This document shows positions 1 to 64,000 of a stretch of DNA of 64,000 nucleotides, piece after piece. Numbering within the stretch: the stretch's first letter is position 1; each line of letters begins with the position of its first letter. Position numbers and translations under genes: made by a program. The stretch lies in contig JAQMWT010000232.1 of assembly GCA_029834535.1 (NCBI GenBank), positions 22,014 through 86,013 of the forward strand. The letters run 5' to 3'. Origin of the DNA: Chrysophaeum taylorii (lineage: Eukaryota; Sar; Pelagophyceae; Pelagomonadales; Pelagomonadaceae). The notes under the pieces are model-generated. The model was not told the origin of the DNA. It did not search any database and worked only from the letters and a program-made list of their open reading frames with translations.

Positions 1-2056
1 GGTTGACGTAGCAGTCGCCCGTTTCGAGCATCGTGAAGTGGCGAGCGTGGTCGGGGCACGACGAAAGCGTGGAATTGACGGCGGACGCGAGGTCATCCAA
101 GGTTGGGGGCTTGTAGTCGGGGATTTCTGAGTCGAGGCGCGGGTCGGCGACGTTTAAGTGACGGTGAACGGTGCCGTCGGCGAGTTTGTTGTAGTAGGCC
201 GAGACCGTACGGTCGGCGGGTTCGCGGAGGCTAACGACCAACTTCATATCTGGGACGAACCGCATCATGTTTTTGATGAGGCGAGGCGGGCCGACGAGGT
301 AGTCTGGCGAGCTCTCGCCGTAGACGACCTCGTCCACGGGCGGCGGAAATGCTTTCAAATATTTGAAGATAAAGCCGCGGACGCCGACGTCGATGGGTGG
401 CTTGCGCGGCGAGCCCCAAAAATTGAGCTCCTTCTTCCACGGTAAACGCACCTTGGGGTGCTGGCCGAGGAAGTAATGGAGCGAGGTCGTGCCGGCTTTC
501 TGGGCCCCGATGATTGTGTAGTGCGGGAGGCAGGCCGTGGTAGTCCAGTGGTAGACGGGGCGGCGGCACGACGGGATATGGGGGGTGCCGCCGCCCGCTT
601 TCATGCGGTGGAAGGAGGCGTAGCGGCTCTGGAGCGTCGCGTAGGCATGTCTCGGAAAGCTCTTGAACCGCCAGTCGCCGTAGACCCGGACCCCGACGCT
701 CCGGAAGCACTGGCCGAGCCAGCCGTCGCCGCCCGGGACCGTCGCCGAGATAATAGGAAAGTTGCCACAATTTTGGGCGAGCCCGAGGGCGGCGCGCGAC
801 ATGGCGATGCCCGGCCCGCCGCCGAGCAGCGGGCCGCCCTCGTTCGAACGACGAGCGAACTTGCGGCCGACGGCGACGGGCTCGTCGGGGTTCGGAAAGG
901 TCGAAATTGCTGCGATCAAGCGGTCTGCCTCGACGTACGTATCGTCGTCGACGAGCACCACCCAGTCGGCAGAAGTCGTGTTGAGGGAACGGACGACCTC
1001 CTTCACCTTGTGGCGGAGCCACGCGTTCCACTCGTCGGCCTTGGTGAGCGAGGCGTCGTAAAAAGTATCTTCGATTACGGGCCGCGGTGCGAGGCGAAGC
1101 CCCACCACGCTGTCATCGTTTACAAAAGCTGTGGCGACGTCGTCGCCCACGAAAAACGAGACGGCGCGACGCGCGCCCCACGTCGCCCGAATGTCTTTCA
1201 CCGCGTCCGCCGCCCGGCTCTCGCGGACCAGCACGGCAAAGGTGACGCGGGGCGGGGGTCGGCGCTCGTATCTCCACCTCGCGCGCAACGTCGGCCACAG
1301 CCGCGCGCTGGCCGCCAGGATCTCGTCGGGGTCGAGGGGGCCCCAAGTGACAGCGTTTTCTTCTTCGTCCCGGGCTCTATCGCTCGATAGGAAGCGGTCG
1401 TTGGACGTGGGCCCGACGCCGTCGTCCCAGAGGGCGTTGGCCACCATGGCTGCCCCGAATTCGGCCGCCCGAAAGTCCGCGTCCTCGGTCGGCATCTGCG
1501 CTTGTAGCAGCGCGTCGAACCTTATCAAGATGCCGTGCTCGTGCGATACGTGCGGCAAAAAGCCCAAGTATGGCGACTGCGAGGCGTTGACGGTGCGTCC
1601 CGAGTACGCCCCGAACTCCTCGGGCCTCGTGTGGAGCAAGTACGCGAGCTTTTGGGGACGAACGAGCGTGTAGGCCTGGACTACGATCACCCATCCGCGC
1701 CATTTTTCCGACTTCCACCGCGAAACGAGTTCTCGCACGTGGGAGAGGACTAGCGTCACGTCAACGACATTCTTGACGCGGACGTGCTGGACGGCGCGGA
1801 ACTGGCACGCGCGGAACCCCTCGAGTCCACTCGTTTCGTTCTTTTCGGTCACGACCACGACGTGCAACCTTGGCACGAACCGCATCCAGGTGCACGCGGC
1901 CGCTCGGACGTGGGCTTTTTGGAATCCCTCGGCCACTACCGCGTAGATCACCCCGGGATGCTCGCGGGGCACGCCCCGCCGCACTCGCACCTTACCCGCG
2001 CTCGCAACCCACCAGAACAACAACAAGCGTGCGACGGCCGCGCCGCAAACTTTCAT
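1..2056 (-). CDS. Partial: membrane-anchored double GT31-like glycosyltransferase fused to a sulfotransferase
   Basis: One frame stays open on the minus strand from an ATG at 2056 through the window edge (about 685 codons, no stop reached). Residues about 6-18 form a hydrophobic signal anchor (RLLLFWW), as in Golgi type II enzymes. A first GT31/Fringe-like module (about 28-230) lacks a recognisable DxD. A second (about 275-450) has the family start (IRATWG), a DDD metal motif at 370-372 (VLVDDDTYV) and a GGGPGIAMSRAAL block. From about 513 a sulfotransferase follows, with the PAPS-binding loop (IIGAQKAGTTS) and the 3'-phosphate motif (LREPADRTVSAYYN). This suggests lumenal sugar transfer plus sulfation in polysaccharide or glycoprotein synthesis. 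The C-terminus is missing. Domains are assigned from motifs; substrate is unknown. Confidence 0.85.
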   Translation of the reverse strand, partial: MKVCGAAVARLLLFWWVASAGKVRVRRGVPREHPGVIYAVVAEGFQKAHVRAAACTWMRFVPRLHVVVVTEKNETSGLEGFRACQFRAVQHVRVKNVVDVTLVLSHVRELVSRWKSEKWRGWVIVVQAYTLVRPQKLAYLLHTRPEEFGAYSGRTVNASQSPYLGFLPHVSHEHGILIRFDALLQAQMPTEDADFRAAEFGAAMVANALWDDGVGPTSNDRFLSSDRARDEEENAVTWGPLDPDEILAASARLWPTLRARWRYERRPPPRVTFAVLVRESRAADAVKDIRATWGARRAVSFFVGDDVATAFVNDDSVVGLRLAPRPVIEDTFYDASLTKADEWNAWLRHKVKEVVRSLNTTSADWVVLVDDDTYVEADRLIAAISTFPNPDEPVAVGRKFARRSNEGGPLLGGGPGIAMSRAALGLAQNCGNFPIISATVPGGDGWLGQCFRSVGVRVYGDWRFKSFPRHAYATLQSRYASFHRMKAGGGTPHIPSCRRPVYHWTTTACLPHYTIIGAQKAGTTSLHYFLGQHPKVRLPWKKELNFWGSPRKPPIDVGVRGFIFKYLKAFPPPVDEVVYGESSPDYLVGPPRLIKNMMRFVPDMKLVVSLREPADRTVSAYYNKLADGTVHRHLNVADPRLDSEIPDYKPPTLDDLASAVNSTLSSCPDHARHFTMLETGDCYVN

Positions 2057-3990
2057 TTTTAACGGTTCTGCAACTTCTTCGATCCTAATGTACCCCCAAT
2101 AGTAAAAAGGGCAAGCTCGGCCGAACACGCAATTATTAATGCCTTCGACGAGCTCAAGCGGCGGACGGCCGTGGCTCAAACACCACGCTAAAATAAGCTT
2201 CTTTATATTCAAGCATTTTCAGCCGTCGTCGTCCTGGATAGCGCTTTATTGCGTCGTGAGATGGTGCCCAGATCCGACTTTCCTGGCTATGCATGACGCC
2301 GCACATGCCCTTGATGCCCGCGTGTGGCGGCTACGTGGCACGGCAAATTCTTCGGTTTTGTCGTGAGGCGCTCCCTTGCAGTACTACGCCCGCGATATCA
2401 AAGCTAGCGGCGAGGAGCTCCGCCTGGACGAGTGCTTGGCGTTCTGTCCTCCGGTGGGGTGGGCGCGGGTCTCCTTAAATACCCCGACCATCAACACCAG
2501 CTGCGGGACTCGCACCCTTGCCATCTTTCCGCGCGTGGACTACCTCGAACGGCATTGCTACCGAGCTAATGCCTCAAGACGACGACGACGACGACGTCGT
2601 TCTTCTCAACTTTTGGTCGTCGCGGCACTCGGAGCCGAGCCGCTTCAGTTTTTTGGCGACATAGTCATCCAACGTCGCCGCCGTCTCCCGGCAAGAAATT
2701 GGGGTGGCGGTGTGCGCTCCTGCGCCGACCTCGGCTTCTTTGTTGGCAGGGCGTCAACCTCTGCAACCCATCGGGCGCCGTCGACGTCCTTGGATACCTA
2801 CCTACCTACCTACCTGGGTGCCGAATCCTTTCGAGTTGCGCTGTCGGCACCAGCTTCTCGTCTCCGGGTGTCGCCTGGCACTCGAGAATGCATGGAATGG
2901 GCTTCGCGCTGATCTTCGCATGATGCTGGGTTCCCCCCCGCCGCCAACGTCCAACTTGTTCTCTCGACCTCGAGTTTGTCTCCTCCGTGGGTGTCCTCGT
3001 AGACCCCTAAGCTTCGACTGACTTCGTGGCGCGAAGCGTCTCCGGCCACTGCGCACCGGCGACTGTTGGCCACCCTTCCGATCAACGATGCTCGTCGGGG
3101 CGTCCGAAGCCGCTTCGCCCGTAAAAATTTTCGATGCCCAACTGCCTAGATATTTATTATGCGCCCAATACGTTGGTTATCCTTGTCCGGCTTTTGCACG
3201 GGTGGGCACCGACTCTATTCTCGCGGGAAGTTCCTCTTCACCCTCGTCGAATACCTTTTACCCATGATCCTCACTTTGGCATATCCGTCCTATCAGAGGT
3301 AGGTAATCCGCATCTTTGCTGACGTTGTTTGTCGCCCTGTTACCGTCCGCTCGCGGCGCCTCTACGGCCGGTATCAAGGCAGCAACGCGACGTCGTGCCC
3401 GATATCTTCGTCGCGCAGCAAGGCTACGACGTCAAGACGCTCCGCTGGGGCATCCCAGCGTGGCTGTCTCAACCTCCCCCCGTCGTCGTCGATGCGCGTC
3501 GCCTACGTTCCAGCGCGCTCGCATCATCGCCCAGCCTCCCATCGTCCGGGAGATCTCCCGGGCCCCGTCGAGCAGCGGCAGCTAAGCGCGTCTTGGCGGC
3601 GCCTTCGGTGAGTGACGCCGTATGCCACGCCAGAATCTGCGCCGCGCGGACGTCGGTTTGGATGCGCGCGAGTTCGCCGCATTTAGTACCCAAGTTTCCA
3701 GTAGGAAGGAATAGCCCCGGCAGCCACGCTGCGGCCGCAGCCACCGACCGCTGCGAATTCGGGCAGAACCAAGGCAGGCCGCCCGCTCCCTGCAGCACGG
3801 CACACTCTGTCGCAGATAGGTACTACGCCCGGCGGCGAGGCGGGGATTTGAAGAGAGGGCCTCGCGCATCATCTCACTCGGGGAGGTTATTAGTTGTTCG
3901 GCTTTCTCTTGTACAGACAGCCACCCACCGAAGGAGCCTCCGATAGATAAGACCCTTATATAACCCCCCACTAGCTTCCCAAAAAAACCC
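2057..3990. other. No supported gene; gene-poor interval
   Basis: Between the starts/ends of two minus-strand genes I see only short, unconvincing open frames in several phases. There is a CCTA microsatellite near 2796-2815. One plus-strand stretch near 3200-3300 encodes a short hydrophobic piece (LFTLVEYLLPMILTLAYP) that could be a remnant of a membrane protein, but no longer open frame or domain supports it. Confidence 0.4.
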
Positions 3991-5025
3991 CTAAATGTCG
4001 AGGTCGAGTCCGAGGTGCTCTTCGAGGCCGAGGGCAATGTTGAGATTTTGGACCGCGGCCGCCGAGGCCCCCTTGCCGAGGTTGTCGAGGCGCGCCGAGA
4101 GGACGGCCGTTTTGTGGTGGTCGTTTTTGAAAACGAAGAGCTCGAGGTTGTTCGAACCGTTGAGCCTCGTTGGCTCGAGGAAAGTGCCGCGCTCGAGGAA
4201 GGGTTCGACGTTGTCGGGATCCACGACAGTCACAAAGGGTTCGTCGCGGTAGTGGGCGTCGAGAGCCGCGTAGAGGCGATCACCCCCGTCCACGTGAAGC
4301 ATGATGGAGACGACCATACCCGCGTAGTAGTGACCGACCGACGGAAGGAAGAGAGGCGGCGTCTCTAGTCGCGAGTGCTTTGCCATCTCGGGGAGGTGTT
4401 TGTGCGACAGGCCGAGGCCGTAGGCGCCCCAGGGTTCGGCGCCTGGGGATTCGTGGATCTCGACGAGGGCCTTGCCGCCGCCCGAGTACCCCGAGACTGC
4501 CGAGCAGGCCAACCTCGCGTCGCGTCGCAAGAGCCCCGCGTCTACGAGGGGTCTCGCGAGCGCAATAAACCCCGTCGCGTAGCAGCCCGGGTTGGCGATT
4601 CGCGACGATTCGCGGATGCGGTCGCGCTGCCCTCGACACATTTCTGGAAATCCGTAGACCCAATCGTCGTCGCACCGGCGAGCCGTCGACGCGTCGACGA
4701 TCTTGACCGGGTTCCCCGGCGCCACAAGGCCCACGGCCTCGCGCGCGGCCTCGTCGGGCAGGCACAACACCACGGCGTCCACCGAGTTGATCACCTCGGC
4801 GCGCTTTTTCGGGTCCTTTCGGTCAGACCCAAGCAGCGACACCACCTCCACCTCGTCGTGCCTGGCGAGCCGCTCGCGCACCTGGAGACCCGTCGTCCCG
4901 GCCTCGCCGTCGATGAACACGCGCTTCGCCTGCAGTCTGCTGCTGCTGCTGCTGCTGCTGCTGCGTCCCCGAGTCGTCGTCCACGCATCCGCTGCTGCTG
5001 CGATCACTACCACCACCAACAACAT
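3991..5025 (-). CDS. argC: N-acetyl-gamma-glutamyl-phosphate reductase, plastid-targeted form
   Basis: Third step of arginine (ornithine) synthesis: NADPH-dependent reduction of N-acetylglutamyl phosphate to the semialdehyde. The 344-residue protein has the nucleotide-binding start (FIDGEAGTTG), the catalytic-cysteine motif (NPGCYATG), a GYSGGGK block and the HKHLPEM histidine motif, matching the shorter ArgC type of about 310 residues. I chose the ATG at 5025 because it gives a signal peptide (MLLVVVVIAAAADAW) followed by a Ser/Arg-rich stretch, a plausible bipartite plastid leader. An AGC repeat encodes a poly-Ser run in this leader. A longer frame reaches 5241 but would overlap the divergent neighbour's coding region. 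The start is 40 bp from that of the divergent gene. Confidence 0.9.
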   Translation of the reverse strand: MLLVVVVIAAAADAWTTTRGRSSSSSSSSRLQAKRVFIDGEAGTTGLQVRERLARHDEVEVVSLLGSDRKDPKKRAEVINSVDAVVLCLPDEAAREAVGLVAPGNPVKIVDASTARRCDDDWVYGFPEMCRGQRDRIRESSRIANPGCYATGFIALARPLVDAGLLRRDARLACSAVSGYSGGGKALVEIHESPGAEPWGAYGLGLSHKHLPEMAKHSRLETPPLFLPSVGHYYAGMVVSIMLHVDGGDRLYAALDAHYRDEPFVTVVDPDNVEPFLERGTFLEPTRLNGSNNLELFVFKNDHHKTAVLSARLDNLGKGASAAAVQNLNIALGLEEHLGLDLDI

Positions 5026-5065
5026 CTTCCAGCAAGCACCAGCAGGGTAATTAAGAACTAGTAAG
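5026..5065. promoter_or_regulatory. 40-bp divergent intergenic region (presumed bidirectional promoter)
   Basis: The ATGs of the argC homologue (minus) and the aminotransferase-TtcA fusion (plus) are separated by only 40 bp, so both core promoters must lie here or within the coding ends. No TATA box is evident. The promoter role is inferred from position only. Confidence 0.4.
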
Positions 5066-7807
5066 ATGGAGGAGGAGGAGATGGTGCTGCTGTCTGAGCA
5101 GATTGGGCGGCTCGGAGCGCTGTCGACGCCCTTCGGTGCGAGGCCTCTGGTGTACTGCGACTGGACCGCCTCGGGGCGAGGCCTCAGGAGCGTCGAGGCG
5201 GTGGTGGCGTCGGTGCTGCCGACGTACGGCAACACGCACACCTCGAACTCGGCCTGCGGGGTCCAGTCGAGCAGCTTCGTCGCCGAGGCGCGGAAGGCCG
5301 TGGGCGAGTTCGTGGGCGCGCGGACGACCGGAAAGGCTGCGGTCGACGTCGTGCTTTTCGCCGCGAATGCGACGGCCGCGTGTTGCCAGCTCGTCTCGAC
5401 GCTCGGAATCGGCGAGGGGTGGTTGGTCGTGTCGTCGCCCTACGAACACCACTCGAATCTGCTTCCGTGGCGCGAGGCGGGGGCTGATGTGGTGGTGATC
5501 GACGAAGCCCCCGGCGGGGGGGTGGACCTCTCGCACCTCGAGCGGGTTCTCTCTCGAAGGTCGAGCGGCAGAAGTACGGTCGGCGCGTTTTGCGCCGCGT
5601 CGAACTGCACGGGTCGACGCGTCGACGTCGAGGCCGTCACGAGGGTGTTGCGGTCGTTCGGGGCGTTGAGCTGCTGGGACTTCGCGACCCTCGCCCCGCA
5701 CCATCCCCCCGTAATGAACGGGGTCGAGCCCCTGGACGCCGTCTTCTTCAGCTGCCACAAGTTTCTGGGCGGTCCCGGGGCCGCGGGCGTCCTCGTTGTT
5801 AAGAAGGCTCTCCTCGATCCAGCGCGGCCGCCCGCGCGGCCCGGCGGAGGGACGGTGTTTTTCGCCACGAAAACTACCCACCGCTTTCTCTCGAATCGCG
5901 TCGAAAGGGAGCAGGGCGGAACGCCGGACGTGTTGGGGATCGCGCGCGCGGGCGTCGTCGCGCGCCTCGCTCTTACGAAACGATTCGAATCCCGACGCCT
6001 CGCGTTCGATATGATGATGCCGGCGACCGTCCTTCTGGGGACGGGAGATCTGCCGATCTACCCGTTGATGGTGCGGTGCGGGCCGCGGTTCCTCCACTTC
6101 AACTTCGCGTGCCAGCTCCTGAACGACTTGTTCGGAATTCAGGCTCGCGGCGGATGCCAGTGCGCGGGGCCGTACGCCCACCGTCTCCTCGGTATCGACG
6201 ACGACGCCTCGTCCCTGATCGAGCACGCGCTCCTCGAGCACAAGGGCTCGGAAGTGCTGAGGCCGGGCTTCGTCCGGATTTCGATGGCCTCGGTCGCCCA
6301 CAACTCCTCGGCCGAAGCCCGGTACGTCGAGAGGGCTTGGGCTTTGGTCTCCGCCTTTGGCTGGCGTCTCCTGCCGTCGTATCGCCTCGACGCCCGCAGC
6401 GGGGAGTGGCGCCACAGCTCGCGCGTCTCCAAGCCCCTGGGCGACGACCGCCGCTGGCTCGCCGAGCCCCGCGGTTTGGCGGATCGCGCGGCTCCGTCGT
6501 TCGACGCTCTCCTGGCCGAGGCCGAGCGCCTCTTGACTTCGGACGACGCGCCGACCGTCAACGACCTCGTCGCGTCCCCGCTCGACGACGCCCTCGAGCC
6601 GCTCCGGTGGTTTGTCACGCCGGCCGAGGCCTCGAGGCGCATGAAGACGACGAGGACTAAGGAGTGGCCGGCGGAAGAACCGCTCGAGGGTCCGATCCGA
6701 TTGTCCGATCCTCGCCCCTGGACGATATCCGACGAAGCTCGATCTAGGCTTCGAAGCGGCTCTTCACCCGAAGAAGAAGCGCGACGAGCCAAAAAACCTC
6801 TTCGCGGCCGCAGAGGCGTCGCGACGACGACGACGACGGCGACGACAAAAAAAATAGCGGGAGATGAAGAAGAACCGTTGGTGGTGGTGGAAAAAAAAGA
6901 CCCTGCGACCCGGCCGCCCAAGCGACTCCTCAAGGCCGTCGGCGAAGCGATCCGGGACTGGGACCTCATCGCCGACGGCGATCGCGTGCTCCTAGGCCTC
7001 TCGGGCGGCAAGGACTCGCTCAGCCTCCTCCACGTGCTCCTCCACCTCCAAAGGGTCGCCCCCGTGCGATTCGAGCTCGCGTGCGCGACCGTCGACCCCT
7101 TGACCTCGTCCTTCGACCCCTCGCCCCTCATCCCCTACGTCGAGGGCCTCGGGGTGCGGTACTTCTACCTTCGAGACCCCATCGTCGACGCGGCCGCCGA
7201 CGTCGAGCCCGCCTCCCTCTGCGCCTACTGCGCGCGCATGAAGCGCGGCGCTTTGTACTCTTGCGCGAACCGCGAGAGCTTCAACAAGCTCGCCCTCGCC
7301 CACCACCTCGACGACCTCGCCGAGTCCTTCGTTATGACCGCCCTCCACAACGGCGGCCTCCGGGCGATGCGCGCCAAGTACGAGGCCGACCGCGGCGTCA
7401 CCGTCATCCGTCCCCTCGTCTACGCGCGCGAACACATGACCGCCGCGTTTGCCAAAGCCGCGCGCCTCCCAGTCGTCAACGAAAACTGTCCCGCCTGCTT
7501 CGAAGAGCCCAAAGAGCGCGCCCGGGTTAAAAAACTCCTCGCCAAGGAAGAGGCCCTCTTCCCCAACATCTACAGCTCTCTCCGTGCCTGCCTCGAACCC
7601 CTCATGGACGACGGCGTCGCCGCCGCCATCAAACGTTTTTCCGACGCAAAAAAACGGACTCCCCGCGCGAGGGAGGTCCACACAGACCTCCTCTCCTCCT
7701 TCTCCGACGACCAGCTCCGCGCCGAGCTGGCAGAACGCCGCCGCGCTTCCTCGAAAGACCCTTCTTCTTCTTCTTCTTCTTTTGTGAGGTGTTCTTCGAA
7801 TACTTAG
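5066..7807 (+). CDS. Fusion of class V aminotransferase (cysteine-desulfurase-like) and TtcA-type tRNA 2-thiolation ATPase
   Basis: This is a 913-residue single open frame. Residues about 25-430 are a PLP-dependent class V fold of the cysteine desulfurase group: paired His at 128-129, PLP lysine K232 in SCHKFLGGPG, and a Cys-bearing loop (GGCQCAG, C364/C366) where desulfurases carry their catalytic Cys. After a low-complexity linker (about 560-615), residues 620-860 match TtcA: PP-loop SGGKDS at 646-651, a CAYC pair at 719-722, the HHLDD block and a CPAC pair at 808-811, expected to hold a 4Fe-4S cluster. The likely role is mobilising Cys sulfur and delivering it directly to an adenylated tRNA base. 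The pairing is logical, but the chemistry is inferred from motifs. It lies head-to-head with the argC homologue. Confidence 0.85.
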   Translation: MEEEEMVLLSEQIGRLGALSTPFGARPLVYCDWTASGRGLRSVEAVVASVLPTYGNTHTSNSACGVQSSSFVAEARKAVGEFVGARTTGKAAVDVVLFAANATAACCQLVSTLGIGEGWLVVSSPYEHHSNLLPWREAGADVVVIDEAPGGGVDLSHLERVLSRRSSGRSTVGAFCAASNCTGRRVDVEAVTRVLRSFGALSCWDFATLAPHHPPVMNGVEPLDAVFFSCHKFLGGPGAAGVLVVKKALLDPARPPARPGGGTVFFATKTTHRFLSNRVEREQGGTPDVLGIARAGVVARLALTKRFESRRLAFDMMMPATVLLGTGDLPIYPLMVRCGPRFLHFNFACQLLNDLFGIQARGGCQCAGPYAHRLLGIDDDASSLIEHALLEHKGSEVLRPGFVRISMASVAHNSSAEARYVERAWALVSAFGWRLLPSYRLDARSGEWRHSSRVSKPLGDDRRWLAEPRGLADRAAPSFDALLAEAERLLTSDDAPTVNDLVASPLDDALEPLRWFVTPAEASRRMKTTRTKEWPAEEPLEGPIRLSDPRPWTISDEARSRLRSGSSPEEEARRAKKPLRGRRGVATTTTTATTKKIAGDEEEPLVVVEKKDPATRPPKRLLKAVGEAIRDWDLIADGDRVLLGLSGGKDSLSLLHVLLHLQRVAPVRFELACATVDPLTSSFDPSPLIPYVEGLGVRYFYLRDPIVDAAADVEPASLCAYCARMKRGALYSCANRESFNKLALAHHLDDLAESFVMTALHNGGLRAMRAKYEADRGVTVIRPLVYAREHMTAAFAKAARLPVVNENCPACFEEPKERARVKKLLAKEEALFPNIYSSLRACLEPLMDDGVAAAIKRFSDAKKRTPRAREVHTDLLSSFSDDQLRAELAERRRASSKDPSSSSSSFVRCSSNT

Positions 7808-8170
7808 GAGGATTCGTTCCTTCGTGGTCGGTGTCAACGCGTGTGTATTCCAGATAGTTGATTTTAATTTCGTCGCCCTTGCGTGCTGCTGCTGCTGCAA
7901 CCTCGAGGAGTGGCTCACGCGGCCACACCACGTTGGATTGTCAGCGCGTAATAGGCACCGATCTCTAAACTAGAATTGCTGAGACGACCTGGAGGGGGGG
8001 TTATCAATTATCAAGTAGACGTGCTTGCTGCTGACGCCGAAGAGTGAGTGCGAAACGAGTGGTGATGGCAACGTACGTACGTACTCGAGTGCCAACACCA
8101 CAGATGCTCGCCTTTGACGACCGACCCCGCTTACTACTCTTTTGGCTGCGTGAGGCTCGAGGCGAGGCGA

Positions 8171-8353
8171 GGCTCTTCATCAATCGATCTTGGCTGAGAA
8201 GCGAGAAGTCCAAATGATGCGCTCGGCTCGGCTCGGCTCGGCTCGGCTCGGCTCGGCTCGGCTCGGCTCGGCTCGGCTCGGCTCGGCTCGGCTCGGCTCG
8301 GCTCGGCTCTTCATCAATCGATATTGCCTGAGAAGCGAGAAGTCCAAATGATG
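8171..8353. repeat. GGCTC pentamer array inside a 49-bp direct duplication
   Basis: About 18 uninterrupted GGCTC units (about 8220-8309) sit between two near-identical 49-bp copies (8171-8219 and 8305-8353) that contain CTTCATCAATCGAT and AGAAGCGAGAAGTCCAAATG. The copies differ at two positions. The array lies downstream of the fusion gene, in a gene-free stretch from 7808 to 8781. Confidence 0.9.
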
Positions 8354-8600
8354 AATTAGAAGGGGGCACACTCCTCGCTTTATTTCGCGACACAAAAAAC
8401 GCCACGTGTGCGTCGCAAGATGATTGGTGCGCAACAAGCACACTGCGCTCGCACGAAACTCTTCTCATGCGTCTCGGAGAACGCCGCGCGCGGTTTCCTT
8501 CCTTCGTTCAGGAGAACGGGCGTCGCGAGTTGTGAAGAGCACCAAGTTCACTTCATCTTGCGAGAGTGTCTACATTTCCATCGCGTCATAGATTTCCCCG

Positions 8601-8730
8601 CGAGACGAGACGAGACGAGACGAGACGAGACGAGACGAGACGAAACTACTAATCTGCGACGGAGGAGGCGGCTTTCTCTCCCGGATCCTCGTTTCTTGAA
8701 GAAGAAGAAGAAGAAGAAGAAGAAGAAGAA
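8601..8730. repeat. CGAGA pentamer and GAA trinucleotide microsatellites
   Basis: About eight CGAGA units run from 8601 to 8642. A GAA run lies at about 8695-8730, just before the 3' end of the NSF gene. Confidence 0.9.
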
Positions 8731-8781
8731 TTTGATGGTCGTCGTCGATATTACCTAAAAGTACTAGAAGGAAAAAGAAAG

Positions 8782-10992
8782 CTAAGCATCGTCGATGACC
8801 GTGTTGAGGCAGAATAGGAATTGGTTGACGTCGAGGGAGTGAGGGGATGCGTCGGCGTCGTCGTCCTCCGAAGAAGACTGCTTGGCCATCTCGGTGACCA
8901 TCAAAAGGTGTTTGACGCCGATGGGGGAGGTGATGTTGTTGGCGAGGGTGTCGACGATTTGCGGGTTGTCGATCTGGTTGGCGAGGACGGCGGCGAATTC
9001 AGTGGGAGAGGAGAGCTTGGGTACGTGGAGAAGGACGTTGAAGACGTCGAAGAGCTCGAGGTTTCTGAGGGTTTGGCGCGTTAGAGAAGTCGTGCAGATG
9101 ACGAGGAGGCGGTGGTTCTTGGGCACGGGGGGCTTCTTCAAAAGGACGAGGAGGGTCTGGAGGACAGCGTTGGAGAAGCGGGGTCCAATGGGGGAGTACT
9201 CGACGAGGCGCTCTATATCGTCGACGACGAGCAAAGAGAGCGGGCTCTTGTAGCTGTCCATGAAGAAGTTGTGGATGTGCGTGCACTTGGAGGCTTCGCC
9301 GTAGCCAATGGTCTTGTCGGCAGCGAGGAGGCGGATGAAGGGGTACCTGGAGGTGACGGCCTTGGACGCCGCGAGGGCGGTCTTGCCCGAGGCCGGCGGT
9401 CCCTCTAACAAGACGGTCATGAGGGGCGTCTTTTCCGAGGACTTGACTTGCGCGACGAGGCGGTCGAGGGACTCGGATATGTCGACAAAGGTCCTGCCGT
9501 ATTCGACGATGCCGTTTTGGTAGAGCTGTTCGAGGGACTCGACGTTGACGCCGAACGCTGGCTGGACTTCTGAGAGCGCGAGGTCGAAGTCTTCGGGTCC
9601 GACGGCCAACTGCGACTCGTCGAGCTTCATTTTTGTCACGTCGACGCAGCGTCGCAGCGCGTAGGACGCCGCCGCCTTGACCAAACCTTCCAGCTCGGCC
9701 CCCGAATAATTTTTCGTCTCCTTGGCCAGCTTGGGCAGGTCGACGGCTCGAATTCTGTTCGACTCGCGCATCGACGCCGTCTTTATCTCCAAAATCTGAA
9801 GCCTCCCCGCCTCGTCGGGCAATCCGATTTCCACGTGCAACTCCAAGCGTCCCGGCCGTAGGATGGCCTCGTCGATCATGTCCTTGCGGTTGGTCATCCC
9901 GATAATGAGGATGTTGTTGAGCGAGTCGACGCCGTCGATCTTCGCGAGGAGCTGGTTGACGATCGAGTCTTGTACGCCCGTGCCGTCGCGCGACGACCCT
10001 CTCGACTTCATGATCGCGTCCATTTCGTCGAATATGATAATGTGGAGCATCGACTCGTCACCCTTTGATTTTTGTTCGACCTCGGCGTCGGCGAAAAGCT
10101 CGCGAATCTTTTCCTCGGACGCGCCCACGTATTTGTCGAGAATTTCCGGTCCGTTCACGATTTTCGGCTCCCTCGCGTTCAACACCTTACCGATCTGCCG
10201 CGCGATCAACGTCTTCCCACACCCCGGTGGCCCGTGCAGCAGCATTCCGCGGACGTGCGTGATTCCCAGCTGCTGGATGATGTGCGCCGGGTAGATGCGC
10301 GACGCGAACGCTCGGCGAAAGATCGTGTTAAACTCCGACTGCAGACCCCCGATCCCCAGCTTCCCAAAGTCGAAATCGCTGTTAAAAAGGTTCACCCGCG
10401 GGGCATCGGGGTTGTTCGTCAGCTTCACCCCGTTCTGCGACTGGAACGCTATTCGCGACGGACCGATCACCTGGCCGAACCGCGAAGTCGACCTCCGCCC
10501 CGGCTCGACCTGCCCAAAGTCCACCGCTTCGACCGTCGCTTCCAACGCGGTCCGCCGAAACGCAATCGCCAGTTTCTGACCCACCGCAAACACCTGCATC
10601 AAGTACTCCTTCTTAAAGTACTCGCCCAGAGCCTGCGCGTCCAACTCGACCGACTTGTGCTGCTGCATCGACGACACCGACAACTTGAGACTCTCGACGG
10701 CCATCGACGGCGTCGGCAAAAACGGCTCTACTTCCACCCGATCGCCCAGCTCCAACAGCGCCGTTCGTCTTTGTAGCGTCGACACGCCCAGACTCCCCAC
10801 CTCGAGCTTGGCGTCGGGGCTCGCCGTGAACACCCACATCATTCGCGCGCGGACGTACACCAACACCTTGTCCCCGTCGCCGAGACCCTGGTCCGGACTC
10901 CGAGCCTTGTACGCCTTAAAGTCAGACGGGTGCATGTACACCTTGTTCGTGTACGCGGCCTGCTTACTCGGCGAGTTGTCCACCTCGAGCAT
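8782..10992 (-). CDS. NSF: N-ethylmaleimide-sensitive factor (NSF/Sec18), AAA ATPase
   Basis: This hexameric ATPase disassembles SNARE complexes after membrane fusion, together with alpha-SNAP. The 736-residue protein has the usual length and order: an N domain (1-about 210), D1 with Walker A GPPGCGKT at 254-261, Walker B FDEMDA at about 321-326 and the SRH segment (MTNRKDMIDEAILRPGRLE), then D2 with GPPASGKT at about 547 and a VVDDIERL Walker B. The NSF-specific D1 segment KIVNGPEILDKYVGASEEKIRELF-like region is well conserved. Single exon with an ATG at 10992. It ends about 25 bp after the GAA-rich microsatellite region. Confidence 0.97.
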   Translation of the reverse strand: MLEVDNSPSKQAAYTNKVYMHPSDFKAYKARSPDQGLGDGDKVLVYVRARMMWVFTASPDAKLEVGSLGVSTLQRRTALLELGDRVEVEPFLPTPSMAVESLKLSVSSMQQHKSVELDAQALGEYFKKEYLMQVFAVGQKLAIAFRRTALEATVEAVDFGQVEPGRRSTSRFGQVIGPSRIAFQSQNGVKLTNNPDAPRVNLFNSDFDFGKLGIGGLQSEFNTIFRRAFASRIYPAHIIQQLGITHVRGMLLHGPPGCGKTLIARQIGKVLNAREPKIVNGPEILDKYVGASEEKIRELFADAEVEQKSKGDESMLHIIIFDEMDAIMKSRGSSRDGTGVQDSIVNQLLAKIDGVDSLNNILIIGMTNRKDMIDEAILRPGRLELHVEIGLPDEAGRLQILEIKTASMRESNRIRAVDLPKLAKETKNYSGAELEGLVKAAASYALRRCVDVTKMKLDESQLAVGPEDFDLALSEVQPAFGVNVESLEQLYQNGIVEYGRTFVDISESLDRLVAQVKSSEKTPLMTVLLEGPPASGKTALAASKAVTSRYPFIRLLAADKTIGYGEASKCTHIHNFFMDSYKSPLSLLVVDDIERLVEYSPIGPRFSNAVLQTLLVLLKKPPVPKNHRLLVICTTSLTRQTLRNLELFDVFNVLLHVPKLSSPTEFAAVLANQIDNPQIVDTLANNITSPIGVKHLLMVTEMAKQSSSEDDDADASPHSLDVNQFLFCLNTVIDDA

Positions 10993-11230
10993 ATTATCGT
11001 CTTCCTGATCGATCGACGAGGGTTTCTTTCTTTATTTACCCTTATTATTTGTTTGTTGCCGAAAAAAAACCCTCCCTTTTTTCCGTTGCTTGCTTGTACC
11101 TGCTCGTCAAGATGATCTTGTTTGACCTGCTTCTCCGGGTGGGTAGGTAGGTAAAACGACGAGAAAAGTGGCGATGAGCGGCGACAAAGAGGACGCGCGA
11201 CTTGGAGCTCTCGAGTCGTATTTTTGCGCT

Positions 11231-11298
11231 CTCAGTCAGTCAGTCAGTCAGCCAGTCAGTCAGTCAGCCAGTCAGTCAGTCAGTCAGTCAGTCAGTCA
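11231..11298. repeat. GTCA tetranucleotide microsatellite
   Basis: A near-perfect GTCA/CAGT repeat with two GCCA variant units lies upstream of NSF, in the interval between NSF and the next minus-strand gene. Confidence 0.9.
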
Positions 11299-11421
11299 TC
11301 TTCGAGCAGGAGAAGGCGCCGCCCTTTTGCACCCAGATCACGTTATTTTATAAAAGAGTGTTTTTTCACCCATAAAAAGGGGGCAGTTACGTACGATGCG
11401 GACTGAGCTTGGCCGTAAAAA

Positions 11422-12309
11422 CTAGAGGGTCGAAAAGAAGGCGGCCAGCTTGTCGGCGGCGAAGTTGACAATGGCGGGTGAGTCGTAGATGTCGGTCTGA
11501 CCCTCGGAGGAGAGGTCGACCTTGGATTTGTTGGTGCCGGGGATGGCGTCGAAGAAGCGGTGGGCGAGGGGGGGCGCAATGGCGTTCTGGCCGTGAAGCA
11601 TGATAAATGGGGTTCCCCCGAGCTTCGAAGCCGCGGGCTGGACATCAAACTGCAAAAAAAACTCGCGCGACATGACGGCAAACTCGTTTTTATAGTTGGG
11701 GACTGCCATGCGGCCCCCAGGACCGTAGTAGTCGAAGGTGGACTGCATCGTCATCGCCGCGTCGCCCTCACCAGGCGGCAGCACGGCTGGTATGACGTCG
11801 AGCTCGCCAGTCGTCTCGAACTTGATCCGAGCCGCGCGTCCCGCGGCGACCTTCTCCTCGAATCCGGCCGCGTCGCTGCGCTTCATCGCTTCGACGTCGC
11901 GGTAGTAGCCCGCGACAGCACCGAAGCCCTTGACAACAACGGCTTTGTCGGCGATGGTACGTGCCAAGTATCCGCACCCGAGGCAAATTCCGAGCGCGAA
12001 GACGTCCGTGATATCCGGCCTCGCGCGGAGCGCCTCGAACGCCGCCGCGAGGTCCTCGAGCTTGTGCGGGTAGTACTCGTACTGCCGCGGCGCGCCGCCG
12101 GATTCGCCGTAGTGCCGGTGGTCGATGGCGAGGGCTGCAAACCCTCTAGAAGCCATCGCGGCCGCGTACGTCCCCGTCACCTGTTCCTTCACAGACGTCA
12201 TTGGCCCTCCCACAACAATCCCTGGATACTTCTCGCCGGCCGGCAGGTGCAAGTGACCGACAACTCTGTCGCCCCCGACGGAGAACTCGATGCGCTCGAC
12301 ACCACCCAT
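11422..12309 (-). CDS. Alpha/beta hydrolase, dienelactone-hydrolase-like, with atypical catalytic residues
   Basis: The 295-residue protein has a full alpha/beta hydrolase layout: strand-rich N-terminus, a DHRHYGESGG turn, and the nucleophile elbow as GICLGCG, giving Cys as in dienelactone hydrolases. The usual acid segment reads MLHGQNAIAPP (Asn/Ala where Asp is expected). The region that normally carries His before a DLYD-type motif reads GQTDIYDSP with no His. It may therefore be a weak or non-hydrolytic member, or use displaced residues. I chose the ATG at 12309; an in-frame extension to 12369 begins only with GTG. The copia element starts 82 bp upstream. Substrate is unknown. Confidence 0.75.
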   Translation of the reverse strand: MGGVERIEFSVGGDRVVGHLHLPAGEKYPGIVVGGPMTSVKEQVTGTYAAAMASRGFAALAIDHRHYGESGGAPRQYEYYPHKLEDLAAAFEALRARPDITDVFALGICLGCGYLARTIADKAVVVKGFGAVAGYYRDVEAMKRSDAAGFEEKVAAGRAARIKFETTGELDVIPAVLPPGEGDAAMTMQSTFDYYGPGGRMAVPNYKNEFAVMSREFFLQFDVQPAASKLGGTPFIMLHGQNAIAPPLAHRFFDAIPGTNKSKVDLSSEGQTDIYDSPAIVNFAADKLAAFFSTL

Positions 12310-12391
12310 CTCTTTCTGCTTCGGCTCCAGAATGATCGAGGAATCCGTTGCGTCGCAAACGGTTGGCACAATGTCCAGCCATCATACCGTC

Positions 12392-12487
12392 TGTGAAGAA
12401 GCTATGACACTTACCCCTGCACCACGTATCCAGTATCCTTACGTCTTTCTCTTATCGCTAGTCTAACGCCTCATGCCATTCGTAACA
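12392..12487 (+). repeat. 5' LTR of copia element (96 bp)
   Basis: It starts TGTGAAGAAGCTATGACACT and ends CATTCGTAACA. It is identical to the 3' copy except for G/A in the sequence CTCATG/ACC. Confidence 0.92.
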
Positions 12488-12499
12488 TGGTACCAGGTG
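12488..12499 (+). other. Primer-binding site of copia element
   Basis: TGGTACCAGGTG directly follows the 5' LTR. The TGG start pairs with a tRNA 3' CCA end, and the sequence resembles the initiator-Met-type sites of copia elements. The same sequence, in reverse orientation, follows the LTR remnant of the second copia copy near 52010. Confidence 0.75.
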
Positions 12500-12521
12500 T
12501 TCAAGGCCGAACGACCTGAGC

Positions 12522-14006
12522 TTGACTTCACGGACAACAGCGACTCCTCCTCGGCTTCAGTTCATTGCTACGTGTTCGGTTCGTTGTCGTCTATCATGTC
12601 CTCGATCGAAATTAAGGATAGCAAGCTTTCGCGATGCTTTCAGTGGTGAGCGACATCTTTTTCACCAATGGACCCGGCGCCTGGAAAACATGATCATTTC
12701 CACCGGTGATCGCATTATCTTGACCACTGACACTTGGACTAGCATTTCCGCTTCTGGCTGCTCTGAAGAAGAATTTGGTCTCAAGCAGCAACGCTGGTAC
12801 AGTGCACTCTTCATGGCACTACCAATGCATGATACTGATCGTGCGGATATCCGTGAAAACCGCGATATGAACTTCACGCGGCTTTACAAACGCATTACTG
12901 ATGTTTACATGGGTCATGGAGATCGTGTCGCTCAGTCTGCAATTGCTTCGCTGCATTCCTTGGTGTGCAATAACATCGATGAACTTGAGTCTTTTCTTAA
13001 CAAGTTCATCACTGGTGTTCAAGTTGCTCGGCATCATCAAGATTTCCCTGACTCAAGTGCATTGCAGTTGCTTCAAACGAAAATCCCCGACTCGCTCTTG
13101 TCTAAGGATCTCATTGCACTTGATCCTAAATTGCGCACATATGATGGTTTCGTTGATCGCCTCCACAGTAAAGTTTTTGATTATCTTCAGACCAAGTCTG
13201 TGCACGTCCATGCTACGTTCCGTGAAAGTCCCCGTCATCGTGAACGTTCCAACTTTTATGGTCGCCATCCTTCTGAAAAGTATTTTCATCGCTTCAATGC
13301 TTTGCGCTCTCAACAACGTTCTAGCCCACGCCCCTCTTTTCGATCATCATTCCGTCACCCACCTTCATCTTCACGTGGTTTTCATCGCAAGCGCCAACGC
13401 CATACTGATCTTTGTCACTTTTGTGGTATTCCTGGCCATCACCAGAAAGATTGTCATAAGCGTCAGCGCTATTTGCTCTCACAAGCTACCCCCGCCCACG
13501 GCATCAACACCAATACCCACGTCGGTTGCATTCCCAATACCCACCTCGGTCCACTCCCCAATACCCACCTAGGCCCCATCCACCCTTCTACCAACACCAT
13601 CTTTTCACCCCCAATCCACCCTTGCCACCATCTCAATCCTCTCCGCCGCTTCTTGCGTTGCCACCCTCCACCACACCCTCTGTCCCGCCTTCCACCGCTG
13701 TCACCCTTCCTGACCCATCCCTTTCTGCACCCACCTACCCGTCCTACAATTTCCACCTTCTTTCCATCTCCCCCTCCATTCACCAAGTCCTTTCCTCCAC
13801 CAACGCCCGTACCGCTCTGCTCACCGCTCGTGAGCGCGACTACCTTCACAGCACCAACCTTCGTCTCGTTGTCTATGATACCGGCGCCAACGTCAGCCTT
13901 TTTAATTCTCCCGCTGGCTTCACGGACCTTGACAACACTCAACAGCATTCCATCACTTCTGCTATCGGCACTGGCTCTGTTTCCGGTTCTGGCACTGCTC
14001 ACTTAA
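12522..14006 (+). pseudogene. copia Gag-like open frame with zinc knuckle
   Basis: The open frame contains a Gag region (helical segments about 12690-13250), a basic Arg/Ser-rich stretch and a CCHC knuckle (CHFCGIPGHHQKDC, about 13412-13455). The frame opens without ATG at 12522. A different frame is coding-like just upstream (about 12505-12640), so a frameshift near 12640-12655 is likely. Past about 13500 this frame overlaps the pol frame and becomes Pro/Thr/His low-complexity. Gag packages the element RNA. Confidence 0.75.
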
Positions 14007-15739
14007 CGTTCCCTTCAATTGGTCCTCTTGACAATCGTGGTCTTCCTTCTCCTGCACCCACTCTTTCCGCCCCTCATGGTATACATGTCGCGTTTCCGCA
14101 TACCCTCATCTCTCCTGGCCTTGGTGACAAACGGATTCTTTCGGATCATTCCCTTGAACAAGTTGGTTACGATTGCCACACCATTCAGGCCGTTGATCCT
14201 GCTTATCCGCAACGTATTTTACGTCACCGCCAAACGCATCACGTTATTCCCCTGCTTCGTCGCTGTGGTCTTCTTTTGATCGTCTGTTGGATCGGCAATA
14301 CGACCGCTGCGCCCTACACGGACTACGTTTCACCTTTTGTGGCATTTTCTTCTTCCCCTCGTGTCCATGATCCTTGTGCGTTTCCCGCTGTGTCTCAACG
14401 CACTCAACTAACTTTCGATCTTTGGCATGCTCGTCTTGGTCATTATAGTCCTGCCTATCTTCGGCGTTTGTCGTCTCTTGCTGTTGGCGCACCGTTTTTC
14501 CCGAGCTCCGCGTCGCTTTCTTTTTGTCCTGCTTGTGCTCTCGGTAAAATGCATGCTGCGCATGTTGGCCAACGTAAAGCTCATGCTTCCACTTCGTCTC
14601 CTTCCTCCGAGCCTTTGTCTCGTCCACGTGCCGTTGCGCCCTACCTTATTATCCACGCCGATCTCATGTTTGCTGGCGTCCCATCCTACATATATCACGA
14701 TCGCGCGATCCTCACGTTTGTCGATGATCATACGCGCCGCCGCACGCGTTACTTTGCTCCACGACACGATGACCTTACGAACGCTCGACAACTCGAACTT
14801 TTTCTGTCTACCGTGGTTCGCCCATTCGGATATCGCGTTGCCCTCATCTACACCGATCGTGACCGCTCTCTTATGGGCCAATTCGAAACCTTCTGTCTGG
14901 GCAACAATATTGCGCTTCGGCGCGCTCCGGCAGCACAGTCCAAAACTTCACAGGCTCACGCTTTTTCCGGTGTTGTGGAACGCTCTCATCGCGCAACCGC
15001 GGATATTACTCGCACTCTTTTGGTACATGCGCACCGTCCACCTGATTTTTGGCGTTGGGCCATGGAAACGGCTGACTTCATCTCTGAGCGTATGCCAAAT
15101 GCCTCTAATCCTGGATATATGACGCCATATGAAATGCTACATGAAACACTCCCGCGTGTCGATTTTCTTCGTGTTTGGGGCTGTCCTGCTGCAATTCTCA
15201 CTGGCGACAAATGGCCTACCAAAGCTATAACCGGTATCTTCATTGGGTATCCCTCTGCAGGCCCTGGATATCGCATATTGCTTCAACTCCCCACAGGTCC
15301 TGTCATCCACACCTCGATTGATGTTGTTTTTGACGAAAATTTCGCTCTGCGTAAGTCACTGTCCACCCAACCCCTTCCTCCGACTCTCGTGGATTCTCGT
15401 TTTCCTGACTTGTTTTATTACGACCCTCGTCTATCTTCGGCCGTAGCCCCTATATCTTCTGTTTTTGATGCTCCGGAGCCGGCCTTATCGGGACTGATCA
15501 CCCCAACGTCACTGCCCACAATGTTACCGGCCAATACGAAACGTGCACCATTACGTCGTGCCAAACGGGGCCGACCGCGCAAAGTCGACCAACTTTCTAC
15601 GGGCCATGTTTCATCCTGTCAGAATGTTGATACGGGCCATTCTGATGTTGATACGGGCCATTCTGATGTTGATACGGGCCATTCTGATGTCGATACGGGC
15701 CATTTCTGTTTCCTCTGTCGCTTCTGTTTCCCCCTGTAA
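13526..15739 (+). CDS. copia Pol part 1: protease and integrase
   Basis: A 737-codon open frame, in a different phase from Gag. It holds the aspartic protease motif (VYDTGANVSLF, about 13870-13905), the integrase zinc domain (HARLGH ... CPACALGK, about 14423-14550) and the catalytic core (HADLMFAG near 14656, Asp near 14860, GVVERSHR near 14975). The frame ends just after a 21-bp tandem repeat, where the downstream RT lies in another phase. Confidence 0.88.
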   Translation: MHSQYPPRSTPQYPPRPHPPFYQHHLFTPNPPLPPSQSSPPLLALPPSTTPSVPPSTAVTLPDPSLSAPTYPSYNFHLLSISPSIHQVLSSTNARTALLTARERDYLHSTNLRLVVYDTGANVSLFNSPAGFTDLDNTQQHSITSAIGTGSVSGSGTAHLTFPSIGPLDNRGLPSPAPTLSAPHGIHVAFPHTLISPGLGDKRILSDHSLEQVGYDCHTIQAVDPAYPQRILRHRQTHHVIPLLRRCGLLLIVCWIGNTTAAPYTDYVSPFVAFSSSPRVHDPCAFPAVSQRTQLTFDLWHARLGHYSPAYLRRLSSLAVGAPFFPSSASLSFCPACALGKMHAAHVGQRKAHASTSSPSSEPLSRPRAVAPYLIIHADLMFAGVPSYIYHDRAILTFVDDHTRRRTRYFAPRHDDLTNARQLELFLSTVVRPFGYRVALIYTDRDRSLMGQFETFCLGNNIALRRAPAAQSKTSQAHAFSGVVERSHRATADITRTLLVHAHRPPDFWRWAMETADFISERMPNASNPGYMTPYEMLHETLPRVDFLRVWGCPAAILTGDKWPTKAITGIFIGYPSAGPGYRILLQLPTGPVIHTSIDVVFDENFALRKSLSTQPLPPTLVDSRFPDLFYYDPRLSSAVAPISSVFDAPEPALSGLITPTSLPTMLPANTKRAPLRRAKRGRPRKVDQLSTGHVSSCQNVDTGHSDVDTGHSDVDTGHSDVDTGHFCFLCRFCFPL

Positions 15740-17480
15740 CTCTTTGTATGTCTCTTCTGTTAGCTTTCGTTTGTTAGTTCATTATGTCATCCTTCCCCTT
15801 TGTTTAGCTAACACCCTTGTTGATCCTCATGCACACGTTTATTACTCTGCTTCCGAAGAAATGTCCCAGTATTCAGACCTTGACGAAACTACTATCACTT
15901 CCGCCCATTTACGTGAAGCTTTAGCTCCGACCAATCCTGAGCGTCCTGGCTGGTTGCAAGCCATCGCTAAAGAATACAGCTCTCTTGGTCAACTTGGTTG
16001 TTGGGATGTGATTCGCCTCCCTCAGACTTTTTCTGGCAACATTTGTACCCTCAAGTGGATCCTCCGCAAGAAGTATGACTCTGGCCGCTTCAAATCGTAC
16101 AAGGCTCGCCTTGTCGTCCGCGGTTACACCCAGGTTCACGGCGTTGATTATCATGACACCTACTCACCGGTTGCCAACATCGTCACGATCCGTTTCTTTC
16201 TGACCTTTGTCGCTGTTCATGACTGGGATTTGCACAAGTTGGATGTTAGCTCCGCTTTTATTCAAGCTCCCATTGACGAAGACATCTATGTCTGGCCACC
16301 CGAAGGCTATGCTCCTCGCCAACCCACCGATGGTTCCAAAATCGTTTACAAGCTTCGTCGCTCTTGGTATGGTTGCAAACAAGCTTGTCGCAATTGGTGG
16401 CTTTATTAGGAACGCTTCCTTCTCAATGATTGTGGCTTCGTCCGCGGATCTGGTGACACTTACCATTACAAGCTCGTGCTCAATTCTACCGTGGTCCTCC
16501 GTCTCGTTTTAGTCGTTGATGATCTTCTTGTGGCGCACCCTCCTCATTGCATTGGCCATTACCAAGCCTTTTTCCTCCGTTTCCGCGCTTTCACTGACGT
16601 CAATGAACTCGATCTCACCTCTTACGTTGGTCTTCGCATTACGCGTGATCGCCCTCGGAGAACCCTCACTCTTGACCAATCCCATGCTATCCGTGAAATC
16701 CTTACCGAACATCGCTTCGTCAACAGTAAACCCGAACTCACTCCCGCTCCCAAAGGTCTTCATCTTTCTACGGCTGATTGTCCGGCTCCTGGTTCTCCAG
16801 ATCACAGTTTCATGGCACGCACCCCTTTTCGCCGTATTGTTGGCTGTGTCCTCTTCATCTCCATCATGACTCGCCCTGATATCACTTGGTCCGTCAATCA
16901 GTGTGCGCGTTTTTCCCACAATCCTGGTAAACCACACTGGCACGCTTTATCCCACACTCTGCGTTATCTCAACGGTACTCAGGATCTTGCCCTTATTCTT
17001 GGTCGCGATTCTACCCTTCATCTCTGTGGTTATTCCGACTCCAGCTGGGCCGACGACCCTGATGACCGCCACTCTACAACTGGGTTTTGTTTTCTTCTCA
17101 GCGGCTCTATGATAGCCTACTGCTCCCGCTCGCAATACCTACTTGCTCGTTCTTCTTTCGAAGCTGAATTGCTTGCTCTTTACGCTGCTACTGCTGAGCT
17201 CTCTTGGCTTCTCAAACTTTTTGATGACTTTGATCTCCCTCGTCACACGGTCCCAATGTATGTTGATAATAGCACCACCGTCACTCAAGTTCGTCTCCAA
17301 TGTCTCACACGGCGCACCCGCCATATTGACATTCGCTTTTACAGTACCGCCGAATATCATCGCAACCACATCATCGATCTCAAGCACATACCCCGCCTTA
17401 ACAATCTTAGCGACATTTTCACCCGCAGTACGGAAGCTCCTTCCTTCCTCCGGCTTCGTGCTCGTTACCTCACTTCGTGA
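15543..17480 (+). pseudogene. copia Pol part 2: reverse transcriptase and RNase H, one in-frame stop
   Basis: The reverse transcriptase runs from about 15880. It has KARLVVRGYTQ, a LDVSSAFIQAPIDEDIY block, and the YVDD-equivalent LVVDDLLV at about 16508-16531. RNase H follows with DSSWADDPDDRHSTTGF and RSSFEAELLAL. One TAG at 16407-16409 interrupts RT after CRNWWLY; the phase is the same on both sides, so only this stop splits the frame. Coding ends at 17480, followed by a pyrimidine-rich tail with a roughly 50-bp tandem repeat before the 3' LTR. Confidence 0.88.
15622..15705 (+). repeat. 21-bp tandem repeat at integrase/RT boundary
   Basis: About four copies of a unit containing GATACGGGCCATTCTGATGT. 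Its 21-bp length keeps both overlapping phases open, encoding DTGHSDV repeats in one and IRAILML repeats in the other. It sits exactly where the pol frame changes. Confidence 0.85.
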
Positions 17481-17656
17481 TCTTCGCCCTGATCTCTGTT
17501 GTCTCTTTTTCTTGCCACAATGCCTCTGTGACGTCTTCCTCAGAGCTTCTCCTCTGTGAGCGTCTCACTTACCCCTTTTTCTTTTTCCTTCTTTTCCAGC
17601 ACCTGTGTGAGGACCTCACTTACCCCTTTTTCATTTTCCTTCTTTTCCAGCACCTG

Positions 17657-17752
17657 TGTGAAGAAGCTATGACACTTACCCCTGCACCACGTATCCAGTA
17701 TCCTTACGTCTTTCTCTTATCGCTAGTCTAACGCCTCATACCATTCGTAACA
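17657..17752 (+). repeat. 3' LTR of copia element (96 bp)
   Basis: Matches the 5' LTR with one substitution, ends in CA, and is followed by GCGTC. It lies 40 bp from the 3' end of the ARL2 gene. Confidence 0.92.
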
Positions 17753-17792
17753 GCGTCGGTTGGTTCGGCGTAGACCGAAGTTGTAAGATAGA

Positions 17793-18344
17793 TCAATGGA
17801 GCATGATGCGGGAGGCGATGTCGTCGACGAGCCAGTCGATACCCTCGAGCAAGCCGGCGCCGGTCTGGGCCGAGCAGCCGACGACTCTCGAGTGTCGGTG
17901 TTTGAAATTTTCCAAGTGAAGGAGGGAGGAAATGGCGTCTGAGTCGAGGGCTCCATTGAGGTCCTGCTTGTTGGCAAAGACGAGGAGGGTCGCCCCACCC
18001 AACTGCTCCTCCTTTAAGAGGGCGTGGAGCTCGTCCCTGCACGCCTCCAAGCGCCATCGGTCGGCCGAGTCGACCACCCAAACGATGCCGTCGGTAACCT
18101 CGAAGTAGTTGCGCCAGTATGCGCGGATCGTCTGCTGGCCGCCGACGTCCCATATGCTCAACTTGTAGCCGCGATGTTCGAGTGTTTTGATGTCGAAGCC
18201 GAGCGTCGGGCTGATCGTGTCGGTTGGCTCACCGTTGAACTTCTTCACAACGGTTGTTTTGCCCGCGTTGTCGAGGCCGACCATCAAGATCTTCATCTCC
18301 CGCTCCTTCTCGCGGAGCTTGCGGACGATGGTGAGGAAGCCCAT
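17793..18344 (-). CDS. ARL2: ARL2-type small GTPase
   Basis: A 183-residue Arf-like GTPase. ARL2 acts in tubulin folding and microtubule biogenesis, and in release of lipidated cargo. G1 reads GLDNAGKTT, the switch region [10 protein letters not shown]3 WDVGGQ, G4 NKQD and G5 CSAQTG. The N-terminus [20 protein letters not shown] is ARL2-like rather than Arf1-like. The ATG at 18344 was chosen over an upstream in-frame extension to 18467 because it matches the family start and avoids the divergent gene, whose ATG is 37 bp away. No introns. Confidence 0.93.
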
Positions 18345-18381
18345 TTTTTGTTTGAGGACAAAGAAAGGGTTTAGGGTTAAG

Positions 18382-18735
18382 ATGGATGGCGTTAGAATGG
18401 AGTCGATCCATGCTGGCGTCGCGATGGTGTGGAATCCCGAAATTGCGACAGTCTTGCACCCAGACAAGGTGCGGCGGTGGTGGGTCTACGGCGACCTGAG
18501 CGAGTGGTCGCGGCGAGAAGTCCAGGAGATGCTGGGATTGTGCTGCTGCGTCGGGGATGCGGACGCCCTCGTCGCGCTGCGGTCGTGGGCACGACAAAAG
18601 CGTTACGAGATCGTGCTCCACGAGGCCGTTTTGGACTTTAGCCGCGAAACGCGGACAGCTAATGTTGCGGAGGCCACGTACCACCAAGCCGTGGCGGCGC
18701 TCTTCGGAGGCGAGGCAAGGCAAGGCATTGATTGA
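18382..18735 (+). CDS. Small conserved-looking protein, unknown function
   Basis: A 117-residue frame from an ATG at 18382. It includes [18 protein letters not shown], a CCC cluster and an amphipathic C-terminal half. I do not recognise the family. The composition is protein-like and the frame fits neatly between ARL2 (divergent, 37 bp from its start) and the next gene (convergent, stops 11 bp apart). An in-frame extension reaches back to 18187 but would overlap ARL2 coding sequence. Confidence 0.6.
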
Positions 18736-18746
18736 TTGACTGACGA

Positions 18747-19463
18747 CTAAGCTCCGTCGTCGTCAAGGAGAGCCGCGACGGTGCCGAGAATTCTAGAGAG
18801 CGAGTCCGCTCGGCTGAGGACGTGGTCGTCCTGGAGCCGGTCGACACTCCGGCAGCCGAAAGCCTCATAGAGCCCGGCGGTGCGCGGGGGGCAAAAGTCG
18901 TCATAGAGCGCCGTTACGACGGCAACGCTGGGGGGGTGCGGGATGCGCGGAGGGTGTCGCACGAGGCACGCGGCGGCCATCGCGACGGAGGTCGGGGCGA
19001 GCAGGAGCGCTGGAATTTCCTTCTTTTGCTCGGCGAGGAGCCAGTGCGCGACGCCGCCGCCCCAAGAGAACCCGACTACGAGCACGACGCGCCTCCGGGC
19101 AGCGAGGGCGTTGGCGTTGGCGACGCCGCGAGCGATCGAAAACAATACTAATCCCGCGACCGCGAGTCGCGCCGCGGCGAGAGCGGCAACGACGACCGCG
19201 ACGCAGTAGAGTGGGTCGTCGAGCGCCTGGCAGGCGAGAACGACGCCGACGACGAGACCCCCGAGCACCAAGACGAACGGATTCAACAGCCAGTAGCTGC
19301 GGCGCATCTCTACGCAGACTAGAGGGATTGAACGATGTTACCAGCCGCACGGCGGCATCGGCAGCGGAACTTCTTCGCACGCTAGCCCGCGCGCCTCGAG
19401 CGCCTGCACGACCGTCGGCAGTGGCCCCGGACTCCATCCCGAGAGGATAAGCGCCGTCTCCAT
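18747..19463 (-). CDS. Membrane-associated alpha/beta hydrolase, two exons
   Basis: Exon 1 runs 19463-19342 (METALILSGW..., ending CG plus two bases) and exon 2 runs 19296-18747, joined by a 45-nt GT-AG intron (19341-19297). Joined, the protein has about 223 residues. The junction reads PMPPCG-C-YWLLNPF and continues in phase, which supports the intron. Two hydrophobic helices follow. Then come a GFSWGGG nucleophile elbow, an Asp (LYDDFCPP) and a late His (DDHVLSR), a complete Ser-Asp-His set. Substrate is unknown. Reading exon 2 alone from an internal ATG at 19307 would lose the N-terminal part. Confidence 0.75.
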
Positions 19464-19507
19464 ATGATACGACGAGACGATGAGGGTTTAGGACTGAGTG
19501 AGTCTTA

Positions 19508-20347
19508 TTATGAGTGTGCCGTTAAGAGATCGCAGCCGTGGGGCGTGACGAGGAGCATGTGCTCGAACTGGGCCGCCCGTGCGGCATCCTGGGCATAGAC
19601 GGACCAGCGGTCGTCCGCGACGAAGAGCTCGGTGGGGCGCTCGGTGAGGATGGGCTCGATCGTAAAGACGTGGCCCGGCTTGAGGGTGAACTTGTCGCGG
19701 TTGGGAAAGTGCTGGACGAGGGGCGGTGTGTGGAACTGGGTGCCGATGCCGTGGCCGCAATACTGTTTGACGACACCCAAACCTAGGGGTTCCGCAACTT
19801 TTGCGACGGCGTCACCCACAGCCGTAAGGCAGACGCCAGGTCCGACGACGGCACACGCGGCGTCGAGCGCGGCGCGGGCCGCGTCGACAAGGACAAGGGC
19901 GTCGCGGTCGGGCTCCCCGACAATCACAGTCTCGCAATTGTCCCCAAAGACTCCATCAAGAAAGACGGAAACGTCAAAACTGACGACATCGCCGTTGACT
20001 AGCGGACGATCGTCGGGAATTCCGTGACAACAGACGTCATTATTCGACGCGCACAGCGACTTGGGGAAACCGAGGTAGTTGAGGGGCGCCGGGTACGCGC
20101 CCTCCTTCAGGATGGCCTCGTGCACGATGGCGTCGATCTCGTCCGTGCTCCGCCCTGGTTCGGCGAGCGAGCACGCGAGGTCCAACATGCGTCGCGCGAG
20201 CCGTCCAGCAACGCGGATGCGCTCCACGGTCTCGCCATCGTGCCAAGACTCCATCCCCTGGCTCTCCACGCGACCCGTAAACGCATAGCTCGGCCGCGAG
20301 ATGTGCGCTGGCACACTTCGCAGCCATCGACGTGATGGCCGAATCAT
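19508..20347 (-). CDS. METAP1: Methionine aminopeptidase, type I
   Basis: Removes N-terminal Met from nascent proteins. The five metal ligands are visible: D in SFDVSVF, D in FGDNCET, H in CGHGIGTQFH, E in FTIEPIL and E in QFEHMLL. The His of CCHGIP is also conserved. From the ATG at 20347 the protein has 279 residues, with an Arg/Ser-rich N-terminus (MIRPSRRWLRSVPAHISRPS) that could be an organelle presequence, as in the mitochondrial/plastid MAP1D group. An upstream in-frame extension to 20446 exists but looks less natural. Confidence 0.92.
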   Translation of the reverse strand: MIRPSRRWLRSVPAHISRPSYAFTGRVESQGMESWHDGETVERIRVAGRLARRMLDLACSLAEPGRSTDEIDAIVHEAILKEGAYPAPLNYLGFPKSLCASNNDVCCHGIPDDRPLVNGDVVSFDVSVFLDGVFGDNCETVIVGEPDRDALVLVDAARAALDAACAVVGPGVCLTAVGDAVAKVAEPLGLGVVKQYCGHGIGTQFHTPPLVQHFPNRDKFTLKPGHVFTIEPILTERPTELFVADDRWSVYAQDAARAAQFEHMLLVTPHGCDLLTAHS

Positions 20348-21025
20348 GCGATACCAGGGTAAGCAAAAAAAGCATCTCCGCTTTTTAAACTTCTGGCCCG
20401 ACAGAACACGTGCGTCTCGTTGACGATGCAGTTTTGACGGCCACAAAAGTTATGAAACGAGGGTTGACTTGTCCTCGCCACTCACGATCCGTAGAATCTT
20501 CTTATCTGCGCGGTTTTCGATGAGCGAGGATGCCTCGGGAGGGCATCGCTCGCAGATTCCGGGGTGCACTAGCTGCTCTTCTGGATGCCGACGGCAACAA
20601 AGTACGGTCCAGCCCGCGGCCGAACCCCCGTGCATCGTTGTGGCACTGGTCGTTCCTCGAAATCGGCTGTGGCAGCGGGGGCTTCGGAGAGGTTTGCGAT
20701 TATTATTATTATTATTATTATTAATGTTCGCAGACTTTCGGTAGTACTGTGCTCTGTACGCGAATGGCGAAGCGGCCACCGCGGTACTCCTCCTCCTCGG
20801 CGCCCGTGGCTAGGCCGTTCGACGCTAGGATGGTTTCCCGCGCGCAGCGGTCCTCCCGTTTTGGAAGCTGCCCATGTCTCGCCAACTTGGGAATGTTATC
20901 GGAAGCCCCTGAGCATAATCAAGTTACCCAATGTTGAAGAGTTCTGAAGTCTTCTGGAATCGTCAGGTACTAGGAATCGTAATACAACTTTCGGGGTTTC
21001 GCAAGAACAAACCGCAACGGATCTG
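20348..21025. other. Intergenic; ATT repeat
   Basis: No convincing coding sequence. An ATT trinucleotide run lies at about 20699-20724. Confidence 0.5.
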
Positions 21026-21979
21026 ATGCGACACCGTCGCCTCCTCTCTCGAGGCGTTCGAGCCGTAGCCCGGAAGGAAGCGCTCGAAGAAGACATGGCG
21101 AACGGCGGCTCGTTTCTCGCTGTAACTGATGACAGCGATACCTTGGATTATTCGAGGAGGTCGTTGTCGGACACAAACACGAGGCCAGTCTTCTTCAAGG
21201 CAAAGCGCAAGCGTGAGCAGCAGGGGAGGAAAACCACCAGAAAAGAGTTCTCGACGCGACGCGCAAGCGACCGCGAGTTGCTCGTGGCGTCGGTGAGCAC
21301 GTCGTCGCTGAACAACGGCGTCAAGACGAGATCTGCTTTGGACGGAGTTCGCAACAGCGTAAGCAAAGCCTGGCTGCCCTCGAACAGCACCCCGACGTTA
21401 GCCACGGACGGTCATGTCCAGGCGGGGAACCGGTGCGCACTTTGCAGTGAGTGCGACGCCTTGATCGTTCGACGCGAATGCCAAAACTGCCATCACAACA
21501 ACGCCCCCTCGAAGAAGAAGGCTACCGACGATTCGCTACCAAACTGCCGTTTCGCAGTTCGTCCTCCCGCGCGCGATCTCGGCCAGGAGGATGGCCGAGG
21601 ACAACCGGCCGAGCTAAAAAGTCATGATGACGAGCCATCTCGGCGAGACGCTACCTCGGATCTCGCGATCGATTCACTCGCCGCGGCTTTCTCCGACGAT
21701 ATGGTGGCCGAAAATATCGTCGACGATGGCGATTCGCCGCGATGCGGCGACGCGCTGGGTCCGGAGACTGCTGAGCGCCTCTTTGATCTCTTCGAGCACG
21801 CCCGCTACTGCTCGGGGCTGCATCGTTCGCGACGTCACGCCACCCTGTGCACGTGCACGAAGTACGTGATGCTTCACCTTCGCGACTGTGCGGGCACCCT
21901 CCCGAACGGGGACGCGTGCCCTTTTGATTGGTGCGGACTCTTCCACCACGCGCTTGCCAAGCGCCTCGAGATGACATAG
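21026..21979 (+). CDS. TAZ-type zinc-finger-like protein
   Basis: A 317-residue protein. The N-terminal half is Ser/Arg/Thr-rich and probably disordered, with a nuclear-signal-like KRKREQQGRKTTRK. A Cys cluster (CALCSECD...CQNCHH, about 137-155) suggests a zinc ribbon. The C-terminus (about 258-317) spaces His and Cys as in TAZ domains of CBP/p300-type adaptors (HARYCSG, HATLCTCTKYVMLHLRDC, CPFDWC, HHAL). A transcription-related role is inferred from that resemblance only. A second in-frame Met lies at residue 24. Confidence 0.6.
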   Translation: MRHRRLLSRGVRAVARKEALEEDMANGGSFLAVTDDSDTLDYSRRSLSDTNTRPVFFKAKRKREQQGRKTTRKEFSTRRASDRELLVASVSTSSLNNGVKTRSALDGVRNSVSKAWLPSNSTPTLATDGHVQAGNRCALCSECDALIVRRECQNCHHNNAPSKKKATDDSLPNCRFAVRPPARDLGQEDGRGQPAELKSHDDEPSRRDATSDLAIDSLAAAFSDDMVAENIVDDGDSPRCGDALGPETAERLFDLFEHARYCSGLHRSRRHATLCTCTKYVMLHLRDCAGTLPNGDACPFDWCGLFHHALAKRLEMT

Positions 21980-22179
21980 CAAGCAAGCAAGCCTCCCCGC
22001 GGCGGCCCTCTCGAAAGGGTCCGCGTCGCGTTTAGATCCCGGTGGTCTCGGGGGCGGCAGACACGACACCAGTGTCTGTTTGTCGTATAGATATGTCTAG
22101 ACGTGTCTGATGTCGGACATCGCGCGTGCCTCACTAGAATGAAATACATGTTGAGCGAAGAGTTCGTGCGCGTGTTTTC

Positions 22180-22234
22180 AACAAACAAACAAACAAACAA
22201 ACAAATAAACAAACAAATAAACAAACAAACAAAG
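22180..22234. repeat. CAAA/TAAA microsatellite
   Basis: Runs of CAAA with occasional TAAA units between the TAZ-like gene and the lipid-kinase-like gene. Confidence 0.9.
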
Positions 22235-22311
22235 AAAAGCGCCCCAAAGAAAGTTAGCCAGGCACGCACAACGGGGGCACGATGGAACAGGCGGGCAGAA
22301 AGGAAGGGCGA

Positions 22312-23136
22312 TTAGGTACACGGGGGGCAGCGGACTCTCAGAAGGCCGAACTGAAGGGCGAGCGCGGAGAAGATGGGAATGGTGAGGTTGTCGTTGATGC
22401 CAAAGGGCTCGTGGAGCTCGGTGAGGGTCGCGACCAATGCAGCGAGGAAGACCGCGTACTCGCGCAGCGGGACCGAGGCGAAAGTGAGACAGCCGACGAG
22501 GAAGCAAACGGAGAACATGGCGAGAGACCCCTCGAGGGACTTTTTTCCAGCGCGGCCGAGCTTGACGTGGGCGACCTCGCCCCCGAAGGAGACCCCAATG
22601 AGAGCGGCCGACATGTCCCCCAAGACGAGGAAGAGGACGGAGGCCATCCCAATGGAGGGCGGGCTGAAGGAGATGGAGAGCGTGCAGCCGAGGCTAAAGT
22701 AGCAGCCGCCCGTGAGCTGGCGCGTTTCGTGATCGCGCAAAATTGACCTCAAGGGCCAGTGTCTGGCGACGAATGGGATATTCAATCGTGCCAAGTCAGC
22801 GCACCATCCGACGGTCGTGATCGCCCAGCATAGCTTGATGCAGTCGGAATTACGCCAGCCCTCGCGCAGCAGGAGGAGGTGGCAGAGGGGTACCAGGAGC
22901 CCGCAGAGATGGAAGGTCTTGCGCTCGATCTCGCGCATCGCGCGCTTGATGTGGGCGAGGGGGACCCCCCACTCCCGCAGCACGTTACTTGGCCGCGCGG
23001 CGGCGCGCGGGGACGAGACGCTGCGCTGGTACCGCGCGGCGATGGTCACCCCCGTCGCCAGGAGGGCGAGCACAATGCTCAGGAGGTACCGCGTGTCCGG
23101 CCCGATCCAATCCTCCTCCAGGAAAACCGTATTCAT
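22312..23136 (-). CDS. Polyprenol/phytol/diacylglycerol kinase-like membrane protein (CTP-dependent type)
   Basis: About 274 residues from an ATG at 23136, with six or more hydrophobic helices. Conserved signatures of the dolichol kinase/phytol kinase/Dgk1 group are visible: an early EIERKTFHLCGLLVP, a central RQLTGGCYFSLGC, and LGDMSAALIGVSFGGEVAHVKLG-like and GKKSLEGS segments. These enzymes phosphorylate lipid alcohols or diacylglycerol using CTP. Which substrate applies here cannot be told from sequence alone; phytol kinase for tocopherol recycling is plausible in an alga. Confidence 0.75.
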   Translation of the reverse strand: MNTVFLEEDWIGPDTRYLLSIVLALLATGVTIAARYQRSVSSPRAAARPSNVLREWGVPLAHIKRAMREIERKTFHLCGLLVPLCHLLLLREGWRNSDCIKLCWAITTVGWCADLARLNIPFVARHWPLRSILRDHETRQLTGGCYFSLGCTLSISFSPPSIGMASVLFLVLGDMSAALIGVSFGGEVAHVKLGRAGKKSLEGSLAMFSVCFLVGCLTFASVPLREYAVFLAALVATLTELHEPFGINDNLTIPIFSALALQFGLLRVRCPPCT

Positions 23137-23232
23137 CGTCACATCCTTCGATGTAAGAAGAAGAGGTTTTTTTTTTGAAACGAGGAGGACATCTCATCTT
23201 ATTAGTAGAAAGGGGGATATATATTTTTGAAC

Positions 23233-24102
23233 TCAAACCACGGGTGCGGCGCAGAGGGCCGCGTAGACGAGCTGGCCGAGGCCCATACCGCCCGCGACCC
23301 GCAGCGTGCCCCACCCGATCATGAGGCGGGTCTGCGCGTACTTGAGGCGCGCGTAGGGGGTTGGTCTCGCCTGGAACTGGATCCAGAAGTAGGCGAGGCT
23401 CTGGAGGACGGTCGGGACGGGGTGGTGGTCGGCGGCCTGCTTTGCGAACTGGCGGTTCCGTGCATAATTGAAAGGGCTAGACACAATGGCCGCGCAGCCG
23501 GCCGCCACGGCGTCGGCCGCGAAGGCGCCGGCCCGGGTGTCGGTGTGGAGAAACTGGCGGCGGAGCTCTCGTCGCAGCCAGGCGAAGACGGCGCCAAAGG
23601 CCATGTCGCGCGCGACCGTCGCGGAAAAGCCCGTGAAAAAGGCCCTCAAACCACCGCGCTCGTAGGTCGCGACGGCGGCCTGCGCGACCGACTTGTTCTC
23701 GGGATTGGAGAGGTCGCCCCAGCTTCGGTACTTGACGGCGGCTAGAGGACTTAAGAGAAGCGCGTTGACGGCGCCCGCAAAATTTCCGGCAACAATCGAG
23801 CAAGCTGCGCTGCCGTCCGGGAGGCCCGCCTCGTGCGCCACCGTGCGGCCGACCTCCTCGAGGGGAAAATAGAGTCCCGTGCTCAGGCTGCGCGACACGA
23901 TTGTCTGGCCGACGCCGTGGAAGGGCGTCGTCCAGTTCAAGGGGCTCAGGAACCGCCGCTTGGTGCAAACGCTCAGAAACAAGGCGCGGTCGTAGGGGTT
24001 TAGGACTGCGGTCACGACCATCCCGGACGCAAACCCCGCAGACAGGATGTGCGCGGCGCTGTTTCCCGAGAGAAGCAGCCCTTTCTTGTTGTTGTCAGTC
24101 AT
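23233..24102 (-). CDS. Mitochondrial carrier family protein
   Basis: 289 residues with three repeated halves of two helices each. The carrier signatures are degenerate but placed correctly: NPYDRALF in repeat 1, SPLAAVKYR in repeat 2 and SPFNYARNRQ in repeat 3. GGLRAFFTGFSATVARDMAFGAVF is a typical even-helix carrier segment. The transported solute is unknown; divergent signatures suggest an unusual subfamily. It is transcribed in the same direction as the kinase-like gene 96 bp away. Confidence 0.8.
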   Translation of the reverse strand: MTDNNKKGLLLSGNSAAHILSAGFASGMVVTAVLNPYDRALFLSVCTKRRFLSPLNWTTPFHGVGQTIVSRSLSTGLYFPLEEVGRTVAHEAGLPDGSAACSIVAGNFAGAVNALLLSPLAAVKYRSWGDLSNPENKSVAQAAVATYERGGLRAFFTGFSATVARDMAFGAVFAWLRRELRRQFLHTDTRAGAFAADAVAAGCAAIVSSPFNYARNRQFAKQAADHHPVPTVLQSLAYFWIQFQARPTPYARLKYAQTRLMIGWGTLRVAGGMGLGQLVYAALCAAPVV

Positions 24103-24290
24103 TGGTTTTTGTCGTGGTGACGGGTTAGAGCGGGCGCTACTAAAAATTGAAACGGGTTAGGGGTAATAAATAATCTTCTGGCAATTATTATTATACTAGT
24201 ATTCAGCGTGGTCCCTATGGTGGGAGGCTCCTGCGCGTCGCGCTTTCCACGGGTCTCCGTTTTACGATCCCGATCCCTCGACCTTTTTCG

Positions 24291-25107
24291 TTGCCGAGGG
24301 GCCAGCGATGGGCGGTGCGGAAGATCGCGTTCACGCACCTGCCCAAGTGCGGCGGCACGAGCTTCGTCAAGGAGATGCGAAGCTTTGGGCTACAGAATTG
24401 CTTCGAGGTCGTTGCGCGGAACCCCAATCACACGAGTTGCGTCCGTCCTCCTGCGGTCGTCGCCGCGAGCCCACGTTCATTCGATGTACTTGCGTCGACT
24501 CGACCTGGGGCGCCGAGATCGGGACGGTCCCGGGCGACGGCGGCGACGCGGACTACGACGGCGCGCGCACTTTCGTGGGTTGGTTGCGCGACACCCAGGT
24601 TGGCTACGACTACGACTTCAACTGCTTTGACCCGCGGAACCTCCAGACCTGCCACATGAGCAGCTGCCGCCGCGACCTCGCCAAGCGCTGGCCCCGGGCC
24701 GCCAGCCCAACCGCGCCCTCGAGGAAAGGTCCAGCATCGCCGGGTCGGTGGCCAACACGCTTACGGCCGACTGGGTCGGCCTCACCGACTTTTACCACGA
24801 GAGTCGTCTTTGCCTCCTCCACTTTGGTGGCCCCGGAAAAACGGCGCGCTCTCGCCCCACGGCGCCTGCCACTCCCGTCATCGTAATGGGACTACGACGC
24901 CGTCGCGCCACGCGATGCACCCGCACATTCGCCACGGCGTGCGGGTCCAAGACGAGCGCGAGCTCGAAAGACGGCGCCACGCCATGGTGGACAACAACTT
25001 GACCTTGCTCGACGCGGCTCTGGTGCGCGAGGGCGCGCGACGGTTCTTCGCTGACCAAGAAGCGGGAGCGCCTCGCCCAGACCCCCATCCTGTGCCCCCA
25101 ACGCCTC
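24291..25107 (+). pseudogene. Broken sulfotransferase gene
   Basis: The start is convincing: KIAFTHLPKCGGTSFVKEM is a PAPS-binding loop. Coding-like sequence then continues in three different phases: RTFVGWLRDTQVGYDYDF... (about 24560-24690), then RALEERSSIAGSVANTL and ADWVGLTDFYHESRLCLLHF (about 24705-24835), then RHAMVDNNLTLLDAALV (about 24970-25040). Around 24690-24705 the phase switches within a few codons, leaving no room for an intron, so frameshifts are more likely than splicing. Sequencing errors in C/G runs are the alternative. Confidence 0.65.
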
Positions 25108-25199
25108 GAAATCCTCCAGACCCCCCGCTTCTTATTCTTACAACAACAACAACAAGAACACAAAGTTAACTCCCGAACATCATCATCACACGAGACAGG

Positions 25200-26750
25200 A
25201 TGATCGTAGCGCGGTTCTCTCGGCGATGTTTGTCGACGGCCCCTCGCGTCGCCGAGGTGGTGCCGAATCTGATCGACGGCGAGTGGGTAGCCTCGACTGG
25301 AACTGAAAAGATCCCGATCGTGAACCCGGCGACGGGCGCCGTAGTCCGTTACGTTGCCGAGTCGACCCAAGAGGAGCTCGAGCGCGCCGTCGGTGCCGCG
25401 GCGCGCGCCTTTGAGGAGTGGAAGGAGGTGTCGGTGTCGCGGCGGTCCCGCGTCATGTTCGAGCTGCAGAGGTTGATCCGCGAAAGCGAGGACGAGCTCG
25501 TGTCGGCGATCGTCGAGGAGAACGGGAAGACGATCGCGGACGCCAAGGGCGACATCTTCCGCGGCCTCGAGGTCGTCGAGCAGTGCTGCGCTCTCGGGAA
25601 CTCGTTGATGGGCGAGACCCTCGGGAACGTCGCCAGGGGCGTCGACTCGGTGTCGTACAGGCAACCTCTCGGCGTGTGCGCGGGAATAGGTCCGTTTAAC
25701 TTCCCGGCGATGATCCCGCTCTGGATGTTCCCGGTGGCCATCACCTGCGGCAACACCTACGTCTACAAGCCCTCCGAAAAAGTCCCGACGGCGACGATGA
25801 TCCTCGCGCGGCTCGCGCACGAAGCCGGCCTGCCGCGCGGCGCGCTCAACGTCGTGCACGGGACGCGAGACGCTGTCAATTTCGTGTGCGACGCGCCGGA
25901 AATTCGCGCTGTCAGCTTCGTAGGCGGGAACGCGGCGGGCGAGCACGTCTTCGACCGCGCAACGAAAAACGGTAAGCGCGTGCAGGCGAACCTCGGGGCG
26001 AAGAACCACGCGGTCGTCTTGCCCGACGCCGACAAGAACAAGACGCTCGACGCCCTCGCCGCGGCCTCTATGGGAGCCGCCGGCCAGCGGTGCATGGCCA
26101 TCAGTGTTGCCGTCTTCGTCGGAAAGGCGCGAGACTGGATCCCGGACCTCGCCGACAAGTGCGCTCGCCTGCGAGTCGGCGATGGTTCCGACCCCGACAC
26201 CGACGTCGGACCCCTCATCACCAAGGCCGCCCTCGAGAGAGCCGAGACCCTCGTCGAAGAGGCCATCGACGCGGGGGCGAGCCTCGCCCTCGACGGCCGA
26301 CGCCCCCCTTCTTCTGGGAACTTTCTCGGACCGACGGTCTTGGACGGGGTCGACGACAAGAACCCCGCCTACCTCAACGAACTCTTCGCTCCCGTCTTGT
26401 CGTGCGCGCACGCCGAAACCCTCGATGACGCGATTTCCCTCGTCAACGCGAACCCCTACGGCAACGGCACGGCCCTCTTCACCAAGTCCGGCGCTTCCGC
26501 CCGAAAGTTCGTCCACGAAATCGACGTCGGCCAAGTCGGCGTCAACGTCCCCATCCCCGTCCCCCTCCCCTTCTTTTCTTTCACGGGATCGCGCGCCTCC
26601 ATTCGAGGGGACCTTCACTTTTACGGCAAGCAGGGCGTCTACTTCTATACCCAAACCAAGACCGTTACCACCAACTGGAAAGACATCGCCGACGAAGAAG
26701 CCGAAGACCCCGCCGCTGCCCCGAGCACCGCCATGCCCACGATGAAGTGA
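25200..26750 (+). CDS. ALDH6A1: Methylmalonate-semialdehyde dehydrogenase (CoA-acylating), mitochondrial
   Basis: Converts methylmalonate semialdehyde (valine catabolism) to propionyl-CoA, and malonate semialdehyde to acetyl-CoA. The 516-residue single-exon protein begins with a short basic leader ([12 protein letters not shown]) typical of mitochondrial import. ALDH landmarks follow: [50 protein letters not shown] and the catalytic Cys in [11 protein letters not shown]. The [15 protein letters not shown] segment is diagnostic of this ALDH class. An ATG at 25200 gives the expected length. Confidence 0.95.
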
Positions 26751-29688
26751 TTCATTTTTGACCTTTCTCTTCCTCTGGTACGCATGTGACAACACGATGA
26801 TCTTCGAAGAAAAAGAAAGTACACCATCTTGTAGGACCCCGGGTAGTTGCTAGTACTTATTTCATACAAAATGGAGGGAGGGACGGAGGGCGCCCCTCTT
26901 TTTTAGTATTCACGCGGTGACCCCCTCCCGGCACGCCGCAGTAGCCAACTGCCGCCGCAGTCTTGGATTGGAGTGGAAGGGGGTTTTGCTTGCTTCTACA
27001 CCTTCCATTCTGTTTCGCGACGACTCCTTGATGGCTTTCGGGAGTGCGCTCGTGATAACAAACAACACGACTGATTGACCACAAAAACGTCCAACCGAGC
27101 TCGCTTGAAGAAGCCTCCCTCCCTCCTTATGTTGCTTTGCGGTTGGTTGAGTCATGCGGCGGCCCAACGGCTGGCCAAGCGGCACGCCGTGGCTCGGCTC
27201 CTTCTGCCCAAAACGGCAAGCGGCCCGCCGCAGCAGCTGCAGCATTCTACCGCCACTCAAAGAAAAACGTCGCCTCGACGATAAAAAAGAGGACGATGAC
27301 GGCGACATGGGCGATGATGGGAGCCGAAAGAACAAATATAAAGGATGACTTAGATGAAGCCACCACGGGGTGGTGGACGAGAGTCTCGTGCGCGAGTTCA
27401 ATAATAATAGAGGTCCGCCACGCGACGAGTGCCTTTCACTGTACACAAAAAGCAAGTCCTATAGAGAAAACTTTATGAAAAGACCCGAGCTCCGCCGCGC
27501 GAATTTCATGTCCTGATAGCCCAGACGCAACACGGCACTTTCTTCGCGCGCTGCTCATCGATGTGCTCGGCATTCTCGCCTTGTGTTGTTGTTGCGAACA
27601 TTTTAATCTCCAAACACGCTCGCCATTGAACTCGCAGGCAGCAGCTCGACGCTCTTCGCTCGCGAACACTCTTGCCATTTTTTTTCCCGATGCGGCTACC
27701 GAGAGCAATATTATTGCGCGGTGTCACCAATTCCTCATCTTCACCGTCTTCGACAGAAACCTCATTGATTTACTGGATGTTTTCACCAAGGGAGATACCA
27801 GATGCCAGCAATGGGACGACTGTGGCTGCTGGGTCGTGAGAACTCACACTTTCTAATTCGCCGAGAAGCACCCTGCCTCGATCAGTGAGCGCATTCTTCT
27901 CGGATGCAGTCACAATTAACAATTCGGCAGTTTGTTCACCCCAAGATGGCACCATGAAAGTGAATTATTGATTTTTCTCTTCTGCCTAATCTCGTGTTGT
28001 TCAGGCTCCTTCTTGACCATAGCGAAGATCCCACTCACGAGCAGACAACAGGGGCCACGTAGATAGATACCAGCTTGTACACTCAAGCCAAAATCGCTAG
28101 ATCACGAGCATGCTCAGGGTGGATCTATACGAAATCTAAGGCTCTCTGCTTCTTGCCAAGTTCTTGAGCTCCCTTCCTTCCTTCTCACAAGACTCGCGGA
28201 TATTGCGCTAGACATGTTCGTACTGGGCTCCCACCACATCAAACTCGTATTCAAGCTGAACCATGTGAGCACGATGGTCAAATTCACCTACTTCTCTGCT
28301 TTTGGTGGACTCGTAGACACAGCCAAAATCCTCCGCGAATTTATTCGTCCTACAAATCAACATAATAGTGCGGATCCGCGCTGATATGATCCGCCCAGTG
28401 ATTCTTCTTCCCACAGCAGTTATTGACCAACGTCCTCATCGTCCTTCCAATTTCCAACGATCGAGCCCGCGTTAACATGGAGGTCATTCATTCATAATAA
28501 CAGCGTGCAACAGAAGAATGCGTTGTTGCTTGCCGTTCTCCACCGCTATGGAGCCAAAAGCTCGTCCACGAGGAGCAGATCTGCTAGTTCACGCGGTGAC
28601 GACGCCACAATCTCGAGAGCCATGACACGACAGAAGAGGGCCAAAAAAATCATCTATCTAGATATCTATCATCTAGAAAACAAACACACCAAGTCCGCTG
28701 AACATTCGTCAAGCACAACGCGTTTGTTGATGGCCGCCCCGACTTTGGATGGCTCAGCGAGACGGTTCCAATTTGTCTTCAACACGATCGCGCTCGGCCT
28801 CTTCGACGACTTGAATCACGAAAGGCAAAAGACCAGTCCGGGACGCAGATGAGAAAACGCAAGCCTCGACGCGGCAACTCTACAAGAGATGCCGATTTTT
28901 TTTTTCTTGACGTGAGGATATCTCCTTGTTGTGGTTGATGCGACCGCAAACGACTATAGCCATCGCGAGGTTGCTGTCGTAGGTCGCGCGATAGATTTGA
29001 ATATCACGCGTATACCAACATTTTATCACGTCGGGTGCGCGGAGAGGTATGGCGCGATCTCGCGTACCACCGATGCTTCGTGCCAGTCCGTGTTCGAGCC
29101 GAATACAACCATGATGGTGACATGCAGTGGAGCACGTGGGCTTTTTCAGCGCGCAGCAAGAATCATGAGGGGAATCAGGTGTTTTGTCGCACGCGTTGTT
29201 GTTATGCCCCGCCGTAGTACGACAAGATGTTCGGGGGACCACGACGCTCGCGAGGTACTTATTAATTACACTCTTGTCCGAGAGGCGTCGTCCATGCCGC
29301 GGTGATTGCGGCGGAATCACTGTAGTATGCGTGCTGCAACACCAGCAGCATACTTCGACGGGTCCCAGACAAGTAGACCGGTTGTTTTTTTTGTGGTCGT
29401 GGATGCGACAGATAACCCGGGACCTCGCGCGTTGCGAGTCGAAAAGTTGCATTTCCCCGGGCCCTGCTGCTCGCGGGCGACTGAGACGCTCGTTCACGAT
29501 CGTGGCCAAGGTTGGCATCCCCCCTCTATCACCAGGCGGGGGATTCCTCTCAACAAGAATTTCGCGCGTAGAGGACCTTCCCGGCACTAAGGGGTATTAC
29601 ATAGCGAGAAGGGAGGCGGCGTGTGTTGGGGGAGTCACGCACATCTGGGCACGGAAGCAACGAGGCGCCGCGAGCCAGGGGAAGAGCG
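26751..29688. other. Gene-poor interval with coding-like fragments
   Basis: No intact gene is recognised. On the minus strand, fragments at about 27500-27770, 27770-27955 and 28208-28414 read as protein-like short pieces (for example INEVSVEDGEDEELVTPRNN and FAEDFGCVYESTKSREVGEF) separated by stops, compatible with a decayed gene or short exons. Composition is more AT-rich than the flanking genes. Confidence 0.35.
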
Positions 29689-30042
29689 TCAGTCCTTATC
29701 GGCCCCCGCTTTCGCCGCCGGCGTGGTCGCGGCGTTGTCGTCACCACTCGCGGAGGGAGGTCGTCTATCCGCCGGCGCGTCCCGCGGACCGATCATATTT
29801 TGGTGGAGCGCAAAAACCTTTTCTTGGTCGTCGTCATTGTCGGGAAAGAGATCCGCTTCGTCGCCGGACGAATCGTCGTCGTCCAGCGCGTCGTAATTGC
29901 TGTCACTTCGCAATGGTGCGTGCTTCATGACCTCTTCGTAAGTCATGGGAGTCGGCTGGTCGGTCTCTTCTGCAGGCGTCGACCACAACCACGACAGGAA
30001 GGGAAAACGATGATTCTCCCCGTCAGCAGGCGCGGTCGACAT
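29689..30042 (-). CDS. Small acidic protein, unknown function
   Basis: A 117-residue frame from an ATG at 30042. The middle is strongly acidic (DALDDDDSSGDEADLFPDNDDD) and the C-terminus is Ala/Lys/Asp-rich; the segment MTYEEVMKHAPLRSDSNYDA looks like a short structured or binding motif. I do not recognise a family. A palindromic CRE/G-box-like sequence lies 9-30 bp upstream of the start, which mildly supports a real gene. Confidence 0.45.
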   Translation of the reverse strand: MSTAPADGENHRFPFLSWLWSTPAEETDQPTPMTYEEVMKHAPLRSDSNYDALDDDDSSGDEADLFPDNDDDQEKVFALHQNMIGPRDAPADRRPPSASGDDNAATTPAAKAGADKD

Positions 30043-30050
30043 ATGGCCTC

Positions 30051-30072
30051 GTGACGTCACGTGACACGTCAC
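30051..30072. promoter_or_regulatory. CRE/G-box-like palindromic motif cluster
   Basis: GTGACGTCACGTGACACGTC contains a perfect 10-bp palindrome with a TGACGTCA core (CRE/bZIP-type) next to CACGTG (E-box/G-box). It lies just upstream of the small acidic ORF. Function is inferred from known bZIP/bHLH site consensus. Confidence 0.5.
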
Positions 30073-30843
30073 GACCGTCACTCGAAGAAGGCAAAACCGT
30101 GAACGGGCGATCAGCGAGCAAAAGCGATCAGCGAGTGATCAACACGTCCCATCAGCACGCACAGGAGCGAGCTCGAGCGATCAGCACTCACAAGCGATAA
30201 GCGTGCGACGGTAAGCTTCACGCCGTGTTCGTATGTGCCGCGCGATGATCGATGAACTACCCTTAAACATTCGCAGTTGACACCGACTCGTGCGCTTCTT
30301 CGGATCGCCGGATGGGGTCTTACCTTCCTTGGATGTCTGAGCGCCGGCTGTTGTTGTTGTTGTCGTTTGTTGTTCGAGCGCCTCTCACTCTTCCTCTAGG
30401 TCGCCGTCTTGTACCTACGTCTAAAACTTGACGCTGGTTTCTTCTTTCGAGAGGTGTGGTGGAGATAATGGCGATGACTGGTTCGTCTGTGAGAGGTGTA
30501 GACATGAGAGGTGTAGACATCGCGAAGGCCTCCTCCGAGTAGGAGGGCCGGGCAAGAAAGAAGTAAATTCCTGTATGGTGACTAAGACCCGTTCTCTACC
30601 GAATAAAGTTGGCCAAAAAATGAAATTGGCCAAATAATCCAAGCGGGATATTTGGAGGATTTTCAAATAATCGGACTTCACTTCATTTTCGAGGGCGTCT
30701 AACTTAACTAACTTGAGACCTCTCCCGAGCATGGGAGCCAGGCCGGACCGACAGGAATCACGGGCCTGTAGACGAGGAGCGCCGAAAGGTCGGTCGGCGG
30801 AGAGTGACCATCAAGCTTGTCGCCATGCGACGAGGAGACCGCG

Positions 30844-31347
30844 ATGTGCCTGACAACCAACTCGTCGATAACCTTCCGTCTTCGCCCCCCGGCCATACCC
30901 CGTCCCACTGCGAACGTTCCGGCTGCCAACCGGCCCGCCCGGGAGGAGAATAGGTGCCAACCTAATCGAGGGCGTCAAAGTCAAAAAACTCGTATGAATA
31001 TCCCGAGTATGGCGGCGAGGACCACGAAGGAAGCGCAGCGGCGGGCGGCGACGCTGAAGATCAAACCCGGCTGGGCTGCGACGACGATGCAGAGCTGTAC
31101 CCCGAAGGTGTCGCGGCCGGAAAACAAACTCCTCGCGGCGGAGATCAAGCGCCGGGCCGCAGAGCGAAGCTTGCCGGACCCCAAGTGCAAGGGCTGGACC
31201 TCGGCCGCGCTCGCGGCTTGGCTCGAAAAAGAAGGTGGGGACGACAACCGCGGCCTCCTCACTGAGCGACTCGGCCGAGTCGGAGCCGGAGGGCGCAGAG
31301 CCAGAGGCTGCATAATCCGTCGGCGCAGCGCGTGCGGCGGCAACTGA
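30844..31347 (+). CDS. Transposon open frame 1, basic protein
   Basis: A 167-residue Arg/Lys/Ala-rich frame inside the TIR element. The segment LLAAEIKRRAAERSLPDPK and the following WTSAALAAWLEKEG look like a small helix-extended-loop-helix DNA-binding unit (SAP-like). This is tentative, and the frame may simply be GC-rich open sequence. Confidence 0.35.
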   Translation: MCLTTNSSITFRLRPPAIPRPTANVPAANRPAREENRCQPNRGRQSQKTRMNIPSMAARTTKEAQRRAATLKIKPGWAATTMQSCTPKVSRPENKLLAAEIKRRAAERSLPDPKCKGWTSAALAAWLEKEGGDDNRGLLTERLGRVGAGGRRARGCIIRRRSACGGN

Positions 31348-31448
31348 GGCCGCGTCCCCGAGCTGGCGCAACCCGCTTCGTGAAGCTCGCTCGCTCGCCG
31401 CCGTCACCGTCAAAGAATCACTGGTCGAAGGATCCCTGCCGATCGCGG

Positions 31449-32126
31449 ATGGTCATGTCTATCGTCCAGACGCGAGGCGCCCACCTTTTGCGGGACATGA
31501 CGCAACTCGACGCCGAGGAGCCCAGCTTGCACTGGGAGGAGCTGGCCAAGGTCTGCAAATCGAACGATCCAGCAGTGGACGATATCCTGCATGCCGCCGA
31601 TCCTGATGTTCCCGAGCTCGTCCGGAACCTACAACCCCATTCTTACCTTCTTGATTCCTCCTCCGCACCTCAACACCTCCATCGCCACCGCCTCCCGGCG
31701 TCCGGCCCGCCCCTGCCACCGGCCGCCTCCTCCGATATGAAGAGTGCTATCGTTGTAATTAGCGGTGCCGAGGGCGCCGAAGCCCGAAGCCCCTCCTCGC
31801 GGAGGAGAGAGCGCCTCAAGCATAGTGCGCGGGGTGGGACCGGACCTTTCGCCGCGATTCGACAACGCTTTACCGCTGCGGTGATGACGGCCGTGCGACC
31901 ATCGTCGTCGCTGTCCGATTCGGGGTCGCTCGCATCAGCGCACCGTCGTTCCGGACAACGTTGTCACAGCCTTGCTGCGCTTAGGCGCCGCATACGAACC
32001 GCAACAACCATGAAATCGTTTTCATTTTACACCATCGGGTTTGTGGAGAGACCGGCACGTAAAGTGGGCCAAATACGCTGCCCTTACTTACTATCCGGCA
32101 AACTTTCAATCTTTTGCGGCAAGTAA
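31449..32126 (+). CDS. Transposon open frame 2, unknown
   Basis: The frame is open from 31332, with the first ATG at 31449 (225 residues). The part LHWEELAKVCKSNDPAVDDI and PDVPELVRNLQPHSYLLD is protein-like; the rest is Ser/Arg-rich low complexity. No transposase motif is seen. Confidence 0.3.
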   Translation: MVMSIVQTRGAHLLRDMTQLDAEEPSLHWEELAKVCKSNDPAVDDILHAADPDVPELVRNLQPHSYLLDSSSAPQHLHRHRLPASGPPLPPAASSDMKSAIVVISGAEGAEARSPSSRRRERLKHSARGGTGPFAAIRQRFTAAVMTAVRPSSSLSDSGSLASAHRRSGQRCHSLAALRRRIRTATTMKSFSFYTIGFVERPARKVGQIRCPYLLSGKLSIFCGK

Positions 32127-32162
32127 TCAGGTAGAGAACGGGTCTAATAACCCTCGAGCACG

Positions 32163-32774
32163 ATGAGATCTATGAAGAGATTCTCGCGAAGGTCGTCGTC
32201 GTTCGCGAGGAAACAGGGTGAGCTCGAGTCCCTGGGGTCGCTCAAGACGATGAACGAGGATGACGCCCAGCGGTACCGGGAGCTCCTGGAACGCGAAATT
32301 CCAAGCGGTCGAAGGCCAAACACAGCTCTAATTCTTCAGGGGTTCGAGGCGACGGAAGGTTGTCAGGTCTCGGTCAAGGCGGGCGATACCGTCACGGTCC
32401 TCGACAAGCTCCCCGATGGATGGTGGCTCGTCGACAAGTCGTGCGGGGAGGGTCGAGGACCCTTTGGTCTGGTTCCCGGCATGAGATGCTGTTGGGCGGT
32501 GCACGATCCGACGGTCAACGGGCCGAAAGCCGAAGAGGCTCCGCCGCCTTTGCCGCCGAGATCTCCACCTCGTCCCCCTCCCGACGCCAAGTACACCGAG
32601 GCGGACCTCGAGGACGCCTACAGCTATTTAAACGAGCTCATCCACGGCGACGCTCTGAAGGCTGTGCCTCCCGCCAACTTTAACGCCCTCTGCGTCGACG
32701 ACGATTTCGCGGCCCGCGTCAAAGCGCACGCCGACTACCTCCGCACCAAACCCCCCGCAGCAGAGAAGGCCTAA
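32163..32774 (+). CDS. SH3-domain protein
   Basis: A 203-residue protein. Residues about 55-108 form an SH3 domain (ALILQGFEATEGCQ, then GDTVTVLDKLPDGWWLV and GPFGLVPG). A Pro-rich stretch (PPPLPPRSPPRPPP, about 127-140) could bind SH3 domains, even its own. The N-terminus is basic (RSMKRFSRRSSSFARK) and the C-terminus helical. Probably an adaptor in signalling or cytoskeleton. The TIR transposon ends 16 bp upstream, so its promoter or 5' UTR must be partly inside the transposon. Confidence 0.7.
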   Translation: MRSMKRFSRRSSSFARKQGELESLGSLKTMNEDDAQRYRELLEREIPSGRRPNTALILQGFEATEGCQVSVKAGDTVTVLDKLPDGWWLVDKSCGEGRGPFGLVPGMRCCWAVHDPTVNGPKAEEAPPPLPPRSPPRPPPDAKYTEADLEDAYSYLNELIHGDALKAVPPANFNALCVDDDFAARVKAHADYLRTKPPAAEKA

Positions 32775-32925
32775 TGGACTGCCGCCGTGACTTGTTTTCT
32801 GGCTTGCAGGCCACTTGTAATAACAGTATGTGTATCATGAGCGGACGTTAGCAAAATCTCCTGTTTTCTTATCCGTTGGGGTACAGGCAGACTTCCTACG
32901 AAGATTCGTTCAATTCTGTGTCAAG

Positions 32926-33825
32926 ATGGTTGGTGCCAAATGGTTTGTGTTTCTGGGGGGCGCGAGCTGTCTGAGCCGCGTGGATCGCATGCTGGGAAGG
33001 CTTCGCCAAAAGGAACCGACGAAACTGGTGCCTATCAAGGTGGGCGCGCAGCTGCCTGCGGTTGACGTCGAAGATGTGCAGCCTGGTGAGGGCGAGGTGA
33101 TCCTGAGTCTCCCCGTGTCGACGGACGAGCTGTTCGGACCCGGGTCGGGCAAGGCCATCCTATTCGGGCTCCCCGGCGCATTCACGCCAACGTGTTCCGA
33201 CGTTCACGTGCCCGGATTTGTCCGTCTGCGCAGCAAGTTCGAGCGAGCGGGCGTGAGGACTATCGCTTGCACGTCCGAAAACGACCGCTTCGTGTTGTCG
33301 GCCTGGAATACCACGATGGAGGGCTGCGCGGGCGTGCCCAACACCAACGTCAAGTTTCTCGCCGACGCCGACGCGGCGCTCGCGACGGCCCTCGGTCTTC
33401 GAGAGGATATGGGATTTGGGATCGGCGTTCGCACGAGTCGCTTCGCACTCGTCTTGGATGATGGTATTGTCACGCACGTCGCCACCGACCCGGGCATGAA
33501 CGTCTGCAACGCCACCTCGGCGGAGAAGATCTTGGAGTTTATCGACCCTGACCTCGCCAAGGCCTCGTCCTTGGCCTCAGTCTCTCCCGCCGTCGCCGGC
33601 GGTCTCTTTGCCGCTCTCCTCGCGGCTGCGGCGGCCGTGACGCTTTCCCCCTCCATCCTCCCGACGACGACGACGACGACGACGACGACGATTCCCGTGA
33701 ACGCCGTCCGCGGCGGCGCTGGTGCGTCGAAGGGGGCTCCTCCCAAGGAAGTCATGAAGTCAATCCCGTCCTTGGGAGACATGAAGGACGCCCTCCGGGG
33801 CCTCTCTTATGCGCCGACCAAGTAA
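32926..33825 (+). CDS. Peroxiredoxin (type II/Prx5-like) with C-terminal membrane tail
   Basis: Thiol peroxidase reducing H2O2 and alkyl hydroperoxides. The peroxidatic motif reads GLPGAFTPTCSDVHVPGF (P-x3-T-x2-C). The fold continues with IACTSENDRFVLSAWN and a DP-rich end. After about residue 215 there is an extension absent from ordinary Prx5: a hydrophobic helix (PAVAGGLFAALLAAAAAVTL), a poly-Thr run from an ACG repeat, and a short tail. This suggests a tail-anchored enzyme. The ATG at 32926 gives 299 residues; an upstream in-frame ATG-less extension begins at 32830. Confidence 0.85.
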   Translation: MVGAKWFVFLGGASCLSRVDRMLGRLRQKEPTKLVPIKVGAQLPAVDVEDVQPGEGEVILSLPVSTDELFGPGSGKAILFGLPGAFTPTCSDVHVPGFVRLRSKFERAGVRTIACTSENDRFVLSAWNTTMEGCAGVPNTNVKFLADADAALATALGLREDMGFGIGVRTSRFALVLDDGIVTHVATDPGMNVCNATSAEKILEFIDPDLAKASSLASVSPAVAGGLFAALLAAAAAVTLSPSILPTTTTTTTTTIPVNAVRGGAGASKGAPPKEVMKSIPSLGDMKDALRGLSYAPTK

Positions 33826-33900
33826 GAAAAAAACAACCTTCCCTCTGAGAGCGAGTCGAGTCGAGTCTCGTCTGCTCCTTGGAAAAAGGGGATAATATCA

Positions 33901-34878
33901 TCATCGAGAGCCGCCGCCGTCGTCGTCGGCTTTTTTGACTTTGCGCCAGATGGCCGTGCCCGAGGGTGGCTCGGAATCCGGGTCGATGCGGCCGAAGATG
34001 ATGGCCGTGAGCTCGAGGAAGTCGCGGGGCTTGAGCTCTTCGGGCCTCTTGGTACTCCAATTGTCCGGGAGTTTAAAGTCCGGGGGTAAAATAGACTTAA
34101 GGCTCTGGCGGAGCATCTTCCGTCGCTGTCGGAAAGCCGTCGTCACCACCGTCCGCAGTTTGCGGGGATCGACGGGAAAGCGGGGCCTATCGACTGGAAA
34201 GTCTACGACGACCAGAGCCGAGTCGACCTTGGGCTTTGGGTAGAAGGCCGTTGGCGGGATTTTGAAGGCGATCCGGGCATTGGAATAGAGTTGGAAGACG
34301 ACGCTCAGTATGCCGTAGTCCTTTGTCCTCGGCGCGGCAACGACGCGCTGCGCGACTTCCCACTGCATCGTCACGACCGCCCGACGAACAGAGTCGTGAT
34401 GGTCCGCGAGCGCGAAGAGGATCTGCGAGGTGATGTAGTACGGCAGGTTCCCAATCACCGACAGCCGCCCGCCGTCGCGCGCCCGGAGCTCGCGCAGCTT
34501 GGTGTAGTCGATTTCCAGCACGTCCGATCGAATTACCGAGAGTTCTTCGTGTCGTTCTCTCAGCAAATCCACCGCGCGCTGGTCGATCTCGACAGCGAGC
34601 ATCTCGGGGTACTCTTCGACTAGCAGCCTCGTCAGGGCACCGAGCCCCGGACCGAGTTCGACCACGCGGTGCCCGCCCTCGCTCGCGTCCTCGAGGGCCT
34701 TGGTGATCTTCACGGCGATGTTCTGGTCAGCCAAATAGTTCTGTCCGAGGGACTGCTTGGGCCGGAACTTGCCCGCGGGCAGCGTCGGGGGCCGGTCGGG
34801 CTCGACAGACATCCGCACCCGTCCGCCGCAAAACGCGGACGCCCCGCGAGCAACGAGCAGCGAGACGAACCTCCGCAT
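33901..34878 (-). CDS. ksgA: Plastid-targeted 16S rRNA A1518/A1519 dimethyltransferase (KsgA/PFC1 type)
   Basis: Dimethylates two adjacent adenosines near the 3' end of small-subunit rRNA. The 325-residue protein has the SAM motif ELGPGLGALT, acidic EIDQRA, and the catalytic NLPYY motif. KFRPKQSLGQNYLADQNI is the classic KsgA start. The N-terminus MRRFVSLLVARGASAFCGG shows a signal peptide ending in ASA/F, the plastid import motif of red-derived secondary plastids, so the target is plastid 16S rRNA. The start is 83 bp from the divergent gene on the plus strand. Confidence 0.93.
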   Translation of the reverse strand: MRRFVSLLVARGASAFCGGRVRMSVEPDRPPTLPAGKFRPKQSLGQNYLADQNIAVKITKALEDASEGGHRVVELGPGLGALTRLLVEEYPEMLAVEIDQRAVDLLRERHEELSVIRSDVLEIDYTKLRELRARDGGRLSVIGNLPYYITSQILFALADHHDSVRRAVVTMQWEVAQRVVAAPRTKDYGILSVVFQLYSNARIAFKIPPTAFYPKPKVDSALVVVDFPVDRPRFPVDPRKLRTVVTTAFRQRRKMLRQSLKSILPPDFKLPDNWSTKRPEELKPRDFLELTAIIFGRIDPDSEPPSGTAIWRKVKKADDDGGGSR

Positions 34879-34961
34879 ACTTTAGTTGTGGGACCTCCCC
34901 TTACAGAGGCAGGGGTGCGTAGTGTTTGGTGGTGGAGCTACTTGACGTCATAACTTCAACA

Positions 34962-36443
34962 ATGTCCTTCAAGATAAAATGTGAGCGCACCATGTCCGTT
35001 ATGGATAAGCGCTACGGCCTTCGGCGGAGCGCTATCCTTGCAACCTGGTACCTGAGTGCTCTCGCAGGGGTGCGGCGACGCGGCATTCTCGTGGCCCTCG
35101 GGCGGGCATTTCGGCGCTGGAGCCTCATCGTGGTGCCCGCCATCGTCGACGGAAAGGCCTTGGTCTTCTCGCTCGAGCCCGACCTCGATGCCGCGCTCGA
35201 CAAGGCGCGGCTCATCCAAGGAGAACAACGCGCCGCCACGGAAATCGCGAGGACGCTGGAGGCTGTGATCGCCCGAATGCGCCACACCGCAATTCACGAA
35301 ACGAGAAGCCAAACACGCCAACTGCTAACGATGGATTCCGTCCGAACTACAACACCCCACTCTCGAATATCCCCCAGTCGCGAGACCCTCGATGATCTGC
35401 CAACAACGACACCCCACTCTCGAATATCCCCCAGTCGCGAGACCCTCGATGATCTGCCAACAACGACACCCCACTCTCGAATATCCACCTGTCGTGAGAT
35501 CCTCGATGATCTGCCAACGACGACACCCCACTCTCGAATATCCTTCTGTCGTGAGACCCTCGATGATCTGCCAACGACGACACCCCACTCTGATGATCTG
35601 ACGACAACGACACCCCACTCTCAAATATCCGCTTCCAGTCGTGAGGACGAGGACACTCCACGGAGCCTCGCGACGAGTGACGCGCGCGCGCACGCGGCTA
35701 GGGCCGCGAGGCTCGTCTACAAGCTTGGCGAGGAGCTCTACGGTGCGGTCGACGCCGACTTCAGAGAGGCGCGCGGCGTTCGGCCCCCCGTCCACATCTC
35801 CCACAAGGTGCTCGAGGTGTTCCGTAAACGATTCGAGACTGCAAGAAACCGCCTCGCCAGATCGCTCGACAAGTGCGCGGCTGCCGTGCGCGAAGCCAGC
35901 GAGGAGGAGGACCTCCTCCGCGAGCTCCTGGACGTCGTCTTGGCCGCGACTCGGGCTGAGTGGCACGCGAGACGCCGCCAGCGCAGAGAGGCCCCGACCG
36001 TCCTGAAGTCGCCGCGCTGGCGCACGGACCACCTTCACGATCACCGGCCCTGCAAGCGCACCGGCTGCGATCTCTGCTCGGCCCGCGCCGCCGCCGATCT
36101 CGAGGCCCAGACCGCCCTCGGCGTTGTCTCCGACCCCGGTCCGCGCGACTACTGGGACCTTCTCGCGCAAACCGCCAAGACGGTCGCCGACGTCCTCGCC
36201 TCGCGCGCGACCGACCTCGCGACCTTGGAGCTTCACGCGTGGCATATCGCCCTCCTCGTCCGCACTCACAAGCGCGACCGCGGGCTCCGCCTCCGAAGGA
36301 TCGAGAGCCAGCGCAAGATGCTCGACCTCCGCCTCTACGAAATTCTCCTTCTCCACCTCATATGCACTCGCTTCCCCGACCGCCTCGGCATCGCGCGCCA
36401 ACCCGCGATCCAGGACGACGACGACGACGACGACGACGAATAA
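34962..36443 (+). CDS. Unknown protein with internal 19-residue tandem repeats
   Basis: 493 residues from an ATG at 34962 (an in-frame extension to 34926 lacks ATG). The N-terminal region is helical and basic. Residues about 128-225 hold four full 19-residue repeats (TTTPHSRISPSRETLDDLP and variants) plus partial ones. The C-terminal half is rich in Arg, Leu and Glu, predicted helical, with a possible zinc site (HDHRPCKRTGCDLC) and a poly-Asp tail. I do not recognise a family. The antisense strand is also open through the repeats but looks like a shadow. It is divergent from the ksgA gene. Confidence 0.6.
   Translation: MSFKIKCERTMSVMDKRYGLRRSAILATWYLSALAGVRRRGILVALGRAFRRWSLIVVPAIVDGKALVFSLEPDLDAALDKARLIQGEQRAATEIARTLEAVIARMRHTAIHETRSQTRQLLTMDSVRTTTPHSRISPSRETLDDLPTTTPHSRISPSRETLDDLPTTTPHSRISTCREILDDLPTTTPHSRISFCRETLDDLPTTTPHSDDLTTTTPHSQISASSREDEDTPRSLATSDARAHAARAARLVYKLGEELYGAVDADFREARGVRPPVHISHKVLEVFRKRFETARNRLARSLDKCAAAVREASEEEDLLRELLDVVLAATRAEWHARRRQRREAPTVLKSPRWRTDHLHDHRPCKRTGCDLCSARAAADLEAQTALGVVSDPGPRDYWDLLAQTAKTVADVLASRATDLATLELHAWHIALLVRTHKRDRGLRLRRIESQRKMLDLRLYEILLLHLICTRFPDRLGIARQPAIQDDDDDDDDE
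35344..35630 (+). repeat. 57-bp coding minisatellite
   Basis: Four near-identical 57-bp units plus two shortened units, in frame within the unknown protein. The unit contains ACACCCCACTCTCGAATATC and CTCGATGATCTGCCAAC. Units 3 and 4 differ mainly in the codons after AATATCC. Confidence 0.92.
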
Positions 36444-36732
36444 CCCGCGACACTGTTGTGCTCAGAGGCATGCTCACGCGCTGGCTGGCCACGTATCATC
36501 TCATCATATCGTACTCGGAACGCGTGGAAATAAAAATATGCTGCAAAGTTCGGTCAATATATCGCGAAAAATGTAAATGGGAAAAATTAAAAAAATATAT
36601 ATGATGTCATGTACTTTGATCAGTTATGGAATCGAGGAAACGGCGGTACAAAGGTCTCTCTCTCTCTCTTTTGAAAGCCGCGTCCGCAGACACCATCATG
36701 ATCATCATCATAATCGAGGAGACATCGCGTTG

Positions 36733-37941
36733 ATGTTCTTCTTCTTCTGGCGTCGGAAGCGTAAGTGGGAGGCGGAGCCAGAAAGCCCGCGGTCGTCGAG
36801 GTTGTCTCGATCCTTTCGAATCGTGGTCTCAATGCCGTCGAGCGAGACTGTCGAAGAGACCAAGGCGGCAGAAGAAGCGAGAACGAAGCAAAGCAAGAAG
36901 GCGTGCTGGAGCGTGCTCAAAATAATGGCCTTCTACGGATCGGGATGTCTCGTGTTTGGGTACGGACCGGAAAGATGGGAAGTTTCGCGGACGTTGTACT
37001 TCTTGACGGTCACCGTGACCACCGTCGGCTACGGGGACGTTGTGCCGCAGAACCCGACGTCGCAGGGCGTTGCCATCATTTATATCTTCGCAGGGCTGAT
37101 TATCATATTCCCGATCATTGCTGACGCTGCCACCTTCATTCTGAACAAGCAAGAGGCGCGCGTCGAGAAGTTCGCGCGGCGCTTCAGAGTGTTTGGCCCG
37201 GCGAGCCTCAAGATCGCATACTCGGTCTTGTTGATTGTCCTGAACATGATCATCGGCATGACCTTTTTTGGGCTCCAGGAAACGCAAGAGGGGGACTGGT
37301 CGCGCTTGGACGCCGTCTGGTGGACGCTCGCGACGGTGACGACGATCGGTTACGGAGACCTCGCGTTTAAGCATGGCGACCGCTCGAGATGGTTTCTCAC
37401 CGTATATATTCCCGTGAGCGTCATCATGGTCGGAGCGGCCCTAGCAAACCTCGCACATGCGAGAGAGGAAATCAAAGCGGCCGAGCGCGAGCGCCAGCTC
37501 CTCGCGAGGTTCGACATGAACTTGATCAAGGAGCTCGATACCAACGGCGATGGCCTCGACAAGGCCGAGTACGTCCTCGGCATGCTCCAGGCTATGGAAC
37601 TCGTCGACAAGGACAAGGTCCAGCTCTACGAGGAACAATTCGATGAGTACGATGTCGACCACTCCGGCAAACTCACGCAGGAGGACCTCGACCTCATCGA
37701 ATTGAGAATCAAGCAGAAGAAACAGAAACAGAAACAGAAGCATCATGGGGGGCATGTAGCGCGCTCACCACGGTCACCACCACGATCACCTCCGTCCCAA
37801 GGGACCCCCCACCATCATCCTATTGATGATGATGGTGTTGATGGGTCGCACCAACCCATCACCGAAAAAAAACAAACGACCACTCTCCCGCCGACCAGCC
37901 ATGACGACGTCGTCATCACCTCCGTCCAAGGCGCATGCTGA
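36733..37941 (+). CDS. Two-pore-domain K+ channel with C-terminal EF-hands (TPK-like)
   Basis: Two pore loops with K+ selectivity filters (TVGYGD and TIGYGD) alternate with four hydrophobic helices, and two EF-hands follow (DTNGDGLDKAEY and DVDHSGKLTQED). This is the layout of plant/algal TPK channels gated by Ca2+, usually in the vacuole or another endomembrane. A Lys/Gln then His/Pro-rich tail completes the protein. The start is uncertain: ATGs at 36577, 36733 and 36832 are all in frame; I prefer 36733 because the sequence before it is AT-rich and contains simple repeats. Confidence 0.9.
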   Translation: MFFFFWRRKRKWEAEPESPRSSRLSRSFRIVVSMPSSETVEETKAAEEARTKQSKKACWSVLKIMAFYGSGCLVFGYGPERWEVSRTLYFLTVTVTTVGYGDVVPQNPTSQGVAIIYIFAGLIIIFPIIADAATFILNKQEARVEKFARRFRVFGPASLKIAYSVLLIVLNMIIGMTFFGLQETQEGDWSRLDAVWWTLATVTTIGYGDLAFKHGDRSRWFLTVYIPVSVIMVGAALANLAHAREEIKAAERERQLLARFDMNLIKELDTNGDGLDKAEYVLGMLQAMELVDKDKVQLYEEQFDEYDVDHSGKLTQEDLDLIELRIKQKKQKQKQKHHGGHVARSPRSPPRSPPSQGTPHHHPIDDDGVDGSHQPITEKKQTTTLPPTSHDDVVITSVQGAC

Positions 37942-39361
37942 TCAAAAATATGGCGGCCGCCTTCGTGGATGGACACTTGTCTCGTACGCACACGTGAGCC
38001 ACACACCGCAGCCCCGGAGTTCTCACCACGACCTCCGAGCAACGAACTGCTGACACCCACCGTGTACACGTATGGACTTGTACAATTTTTATTAAGTAAT
38101 AAGTCGGGCTCGGCCGTTGTGGCACCACTTTTCTTTTTCCTCCTCCTCCTATCTTGTACGGTCGCTTCGTCAACACGCGCGCGTCAACCGTCTGCTCTCG
38201 GAAGAGGTCTGGAGAATCGCTGCTCCGCGACTATTCCGACGTTTAGTTAACCACTCTTTCCTTTGTCGAACGTCGAGCTTCGCCACGAGAGCGCGGTGGC
38301 GCTGTGTTCTTTCAAAGCCACCTACCTGCCTACCTCGAAGTGCAGGAGGACCTCGACGTGATTGATGTACCTTATGTCGCCGTGCGAGCACGCGCGGCCG
38401 CTGCTGCGGTGACGTGCCCGTGCCCCGCCGTTTTACGGAGAGATTGGCAGGAAGGAGTTGCTCGATCAGATCGCAGACGCGGGGGCCGGCTGTACTTGCT
38501 CCCGCACTTCTTGTGGGGCGGGTCGTGCAAGATAGGCGTCTTCTATCTTGGTTAGCTAGCTGGGGTTGTGGAAGACGCCTTTTGCGTCGCGTTTTGTCCG
38601 GCGAGGTTCGCGGGTCAACTTGAAGGACACCGAGCACCTCAGGTGTAAGTAGGTCGAGGAGCAGATCATAATCACAATATCGCATAACGGGGTTCGTGGT
38701 GAAACATGAGAGCCGCTGCGTTGACGCTGTTGACCCGGGATGGCAAACTCCCTACCGCAGCGTCGAGCGTGCCGATTGACGACGCCCTTAAGGTGGGATT
38801 CATTATTCAAGAAAAAAATGTTCTTATGCCCGCTGTCTTTTTGGTCATAGCGCGGTGGAGACTCTCCTCGTGGCGGCCGATCATCAAAGGCCTCTATCGT
38901 TGCGCCGACTTACGCCGCCCGTCGCATCGACCGGCTCTCGAGAGTATGAGGCGCCGCTCTTCATCACCCGTGCGGTAGTACACTCTCTCCAACGCCCTTA
39001 ACTTCCTTCTTCACAAGGGGACTACTTTCGGTGGTCCCGCCGTCGTTCCGCTCCGCGCCGGGGTAGCCGCGTCATCTGCGAGGCAAAGGTCGACTAGCTC
39101 ACCGTCATGATGCGGCGAGATGTAATATCGCCGCCATGAGTCACAACGGAAAGCCAATTCGTTTTTTGAGCCCGCTTGCTGAGTCCGCCATGACGATTTC
39201 TCGGTCGCAGAATACCACCACGTTTTAGCATACGCGGAGGCTGCTATGGCGTCAGAGAGAATCCCATCGTGTTAACGTAAGCAACCTCATTCTTAAGACA
39301 AACGCTCCGCGACGACGAGATTGTCCAGTCTAAACGCAAAAATCGCCCTTGCTCGTAGAGA
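37942..39361. other. No supported gene
   Basis: Only short, non-conserved open frames are seen on both strands. CCTACCTG/CCTACCTC simple sequence occurs near 38320-38336. It may include UTRs of the flanking channel and EF-hand genes. Confidence 0.45.
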
Positions 39362-39901
39362 TCAGTGATCCTCCTCCCGAGGATGACGCGGACTAGGCTC
39401 GGCCTCCCGAGTGGGGTCGTCGTCGTTCGCGGCGAGCGCTCGTGCCGCGGCCTTTTTTTCAGTTTTGTACGCAGTCGTGATGTACTCGACGAGCTCATCT
39501 GCAGTAAAGAAATCGTCGCCCTGTTTACTGATGATCTCGGCGAGGCGATTGGCGTGCTCTTCGGTCAACGTCATACCAACGCGGTCGAGGTGCGCGTGCA
39601 ACTCCTTTGACGTAACGAAGACATTCTTTCGATTCGTGCCTCGCATCGTGTTGAATGATCTTCTTGCTTGGCCCTCGGTCGTCAAGCTCTTTTCCATCGC
39701 GATGGCCTTCGACACGAGGGTCTCGGATGCCACCATTTTATGCCCCGCGAAGCTCGTTTCGAACCCAACCAACCGCATGACGTGCGACGCAGTCTTTCGA
39801 TCGAGAAGCCCGTCGTGGTCCGTGTCGAAGTACCTGAAAACGTTCCGGTAGTGCTCGACAGCGTCACCGAGAGATTTGGCGGCATCGACCGAGCCATGCA
39901 T
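39362..39901 (-). CDS. EF-hand calcium-binding protein
   Basis: A 179-residue protein. One canonical EF-hand at about residues 21-45 (FRYFDTDHDGLLDRKTASHVMRL) has the expected D-x-D-x-D-G and acidic/hydrophobic frame. A second, degenerate one occurs near 125-140 (GDDFFTADELVEYI). The arrangement resembles centrin/calmodulin-like proteins, with a charged Ala/Lys-rich C-terminus (EKKAAARALAANDDD). Ca2+-sensor role inferred; partner unknown. ATT and CTA microsatellites lie in the region upstream of its start (about 39990-40040). Confidence 0.7.
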   Translation of the reverse strand: MHGSVDAAKSLGDAVEHYRNVFRYFDTDHDGLLDRKTASHVMRLVGFETSFAGHKMVASETLVSKAIAMEKSLTTEGQARRSFNTMRGTNRKNVFVTSKELHAHLDRVGMTLTEEHANRLAEIISKQGDDFFTADELVEYITTAYKTEKKAAARALAANDDDPTREAEPSPRHPREEDH

Positions 39902-40166
39902 GGGAGGCCAACCGAACCGCTGGGGTTCCGTTGTTTAACGGTCAGACTTTTGAATGTCAGGAGGATTCCTTCGCCAGGATACTAGGATATTATTTTTATT
40001 ATTATTATGGTATACCACTACTACTACTACTACTACTATGGTGAGGAGAATGTATGTATCCATGATTGAAAGTTAGCGCTCATCGCCTCGTGGCGCTGTC
40101 TTTCTTCAAAAGATCGTGGGAACATGGTGCGTCTGGCGATGGGTGGATGACCGCGTGACGGTGCAG

Positions 40167-41610
40167 CAGGGTGCCGGCGCGAGCGCTCAGGAGGAGTGCA
40201 AATCGCACTACTCGGAACATGCCAAATACAAGAGCATCGCTGATGCCAAGGAGAAGCTCGGTGAGCATAGGATCTGAATCATGAATAATGTGATGCCCAA
40301 CGCGTCGTCGTCTCACAGGCGCCGATACGGTTGATGCGTACGTGAAGAGGCATCGTTATAACGAGTTGTTGGAGAGCCCCGCGGACGCCAAGTACAAGAT
40401 GGCCGTCGTCGAGTTCAACGTGCCGGGAGTAAAGAACGGCGGCACCGACAAGGGACCGAACGGGCACCGTATAGACTCGATCCCGATCGCCAACGGCGTC
40501 ATCAAGGCTGGGGGAGGGTGCAAGATCATCAAGTATTTCCACGACAAGCACGAGGAGTTCGCGGCCGAGGTCGAGCAGTACGACGCTCTCATCGTTCGCA
40601 TCAACCCGGGCCAGCTCAGCCAGGGCACGAGCGAGGGGACGCAGAAACGGTTCGACGACCTCATGAACTCGATGATTGCCAAGGGCAAGGCCGTGTGGTC
40701 GTCGCCCGGTGTCCAGACCAACATGGGCGCCAAGGACGCGCTCTGCAAGATCGCGAGCATGAAGTGCGGTCTCGTCGACACGTTTGCCTACTACGACGCC
40801 GAGACGCTCGAAAAGAAGTTCAAGCAGACCATGGCTTTCCAACCGCGCGTCATCAAGCAGAACCGCGGTTCGGCGGGCGAGGGCATCTGGCTGTGCTGGC
40901 TCGAGGGCAAGGAGTACTGCAAGAAGTTTGGCGACGCGTCGCTCGAGGACTCGGACAAGCTCAAGCTCATGGAGATGAACGACAACCACGTCGAGTACCA
41001 CACCGTCAAGGAGTTTCTCATATTCTGCGAGCACGGGCCCGACGCCCCCGGCGCGGGGACGTGGACGTCCACCTTTCCGGGCAAATACCTCGAGGGCGGC
41101 AAGGAAGCGGGCGGTCAACTCGTCGACCAGCGCTTGCTCCCGCGCATATCCGAGGGAGAGGTCCGCGTCCTCATGTCGGGGGATACGTGCCAGATGATCA
41201 TCCACAAGAAGCCCGAGGGGGGTCTCTCGGCGGTCGGGGGAAACTCGGCCTACACGTACTACGATCCCACCGACCCAAAGTACGCCGACCTCCTCGCCAA
41301 GCTCCTCGGCGACATCGAGAACGGCCTCATGGAGGCGCTCGACCTCAAGGGCGAGCCTCTCCCGCTCCTCTGGACGTGCGACTACATTCCCAAAGACCCC
41401 GAGGATCCCGCCGCGGCTACGGTCGACACCGAGTATGTCGTGGGCGAGTTCAACTGCTCGTGCGTCGGCGTCTCCAAGTTCCAGGCCGTGTGCGGCGGTG
41501 ACAAGACGCTCGCGGACGTCAGCGACGAGGACTACTTTGATGCCTGCAAGCTCACAGACTTGATGGGCGCCCAAGCGATCAAGATGCTCGACAAGCTTCG
41601 CGGCGCGTGA
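40167..41610 (+). CDS. Conserved protein with ATP-grasp-like features (DUF6815-like), at least two exons
   Basis: Exon 2 (40319-41610) joins an upstream coding segment ending at 40260 through a 58-nt intron (40261-40318, GTGAGC...CACAG); the junction restores the frame (KEKL-G-ADTVDAYVKRHRY). The upstream segment (CKSHYSEHAKYKSIADAKEK) is open back to 40077 but has no ATG, so the first exon or start is further upstream and unresolved; 40167 follows a possible acceptor. The roughly 450-residue protein has VIKQNRGSAGEGIWL and VRVLMSGDTCQMIIHKKP, resembling ATP-grasp nucleotide-binding segments, and a FNCSCVGVSKFQ end. I relate it to a conserved family of unknown function; substrate unknown. Confidence 0.7.
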
Positions 41611-41983
41611 AGCGAGAGAGGAGCTTTTTTGTATTTTTAAGCGCCCGACTCCTACTAGCTCAAAGAACCACAAGTCGACCGACCGGACGAACGGGCTCTT
41701 CTATCGTCGCACCCTTTCCTCTCTCTTTTGAACCTCGAGATGATACCTACCTACCTACCTACCTACCACCCGTGTTGCTTATCTATGATGCTCTCGCCCA
41801 CCTCGGCGGCGGTGGTGCCCAAGTAGAAGAAGAAGAAGCAGCAGCAGAAGTATCTCGCTTAGACCGCGCCGACGGCCTCTTGCACTGCTGCTGCTCCGCC
41901 CACCCGTAGCAGCGTCCCTCTTCCAGTTGACAATAAATAACAATATCGCTCTCGACAAATATATAAAAACTCGTCGTCCGTCC
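41611..41983. other. Intergenic with simple repeats
   Basis: Convergent 3' ends. CCTA units occur at about 41743-41767 and AGA/AGC triplets near 41826-41850. No gene seen. Confidence 0.6.
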
Positions 41984-43039
41984 TCAAGTTTCCTCCTCCT
42001 TCGCTAGCCAGGATAAGGCGAGGTCGGCGAGGTGGAGGCCGCGGGCCAGGACGCTCGCCTTCCAAGCGGCGTCGTCCTCGGGGTAGAAGACCTGCTTGAG
42101 GCGCTTGCGTATGGGATGGTCGGGCGGCGGCCAGGGGAGAGCGTCGGCCTCGCAGCGGCGACGGAGGGCGAGCTCGTCGCGGAGGGCTCTGAACACGGCG
42201 AGCGGAGGCTCGGTCCCAAACTCCTGGATCATGCGCGCCACCTGTTGTATCGTGTCCGGGAGCGCGGCGTCCACAAAGGCGCCCGGGATTCGATAGCCCG
42301 TAGGTCCATCAGGGTCCTCGAGGCGGTCGCGCGTCTCCGGGTCCAAGACCTCGGAGACGATCGAGGCGTCGGCGGCAAATATCACGTCTACGGCCCTTCG
42401 ACCGAGTCCCGTGTGAACGTCGACGTGCGCCGCTTTCTCAATACCCCCAGTAATCGTGCGCAGGAAGGCGTCCACCGCAACCAGGGGGGGCTCCCGGCGT
42501 TCGCCGACGTAAAACAATCCCCCCGGGTGAACGCGCTGGCCGCCGGCGATGGCGCGCTTCAACGGATCGAACCCGTGTCGCAGCACGAGCCACGCCGCCA
42601 ACGCGTAGAACTTGAGGGGTCCGTCGGGGCGGGGGGGGTTCAGGAAGGGGGCCGCGATTTCGTAGAGGGGGGCCTCGCCCTCGAAGACTTCCGCGGCAGA
42701 GTTCCGGTTGAGGTCGACGTTGTTCGACGTCCATCGACGAAAGTTTCGCATTCCGTGCGCGTTCACGCCGTGGAGGAGCACCACGGTCACGCCCGACGGC
42801 ACCCGCGCTTGCCGCAGCCACGCGATCTGGATCGCCGACCCTGCGAACCCCTCGACGCCATGGATGCCCGACGAGTGCAACAGCAGCCGATTTCCCCGCC
42901 CAACGATAGCCACGTCGATCTCTTCGGATTCGTAGGGGATCACCTGCGTCGCAGCCCCGGCCTTCCCGGCGGCATCGCGAAACTTCTGCCGCGCCTCTTC
43001 CCACGTCGACGAGAAGAAGAAGGCGGACTCCTCCTGCAT
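41984..43039 (-). CDS. M14-like peptidase of the DUF2817 family
   Basis: 351 residues from an ATG at 43039. Zinc-carboxypeptidase-like motifs are visible: SSGIHGVEGFAGS (H and E ligands), LLHGVNAHGMRNFRRW, NNVDLNRN and VDVHTGLG (third ligand His). These match the DUF2817 branch of the M14 metallopeptidase fold; substrate specificity is unknown. An in-frame extension to 43129 lies in microsatellite sequence of the adjacent repeat element and was rejected. The element's terminal repeat begins 2 bp beyond the ATG, so the insertion directly abuts the coding start. Confidence 0.82.
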   Translation of the reverse strand: MQEESAFFFSSTWEEARQKFRDAAGKAGAATQVIPYESEEIDVAIVGRGNRLLLHSSGIHGVEGFAGSAIQIAWLRQARVPSGVTVVLLHGVNAHGMRNFRRWTSNNVDLNRNSAAEVFEGEAPLYEIAAPFLNPPRPDGPLKFYALAAWLVLRHGFDPLKRAIAGGQRVHPGGLFYVGERREPPLVAVDAFLRTITGGIEKAAHVDVHTGLGRRAVDVIFAADASIVSEVLDPETRDRLEDPDGPTGYRIPGAFVDAALPDTIQQVARMIQEFGTEPPLAVFRALRDELALRRRCEADALPWPPPDHPIRKRLKQVFYPEDDAAWKASVLARGLHLADLALSWLAKEEET

Positions 43040-43041
43040 CT

Positions 43042-44178
43042 TCCTAACTACTAATCGACAGATGTTTGTTTGTTTGTCTGTTTGTTTGTCTGTCTTTAAA
43101 TGTCGACAAGTGCAGGCCAGTAAGTTCACCTACTCCCAATCTCTAACCCCAGTAAATTCGGCGTAAACCCAATCTCTTTAGACTAAGTTCAGGGTCGGCG
43201 TAAACCCACACCCACTCACCCCACTCTCCTTTGACCTCGTCGCTCTCACCCCCGCCAATCTAAGCTGCTTCGAACCGCACACGCCGCTAAGCTTTGAGTT
43301 GACTCTAAAAGCCCCAGTAAGTTCGCACTTGGTCTCAGTAAGTTCACCTGGTCACTCAGTTCATCACCTAATCCCAATCTCTAACCCCAGTAAGTTCACC
43401 TAATCCCAATCTCTAACCCCAGTAAGTTCACCTGGTTCCAGTAAGTTCACCTGGTCCCAGTAAGTTCACCTACAGTGCGCGTGTAGACGCCGGGAGGGGG
43501 CTTATCGGTATTGCGCAGCACGTGTGGGGTAGGGTGGAGTCGTCGACTCAGAAGAGGATATCTCGGGGTTGCCGATTGACAGAGAGCCACGTAGAGCTGG
43601 ACGTGGCAGAAGACGGGCTTCGCCAAGAGGACGCCGACCTCGCGGGGCGTCTGGCCCTGGCTCTTGGTGATCGTTTGGCGTCGGCGGGCCTTACGGGATA
43701 CAGGTTGGAGGAGCCTCGGTGACAACGACACGATCGATCATGTATCTGGTACCGTTGCAGTGGCCGTGCGACGGGTCGAGGTTGCGAAGACATTAAGCTC
43801 GCGATCAAAGTCAGCATGCCGTTGGTTGTCGGGGAGTTCGACTCTTGAGAGCGAGGCGTCGTCTTCCGACCCAACCTAGTCGGCCGAAAAGAACTCCGAC
43901 GCCTCGTCTCCGGGAAAAAAAGGCCGAGGTCATGCGCGCGTTGTCAGCATCGACAACATCGTTTCGACGGGGCGTGAGAATGGCGCGCTGAAAGAGCCGC
44001 CGCGGGTCGTGGAAATAGTCTGCGAGGTCGCCGTAGACGGCTTGGAGGATCACTGTCTGGCTCTCGCGCCTATCGGACCCTACCTGATCCTTACTCTCGC
44101 GCCTACCTGATCCTTACCCTAAATCGAGGGACAGACAGACAGACAGACAGACAAACATCTGTCGATTAGTAGTTAGGA
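43042..44178 (-). mobile_element. TIR-bounded element carrying a Pif1/Helitron-type helicase C-terminal relic, copy A
   Basis: Both ends carry the inverted sequence TCCTAACTACTAATCGACAG followed by ATGTTTGT (28 bp; 43042-43069 and 44151-44178) and then TTTG/TCTG microsatellite. CT occurs outside both ends. The interior, read on the minus strand, contains helicase motifs typical of Helitron Rep/helicases: AILTPRRNDVVDADNARM, then RNLDPSHGHCNGTRYMIDRV, then INKSQ/TKSQGQT...FCHVQLYVALC. Frame changes show it is a relic. The 3' side is filled with GGTGAACTTACTGGG-type repeats. Confidence 0.7.
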
Positions 44179-45236
44179 CTGCTAAGAGGGGGGGGTGTGT
44201 GTGGGGAGCATGAAGGATGTGGGTGGGTTTGTGGGGTATGTTTGTCTGTCCATCGATTTAGGGTAAGGATCAGGTAGGCGCGAGAGTAAGGATCAGGTAG
44301 GCGCGAGAGCCAGACAGTGATCCACCAAGCCGTCTACGGCGACCTCGCAGACTATTTCCACGACCCGCGGCGGCTCTTTCAGCGCGCCATTCTCACGCCC
44401 CGTCGAAACGATGTTGTCGATGCTGACAACGCGCGCATGACCGCGGCCTTTTTTTCCCGGAGACGAGGCGTCGGAGTTCTTTTCGGCCGGCTAGGTTGGG
44501 TCGGAAGACGACGCCTCGCTCTTTACAGTAGAGTTTTCAACTCCCTGACAACCAACGGCATGCTGACTTTGATCGCGAGCTTAATGTCTTCGCAACCTCG
44601 ACCCGTCGCACGGCCACTGCAACGGTACCAGATACATGATCGATCGTGTCGTTGTCACCGAGGCTCCTCCAACCTGTATCGCTTAAGGCCCGCCTACGCC
44701 AAACGATCAACAAGAGCCAGGGCCAGACGCCCCGCGAGGTCGGCGTCCTCTTGCCCACAAGCCCGTCTTCTGCCACGTCCAGCTCTACGTGGCTCTCTGT
44801 CGATCGGCAACCCCGAGGATATCCTCTTCCGAGTCGACGACTCCACCCTACCCCAAACGTGCTGCGCAATACCGATAAGCCCCCTCCCGGCGTCTACGCG
44901 CGCACTGTAGGTGAACTTACTGGGACCAGGTGAACTTACTGGGGTTTGAGATTGGGACTAGGTGAGCTGAGTGACCAGGTGAACTTACTGGGACCAGGTG
45001 AACATACTGGGGCTTTTAGAGTAAAGGGTTTTTAGTGTAAACTTAAAGGTTGGCGGCGCGTGCGGATCAAAGCAGCTTAGATTGGCGGAGGCGAGAGCGA
45101 CGAGCTCAAAGGAGTTGGTGTGAGCTAGGTGAACTTACTGACCAGGTGAACTTATATGAAACTTACTGGGACCAGACCTGAACTTACTGGGGTTAGAGAT
45201 TGGGACTAGGTGAACTTACTGGCCTGCACTTGTCAT
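44179..45236 (+). mobile_element. Helicase-relic element, copy B, inverted against copy A
   Basis: The same sequence family as copy A in the opposite orientation, giving a roughly 2.2-kb imperfect palindrome centred near 44.18 kb. It begins CTGCTAAGAGGGGG, has lost its outer 5' terminal repeat, contains the helicase motifs at about 44594-44790 and ends GGCCTGCACTTGTC. Three of four blocks of GGTGAACTTACTGGG repeats are retained. It ends 11 bp from the 3' end of the EDRF1-like gene. Confidence 0.7.
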
Positions 45237-45246
45237 CTCTAAGACC

Positions 45247-47937
45247 CTAGGACGAAACACAGGAATGCTGCAAGAGAGGGGCGAGGGCGAGGCGGCAGCG
45301 GTCGAGGGCCGTTGGGAGGTCGTCCGCGGCGAGGGCTGCGCGGTAGGCGGCCTTGCAGGCGTCGGTGATAAAGTGCGGGGCGTCCTGCTTGAGGACGTGG
45401 GCGAGAAGGGCCTTGGCCTGGGAGGCGAGGCGGGGCCTGAGGGCGTCGAGGGCGGGGGCGTCGGGGTCGAGGGCGGCGACGGCGGGGCGGGGCTCGAGGA
45501 GCTCGAGGAAGGAGGCGAGGGCGTCGTCGTGGAGGTCGGAGAGCTCGACGGCGCAGAAGACGCGAGGGGCCGCGGAGCCGAGCGCGTCGAAGAGTCGTTT
45601 GGCGGCGTCGAGGTGGACGCGGGCTCGCTTTCCGCCGACCGAGGCCAAATAGGAGCCGATCTGAAAGTGGGCGCTCGCGGCGCCGGGACCGTCGGGCGAA
45701 ACGGCTTGGAAGACGCGCAGGGCTTCCTCCAAGGGTTCGAGGACCTTTTTCGAATGATAGGTTCCGCGGCGGCGACGGGCGAGGCCGAGGACGAGGTAAG
45801 TGTTGGCCGTCTCGAGGTGGACGCTGTCCCAGACAAAACAATCTGCTGGTGATTCGAGGCCGCCGCTTCGCACGGGGCCGAGGGCGTCGCGGGCGGCAGA
45901 GCAGTGGCGGAGGGCTTCGGCGAGCGCGGTCTCGTCGTCCGGGGCTCGTCGCCTTTCGGCGAGGGCGAGGTTGAGCCGGACGCGCGCCTCGTTCTCGCCG
46001 CAGCCCCGGAGCCTGCAGAGAGCGGCATAGAACCACGGGATCGCGGACGCGGGCGAATCGACGGCTCGCTGTCCGACGTCGTTGCACGCGTCGCCCAGCC
46101 GCTCGCTCGCCGCTTTGGCTCGAGGCGAGTCCGCGCCGTGAGCTTTCGCCGATAAGGCGTGGCACTTGGCGAGCGCGGCCACGCGGGAGTACCCGAGTAG
46201 AGATTCGTTACCTCTCACACCAGCGGCATCTTCTTCTTCTTCTTCTTCTTCTTTGGATAAGAAAGAGTCGGTCGCGAGCCGATCGCGGCGAGTAGGGGGG
46301 TCGCAGGTCGCGATCAGAGTTCGAATCAACGACGACGGCGCGTCGTCGGCACCCAGCTCGCGCACGAAGGCGACCGCGTCCGAGGCGTGCGCGCCCCGGT
46401 CGGACCACGCGTACCTGTCGGCGGCGACGCCCGTCGCGAATGCTGCAGCCAGGCGCCACACGGTTGCCGCTCGCCCGCGGTCGTCCTCGATTCTAGAGAG
46501 CGCGTCGCGGGCTTTGCGGAGGTCGTGCATGAGGGACGAGGCGTTGCGGGCCTCGAGATGGCGGGCCGCGAGGGCCAGGGAGGCGTCGGCAAGCCCGATG
46601 GCGACCTCGGTCCCGAGCTCGGGCAGCTCTTCGGGCGCGAGGTCGAGCGCCAACTCGAAGTGTTTGCGCGCGAGCTCGAGGTCGGCGTTCAAGTAGCTTC
46701 GCGCCAAATTTTCCTCGATCGTGCAGCGCATCGCGTAGTGAGGGCGGCCGTCGAGGTCGTCGATCTCGGCGAGGAGTTCGAGCGCCGTTTCCAACAACAA
46801 TCTCTGACGCCGTCTCAGCGCCCTGCCGGTCGCCGCGTCGCGACCGACGAGGTGCGCGGCTATTCGTCGCGCGAACCGCACGCTCAAAGTCGCTAACAGC
46901 CACTTCCACCGGCGTTTCGAGGGATCGCTGAGTGCCGTCACGTCGAACAGCTTGACCTCGGCGGGGGCGGCGTCGTCTCGCCGCAGCACGTAGGTCGCGC
47001 CGTCCGTGCGACACCGCTCGGCCACGAACCTCAGGAGCGCGGCCGCGTGCAGCTCGACGCTCCGCGGGCTAAAAAGTGGCGCGTCGCCGTCGTCGAGGGC
47101 GCTCGTCGGGATCGCGCTGGTCGCGACGAGTCTCCCCCCCGCCACGACGCCGCGCCGCTCCAAACAAAGCGCGAGCTGCGGCGCGCCGGCCAACACGTTC
47201 TCCAGGTAATAGTCGAGGACGGCCAGCCTCCTCGTCTCGACGTCGTACGAGGCCGCGTCCGCGGGCGCGAGCCGCAAGGTCGCGCCGCCGCCATCCCTCA
47301 GCATTCTGACGTCGCTCCCCGACACCAGTCGAAGCTCCTGGAGTTGCCATTCGATAACCCTCGCGTATTCCTGCGGCGGCGACCGCAGCGCGAAGCCCTC
47401 GGGCGGCGCGAGCGTCGAGCTCACGATTTCCGCGAGTTCGTCTGCCGGGTCTTCGAACAATACCTCTTCTTGTCGCTTCGCCTCGGCCACGCCCCACTCC
47501 TCGTCCGACCGATCTTCTGCTTTCAGGCAGAACCCGGGCAGAAACAACCGCTCGACGTCACCTTTTCCGCTCCTGCCGAACTCCGTCTCCAGCTGCGAGA
47601 GACGAGCGACGTCCTCCGCGACCAGCAGCGAGTTCAAGGGCCGCCGCGACGCGGGCCACAGCCGCGGTCGCTCGCCCCCCTGGTCGTCCCCACCGTCCAC
47701 CACCAAGGTCCCCCCTACCCTATGAATCGCTACGGTCGTGCTTTCGCGGCAAATCGGCAGCGATATCAACTTCTTGAACGCCTCCGCGTCCCCGATAAAG
47801 TCGGGCGCCGTCGACGGTTCGGGGGGCAGCTCGCGCTCTTCCGCCACCAGCCGCCACGACCACACACCGCACCCCTCGCCGCTTCTCCCGCCGACCAGCA
47901 TCGACCGAACAACCGACTCATCGGCCGACCAACACAT
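45247..47937 (-). CDS. EDRF1: EDRF1-like protein with TPR-type helical repeats
   Basis: An 896-residue single-exon protein. The middle section LDYYLENVLAGAPQLALCLE, then FSPRSVELHAAALLRFVAERC and WKWLLATLSVRFARRIAAHL, matches the core of EDRF1 (erythroid differentiation-related factor 1), a conserved eukaryotic protein of uncertain general function. The C-terminal half has helical repeats of TPR type (HYAMRCTIEENLARSYLNAD, LELARKHFELALDL). A GAA repeat encodes a poly-Glu run near 46230-46255. The role is probably as a scaffold; the name reflects homology only. Confidence 0.72.
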   Translation of the reverse strand: MCWSADESVVRSMLVGGRSGEGCGVWSWRLVAEERELPPEPSTAPDFIGDAEAFKKLISLPICRESTTVAIHRVGGTLVVDGGDDQGGERPRLWPASRRPLNSLLVAEDVARLSQLETEFGRSGKGDVERLFLPGFCLKAEDRSDEEWGVAEAKRQEEVLFEDPADELAEIVSSTLAPPEGFALRSPPQEYARVIEWQLQELRLVSGSDVRMLRDGGGATLRLAPADAASYDVETRRLAVLDYYLENVLAGAPQLALCLERRGVVAGGRLVATSAIPTSALDDGDAPLFSPRSVELHAAALLRFVAERCRTDGATYVLRRDDAAPAEVKLFDVTALSDPSKRRWKWLLATLSVRFARRIAAHLVGRDAATGRALRRRQRLLLETALELLAEIDDLDGRPHYAMRCTIEENLARSYLNADLELARKHFELALDLAPEELPELGTEVAIGLADASLALAARHLEARNASSLMHDLRKARDALSRIEDDRGRAATVWRLAAAFATGVAADRYAWSDRGAHASDAVAFVRELGADDAPSSLIRTLIATCDPPTRRDRLATDSFLSKEEEEEEEDAAGVRGNESLLGYSRVAALAKCHALSAKAHGADSPRAKAASERLGDACNDVGQRAVDSPASAIPWFYAALCRLRGCGENEARVRLNLALAERRRAPDDETALAEALRHCSAARDALGPVRSGGLESPADCFVWDSVHLETANTYLVLGLARRRRGTYHSKKVLEPLEEALRVFQAVSPDGPGAASAHFQIGSYLASVGGKRARVHLDAAKRLFDALGSAAPRVFCAVELSDLHDDALASFLELLEPRPAVAALDPDAPALDALRPRLASQAKALLAHVLKQDAPHFITDACKAAYRAALAADDLPTALDRCRLALAPLLQHSCVSS

Positions 47938-47956
47938 AAATAATGCTTACCCTTCA

Positions 47957-50900
47957 ACGTGAGAACTATAATGAGGTGGACGTGGTGCAGGGGTAAGTGT
48001 CATAGCTTCCTCACACAGGTGCTGCTGGAAAAGAAAGAAATGGAAAAAAGGGTAAGTGAGGTAGGTCCTCACACAGGTGCTGGTGGAAAAGAAAGAAAAG
48101 GAAAAAGGGGTAAGTGAGACGCTAACAGGGGAGAAGTTTGAAGGAAGACGTCAGGAGAGGCATTGTGGCAGAAAGAGACATGAGATATCGGGCGAAGTCA
48201 TAACAGAAAGAAACAAGACACAACGGAGAATACGACGAAGAAAAGGGATGCGTGCCATGAAGACGTGAGCAGGGGAGCCAGGTGCAGGACAAGCGGAGGA
48301 GCCAGGTGCAGGACAAGCAGCCGCAGAAAGAGGAAGAACTTTGGGAGCGGGAGTCAAGTCTGGTTGTGCGCGAGCACGCGTAATGCGGAGACAAACGTAA
48401 GTGGTCAGATCAAGCTCGTTAACATCAGTGAAGCTTCGGAAACGGAGGAAGAAGGCTGGGTAATGACCAAGGCAAGGACGAGGGTGCGACACAAGAAGAT
48501 CATCAACGACAAGAACGAGACGTAGGACAACGGTAGAATTAACCACGAGCTTGTAACGGCAAGTGTCACCAGATCCGCGGACGAAGCCACAGTCATTGAC
48601 GACAAGCTTGTTTGCAATCATACCAAGAGCGACGGAGCGTGTAAATGATTTTGAAACCAACGGTGGGTTGGCGAGGAGCATAACCTTCGGGTGGCCAGAC
48701 ATAGATGTCTTCGTCAATGGGAGCTTGGATAAAAGCGGAGCTGACATCCAGCTTATGCAAATCCCAGTCGTGAACAGCAACGCCAGACAGGGGGTTGTTG
48801 TATGAAAGCAGAGATGACATCTACAGGACGGTACGTGTCGTGGTAAGCAATGCCGTGAACCTGGGTGTAACCGCGGACAACGAGATGAGCAGTGTACGAT
48901 TTGAAGCGGCCAGATTCATACTTCGTGCGGTGGACCCACTTCAAAGGGCAGATGGTGCCAGAAAAAGTAGAAGGAACGCGAACAACATCCGAGCAACCGA
49001 GCTGACCGAGGGAATGATATTCTGTGGCAAGGGCTTGTAACCGACGTGCAGGATTTGGATGGGCTGGGCGAGACAGAGGGGAAGGAAGACATAATGAACT
49101 AACGAACGAAAGCTAGAATAATTAACGTACAGGGAATGACAAGATGACACAGAATCGACAGTGCGTGGTAAAACGCCAGTATTGTGGGTTTGAATTGGTT
49201 CTCCATTTGTTTCTGAAAAATATGCGCTTTTTGTCGACTTTGCGCGTTCGGCTCCGTTTGGCTCGACTTTGTTTTGCATGCTTTTATGCTTTTTGTTTTG
49301 CATGCTTGTTTTTTTGTCGGCTCTGGTTGTCTCGACTTTGTTGTGCACGTTTTGTTGTTTTTCTCTCTTTGGTTCGTCGGAGTTCATGAGCTCGTAGAAT
49401 GGTCGGTTCACGTGATGGGGTGATCAGTCCCAGTGAAACCGGCGCATTCTCATCAAACACAGGGGACAAGAGGGCAACAGCGGAAGAACAGGTGACAATC
49501 GGGCAACAGCAGGAACAGGTGACAATGGGGCAACAGTAGACGAGAGCGCGTGATTCGAGAAAGTCGGAACAACGTTGAAGTTCCGGTGGTTGACATTGCA
49601 GAAAAAATCTGATAAGCGAAACTGTCAGCAAAATCGAGGTCTGAAGAACAATAGCGACAAAAGTGCCTTTGAAGACTTGCGTTAAGCGATTGTTGCCACT
49701 GAGGATCGCAGCGGGGTAAAGATAGCGGGAACACAGGCTGGTATATATGATGGCAGTGTACCAGACGTCTGATGAGAACGTGGCCTTTGGGCAGACATGT
49801 TGCATGGTGCATGGTGACGAGGTTATGACGATGGTCGGAGTCGACAGAAGCAAAAACAGGCGTAAACAGGGTTGATGCGAACGTTGGGTGTTTGGTTGTT
49901 GTGGTGCGAGCAAGTTGCCATGGACACGACCGCGTCCTGTACGCGAAGATGGAAGACTTCGGACGCGCCAGCGGTGTAAGGAACGAACACGGGTAGACCA
50001 GGCTGCTGTATGCCAGCCTGCTGTGGCAGATAAGAAAGTGGCCCGTTTTCGCATTCGCAAGAACGAAGTTGCCATATGGGCCAACGTTGGAGGAGCAAGC
50101 GGCGAGCTTTGCTCGTCATACTCGAATAGACTGCGGTAGAAGGTGGCGATAGTGGCAAAACAGTTGTGGCACGTAAAAACGTTGCAGATAGCGTCGCAGA
50201 CGTAAGAACATTGCAGATAGCGTCGCGGGTGCTGAGCACGGAATTCACTGTGATAGCAAAAACGGATTTTAAAGGTCAGAAAAGCGGCGTGAAAAGGCGA
50301 GAGTGCGCGAAGGAGAACCACAAATCACACAGCAAAGAAGCGTCTGTCCAGGATCCCGAAGATGAGCGATCCAACCACATAGGAAGCACGAAAGCTGCGC
50401 ACACGAAAAATTGACAGGCACAGCTTAGTTGTGGCGGGTGAAATGCGCGATGGAACGTGATTCGCTGGTTTTACCAGAACCGATAAGCACAACGAGGAGT
50501 GGATCAACGAATAGGTGAAGATGCACAACGGGGAGTGGATCAACGAATAGCAGAAAATGTAGAACGGGGAGTGGATCAACGAATAGCTGAAAATGCACAA
50601 CGGGGAGTGGAGCAACGAATAGGCGAAATACAGAACGAGGAGCGGAGCAACGACGAGGTGAAAAGACAACGAGGAGGGGAGCAACGACGAGGGGAAAATA
50701 CAGAACGAGGAGAGGAGCAACGAATAGCGCAAAATACAGAACGAAGGGCGCCTGTGCAATGGGAGCTAAAAACAAAAACGAGGGGCTTCCACAAAAACAC
50801 TTTTCCTTCACAAAAACGAGGGGCTTCCGTGGGATGGGGTTGTTGATGTGCTTGCGTCAGAAAATCGGCGGTACACACGCTGACTTGGAGTTATCTTGAT

Positions 50901-52041
50901 TGGCAGAAAGGTGCAAATATGATGAGACAGAGTATCGGGAGGGGGGTGTGAGACGGTGGGTGTGGCCGTTTAAGGCGGTGAAGGGGGTGGAATAGATGGT
51001 GGTATTAAGAAAAGCGGCGGAGTGGAACTAGAATCAGTCAAAGTGGGAGTAGGCATAGGAGCAGAAAAGGTAGTGTTGGTGGTGGTGGGTTTGGGTTGGT
51101 GTTGGTGGGTGTTGTGGGTAGCGCGTTGTCGTGGAATAGCTAGGAACTTTGAAACTTGCGGCAGTCCCTCTTAAAGTGATCCTTGCAGCCGCCAAAATGA
51201 CAGTGCGTAGTGCATCGGAATCGAGTAGAGCAAGGTTGTTGGGAAAGGGGAGCGTCTAGGGTAGGTCAGTTGGAAGAGTCTGAAGTCGTGGCTGACGACG
51301 CGGCGGATAGCGCAACGGTAGCGATTGTGCATGCCATCGAAATTGTTTATTGTTGAACTTCTCGAGGGTACAACCACAGTCGTCGGTACGAAACGCGAGA
51401 CGATAAAACAGATCCAGTAAGTCTTGAAGCACGATGCACGTAGTCAAATGCGAGGACACACTCGAGGGCGCGTCGGATCAGGTACAATGCCGAGCAACTT
51501 GAACGCCGGTGAAAGGTACAATGCCGAGCAACTTGAACTCCGATGATGAACTTGTTGAGGAAGTTCGCTACGCGATCCCCACGACCCATGTAGACATCGG
51601 TGATGCGCTTGGAAAGTCGCGTGAAGTTCATATCGCGGTTATCATGTTGTTCGCGTGAAGTTCATGTCGCGGTTTTCATGGATATCAACGTTGTTGCTTG
51701 ACGCGAAAGTCTTCTTCAGAGCAGCGAGATGCTTCTGCAGAGCAGCGAGATGCTGAGATGCTAGTCCAAGGATCGTTGGTCGAGATAATCTGATCGCCGG
51801 TAGATGATCATGTTCGCGAGACGACGTGGCCATGGGTGGAGAAAAAAAAATGTCGCTCACCGCTGAAGGCATCAAGGTTTTGCGAAAGCTTGCTATCTTT
51901 AATTTCGATCAAGGAAATGGTAGACGAAACGAACCGAACACGTAGCAATGAACTGAAGCCGAGGAGGAGTCGCCACGAAGTCAAGCACAGGCTCGATCGT
52001 GAACGAGCACCTGGTACCATGTGAGAACTGAAATGGGGATG
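47957..52041 (-). mobile_element. Second copia element, decayed and interrupted
   Basis: Minus-strand relative of the 12.4-17.7 kb element. The 3' LTR remnant (about 47959-48016) shares CGTGGTGCAGGGGTAAGTGT with it. The roughly 50-bp pre-LTR tandem repeat, RT/RNase H pieces (48151-48960: LVVDDLLVSH, DWDLHKLDVSSAFIQAP), Gag pieces (about 51347-51875: MNFTRLSKRITDVYMG) and the reversed primer-binding site at about 52008-52019 follow. The 5' LTR is cut after about 20 bp by the helicase-relic element at 52042. Protease-integrase sequence is largely missing; the middle (about 49.3-51.1 kb) is unrelated or heavily diverged. Confidence 0.85.
50489..50745. repeat. Roughly 40-bp minisatellite
   Basis: About six degenerate units containing CGGGGAGTGGATCAACGAAT and AATGCACAA/AATACAGAA segments, inside the decayed copia element. 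Units drift in length (about 35-42 bp). Confidence 0.8.
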
Positions 52042-52069
52042 TCCTTACTACTAATCGACAGATGTTTGA

Positions 52070-52116
<47 letters not shown>

Positions 52117-53620
52117 TTAAATGTCGACTGCTAAGAGGGGTGTGTGTGTGGGGAGCATGAAGGATGTGGGTGAGTTTGTGGGGTATGAGGGATGTGCCTG
52201 ACGGGCGGAGACAAGTACGCGGGACCTAGTCGGGGTCATCGCCGAGGCGTGGGGCAGGCGAAGAGAGGACGGGCCCCGCCCGTAGGTCGTACGCATGCTG
52301 CCGCCGGACGTATGTGCGACGAAGGGTGACGTCCTGCTGGGATCGGGCGGCCTGCGTGTTTGTCTTTAAATGTCGACTGCTAAGAGGGGGGTGTGCCTGG
52401 GTGTTTGTCTCTAATGTCGACTGCTAAGAGGGGGCTGTGTGTGGGGAGCATGAAGGATGTGGGTGGGTTTGTGGGGTATGAGGGATGTGCCTGACGGGCG
52501 GAGATAAGTACGCGGGACCTAGTCGGGGTCATCGCCGAGGCGTGGGGCAGGCGAAGAGAGGACGGGCCCCGCCCGTAGGTCGTACGCATGCTGCCGCCGG
52601 ACGTATGTGCGACGAAGGGTGACGTCCTGCTGGGATTTGTCCCTCGATTTAGGGTAAGGATCATGTAGGCCCGCGAGCCAGGCATTGATCCTCCAAGCCG
52701 TCTACGGCGACCTCGCAGACTGTTTCCACGACCCGCGGCGGCTCTTTCAGCGCGCCATTCTCACGCCCCGTCGAAACGATGTTGTCGACGCTGACAACGC
52801 GCGCATGACCGCGGCCTTTTTTTCCCGGAGACGAGGCGTCGGAGTTCTTTTCGGCTGACTAGGCTGGGTCGGAAGACGACGCCTCGCTCTTTACAGTAGA
52901 GTTTTCAACTCCCTGACAACCAACGGCATGCTGACTTTGATCGCGAGCTTAATGTCTTCGAAACCTCGACCCGTCGCACGGCCACTGCAACGGTACCAGA
53001 TACATGATCGATCGTGTCGTTGTCACCGAGGCTCCTCCAACCTGTATCCCTTAAGGCCCGCCGACGCCAAACGATCAACAAGAGCCAGAGGCAGACGCCC
53101 CGCGAGGTCGGCGTCCTCTTGCCCAAGCCCGTCTTCTGCCACGTCCAGCTCTACGTGGCTCTCTGTCGATCGGCAACCCCGAGGATATGCTCTTCTGAGT
53201 CGACAACTCCACCCTCCCCCACACGTGCTGCGCAATACCGATAAGCCCCCTCCCAGCGTCTACACGCGCACTGTAGGTGAACTTACTGGGACCAGGTGAA
53301 CTTACTGGGGTTTGAGATTGGGACTAGGTGAGATGAGTGACCAGGTGAACTTACTGGGACCAGGTGAACTTATTGTTTTTTTTTGACAACTCAAACTCAA
53401 AGGTTGGCGGCGCGTGCGGATCAAAGCAGCTTGGATTGGCGGGGGTGAGAGCGACGAGCTCAAAGGAGAGTGGGGGTTTGGGTTTGCGCCGAACTAAAGA
53501 GATTGGGTTTACGCCGAATTTACTGGGGTTAGAGATTGGGACTAGGTGAACTTAACGGGGTGAAAATGCTGGGGTTAGAGATTGGGACTAGGTGAACTTT
53601 TGTCGACCTTTAAAAACAAA
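52042..53620 (+). mobile_element. Helicase-relic element, copy C, longest copy
   Basis: The left terminal repeat is TCCTTACTACTAATCGACAG, then ATGTTTG and a CTGT run, TTTAAATGTCGAC and CTGCTAAGAGGGG. After a 223-bp tandem duplication come the helicase motifs (about 52690-53190: AILTPRRNDVVD, NLDPSHGHCNGTRYMIDRV in one frame, INKSQRQTPREVGVLLPKPV in another). GGTGAACTTACTGGG repeats follow. The right end GTCGACCTTTAAAAACAAAAC is a decayed mate of the left terminal repeat and abuts the stop of the copper-transporter fusion. It is inserted in the LTR of the second copia element. Confidence 0.7.
52121..52636. repeat. 223-bp tandem duplication within copy C
   Basis: 52121-52343 and 52414-52636 are near identical (ATGTCGACTGCTAAGAGGGG through GACGTCCTGCTGGGAT), with a 70-bp partial third unit between them. 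Copy B keeps only the first part of the unit, so it is a deletion derivative. Confidence 0.88.
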
Positions 53621-53621
53621 A

Positions 53622-55331
53622 CTAAAACCGCGACCCCGACCCCGCCTCGAGGTGAACCATGTCCTTGCACTCGTCGTCGTCGTCGTCGGACGCGGCGTTG
53701 CGCAAAGCACAACACTTCGGGGTGGGGTGGTCCTCGTCTGCAGCGCGGCGGGACACATCTTGTTGGGAGAGGGCTTCGGACTGGTGGGCCGCAGCGCAGC
53801 AGGGGTCGTTTGGGGTCGGGGTGCTGGCAAAGTTGAAGATGATGTGGCCCGATGTCGCCCCCAAGCAGACAGCGAAAAAGAGCTCGACGTTGTAGGTCAT
53901 CGCGACGAACATGGCGAGGTAGCCGAGGATGGACTGGTACAAGTGGAAGAGAAGGGCGAGCAACTTCAAGGGAAGGGCGTCGCTTCGCTGGCGGGAATCG
54001 TGGATTTTCCGGCGGAGAAAAATGAGAGCGTCGATCGCGACCCCGGTCAAAAAGGCGCCCACAACTCCGATCGCGAAGCGCGCTTTCGAGTCTAGGGTCC
54101 ATTTGGTCATCCAGACGTTGACGCAGAGAAGGTCGTCGGAATCGTCTTCGAACAAGACAGACCGAAAGCCGTCCATGTACATCGTAACTCCGTTGCCCGC
54201 GCAGAACCCGTTGTCCTCGAGCTCCCAGGCCGTTGCGTTCTGCAGTTGGTCGTCGTCGTCGCCCAGGCAGACGGGGCCGCAGTCGTCGAACGAGTGGCCG
54301 TCGCAGTGTTGAGTGCCGTCGAGAACGTCGCCCGTCGACGTTTCCACGCAAAATATTTGGTCCCGCGCGCACTCGATGCCCGAGACGTCGACGCAGAGCG
54401 ACCAGCACCAGATACCTTCATCACCGCCCTGCGTCTCGCAGAGTTGCGCCCCGCCAGCGGCGCCCAGCAGCAGCCTGCGGTCGCTCGTCGTTTCCGTCGT
54501 CGACAAAGACGAACACCCGACGCCGTAGTCTGTCGTCGTCGAGTGCACGAGCATTTTGTCGCGGTGGTCGGAGAAAGCGAGGCCGGTTGACTCTACGACG
54601 GCGTCGGCGACGGGGAGCCACATCTTGCCGTACCAGGCGCGAGAGGATCGCACCGAGAGAGCGTGAGGCGCGGGACGAACGTTCGCGCCCGCGAGCCACG
54701 TCCGCATGCCCTCGCCCGCCAGTATCAAGAGGCCACCATACTGAATCTCGACGACGTCGCCCGCCGGAAGCTCGAGGGACAAGGTGGCGTCACCCTCACC
54801 CGCGACCATCGACACCAGGAGCCCGGCGTCGACGTGAAGAGGCAGCGTCTCGGTCTTCGCTTTCTCCGGCGGTTCGTAGACGTGGAGGTGCTCGAGGTGT
54901 TCGCCGAGGTGCGCTGTCTCGGCCATCGAGTAGCCCGGGCGCATAGCGGGCAACTCGAGCGCCTCGAAGAGGCGTTTGGATCCTCTGTCGACCGCGACGC
55001 GCAGCTCCTCGGCGCCCGAGCACGCCGGTCCCAGCGTGGTCGGCGGGACGCCGCGGTTCGAACGCGCGGCGACCGTAACTCTGCGCGTCCCGTCGTCGAG
55101 GGTCGCCTCGGCGGACTCCCCGGTGCGGAGGCACGAGGCGAGGTCCTCGGGGGCATCAAGGAAGCTCCGAGCTTCTTCGAGTCCAGGGATCCCGGTCACG
55201 CGGATTGCCCCGAGGGTTGCCACGGCATTTCGTACATATACAGCCTCGTCCCTAACCTTGTTGAACTCGATACTCGGCACCTCGAACGCGCGAACGACGA
55301 CGACGGCGGCGGAGAAAACCAACAACAACAT
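53622..55331 (-). CDS. Fusion: secreted 2OG-Fe(II)-dioxygenase-like domain plus Ctr-type copper transporter
   Basis: A 569-residue single exon. The N-terminus MLLLVFSAAVVVVRAFEVPS is a signal peptide ending RA/F, similar to plastid-import leaders. Residues about 20-265 resemble the isopenicillin-N-synthase type of 2OG dioxygenase: HVD at 166-168 and a distal His/Arg pair (PHALSVRSS, 223-230). A Cys-rich linker (298-378; about ten Cys) and a Met pair (MYMDGF) follow. Three helices then carry the Ctr hallmarks MFVAM (M-x3-M, 474-478) and GATSG (G-x3-G, 491-495), followed by a Cys/His-rich cytosolic tail. Copper uptake coupled to a metal-handling lumenal domain is inferred. Confidence 0.75.
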   Translation of the reverse strand: MLLLVFSAAVVVVRAFEVPSIEFNKVRDEAVYVRNAVATLGAIRVTGIPGLEEARSFLDAPEDLASCLRTGESAEATLDDGTRRVTVAARSNRGVPPTTLGPACSGAEELRVAVDRGSKRLFEALELPAMRPGYSMAETAHLGEHLEHLHVYEPPEKAKTETLPLHVDAGLLVSMVAGEGDATLSLELPAGDVVEIQYGGLLILAGEGMRTWLAGANVRPAPHALSVRSSRAWYGKMWLPVADAVVESTGLAFSDHRDKMLVHSTTTDYGVGCSSLSTTETTSDRRLLLGAAGGAQLCETQGGDEGIWCWSLCVDVSGIECARDQIFCVETSTGDVLDGTQHCDGHSFDDCGPVCLGDDDDQLQNATAWELEDNGFCAGNGVTMYMDGFRSVLFEDDSDDLLCVNVWMTKWTLDSKARFAIGVVGAFLTGVAIDALIFLRRKIHDSRQRSDALPLKLLALLFHLYQSILGYLAMFVAMTYNVELFFAVCLGATSGHIIFNFASTPTPNDPCCAAAHQSEALSQQDVSRRAADEDHPTPKCCALRNAASDDDDDECKDMVHLEAGSGSRF

Positions 55332-55437
55332 ATCAACTTTTATTTACGACGCTCTTTCGTTCTTGGGAGCTAGAACCAACGGATTTCACCCTCTGACGGA
55401 CGGACGACGTTATTAAGCCAGAATTTCTATTCTTCGG

Positions 55438-57330
55438 TCATTGTTGTTTTTTCCCGGCCGGCCGGCCGTTCTGGATGGATTGGGAGGTCCGCCGACGTCG
55501 GATGCGGCGGTAGTCCGCGAGGGCCTTGCGCAGTGCCCCCCGGGACACCGGATACGTCACGAGCCCCCTGACCTGTTCGAGGAGGACGTCGTCGGGCAGG
55601 ATATTTTGTTGGGGGCTCGGCCACGGAACAACGACGACGACCTCGCCATCATCCTCAGGCTCCGCAACTTGGACCCCGGCGGCGGCGGCGGATGGGGCCG
55701 CGACACAAACAACGTCTGTCGGCGGTGTCGTCGTAGTAGTAGTAGTAGTCGTAGTAGTCGTAGTAGCTGGGGGGCGCCAGGTTTCGAGACCGTCGGGGGC
55801 GTCGAGGACGAGGGGCTCGGAAAAGGGGCTCCAGCCCAAAACCGAGCCCGCCTTGACCCTGTAGTGCGCTTTGACCGGCCCCCTGCGATGAAGCGTCGCG
55901 TCGTCGCCGCAGGTCGCCTGGGGCCCTTCGTAGAGCGTGCGCCAGGGCCCCGACGACCTGCGGCGGACTTGGACGAGGAACCGGTCGACGGGGCTGCCGT
56001 GGTTCGGGGGCGTCGCCCACGCGAGCCGCAAAAAGGGGGCGCGATGGCCGGCCGCCGAGACGAAATGGTCGATTCTCGCGACCGGGGCACCGGGCGCCGC
56101 GGGGGGCGCCGGCTCGCGACGAACCTCGACGTGCTCGCTCGTGGAGGTGCCGCGAGGGGCTACTAATCGGAGGCGGAAGTGGTACCTCGTCCCTGGCGCC
56201 AGCGCGACGGTCACCGCTTGCGTCGCGATCGCTCGGAACTTTCCGAGCGGCGCCCGGAGCGGGGCCGAAGCGACCTCGAGCGTCAACGCGACTTGGTCCT
56301 CCGGCAGCAACGCGTCCCAGGTCGCGCGGATCCTCGCCTCGTCGAGCCGGTCGATTTCGGGCGGAGGCGGTACGCCCATGTAGACGCCGCCGCCGTCGTC
56401 GAGCCCCTCCGAAAAACGCGCATCCAATCGCACGAGCCGCGCGCAGACGCACGCGCCGGGGCGTACGTTCGCACGCTCGATGAGATCGACTCTCGGCTCG
56501 CGACCCGAATAAGCGGGAACGAAGCGAACCCCGTCAAAGAGCTGGAGCGCGTACTTGCGCGGCTCGCGAACCTTCCAGCTCACCACGAGGGAGTCGGGAC
56601 TTCCAACGAAGGTCGGCGCGACCGGCGCCGTCGCGAGGTGCAACTCGGCGCTCGCGTCCCAACAAAACCTCCCCGCGCCCAACGATCGCAAGTCCAAAAA
56701 GCAGTGGCACCGCACCGTACACATCGCATCGGCCGGTAAACCCGTCACGGCGACCTTGTTGTCCAGCGGCACGCGGCCCGCGAGCCTCTGCCAACTGGCC
56801 TCGACCACGTCGTCGCGACACTCCATAAAGCATCCCGAGGGCGCGATTTTCGTCTCCTCCTCCGAGGGCCGCGGCGGCGCGAGAACGACGTCCCCTTTGC
56901 CCTGGCATATCGCGGGGGCGGGGACTTTCGTCGACCACAAAGCCTTTGCAGGGGCCGATGTCGCATCGCCCAGTCGTGACCGCACCTCGAACGCGTACTC
57001 GCTGTTCGGCTCGAGATCGTGAGGAAATGCGCCGAGGCTTCTTCCGCCCGCGACCTCGCGCATCGCGGCGCTCTGGTCGCCCCAGCTCACGATGCACTCG
57101 AGATCGCATCTATCGGCGAAGATTACCACGTTGCGCCCAAGACCGACGACTCGCAGAATCGGCGGCGCTAACACGGTCACTTCTTCGCCCCCGCTGCTGC
57201 TGCGAAGCCGATGGGCTGCGCCGCGCCTCAGACTGACCACCTTCCCGGCGCTCCGCCATTCCGTGCCCTCCAACCGTTCGCACTCGCGGTCCACAACCAC
57301 GCGGTCGTCGAACAGTTCTAAGATCCGCAT
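55438..57330 (-). CDS. Multi-fibronectin-III-domain protein
   Basis: 630 residues without a signal peptide. Several Fn3-like modules can be read: about 90-135 (LECIVSWGDQS...EYAFEVRSRLG), 240-300 (SLVVSWKV...), 325-400 (ARIRATWDALLPEDQ...TRYHFRLRLVAPRG) and 410-510 (APFLRLAWATPPNHGSPVDR...YRVKAGSVLGWSPFSEPL), the last being the clearest. A poly-Thr run from an ACT repeat and an acidic/basic tail follow. Fn3 modules in intracellular algal proteins are usually scaffolds; partner unknown. Confidence 0.7.
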   Translation of the reverse strand: MRILELFDDRVVVDRECERLEGTEWRSAGKVVSLRRGAAHRLRSSSGGEEVTVLAPPILRVVGLGRNVVIFADRCDLECIVSWGDQSAAMREVAGGRSLGAFPHDLEPNSEYAFEVRSRLGDATSAPAKALWSTKVPAPAICQGKGDVVLAPPRPSEEETKIAPSGCFMECRDDVVEASWQRLAGRVPLDNKVAVTGLPADAMCTVRCHCFLDLRSLGAGRFCWDASAELHLATAPVAPTFVGSPDSLVVSWKVREPRKYALQLFDGVRFVPAYSGREPRVDLIERANVRPGACVCARLVRLDARFSEGLDDGGGVYMGVPPPPEIDRLDEARIRATWDALLPEDQVALTLEVASAPLRAPLGKFRAIATQAVTVALAPGTRYHFRLRLVAPRGTSTSEHVEVRREPAPPAAPGAPVARIDHFVSAAGHRAPFLRLAWATPPNHGSPVDRFLVQVRRRSSGPWRTLYEGPQATCGDDATLHRRGPVKAHYRVKAGSVLGWSPFSEPLVLDAPDGLETWRPPATTTTTTTTTTTTTPPTDVVCVAAPSAAAAGVQVAEPEDDGEVVVVVPWPSPQQNILPDDVLLEQVRGLVTYPVSRGALRKALADYRRIRRRRTSQSIQNGRPAGKKQQ

Positions 57331-57372
57331 CGAACGAACCTCGTATCTATCCGTATCCTAACATTGTTTGTA

Positions 57373-57575
57373 GGGGCGCAGACGGAAGGTTATCGACGAG
57401 TTGGTTGTCAGTCACATCGCGGTCTCCTCGTCGCATGGCGACAAGCTTGATGGTCACTCTCCGCCGACCGACCTTTCGGCGCTCCTCGTCTACAGGCCCG
57501 TGATTCCGGACTGGCTCCTGTCGGTCCGGCCTGGCTCCCATGCTCGGGAGAGGTCTGAAGTTAGTTAGTTAGTTT
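57373..57575 (-). repeat. Partial inverted copy of the 30.6-32.1 kb TIR transposon
   Basis: The reverse complement matches about 30695-30886 closely over roughly 190 bp (shared ACCAACTCGTCGATAACCTT and GACCTTTCGGCGCTCCTCGT, the latter seen on this strand), with a handful of differences. The TIR ends are not present here; the LINE relic begins at its right edge. Confidence 0.82.
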
Positions 57576-57576
57576 G

Positions 57577-60500
57577 TTTGTTTGTTTGTAGGGTTTAAGA
57601 GCAACTCCCAGGATCAAAGAGCCAGCCAGCATGGGGGTGTGCGATGCGCAAAAGGAAACAAGAATACAAAGGATATTATGCGCGCGCGCCGTGGGGTATA
57701 CAAGGATGAAGCAAGAACGCAAAACTCTCAGAGCCAGAGGTATGAAGAAGGGAGCAAGGCGGAAAGGAGTGACGTGAGGAGCTCGAAGAGAAGGACAATG
57801 GGAAAGGAGAAGAGAGAGTAGCGGCAGGCGTGATGATGAAGAAAGACACGAGGAGACGACGCTAAACGACGGTTGCAGCATGATGCCAGACCTCCCAAAC
57901 AGGCCTCCATAGTTTGGTCCGGGCGAGGCGGCCAAATGTCCAGAGAACACACAAGGTAACCACCACGCGTCATCCGCATCGACGTCACGAGAAGCAACAC
58001 GGATGTCAATGAGCGCCGCCGGCAAACCACCTCGTACGAAAAATGGGAGGGTAGACGAACGTCGTGGTGGTAGATCAAGTACAAGGGCAGTGTGGGAAGC
58101 AGAGAGACGGGGAGTCTGAAAACCAGTCCTGTAAACTCGAGCGCTCGTTAGTAGTACAAGCTGATGGAACAGCAGAGTAGCCACATTTAAACTCTGTCTT
58201 GCCGTCGTCACAGTGGGATGTAGGCAGGTAGTCAGAGGATGGTGAAGCGACTCGGAAGAACCAGGGCGGCGACAACAGCGACACGTGTGATCGGGGACAA
58301 CAAATCCCCAGGCAGCAGCAGAGCGCTGTCGGGTGGCTAATTGCGCCGCGAGGAACTTAACCTGCATGGCACGCGTCATGAATAACTTGCACGGGCCGAC
58401 AAAAAATGTCCGGAAGAGCAAAGTGAGAGGATGGACATGCGCAGGCTCATAAGCACGAAGGCGCGCGATGCCAAGCTGCGTCAGCAAAGTGGAGCAAACC
58501 CCATCAAACAGACGGCGCCGCTGGAAGGTGACAAACCAACGTCGGCCATGGCAGAAATGCGTGCAAGAATGGTCATCCGCACCCGCTCCACACCGGCCAC
58601 GCGCCGCAAGGCTATCAGAAATATGTTGGAGACACTCGACAACTGGGAAGAAGAAGATTTGTGACTGGGTAGCCGAGGTCAATGAACCAAAACGTGCCGT
58701 TAAGCGTGGAGTTAAGTGCGCAAATCTCATCCCAGATGTGACTGGCACGCGCTGCGAGAGGCCAGAATGTGCGAGCACCGTGCCTTTATTGTCAAGGAGA
58801 GCTTTCATGGGTAATCGAGGGAGTACATCACGAAGTGCAGCTTGTGCGGCATAGCTGCCCATGACCTCAGCACGATACGCAGATAAACTTCCAGAGCGAC
58901 CCGCAAAGCGAAAGTGTAGAGGCGGGTGGGCACAGGATCGAAAATGGCCACAGCAGCTCCGCCCTCACATTTGGACACGAATCCGTCGCTGGCCGCGTAG
59001 AGATGATTGATGGGTAGTCTAGTACCACAGCCATCAAGTGCAGAACGAGGCGAGGCCCACGCAGGAAACCGGGCAGCGACACTCGCAGCGTAGGTGCTCA
59101 AACCAAGGTCGGAGGGAGAGTGGAGGACGTGGGAGGCCGGGTTGGATTATGAAAACAGGTAATTTCGTTTAACAGTGCAGCGGGACTTAACGGCAAAGAG
59201 AAAGGTTCTCGATGAAATTCGCCAGCGGGGCGGCGGCGTTTCACGGGAAGGCGACGCATACCGACGCAAGAGACCGTAACGGCCGTGACTTTCGGGACAG
59301 AACATGCTGTAGGATCCCAGTCAAGTGACAAGTCATAGGGAAGAACACGAAACGATCGCACAGCCTTCTGGGTCAAAAGGTAATGGTCACCGCCTGCGCA
59401 AAAAAAGGATGCGGGTGTATTTGCCGCGGCCCGTGACGCCGTGGATACGACCCTCACACCAAACCCCTTCGAGCTTACCGTCAGCTGTTCATGGCTGCAG
59501 CTCGCGGTGATATGTTCGGGATTCCTATTCACACACAAGCGCGTTTTATCACCATCCGTGTCTTGCACCTCAACGATGCACAGGTGGCCGCCAAACATGC
59601 ACAAGGCAAAGTCACCACGGATGATAGCCAACCTTGGCGCGATCGGCCCGGAATTCGGGCCCAACGAGGCCGGCAACATCCACATGGAGTAATGTCTTCA
59701 AGCGCGCGACGAACCAATCACGGTCCACCGCTGAAGGAGGAATACATGCGTCATGGAGGTATATCCGTCCGCCGCGAGGAAGGAGGTGGACCATAAGACC
59801 TCGTTCTCGTGGCACACCCGCTGCAGCTTGATTATATCAGGGACCGGCCAACCAACAACGAGCGCGAGATCAACAACAGTGCGATCAGATGGAGCAGCGG
59901 AGCCAGGGAGCTGACCACCCCCAGTAAGTTGCACGTCATTTGCACTGGCCCATACGGTGGTGCCCTCCACCCACCCGAAACGTGTGCGGTCCGTGGCAAT
60001 AGCGGTGATCCATTTGGCATTTGCAGCATGGCTGGATTCGAAGACGGGGGAACTGGCGCCAAAAAGCATTTAAGCCTGACGAACGAGCGCCTCAATCAAC
60101 CGCGTCGCGAGGCCACCCCGATGCAACAAACGCGCCATCCACTCAAGACGGTCCGCGGGAATTTTGTCAACCAGGATGGTAAGCCGGCACCTCCGAGGGT
60201 TGCGGGTTTTTGTAAAACCAACCAATTGTTTTTTTTTAAACCAACCAATTGGTTCGTTCACGTTCACCCATCCAAACGTGCTCGCATCAACAACAGAGAC
60301 TCCACTTCACGTTGAAGTGAATCCACAAAGCGCTGTTCGAAACGTTCAAAACGTAAGCGATAGGCAAGCTTGCTCCAGAGCACTTGGTCAAGAAGGTAGC
60401 ATGTGCTATCCGGGGATACCAGAACGGAGCTTAGCCATAAAATCGTCGACAACATGACGAATTGAATCTGCAACGTCAAGATACTCGCAAGCGGGAGGCC

Positions 60501-63500
60501 ATTGGATCCCCAAGTACCGCACACCGTGGTCAAAAGGAATAACAGAAATGTCACCACGTTTGGCTGATAAAGGCCCATTGTGACCCGGGTCATCAACACC
60601 GAGCTGTAAGCGTCCATGGCGAAATAACACGGCGGTATCGTAGACCCAAGGGCGCCAGCTCTGTGCCGCGAGATCGAGGGGGCCTTAGAACCACTCGAGT
60701 CCCAGCGCTTTGGTTTTCGTGATGTTGAATTGGATTGCGAAGAACTCAAAGAAGAGGCTGCAAACATTGACCCGTAGCTCTTAAGCCGCGGCGCGTAATC
60801 GAATACGACAAAGCATCATCAACAGAGCACAAGCCGGCCGTGGTGCGAGTGAGGTCATGGGTGGCAAGAGTGGGAATACAAGGGGAACCAAACTCGGGTG
60901 GGCGCCGCAATCCCGACCCCGTGACTTCGAGATGGCCCTCGGGAACAAGACGAAGGTCCGTTTGCATATCTGAAAGTATAGAATATAATGCCAACCAGAT
61001 ACTAGGTGATTAGGACGCACCTTGGGCAGTACCGCGGGCAAAGGCGAAGGTCCCCTCATCGTCCCGAATAGGGATGTTAACGTGCCTTATGCTGTGACTA
61101 CACGTGCCTGATTACCAACATCCTGTCGTAGGTAGTAGTCGATAAAAGAATCGGGTGATCCAAAGCGTCGTAAAGCCATCTACTTGCCTAACCAAACAGA
61201 AACACTATCGTAGGCCTTCGTAATGTCTTGGGCAACTGCAAGCAAGGGCACATGGCCCGCATAAGCCAATTCAGATAAATACAAAGCGATTGCGAGTGGC
61301 GTCTGAGCGTCACTACCAGCCCTTGAACCATATTGGCCACCATCAAAAAAATTGCTATGATCCCAGATGGGTGTAATGCGGCAGAAGATCACGGACCAGT
61401 AGGCCTTCATGATGGTGTCCAACAGCGTGGTAACGCGACATGTCTACAATCGGATTGCCGGGGATCTTCAGGATTGGAACAATAGCCCGCTCCTCCCACT
61501 CCGCGAATATATGACGCGTCGCGCAAGCAGCATTGAGTAGACGCAAAAGGCCGTTGTGTTGCTCTGGATGAAGGCCTCTACCATGTCAACCGCGACTCCA
61601 GAGAGGCCTGGTGTTTTTTGCCGGAACGCCGCGTAGACCAGTAACGGTCCCACTACTCTCGTGTAAGAGGAGCCAGGACATTTGCGTAGTGGGATTCATC
61701 CGCATTTGGCTTGCGGCGCAAATGGTCGAGTACAGGCGCGAACTTTGCGGGGATACCCGCAGCTGCAAGGTCGATGTTGGAACCAAACGCCGCAATTTGT
61801 CGGCGTAGGTGACGTCCACGAGAGCCCGGCTGTAGTCTGGTACGAGAAACGCCGTGAACCTCCGCCCATCCAGCTGTGGAAACGGCGGACCAAAACGCGG
61901 GCGACACCAACTGGTTCACTACGGGTCCGCAGTTCGTCGGCGTCACGGGTGACGATCGAAGCGTATTTGTCGCCCTTGCGGCCCCGCGCCAAGACGGTAC
62001 GAACCAGGTTACGAACACGAACGTAATCGGCCTCGTCGCGTTTTTTTGCGGCGCGCTCGAGTAAAAGCTCCTGTTCTGCAGCGTGGAGCCGTGAGCGGTA
62101 CTCGGAGTCCACGTGGTTGAGCTGAAGCCGCAAATGTGCGCGGTGCTGATCTAGTTGGACACGAGCGTCCGCACGTCGCTGACGGGCGACGGCATCCGCG
62201 TTGTGGAGAGGGACCGATGAGGCCTCGATGAGATCACCCACCTCTGAGATATCAACATCCAGGAAGTTCAGTGGGAGGGCGTCCTCGCGTGCGAGTCGTG
62301 CGTGAGCGCGTTGACCACGCCCCCATTCACCCGACACGATCAGAAAAAGGTACGTAGGGTACGTCGATGAGGACGTAGCTCGGTCGTAGCATCTTGGGCT
62401 CGCAGGCTGACGTGGGACGCAAAACGCCGGCGTCGTTCAGTCGCCACAACAGCAGCATCGCCAGTCGTACATCCCGCATGATCCGAGAGCAGTGTCTTGA
62501 GAACGGCCGTGTCGTCGGAACCGGTGAGAGAGTGGAGGCGTGTCGTGAGGTTCGCTTCCAGCCAGCGCTGAGGTACAAAATCCTTGTAGAAATCCATAGA
62601 AACGTCGTCACTGGGCCGGACGGCGAAGGCGGTAGGATCAAGTGCCTTGGTAGGAGTCCGTACCGCAGCTTCATCGACCCCGAGGACACTCTCCAGATTG
62701 AGCTACACGGCTATAGGCCAGTGTTCCTAGTTGGACGGCGGTCTCGCTCCAATAGAGTGTCCGGCTAGAACACCCGCACGAACGAGAGTGGACGCAACAT
62801 TGCTGCGGCGAGCCACAAAAAAGTCCATGTCGCTGGCAGCGTTGCGGCGTCGGAGGGCGGGGGTCGGCTTGTGACCGCGGGTGTAATATAATTACACCCA
62901 CGGGTCAACGGTACTCGCACCGAACCAGCGCATCCACTCAAGCTGGTGTCGCTTGGGGTTGCGGGCGAGGGCAGTAACACGTGCCCGAGGGTCCCAGGTG
63001 ACGCAGTTCCAGTCGCAAGTATAGTAGCCGTGCCCTGCATTTCTAGGTTCACGCTCTTCTTTTCGAGGTCGGTGCGGAGGACATCGTACACCGTCTAGCT
63101 GCGACATTCAGAACTCAAGGCGCAGAGTTGTGTCTCTTGCCACCGGCGTCCGGCGCTGTTCCCCAGCTGCGGCGCGTAGACACCCACGATGGCCAGCGAA
63201 GAGCCTCCCTCGAGCTTGAGCACGACGCCACCATACCGCGCCCAGTGACGAGGGTCAGTAACCTCGGCGCCTGAAGGGCTGTAGTCGTCCAAGTATTATC
63301 CCAAAATTCATGACTCCAACGGGCGCGTAGCAACTCAAGTATCCGCAGGCGCGTGAGACTAGTCCACCGGACATCAGCGAGCAGGATAGCATCGACGTCG
63401 GCGCTTACAATTTCCATCAACTCATCTTCAAAGTGCGCTCCGGTCGGAAGGGCGTCTACGTACCCTAAAGCCGCTCGCAGTGGCCTCTCCCTGTTGCCGA

Positions 63501-63540
63501 GTGGGGAGTGCATCGCCAAAGAAGGTGTAGTTGGTCATGG
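57577..63540 (-). mobile_element. Decayed non-LTR retrotransposon (LINE) with APE endonuclease and reverse transcriptase
   Basis: Read on the minus strand from right to left: APE-endonuclease pieces (63095-63519: VDAILLADVRWTSLTRLRIL and VGVYAPQLG), a helical linker (61.7-62.3 kb), RT pieces (61355-61650: FAEWEERAIVPILKIPGNP; 61180-61422: QYGSRAGSDAQTPLAIAL, DITKAYDSV; about 60746-60994: AGLCSVDDALSYS), and a C-terminal zinc-knuckle-like segment (CRCCRRPGSSESLHH..C, about 58225-58290). Frame changes and stops throughout show decay. The 3' end at about 57577-57590 is followed by a GTTT/GTTA simple repeat typical of LINE tails. Confidence 0.72.
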
Positions 63541-64000
63541 GTGGAGCCCAGCAAGGTTCGTCCCGCGGGGAAAGTGCAAGAAGAAAAGAATCAGAAAAAG
63601 AAATCCGTCGCGATTCGAAGGCAGCGCCGGAACGGGCGCCGAGCAGCGCGAATTGAAAACAGCAAACAAGAAAACCAGAAGAAACAAAGGCGGCATCACG
63701 GCGACCGCGCAGCGCGGGTGGTCCTTGTTAAAGTGTGAGAAGATCGAAATCCGAGGATGAAGTTCGTCGAAATTCGAAGGTACGTAGGGTGCCGAAATTG
63801 GACTCGCCATACGGTCGCAAACTTCAGGCATAGTGAATATGAGTCATACGTGTGGGCCCGGAGTCCGTTGTACCTTCACGGACAGCCCAAGAGGAACTCC
63901 ACGGAGGCCCGAACGAAACTCCGGTCAAAACCGACCGATTTTCCCCCCGAAAAAAAACGCAGACTTCGGTTGGGTTTATAGTCGAACGCTTGTATTGAAC
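63541..64000. other. Probable 5' flank or UTR of the LINE; no gene seen
   Basis: Short frames only. The sequence is not recognised. Confidence 0.3.

Follow-up and report, generated by a model that had tools for sequence, protein, structure and literature searches.

A candidate single-chain fusion of a GT31-like glycosyltransferase pair and a PAPS-type sulfotransferase in the alga Chrysophaeum taylorii

Introduction

Core 1 synthase (C1GALT1), a GT31 enzyme, has a single GT domain and lacks a sulfotransferase, and the heparan sulfate 3-O-sulfotransferases (3-OSTs) and the sulfotransferase of PDB entry 3rnl are stand-alone enzymes. GT31 enzymes are described as mostly inverting beta-1,3 transferases (PMC12748766). 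In B3GLCT, a beta-1,3-glucosyltransferase acting on O-fucose of TSR, an N-terminal GT-like domain is followed in the same chain by a C-terminal GT31 domain with DDD, GGG, xED, and C-His motifs; as described in PMC8233153, the C-terminal domain alone is active, neither domain is expressible by itself, and the DxD of the N-terminal domain is not conserved in fly. In the chondroitin-polymerizing CHSY-CHPF pairs, GT31 and GT7 domains are carried by two chains, and CHPF is described as missing the DxD and having a stabilizing role (PMC12748766).

NDST1 (882 residues in PDB entry 8cd0) has three domains: a non-catalytic N-terminal domain described as Rossmann-like, a deacetylase, and a C-terminal sulfotransferase in which K614-T618 binds PAP (PMC10864358). 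According to the same source, its two catalytic domains lie back to back and face opposite directions, which limits direct hand-over.

Here we describe a gene of the pelagophyte Chrysophaeum taylorii whose predicted product joins a GT31 domain to a sulfotransferase. The gene overlaps the edge of a 64,000-nucleotide stretch (the window), C232:22014-86013 (contig JAQMWT010000232.1), of the 70.8 Mb assembly. An initial annotation of the window, made from its letters alone, had proposed a type II membrane protein in which two GT31-like domains and a sulfotransferase form a single-chain machine.

Results

The fusion was said to lie in one open minus-strand frame that runs off the window edge, and the extended sequence bears this out. 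From the first in-frame ATG (position 2056, minus strand), 685 codons follow without a stop up to the window edge, and a stop is found only beyond base 1. Extending into the host contig, as the initial annotation had suggested, reached the stop at C232:21535; the stop codon ends 479 bases past window base 1. The gene is thus C232:21535-24069 on the minus strand and encodes 844 amino acids with no intron required; its coding frame covers window positions 1..2056 (minus strand), with the remainder at C232:21535-22013. In 1000 dinucleotide shuffles of the gene's 2535 bases, the longest open frame had at most 497 codons (mean, 237). GC content is 0.81 at third and 0.47 at second codon positions, and a high third-position relative to second-position GC is typical of coding sequence in GC-rich genomes. 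The gene looks like part of the algal nuclear genome. The RuBisCO large subunit encoded in the assembly has its closest PDB counterparts in 7yk5, 5mz2, 5n9z, 5oya, and 6ftl, a group that includes diatom enzymes, followed by the red algal 8bdb and 1bwv, which points to an ochrophyte as the probable host. Upstream of it, the next minus-strand frame (window 3991-5241) resembles ArgC (N-acetyl-gamma-glutamyl-phosphate reductase), as judged by eye.

We compared the gene with two related genes in the assembly. P0003 (C524:435991-438441) has the same domain order in one frame and is 49-50% identical over residues 34-822; the Pfam models Fringe and Sulfotransfer_1/3 score above their cut-offs in it as well. 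Identity to P0003 is below that of the domains in the two linkers (39% at residues 245-275 and 31% at residues 490-515) and is 14% in the N-terminal 34 residues. P0004 (C138:59005-60438) is 30% identical to residues 338-820, spanning the GT-sulfotransferase junction. Its frame lacks the first domain and has a hydrophobic N-terminus of its own; in Pfam, its sulfotransferase scores are under the cut-offs and a Fringe match is absent.

Codons of the fusion gene and P0003 were compared with a Nei-Gojobori style script that has no significance test. Overall dN was 0.47 and dS was 1.24. By domain, dN and dS were 0.47 and 1.13 for the N-terminal domain, 0.45 and 1.16 for GT31, and 0.44 and 1.15 for the sulfotransferase; such near-equal values are expected if all three domains are under purifying selection. 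dS was saturated in residues 1-34, the first linker, and residues 801-840, as well as in block 1-40, and in block 761-800 dN (0.74) exceeded dS (0.55). Because P0003 retains the whole order and P0004 retains the GT31-sulfotransferase junction, chance or assembly error is, on these alignments, an unlikely origin of the fusion. A single-chain protein is the best inference, since P0003 shares the domain order and dN stays below dS in each of the three domains. The "single-chain machine" of the initial annotation therefore holds as to the one chain, at the strength of that best inference.

The N-terminus of the predicted protein (residues 1-21; window 1994..2056, minus strand) is hydrophobic by hydropathy analysis, with a mean Kyte-Doolittle value of 1.6 over residues 3-21; the stretch is short and ends in ASAG. 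The N-termini of the paralogues are likewise hydrophobic, and their sequence is not conserved. This segment may equally be a signal peptide that is cleaved off or a short signal anchor. Of the proposed signal anchor and type II topology, the hydrophobic N-terminus was borne out; type II anchoring was not, since the stretch is short and its ASAG end also fits a cleavable signal peptide.

The second domain (residues 266-505; window 542..1261, minus strand) is a GT31 (Fringe-like) domain. Pfam Fringe matched residues 360-458 (E = 6.3e-7; 29.4 bits; cut-off, 21). In a PDB sequence search, the middle part of the protein matched 12em, a beta-1,3-glucosyltransferase that we take to be B3GLCT from its deposited name and length, and C1GALT1 (7q4i), and a profile of the three genes matched the same two enzymes (E = 4e-15 for 12em and 2.6e-8 for C1GALT1). 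All four GT-A motifs (DxD, G-loop, xED, and C-His) are present. By family alignment, the donor/metal motif is DDD at residues 370-372 (window 941..949) and the G-loop is GGG at residues 412-414 (window 815..823), both on the minus strand. GGD at residues 442-444 (window 725..733, minus strand) corresponds to the xED motif, with D444 the likely catalytic base (motif names as in PMC8233153). H483 (window 608..610, minus strand), invariant in all three genes, is the likely C-terminal His of GT-A enzymes. DDD (DED in P0004), GGGPG, GGD, and FHR are likewise preserved in the three genes. The initial annotation had recognized this domain by IRATWG and DDD, and both are in the translation, with Fringe above its cut-off.

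The sulfotransferase domain extends from residue 509 to residue 685 within the window (2..532, minus strand) and on to about residue 816 outside it. Pfam Sulfotransfer_1 matched residues 512-735 (E = 1.4e-10; 41.5 bits; cut-off, 22), and Sulfotransfer_3 was also above its cut-off (E = 4.1e-10), so that profiles of both domain types, Fringe and Sulfotransfer_1/3, fall in one frame. In the PDB sequence search, the C-terminal part matched NDST1, 3-OSTs, and 3rnl, and the three-gene profile matched these structures with E values down to 9.6e-24; we aligned it to NDST1 and 3-OST-3. From the family and PDB alignments, the 5'-phosphosulfate-binding (PSB) loop is GAQKAGTTSL at residues 517-526 (window 479..508, minus strand; K520), and the 3'-phosphate-binding (PB) segment is LREPADRTVSAY at residues 610-621 (window 194..229, minus strand; R611 and S619). 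K520, E543, R611, and S619, which presumably correspond to catalytic and cofactor residues in enzymes of the NDST/3-OST type, are invariant in all three genes. With both profiles above cut-off and both binding motifs intact, the assignment as a PAPS-type sulfotransferase is well founded. Where the PDB search matched NDST1, the strongest stretches fell in the sulfotransferase part, Pfam gave no deacetylase match in the protein, and an NCBIfam search gave no match. APS kinase, required for PAPS, is encoded at two loci in the assembly.

The first domain (residues 34-250; window 1307..1957, minus strand) was assigned by profile comparison (hhalign) with the catalytic GT domain and by shuffled controls. 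It is 47% identical to that of P0003 (residues 35-250). By domain alignment, the place of the DxD is taken by QAY (residues 127-129; window 1670..1678, minus strand) here and by HAH in P0003, and DxD is thus absent from both genes that have the domain, as the initial annotation had noted for this one. The G-loop place reads EHG, and AAE lies near the expected xED place, as judged by eye. The comparison with the second domain gave a score of 35.8 over 99 aligned columns, with an HHalign probability of 51%, and paired VIVVQAYTLVRPQKL with VVLVDDDTYVEADRL. The best of 200 column shuffles scored 22.8 and the reversed profile scored 17.0.

As further controls, we compared the first domain with 42 other open frames of the genome: 37 sulfotransferase-bearing frames and 5 GT31 frames, with one gene present twice (L047 and L065). 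This set omits L005, L008, L018, L036, L037, the three family genes, and second loci of places already represented. The best score was 25.4 (L007, a sulfotransferase). The five GT31 frames scored 23.7 (L027), 17.5 (L033), 17.4 (L024), 16.5 (L035), and 14.3 (L034), the level of non-GT frames, and an alignment of the five scored 25.7 with a probability of 3%. In Pfam, the domain had no GT31 match of its own; the GT2 model reached 22.9 bits on residues 62-143, under its 27-bit cut-off. A search of the alga's own genome for relatives, at E values up to 10, returned the domain itself and the paralogue only. An AlphaFold2 model of the window part, run on the single sequence without an alignment, had a mean pLDDT of 31.8, too low to inform on the fold. 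Since the probability is 51% and the other GT31 comparisons were no better than those with non-GT frames, the first domain would be at most a much diverged GT31 copy, with the neighboring second domain as the closest relative among those found. The label "GT31-like" accordingly stands on the profile comparison with the second domain and has no Pfam match behind it. Loss of the donor site in both genes suggests an old, retained, non-catalytic domain.

We also surveyed the other sulfotransferases of the genome. PF00685 matched at 33 places and PF13469 at 28, counts that overlap and are not reduced to genes. Thirty-seven sulfotransferase-bearing frames were collected and 13 of them scanned with Pfam, 4 of which have extra domains in the same frame. 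In L065 (C667, about 218-221 kb), a single open frame (409-3312, plus strand; 968 of its 1236 amino acids covered) encodes two sulfotransferase stretches and then a GT2 domain, which makes it a possible second GT-sulfotransferase fusion on domain content. L014 (C671; 604-2382, plus strand) joins an aspartyl/asparaginyl hydroxylase domain to a sulfotransferase domain in one frame. L052 (C37; 1255-3504, minus strand) combines a sulfatase domain with a sulfotransferase domain in an open frame, either sulfate removal and addition side by side or two genes in a shared frame. The frame of L041 contains TPR repeats. Unlike the fusion gene, these four lack a checked paralogue and may be adjacent genes in a shared GC-rich frame. 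In L054 (C447; 382-2202, plus strand), among the other sulfotransferase frames, the N-terminal part resembles the GT31 DxD region (hhalign score of 33.1 over 40 columns against the catalytic GT profile), and a Pfam GT match is absent. L017 (C268) and L018 (C6) have sulfotransferase matches of equal score and frame length on contigs almost equal in length (180,744 and 180,079) and are perhaps uncollapsed haplotypes.

Searches for relatives outside the alga covered viral, phage, and prokaryote collections. Scanning viral contigs with a few short peptide patterns from the fusion protein gave two candidate stretches, neither a relative; a short-pattern scan with the three-gene alignment gave 250 candidates, of which 3 were relatives, each aligned with residues 267-470 at 24%. 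One of these loci, on a viral metagenome contig (L028; 4278-5879, plus strand), has GT2-like and GT31-like (DDDTYVE) parts in one 533-amino-acid frame, in which no sulfotransferase was seen by eye. tblastn against 50,697 phage records gave no match at an E value of 1e-3. A short-pattern scan of prokaryote genomes yielded 238 candidate stretches with a single relative among them, a Paracoccus locus that aligns with residues 511-743 at 22%. These scans used short patterns and collections nearly or wholly without algae, so they say nothing about rarity in algae. We found no natural GT31-sulfotransferase chain among the papers listed on GT-sulfotransferase fusions and algal sulfotransferases, a literature of which few subscription journals were covered. 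Both halves are of known families, and the combination is new as far as seen. Annotated relatives may well exist elsewhere, since this result covers the papers listed and the viral, phage, and prokaryote collections.

Discussion

Among known systems, B3GLCT comes nearest to the GT pair, ahead of the two-chain chondroitin polymerases. B3GLCT (12em) ranks first among the PDB matches to the GT part, its GT31 domain has the four motifs found here, and its DxD-less N-terminal domain in fly recalls the first domain of the fusion protein (PMC8233153). The tandem order of an N-terminal GT-like and a C-terminal GT domain is common to both, here with the N-terminal domain placed by profile similarity; in the PDB search with residues 1-504, the match to 12em was in the second domain only. 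Unlike the fusion protein, B3GLCT has no sulfotransferase, and its Cys-rich linker and REEL retention signal have no counterpart here: there is no Cys among residues 85-429, and the C-terminus is ...RRHFGR. The initial annotation had likened the first domain to the non-catalytic partner of chondroitin-polymerizing pairs. CHPF is a fair analogy, CHSY-CHPF also combining a GT31 domain with a DxD-less stabilizing partner as described in PMC12748766; B3GLCT, with its one chain, is closer, whereas CHSY-CHPF has two chains, GT31 and GT7 domains, and no sulfotransferase. NDST1 resembles the fusion protein in its similar length and in its three domains: a non-catalytic one at the N-terminus, then one that modifies glycans, and at the C-terminus a sulfotransferase of this type (PMC10864358). 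It differs in the middle domain, a deacetylase instead of a glycosyltransferase, and in an N-terminal domain not described there as GT31-like. The 3-OSTs and 3rnl share the sulfotransferase domain with its PSB loop and 3'-PB segment, and C1GALT1 matches the catalytic GT domain.

We propose that the protein is probably a secretory-pathway enzyme in which a B3GLCT-like GT31 pair, the first domain non-catalytic and the second catalytic, is joined to a carbohydrate sulfotransferase that depends on PAPS and is of the NDST/3-OST type. The hydrophobic N-terminus would take it into the secretory pathway and the ER/Golgi lumen. The second domain would use a UDP donor to attach a sugar in beta-1,3 linkage, with DDD binding metal and donor and D444 as the putative base. 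The first domain may fold with and stabilize the catalytic domain, or may hold the acceptor. The sulfotransferase would pass sulfate from PAPS onto that glycan or a neighboring one, at either a hydroxyl or an amine, with K520 and S619 at the cofactor and E543 as the proposed base. Sugar transfer would come before sulfation of the product or of a nearby glycan. Coupling of the two steps is possible and is not guaranteed by fusion alone, because the catalytic domains of NDST1 lie back to back.

A bolder version is tentative at best: a single-chain sulfo-glycan synthase in which the inactive GT31 domain would hold the growing chain, the active one would add a sugar, and the sulfotransferase would mark that sugar before release, so that the pattern is set during polymerization; the alga would then use GT-sulfotransferase fusions repeatedly, the frame with two sulfotransferase stretches and a GT2 domain being another. 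Alternatively, only one activity may survive: the GT31 pair would then bind glycans and offer them as acceptors to a sulfotransferase that is still active, or the two roles would be swapped. One GT31-like domain of the chain is already without DxD and NDST1 is described as having a non-catalytic domain next to its sulfotransferase (PMC10864358), but the GT-A and sulfotransferase motifs are retained in all three genes at 30-50% overall identity, and we regard the loss of either activity as unlikely.

We also consider it unlikely that the two domains, each active, serve unrelated acceptors and are fused only for co-localization or co-expression. Both halves come from glycan-modifying families and the GT31-sulfotransferase junction is common to three genes, even though sulfotransferases of this genome share frames with an Asp/Asn hydroxylase, a sulfatase, and TPR repeats, and the opposite orientation of the NDST1 catalytic domains is described as limiting hand-over (PMC10864358). 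It is very improbable that the assembly, or read-through of a spacer rich in GC, made one frame of two adjacent genes. High GC does favor long spurious frames (up to 497 codons in the shuffles), and conservation within the protein is lowest in the linkers (31-39%), leaving the ends aside; against this, a second contig has the same order in an uninterrupted frame that aligns over both junctions, and the GT31-sulfotransferase junction recurs in the third gene. We rejected read-through and assembly artefact on the ground that the paralogues share the architecture.

For the fucose-containing polysaccharides of brown algae, polymerization by glycosyltransferases is described as likely to come first and sulfation by sulfotransferases after (PMC11468063). 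Sulfated polysaccharides are described in this way, as polymerized first and sulfated later by separate enzymes, and a chain with two activities, if the proposed enzyme is real, would couple both steps. The fusion protein would then offer a single expressible means of producing sulfated glycans and would allow a one-protein test of whether a sulfation pattern is set at sugar addition.
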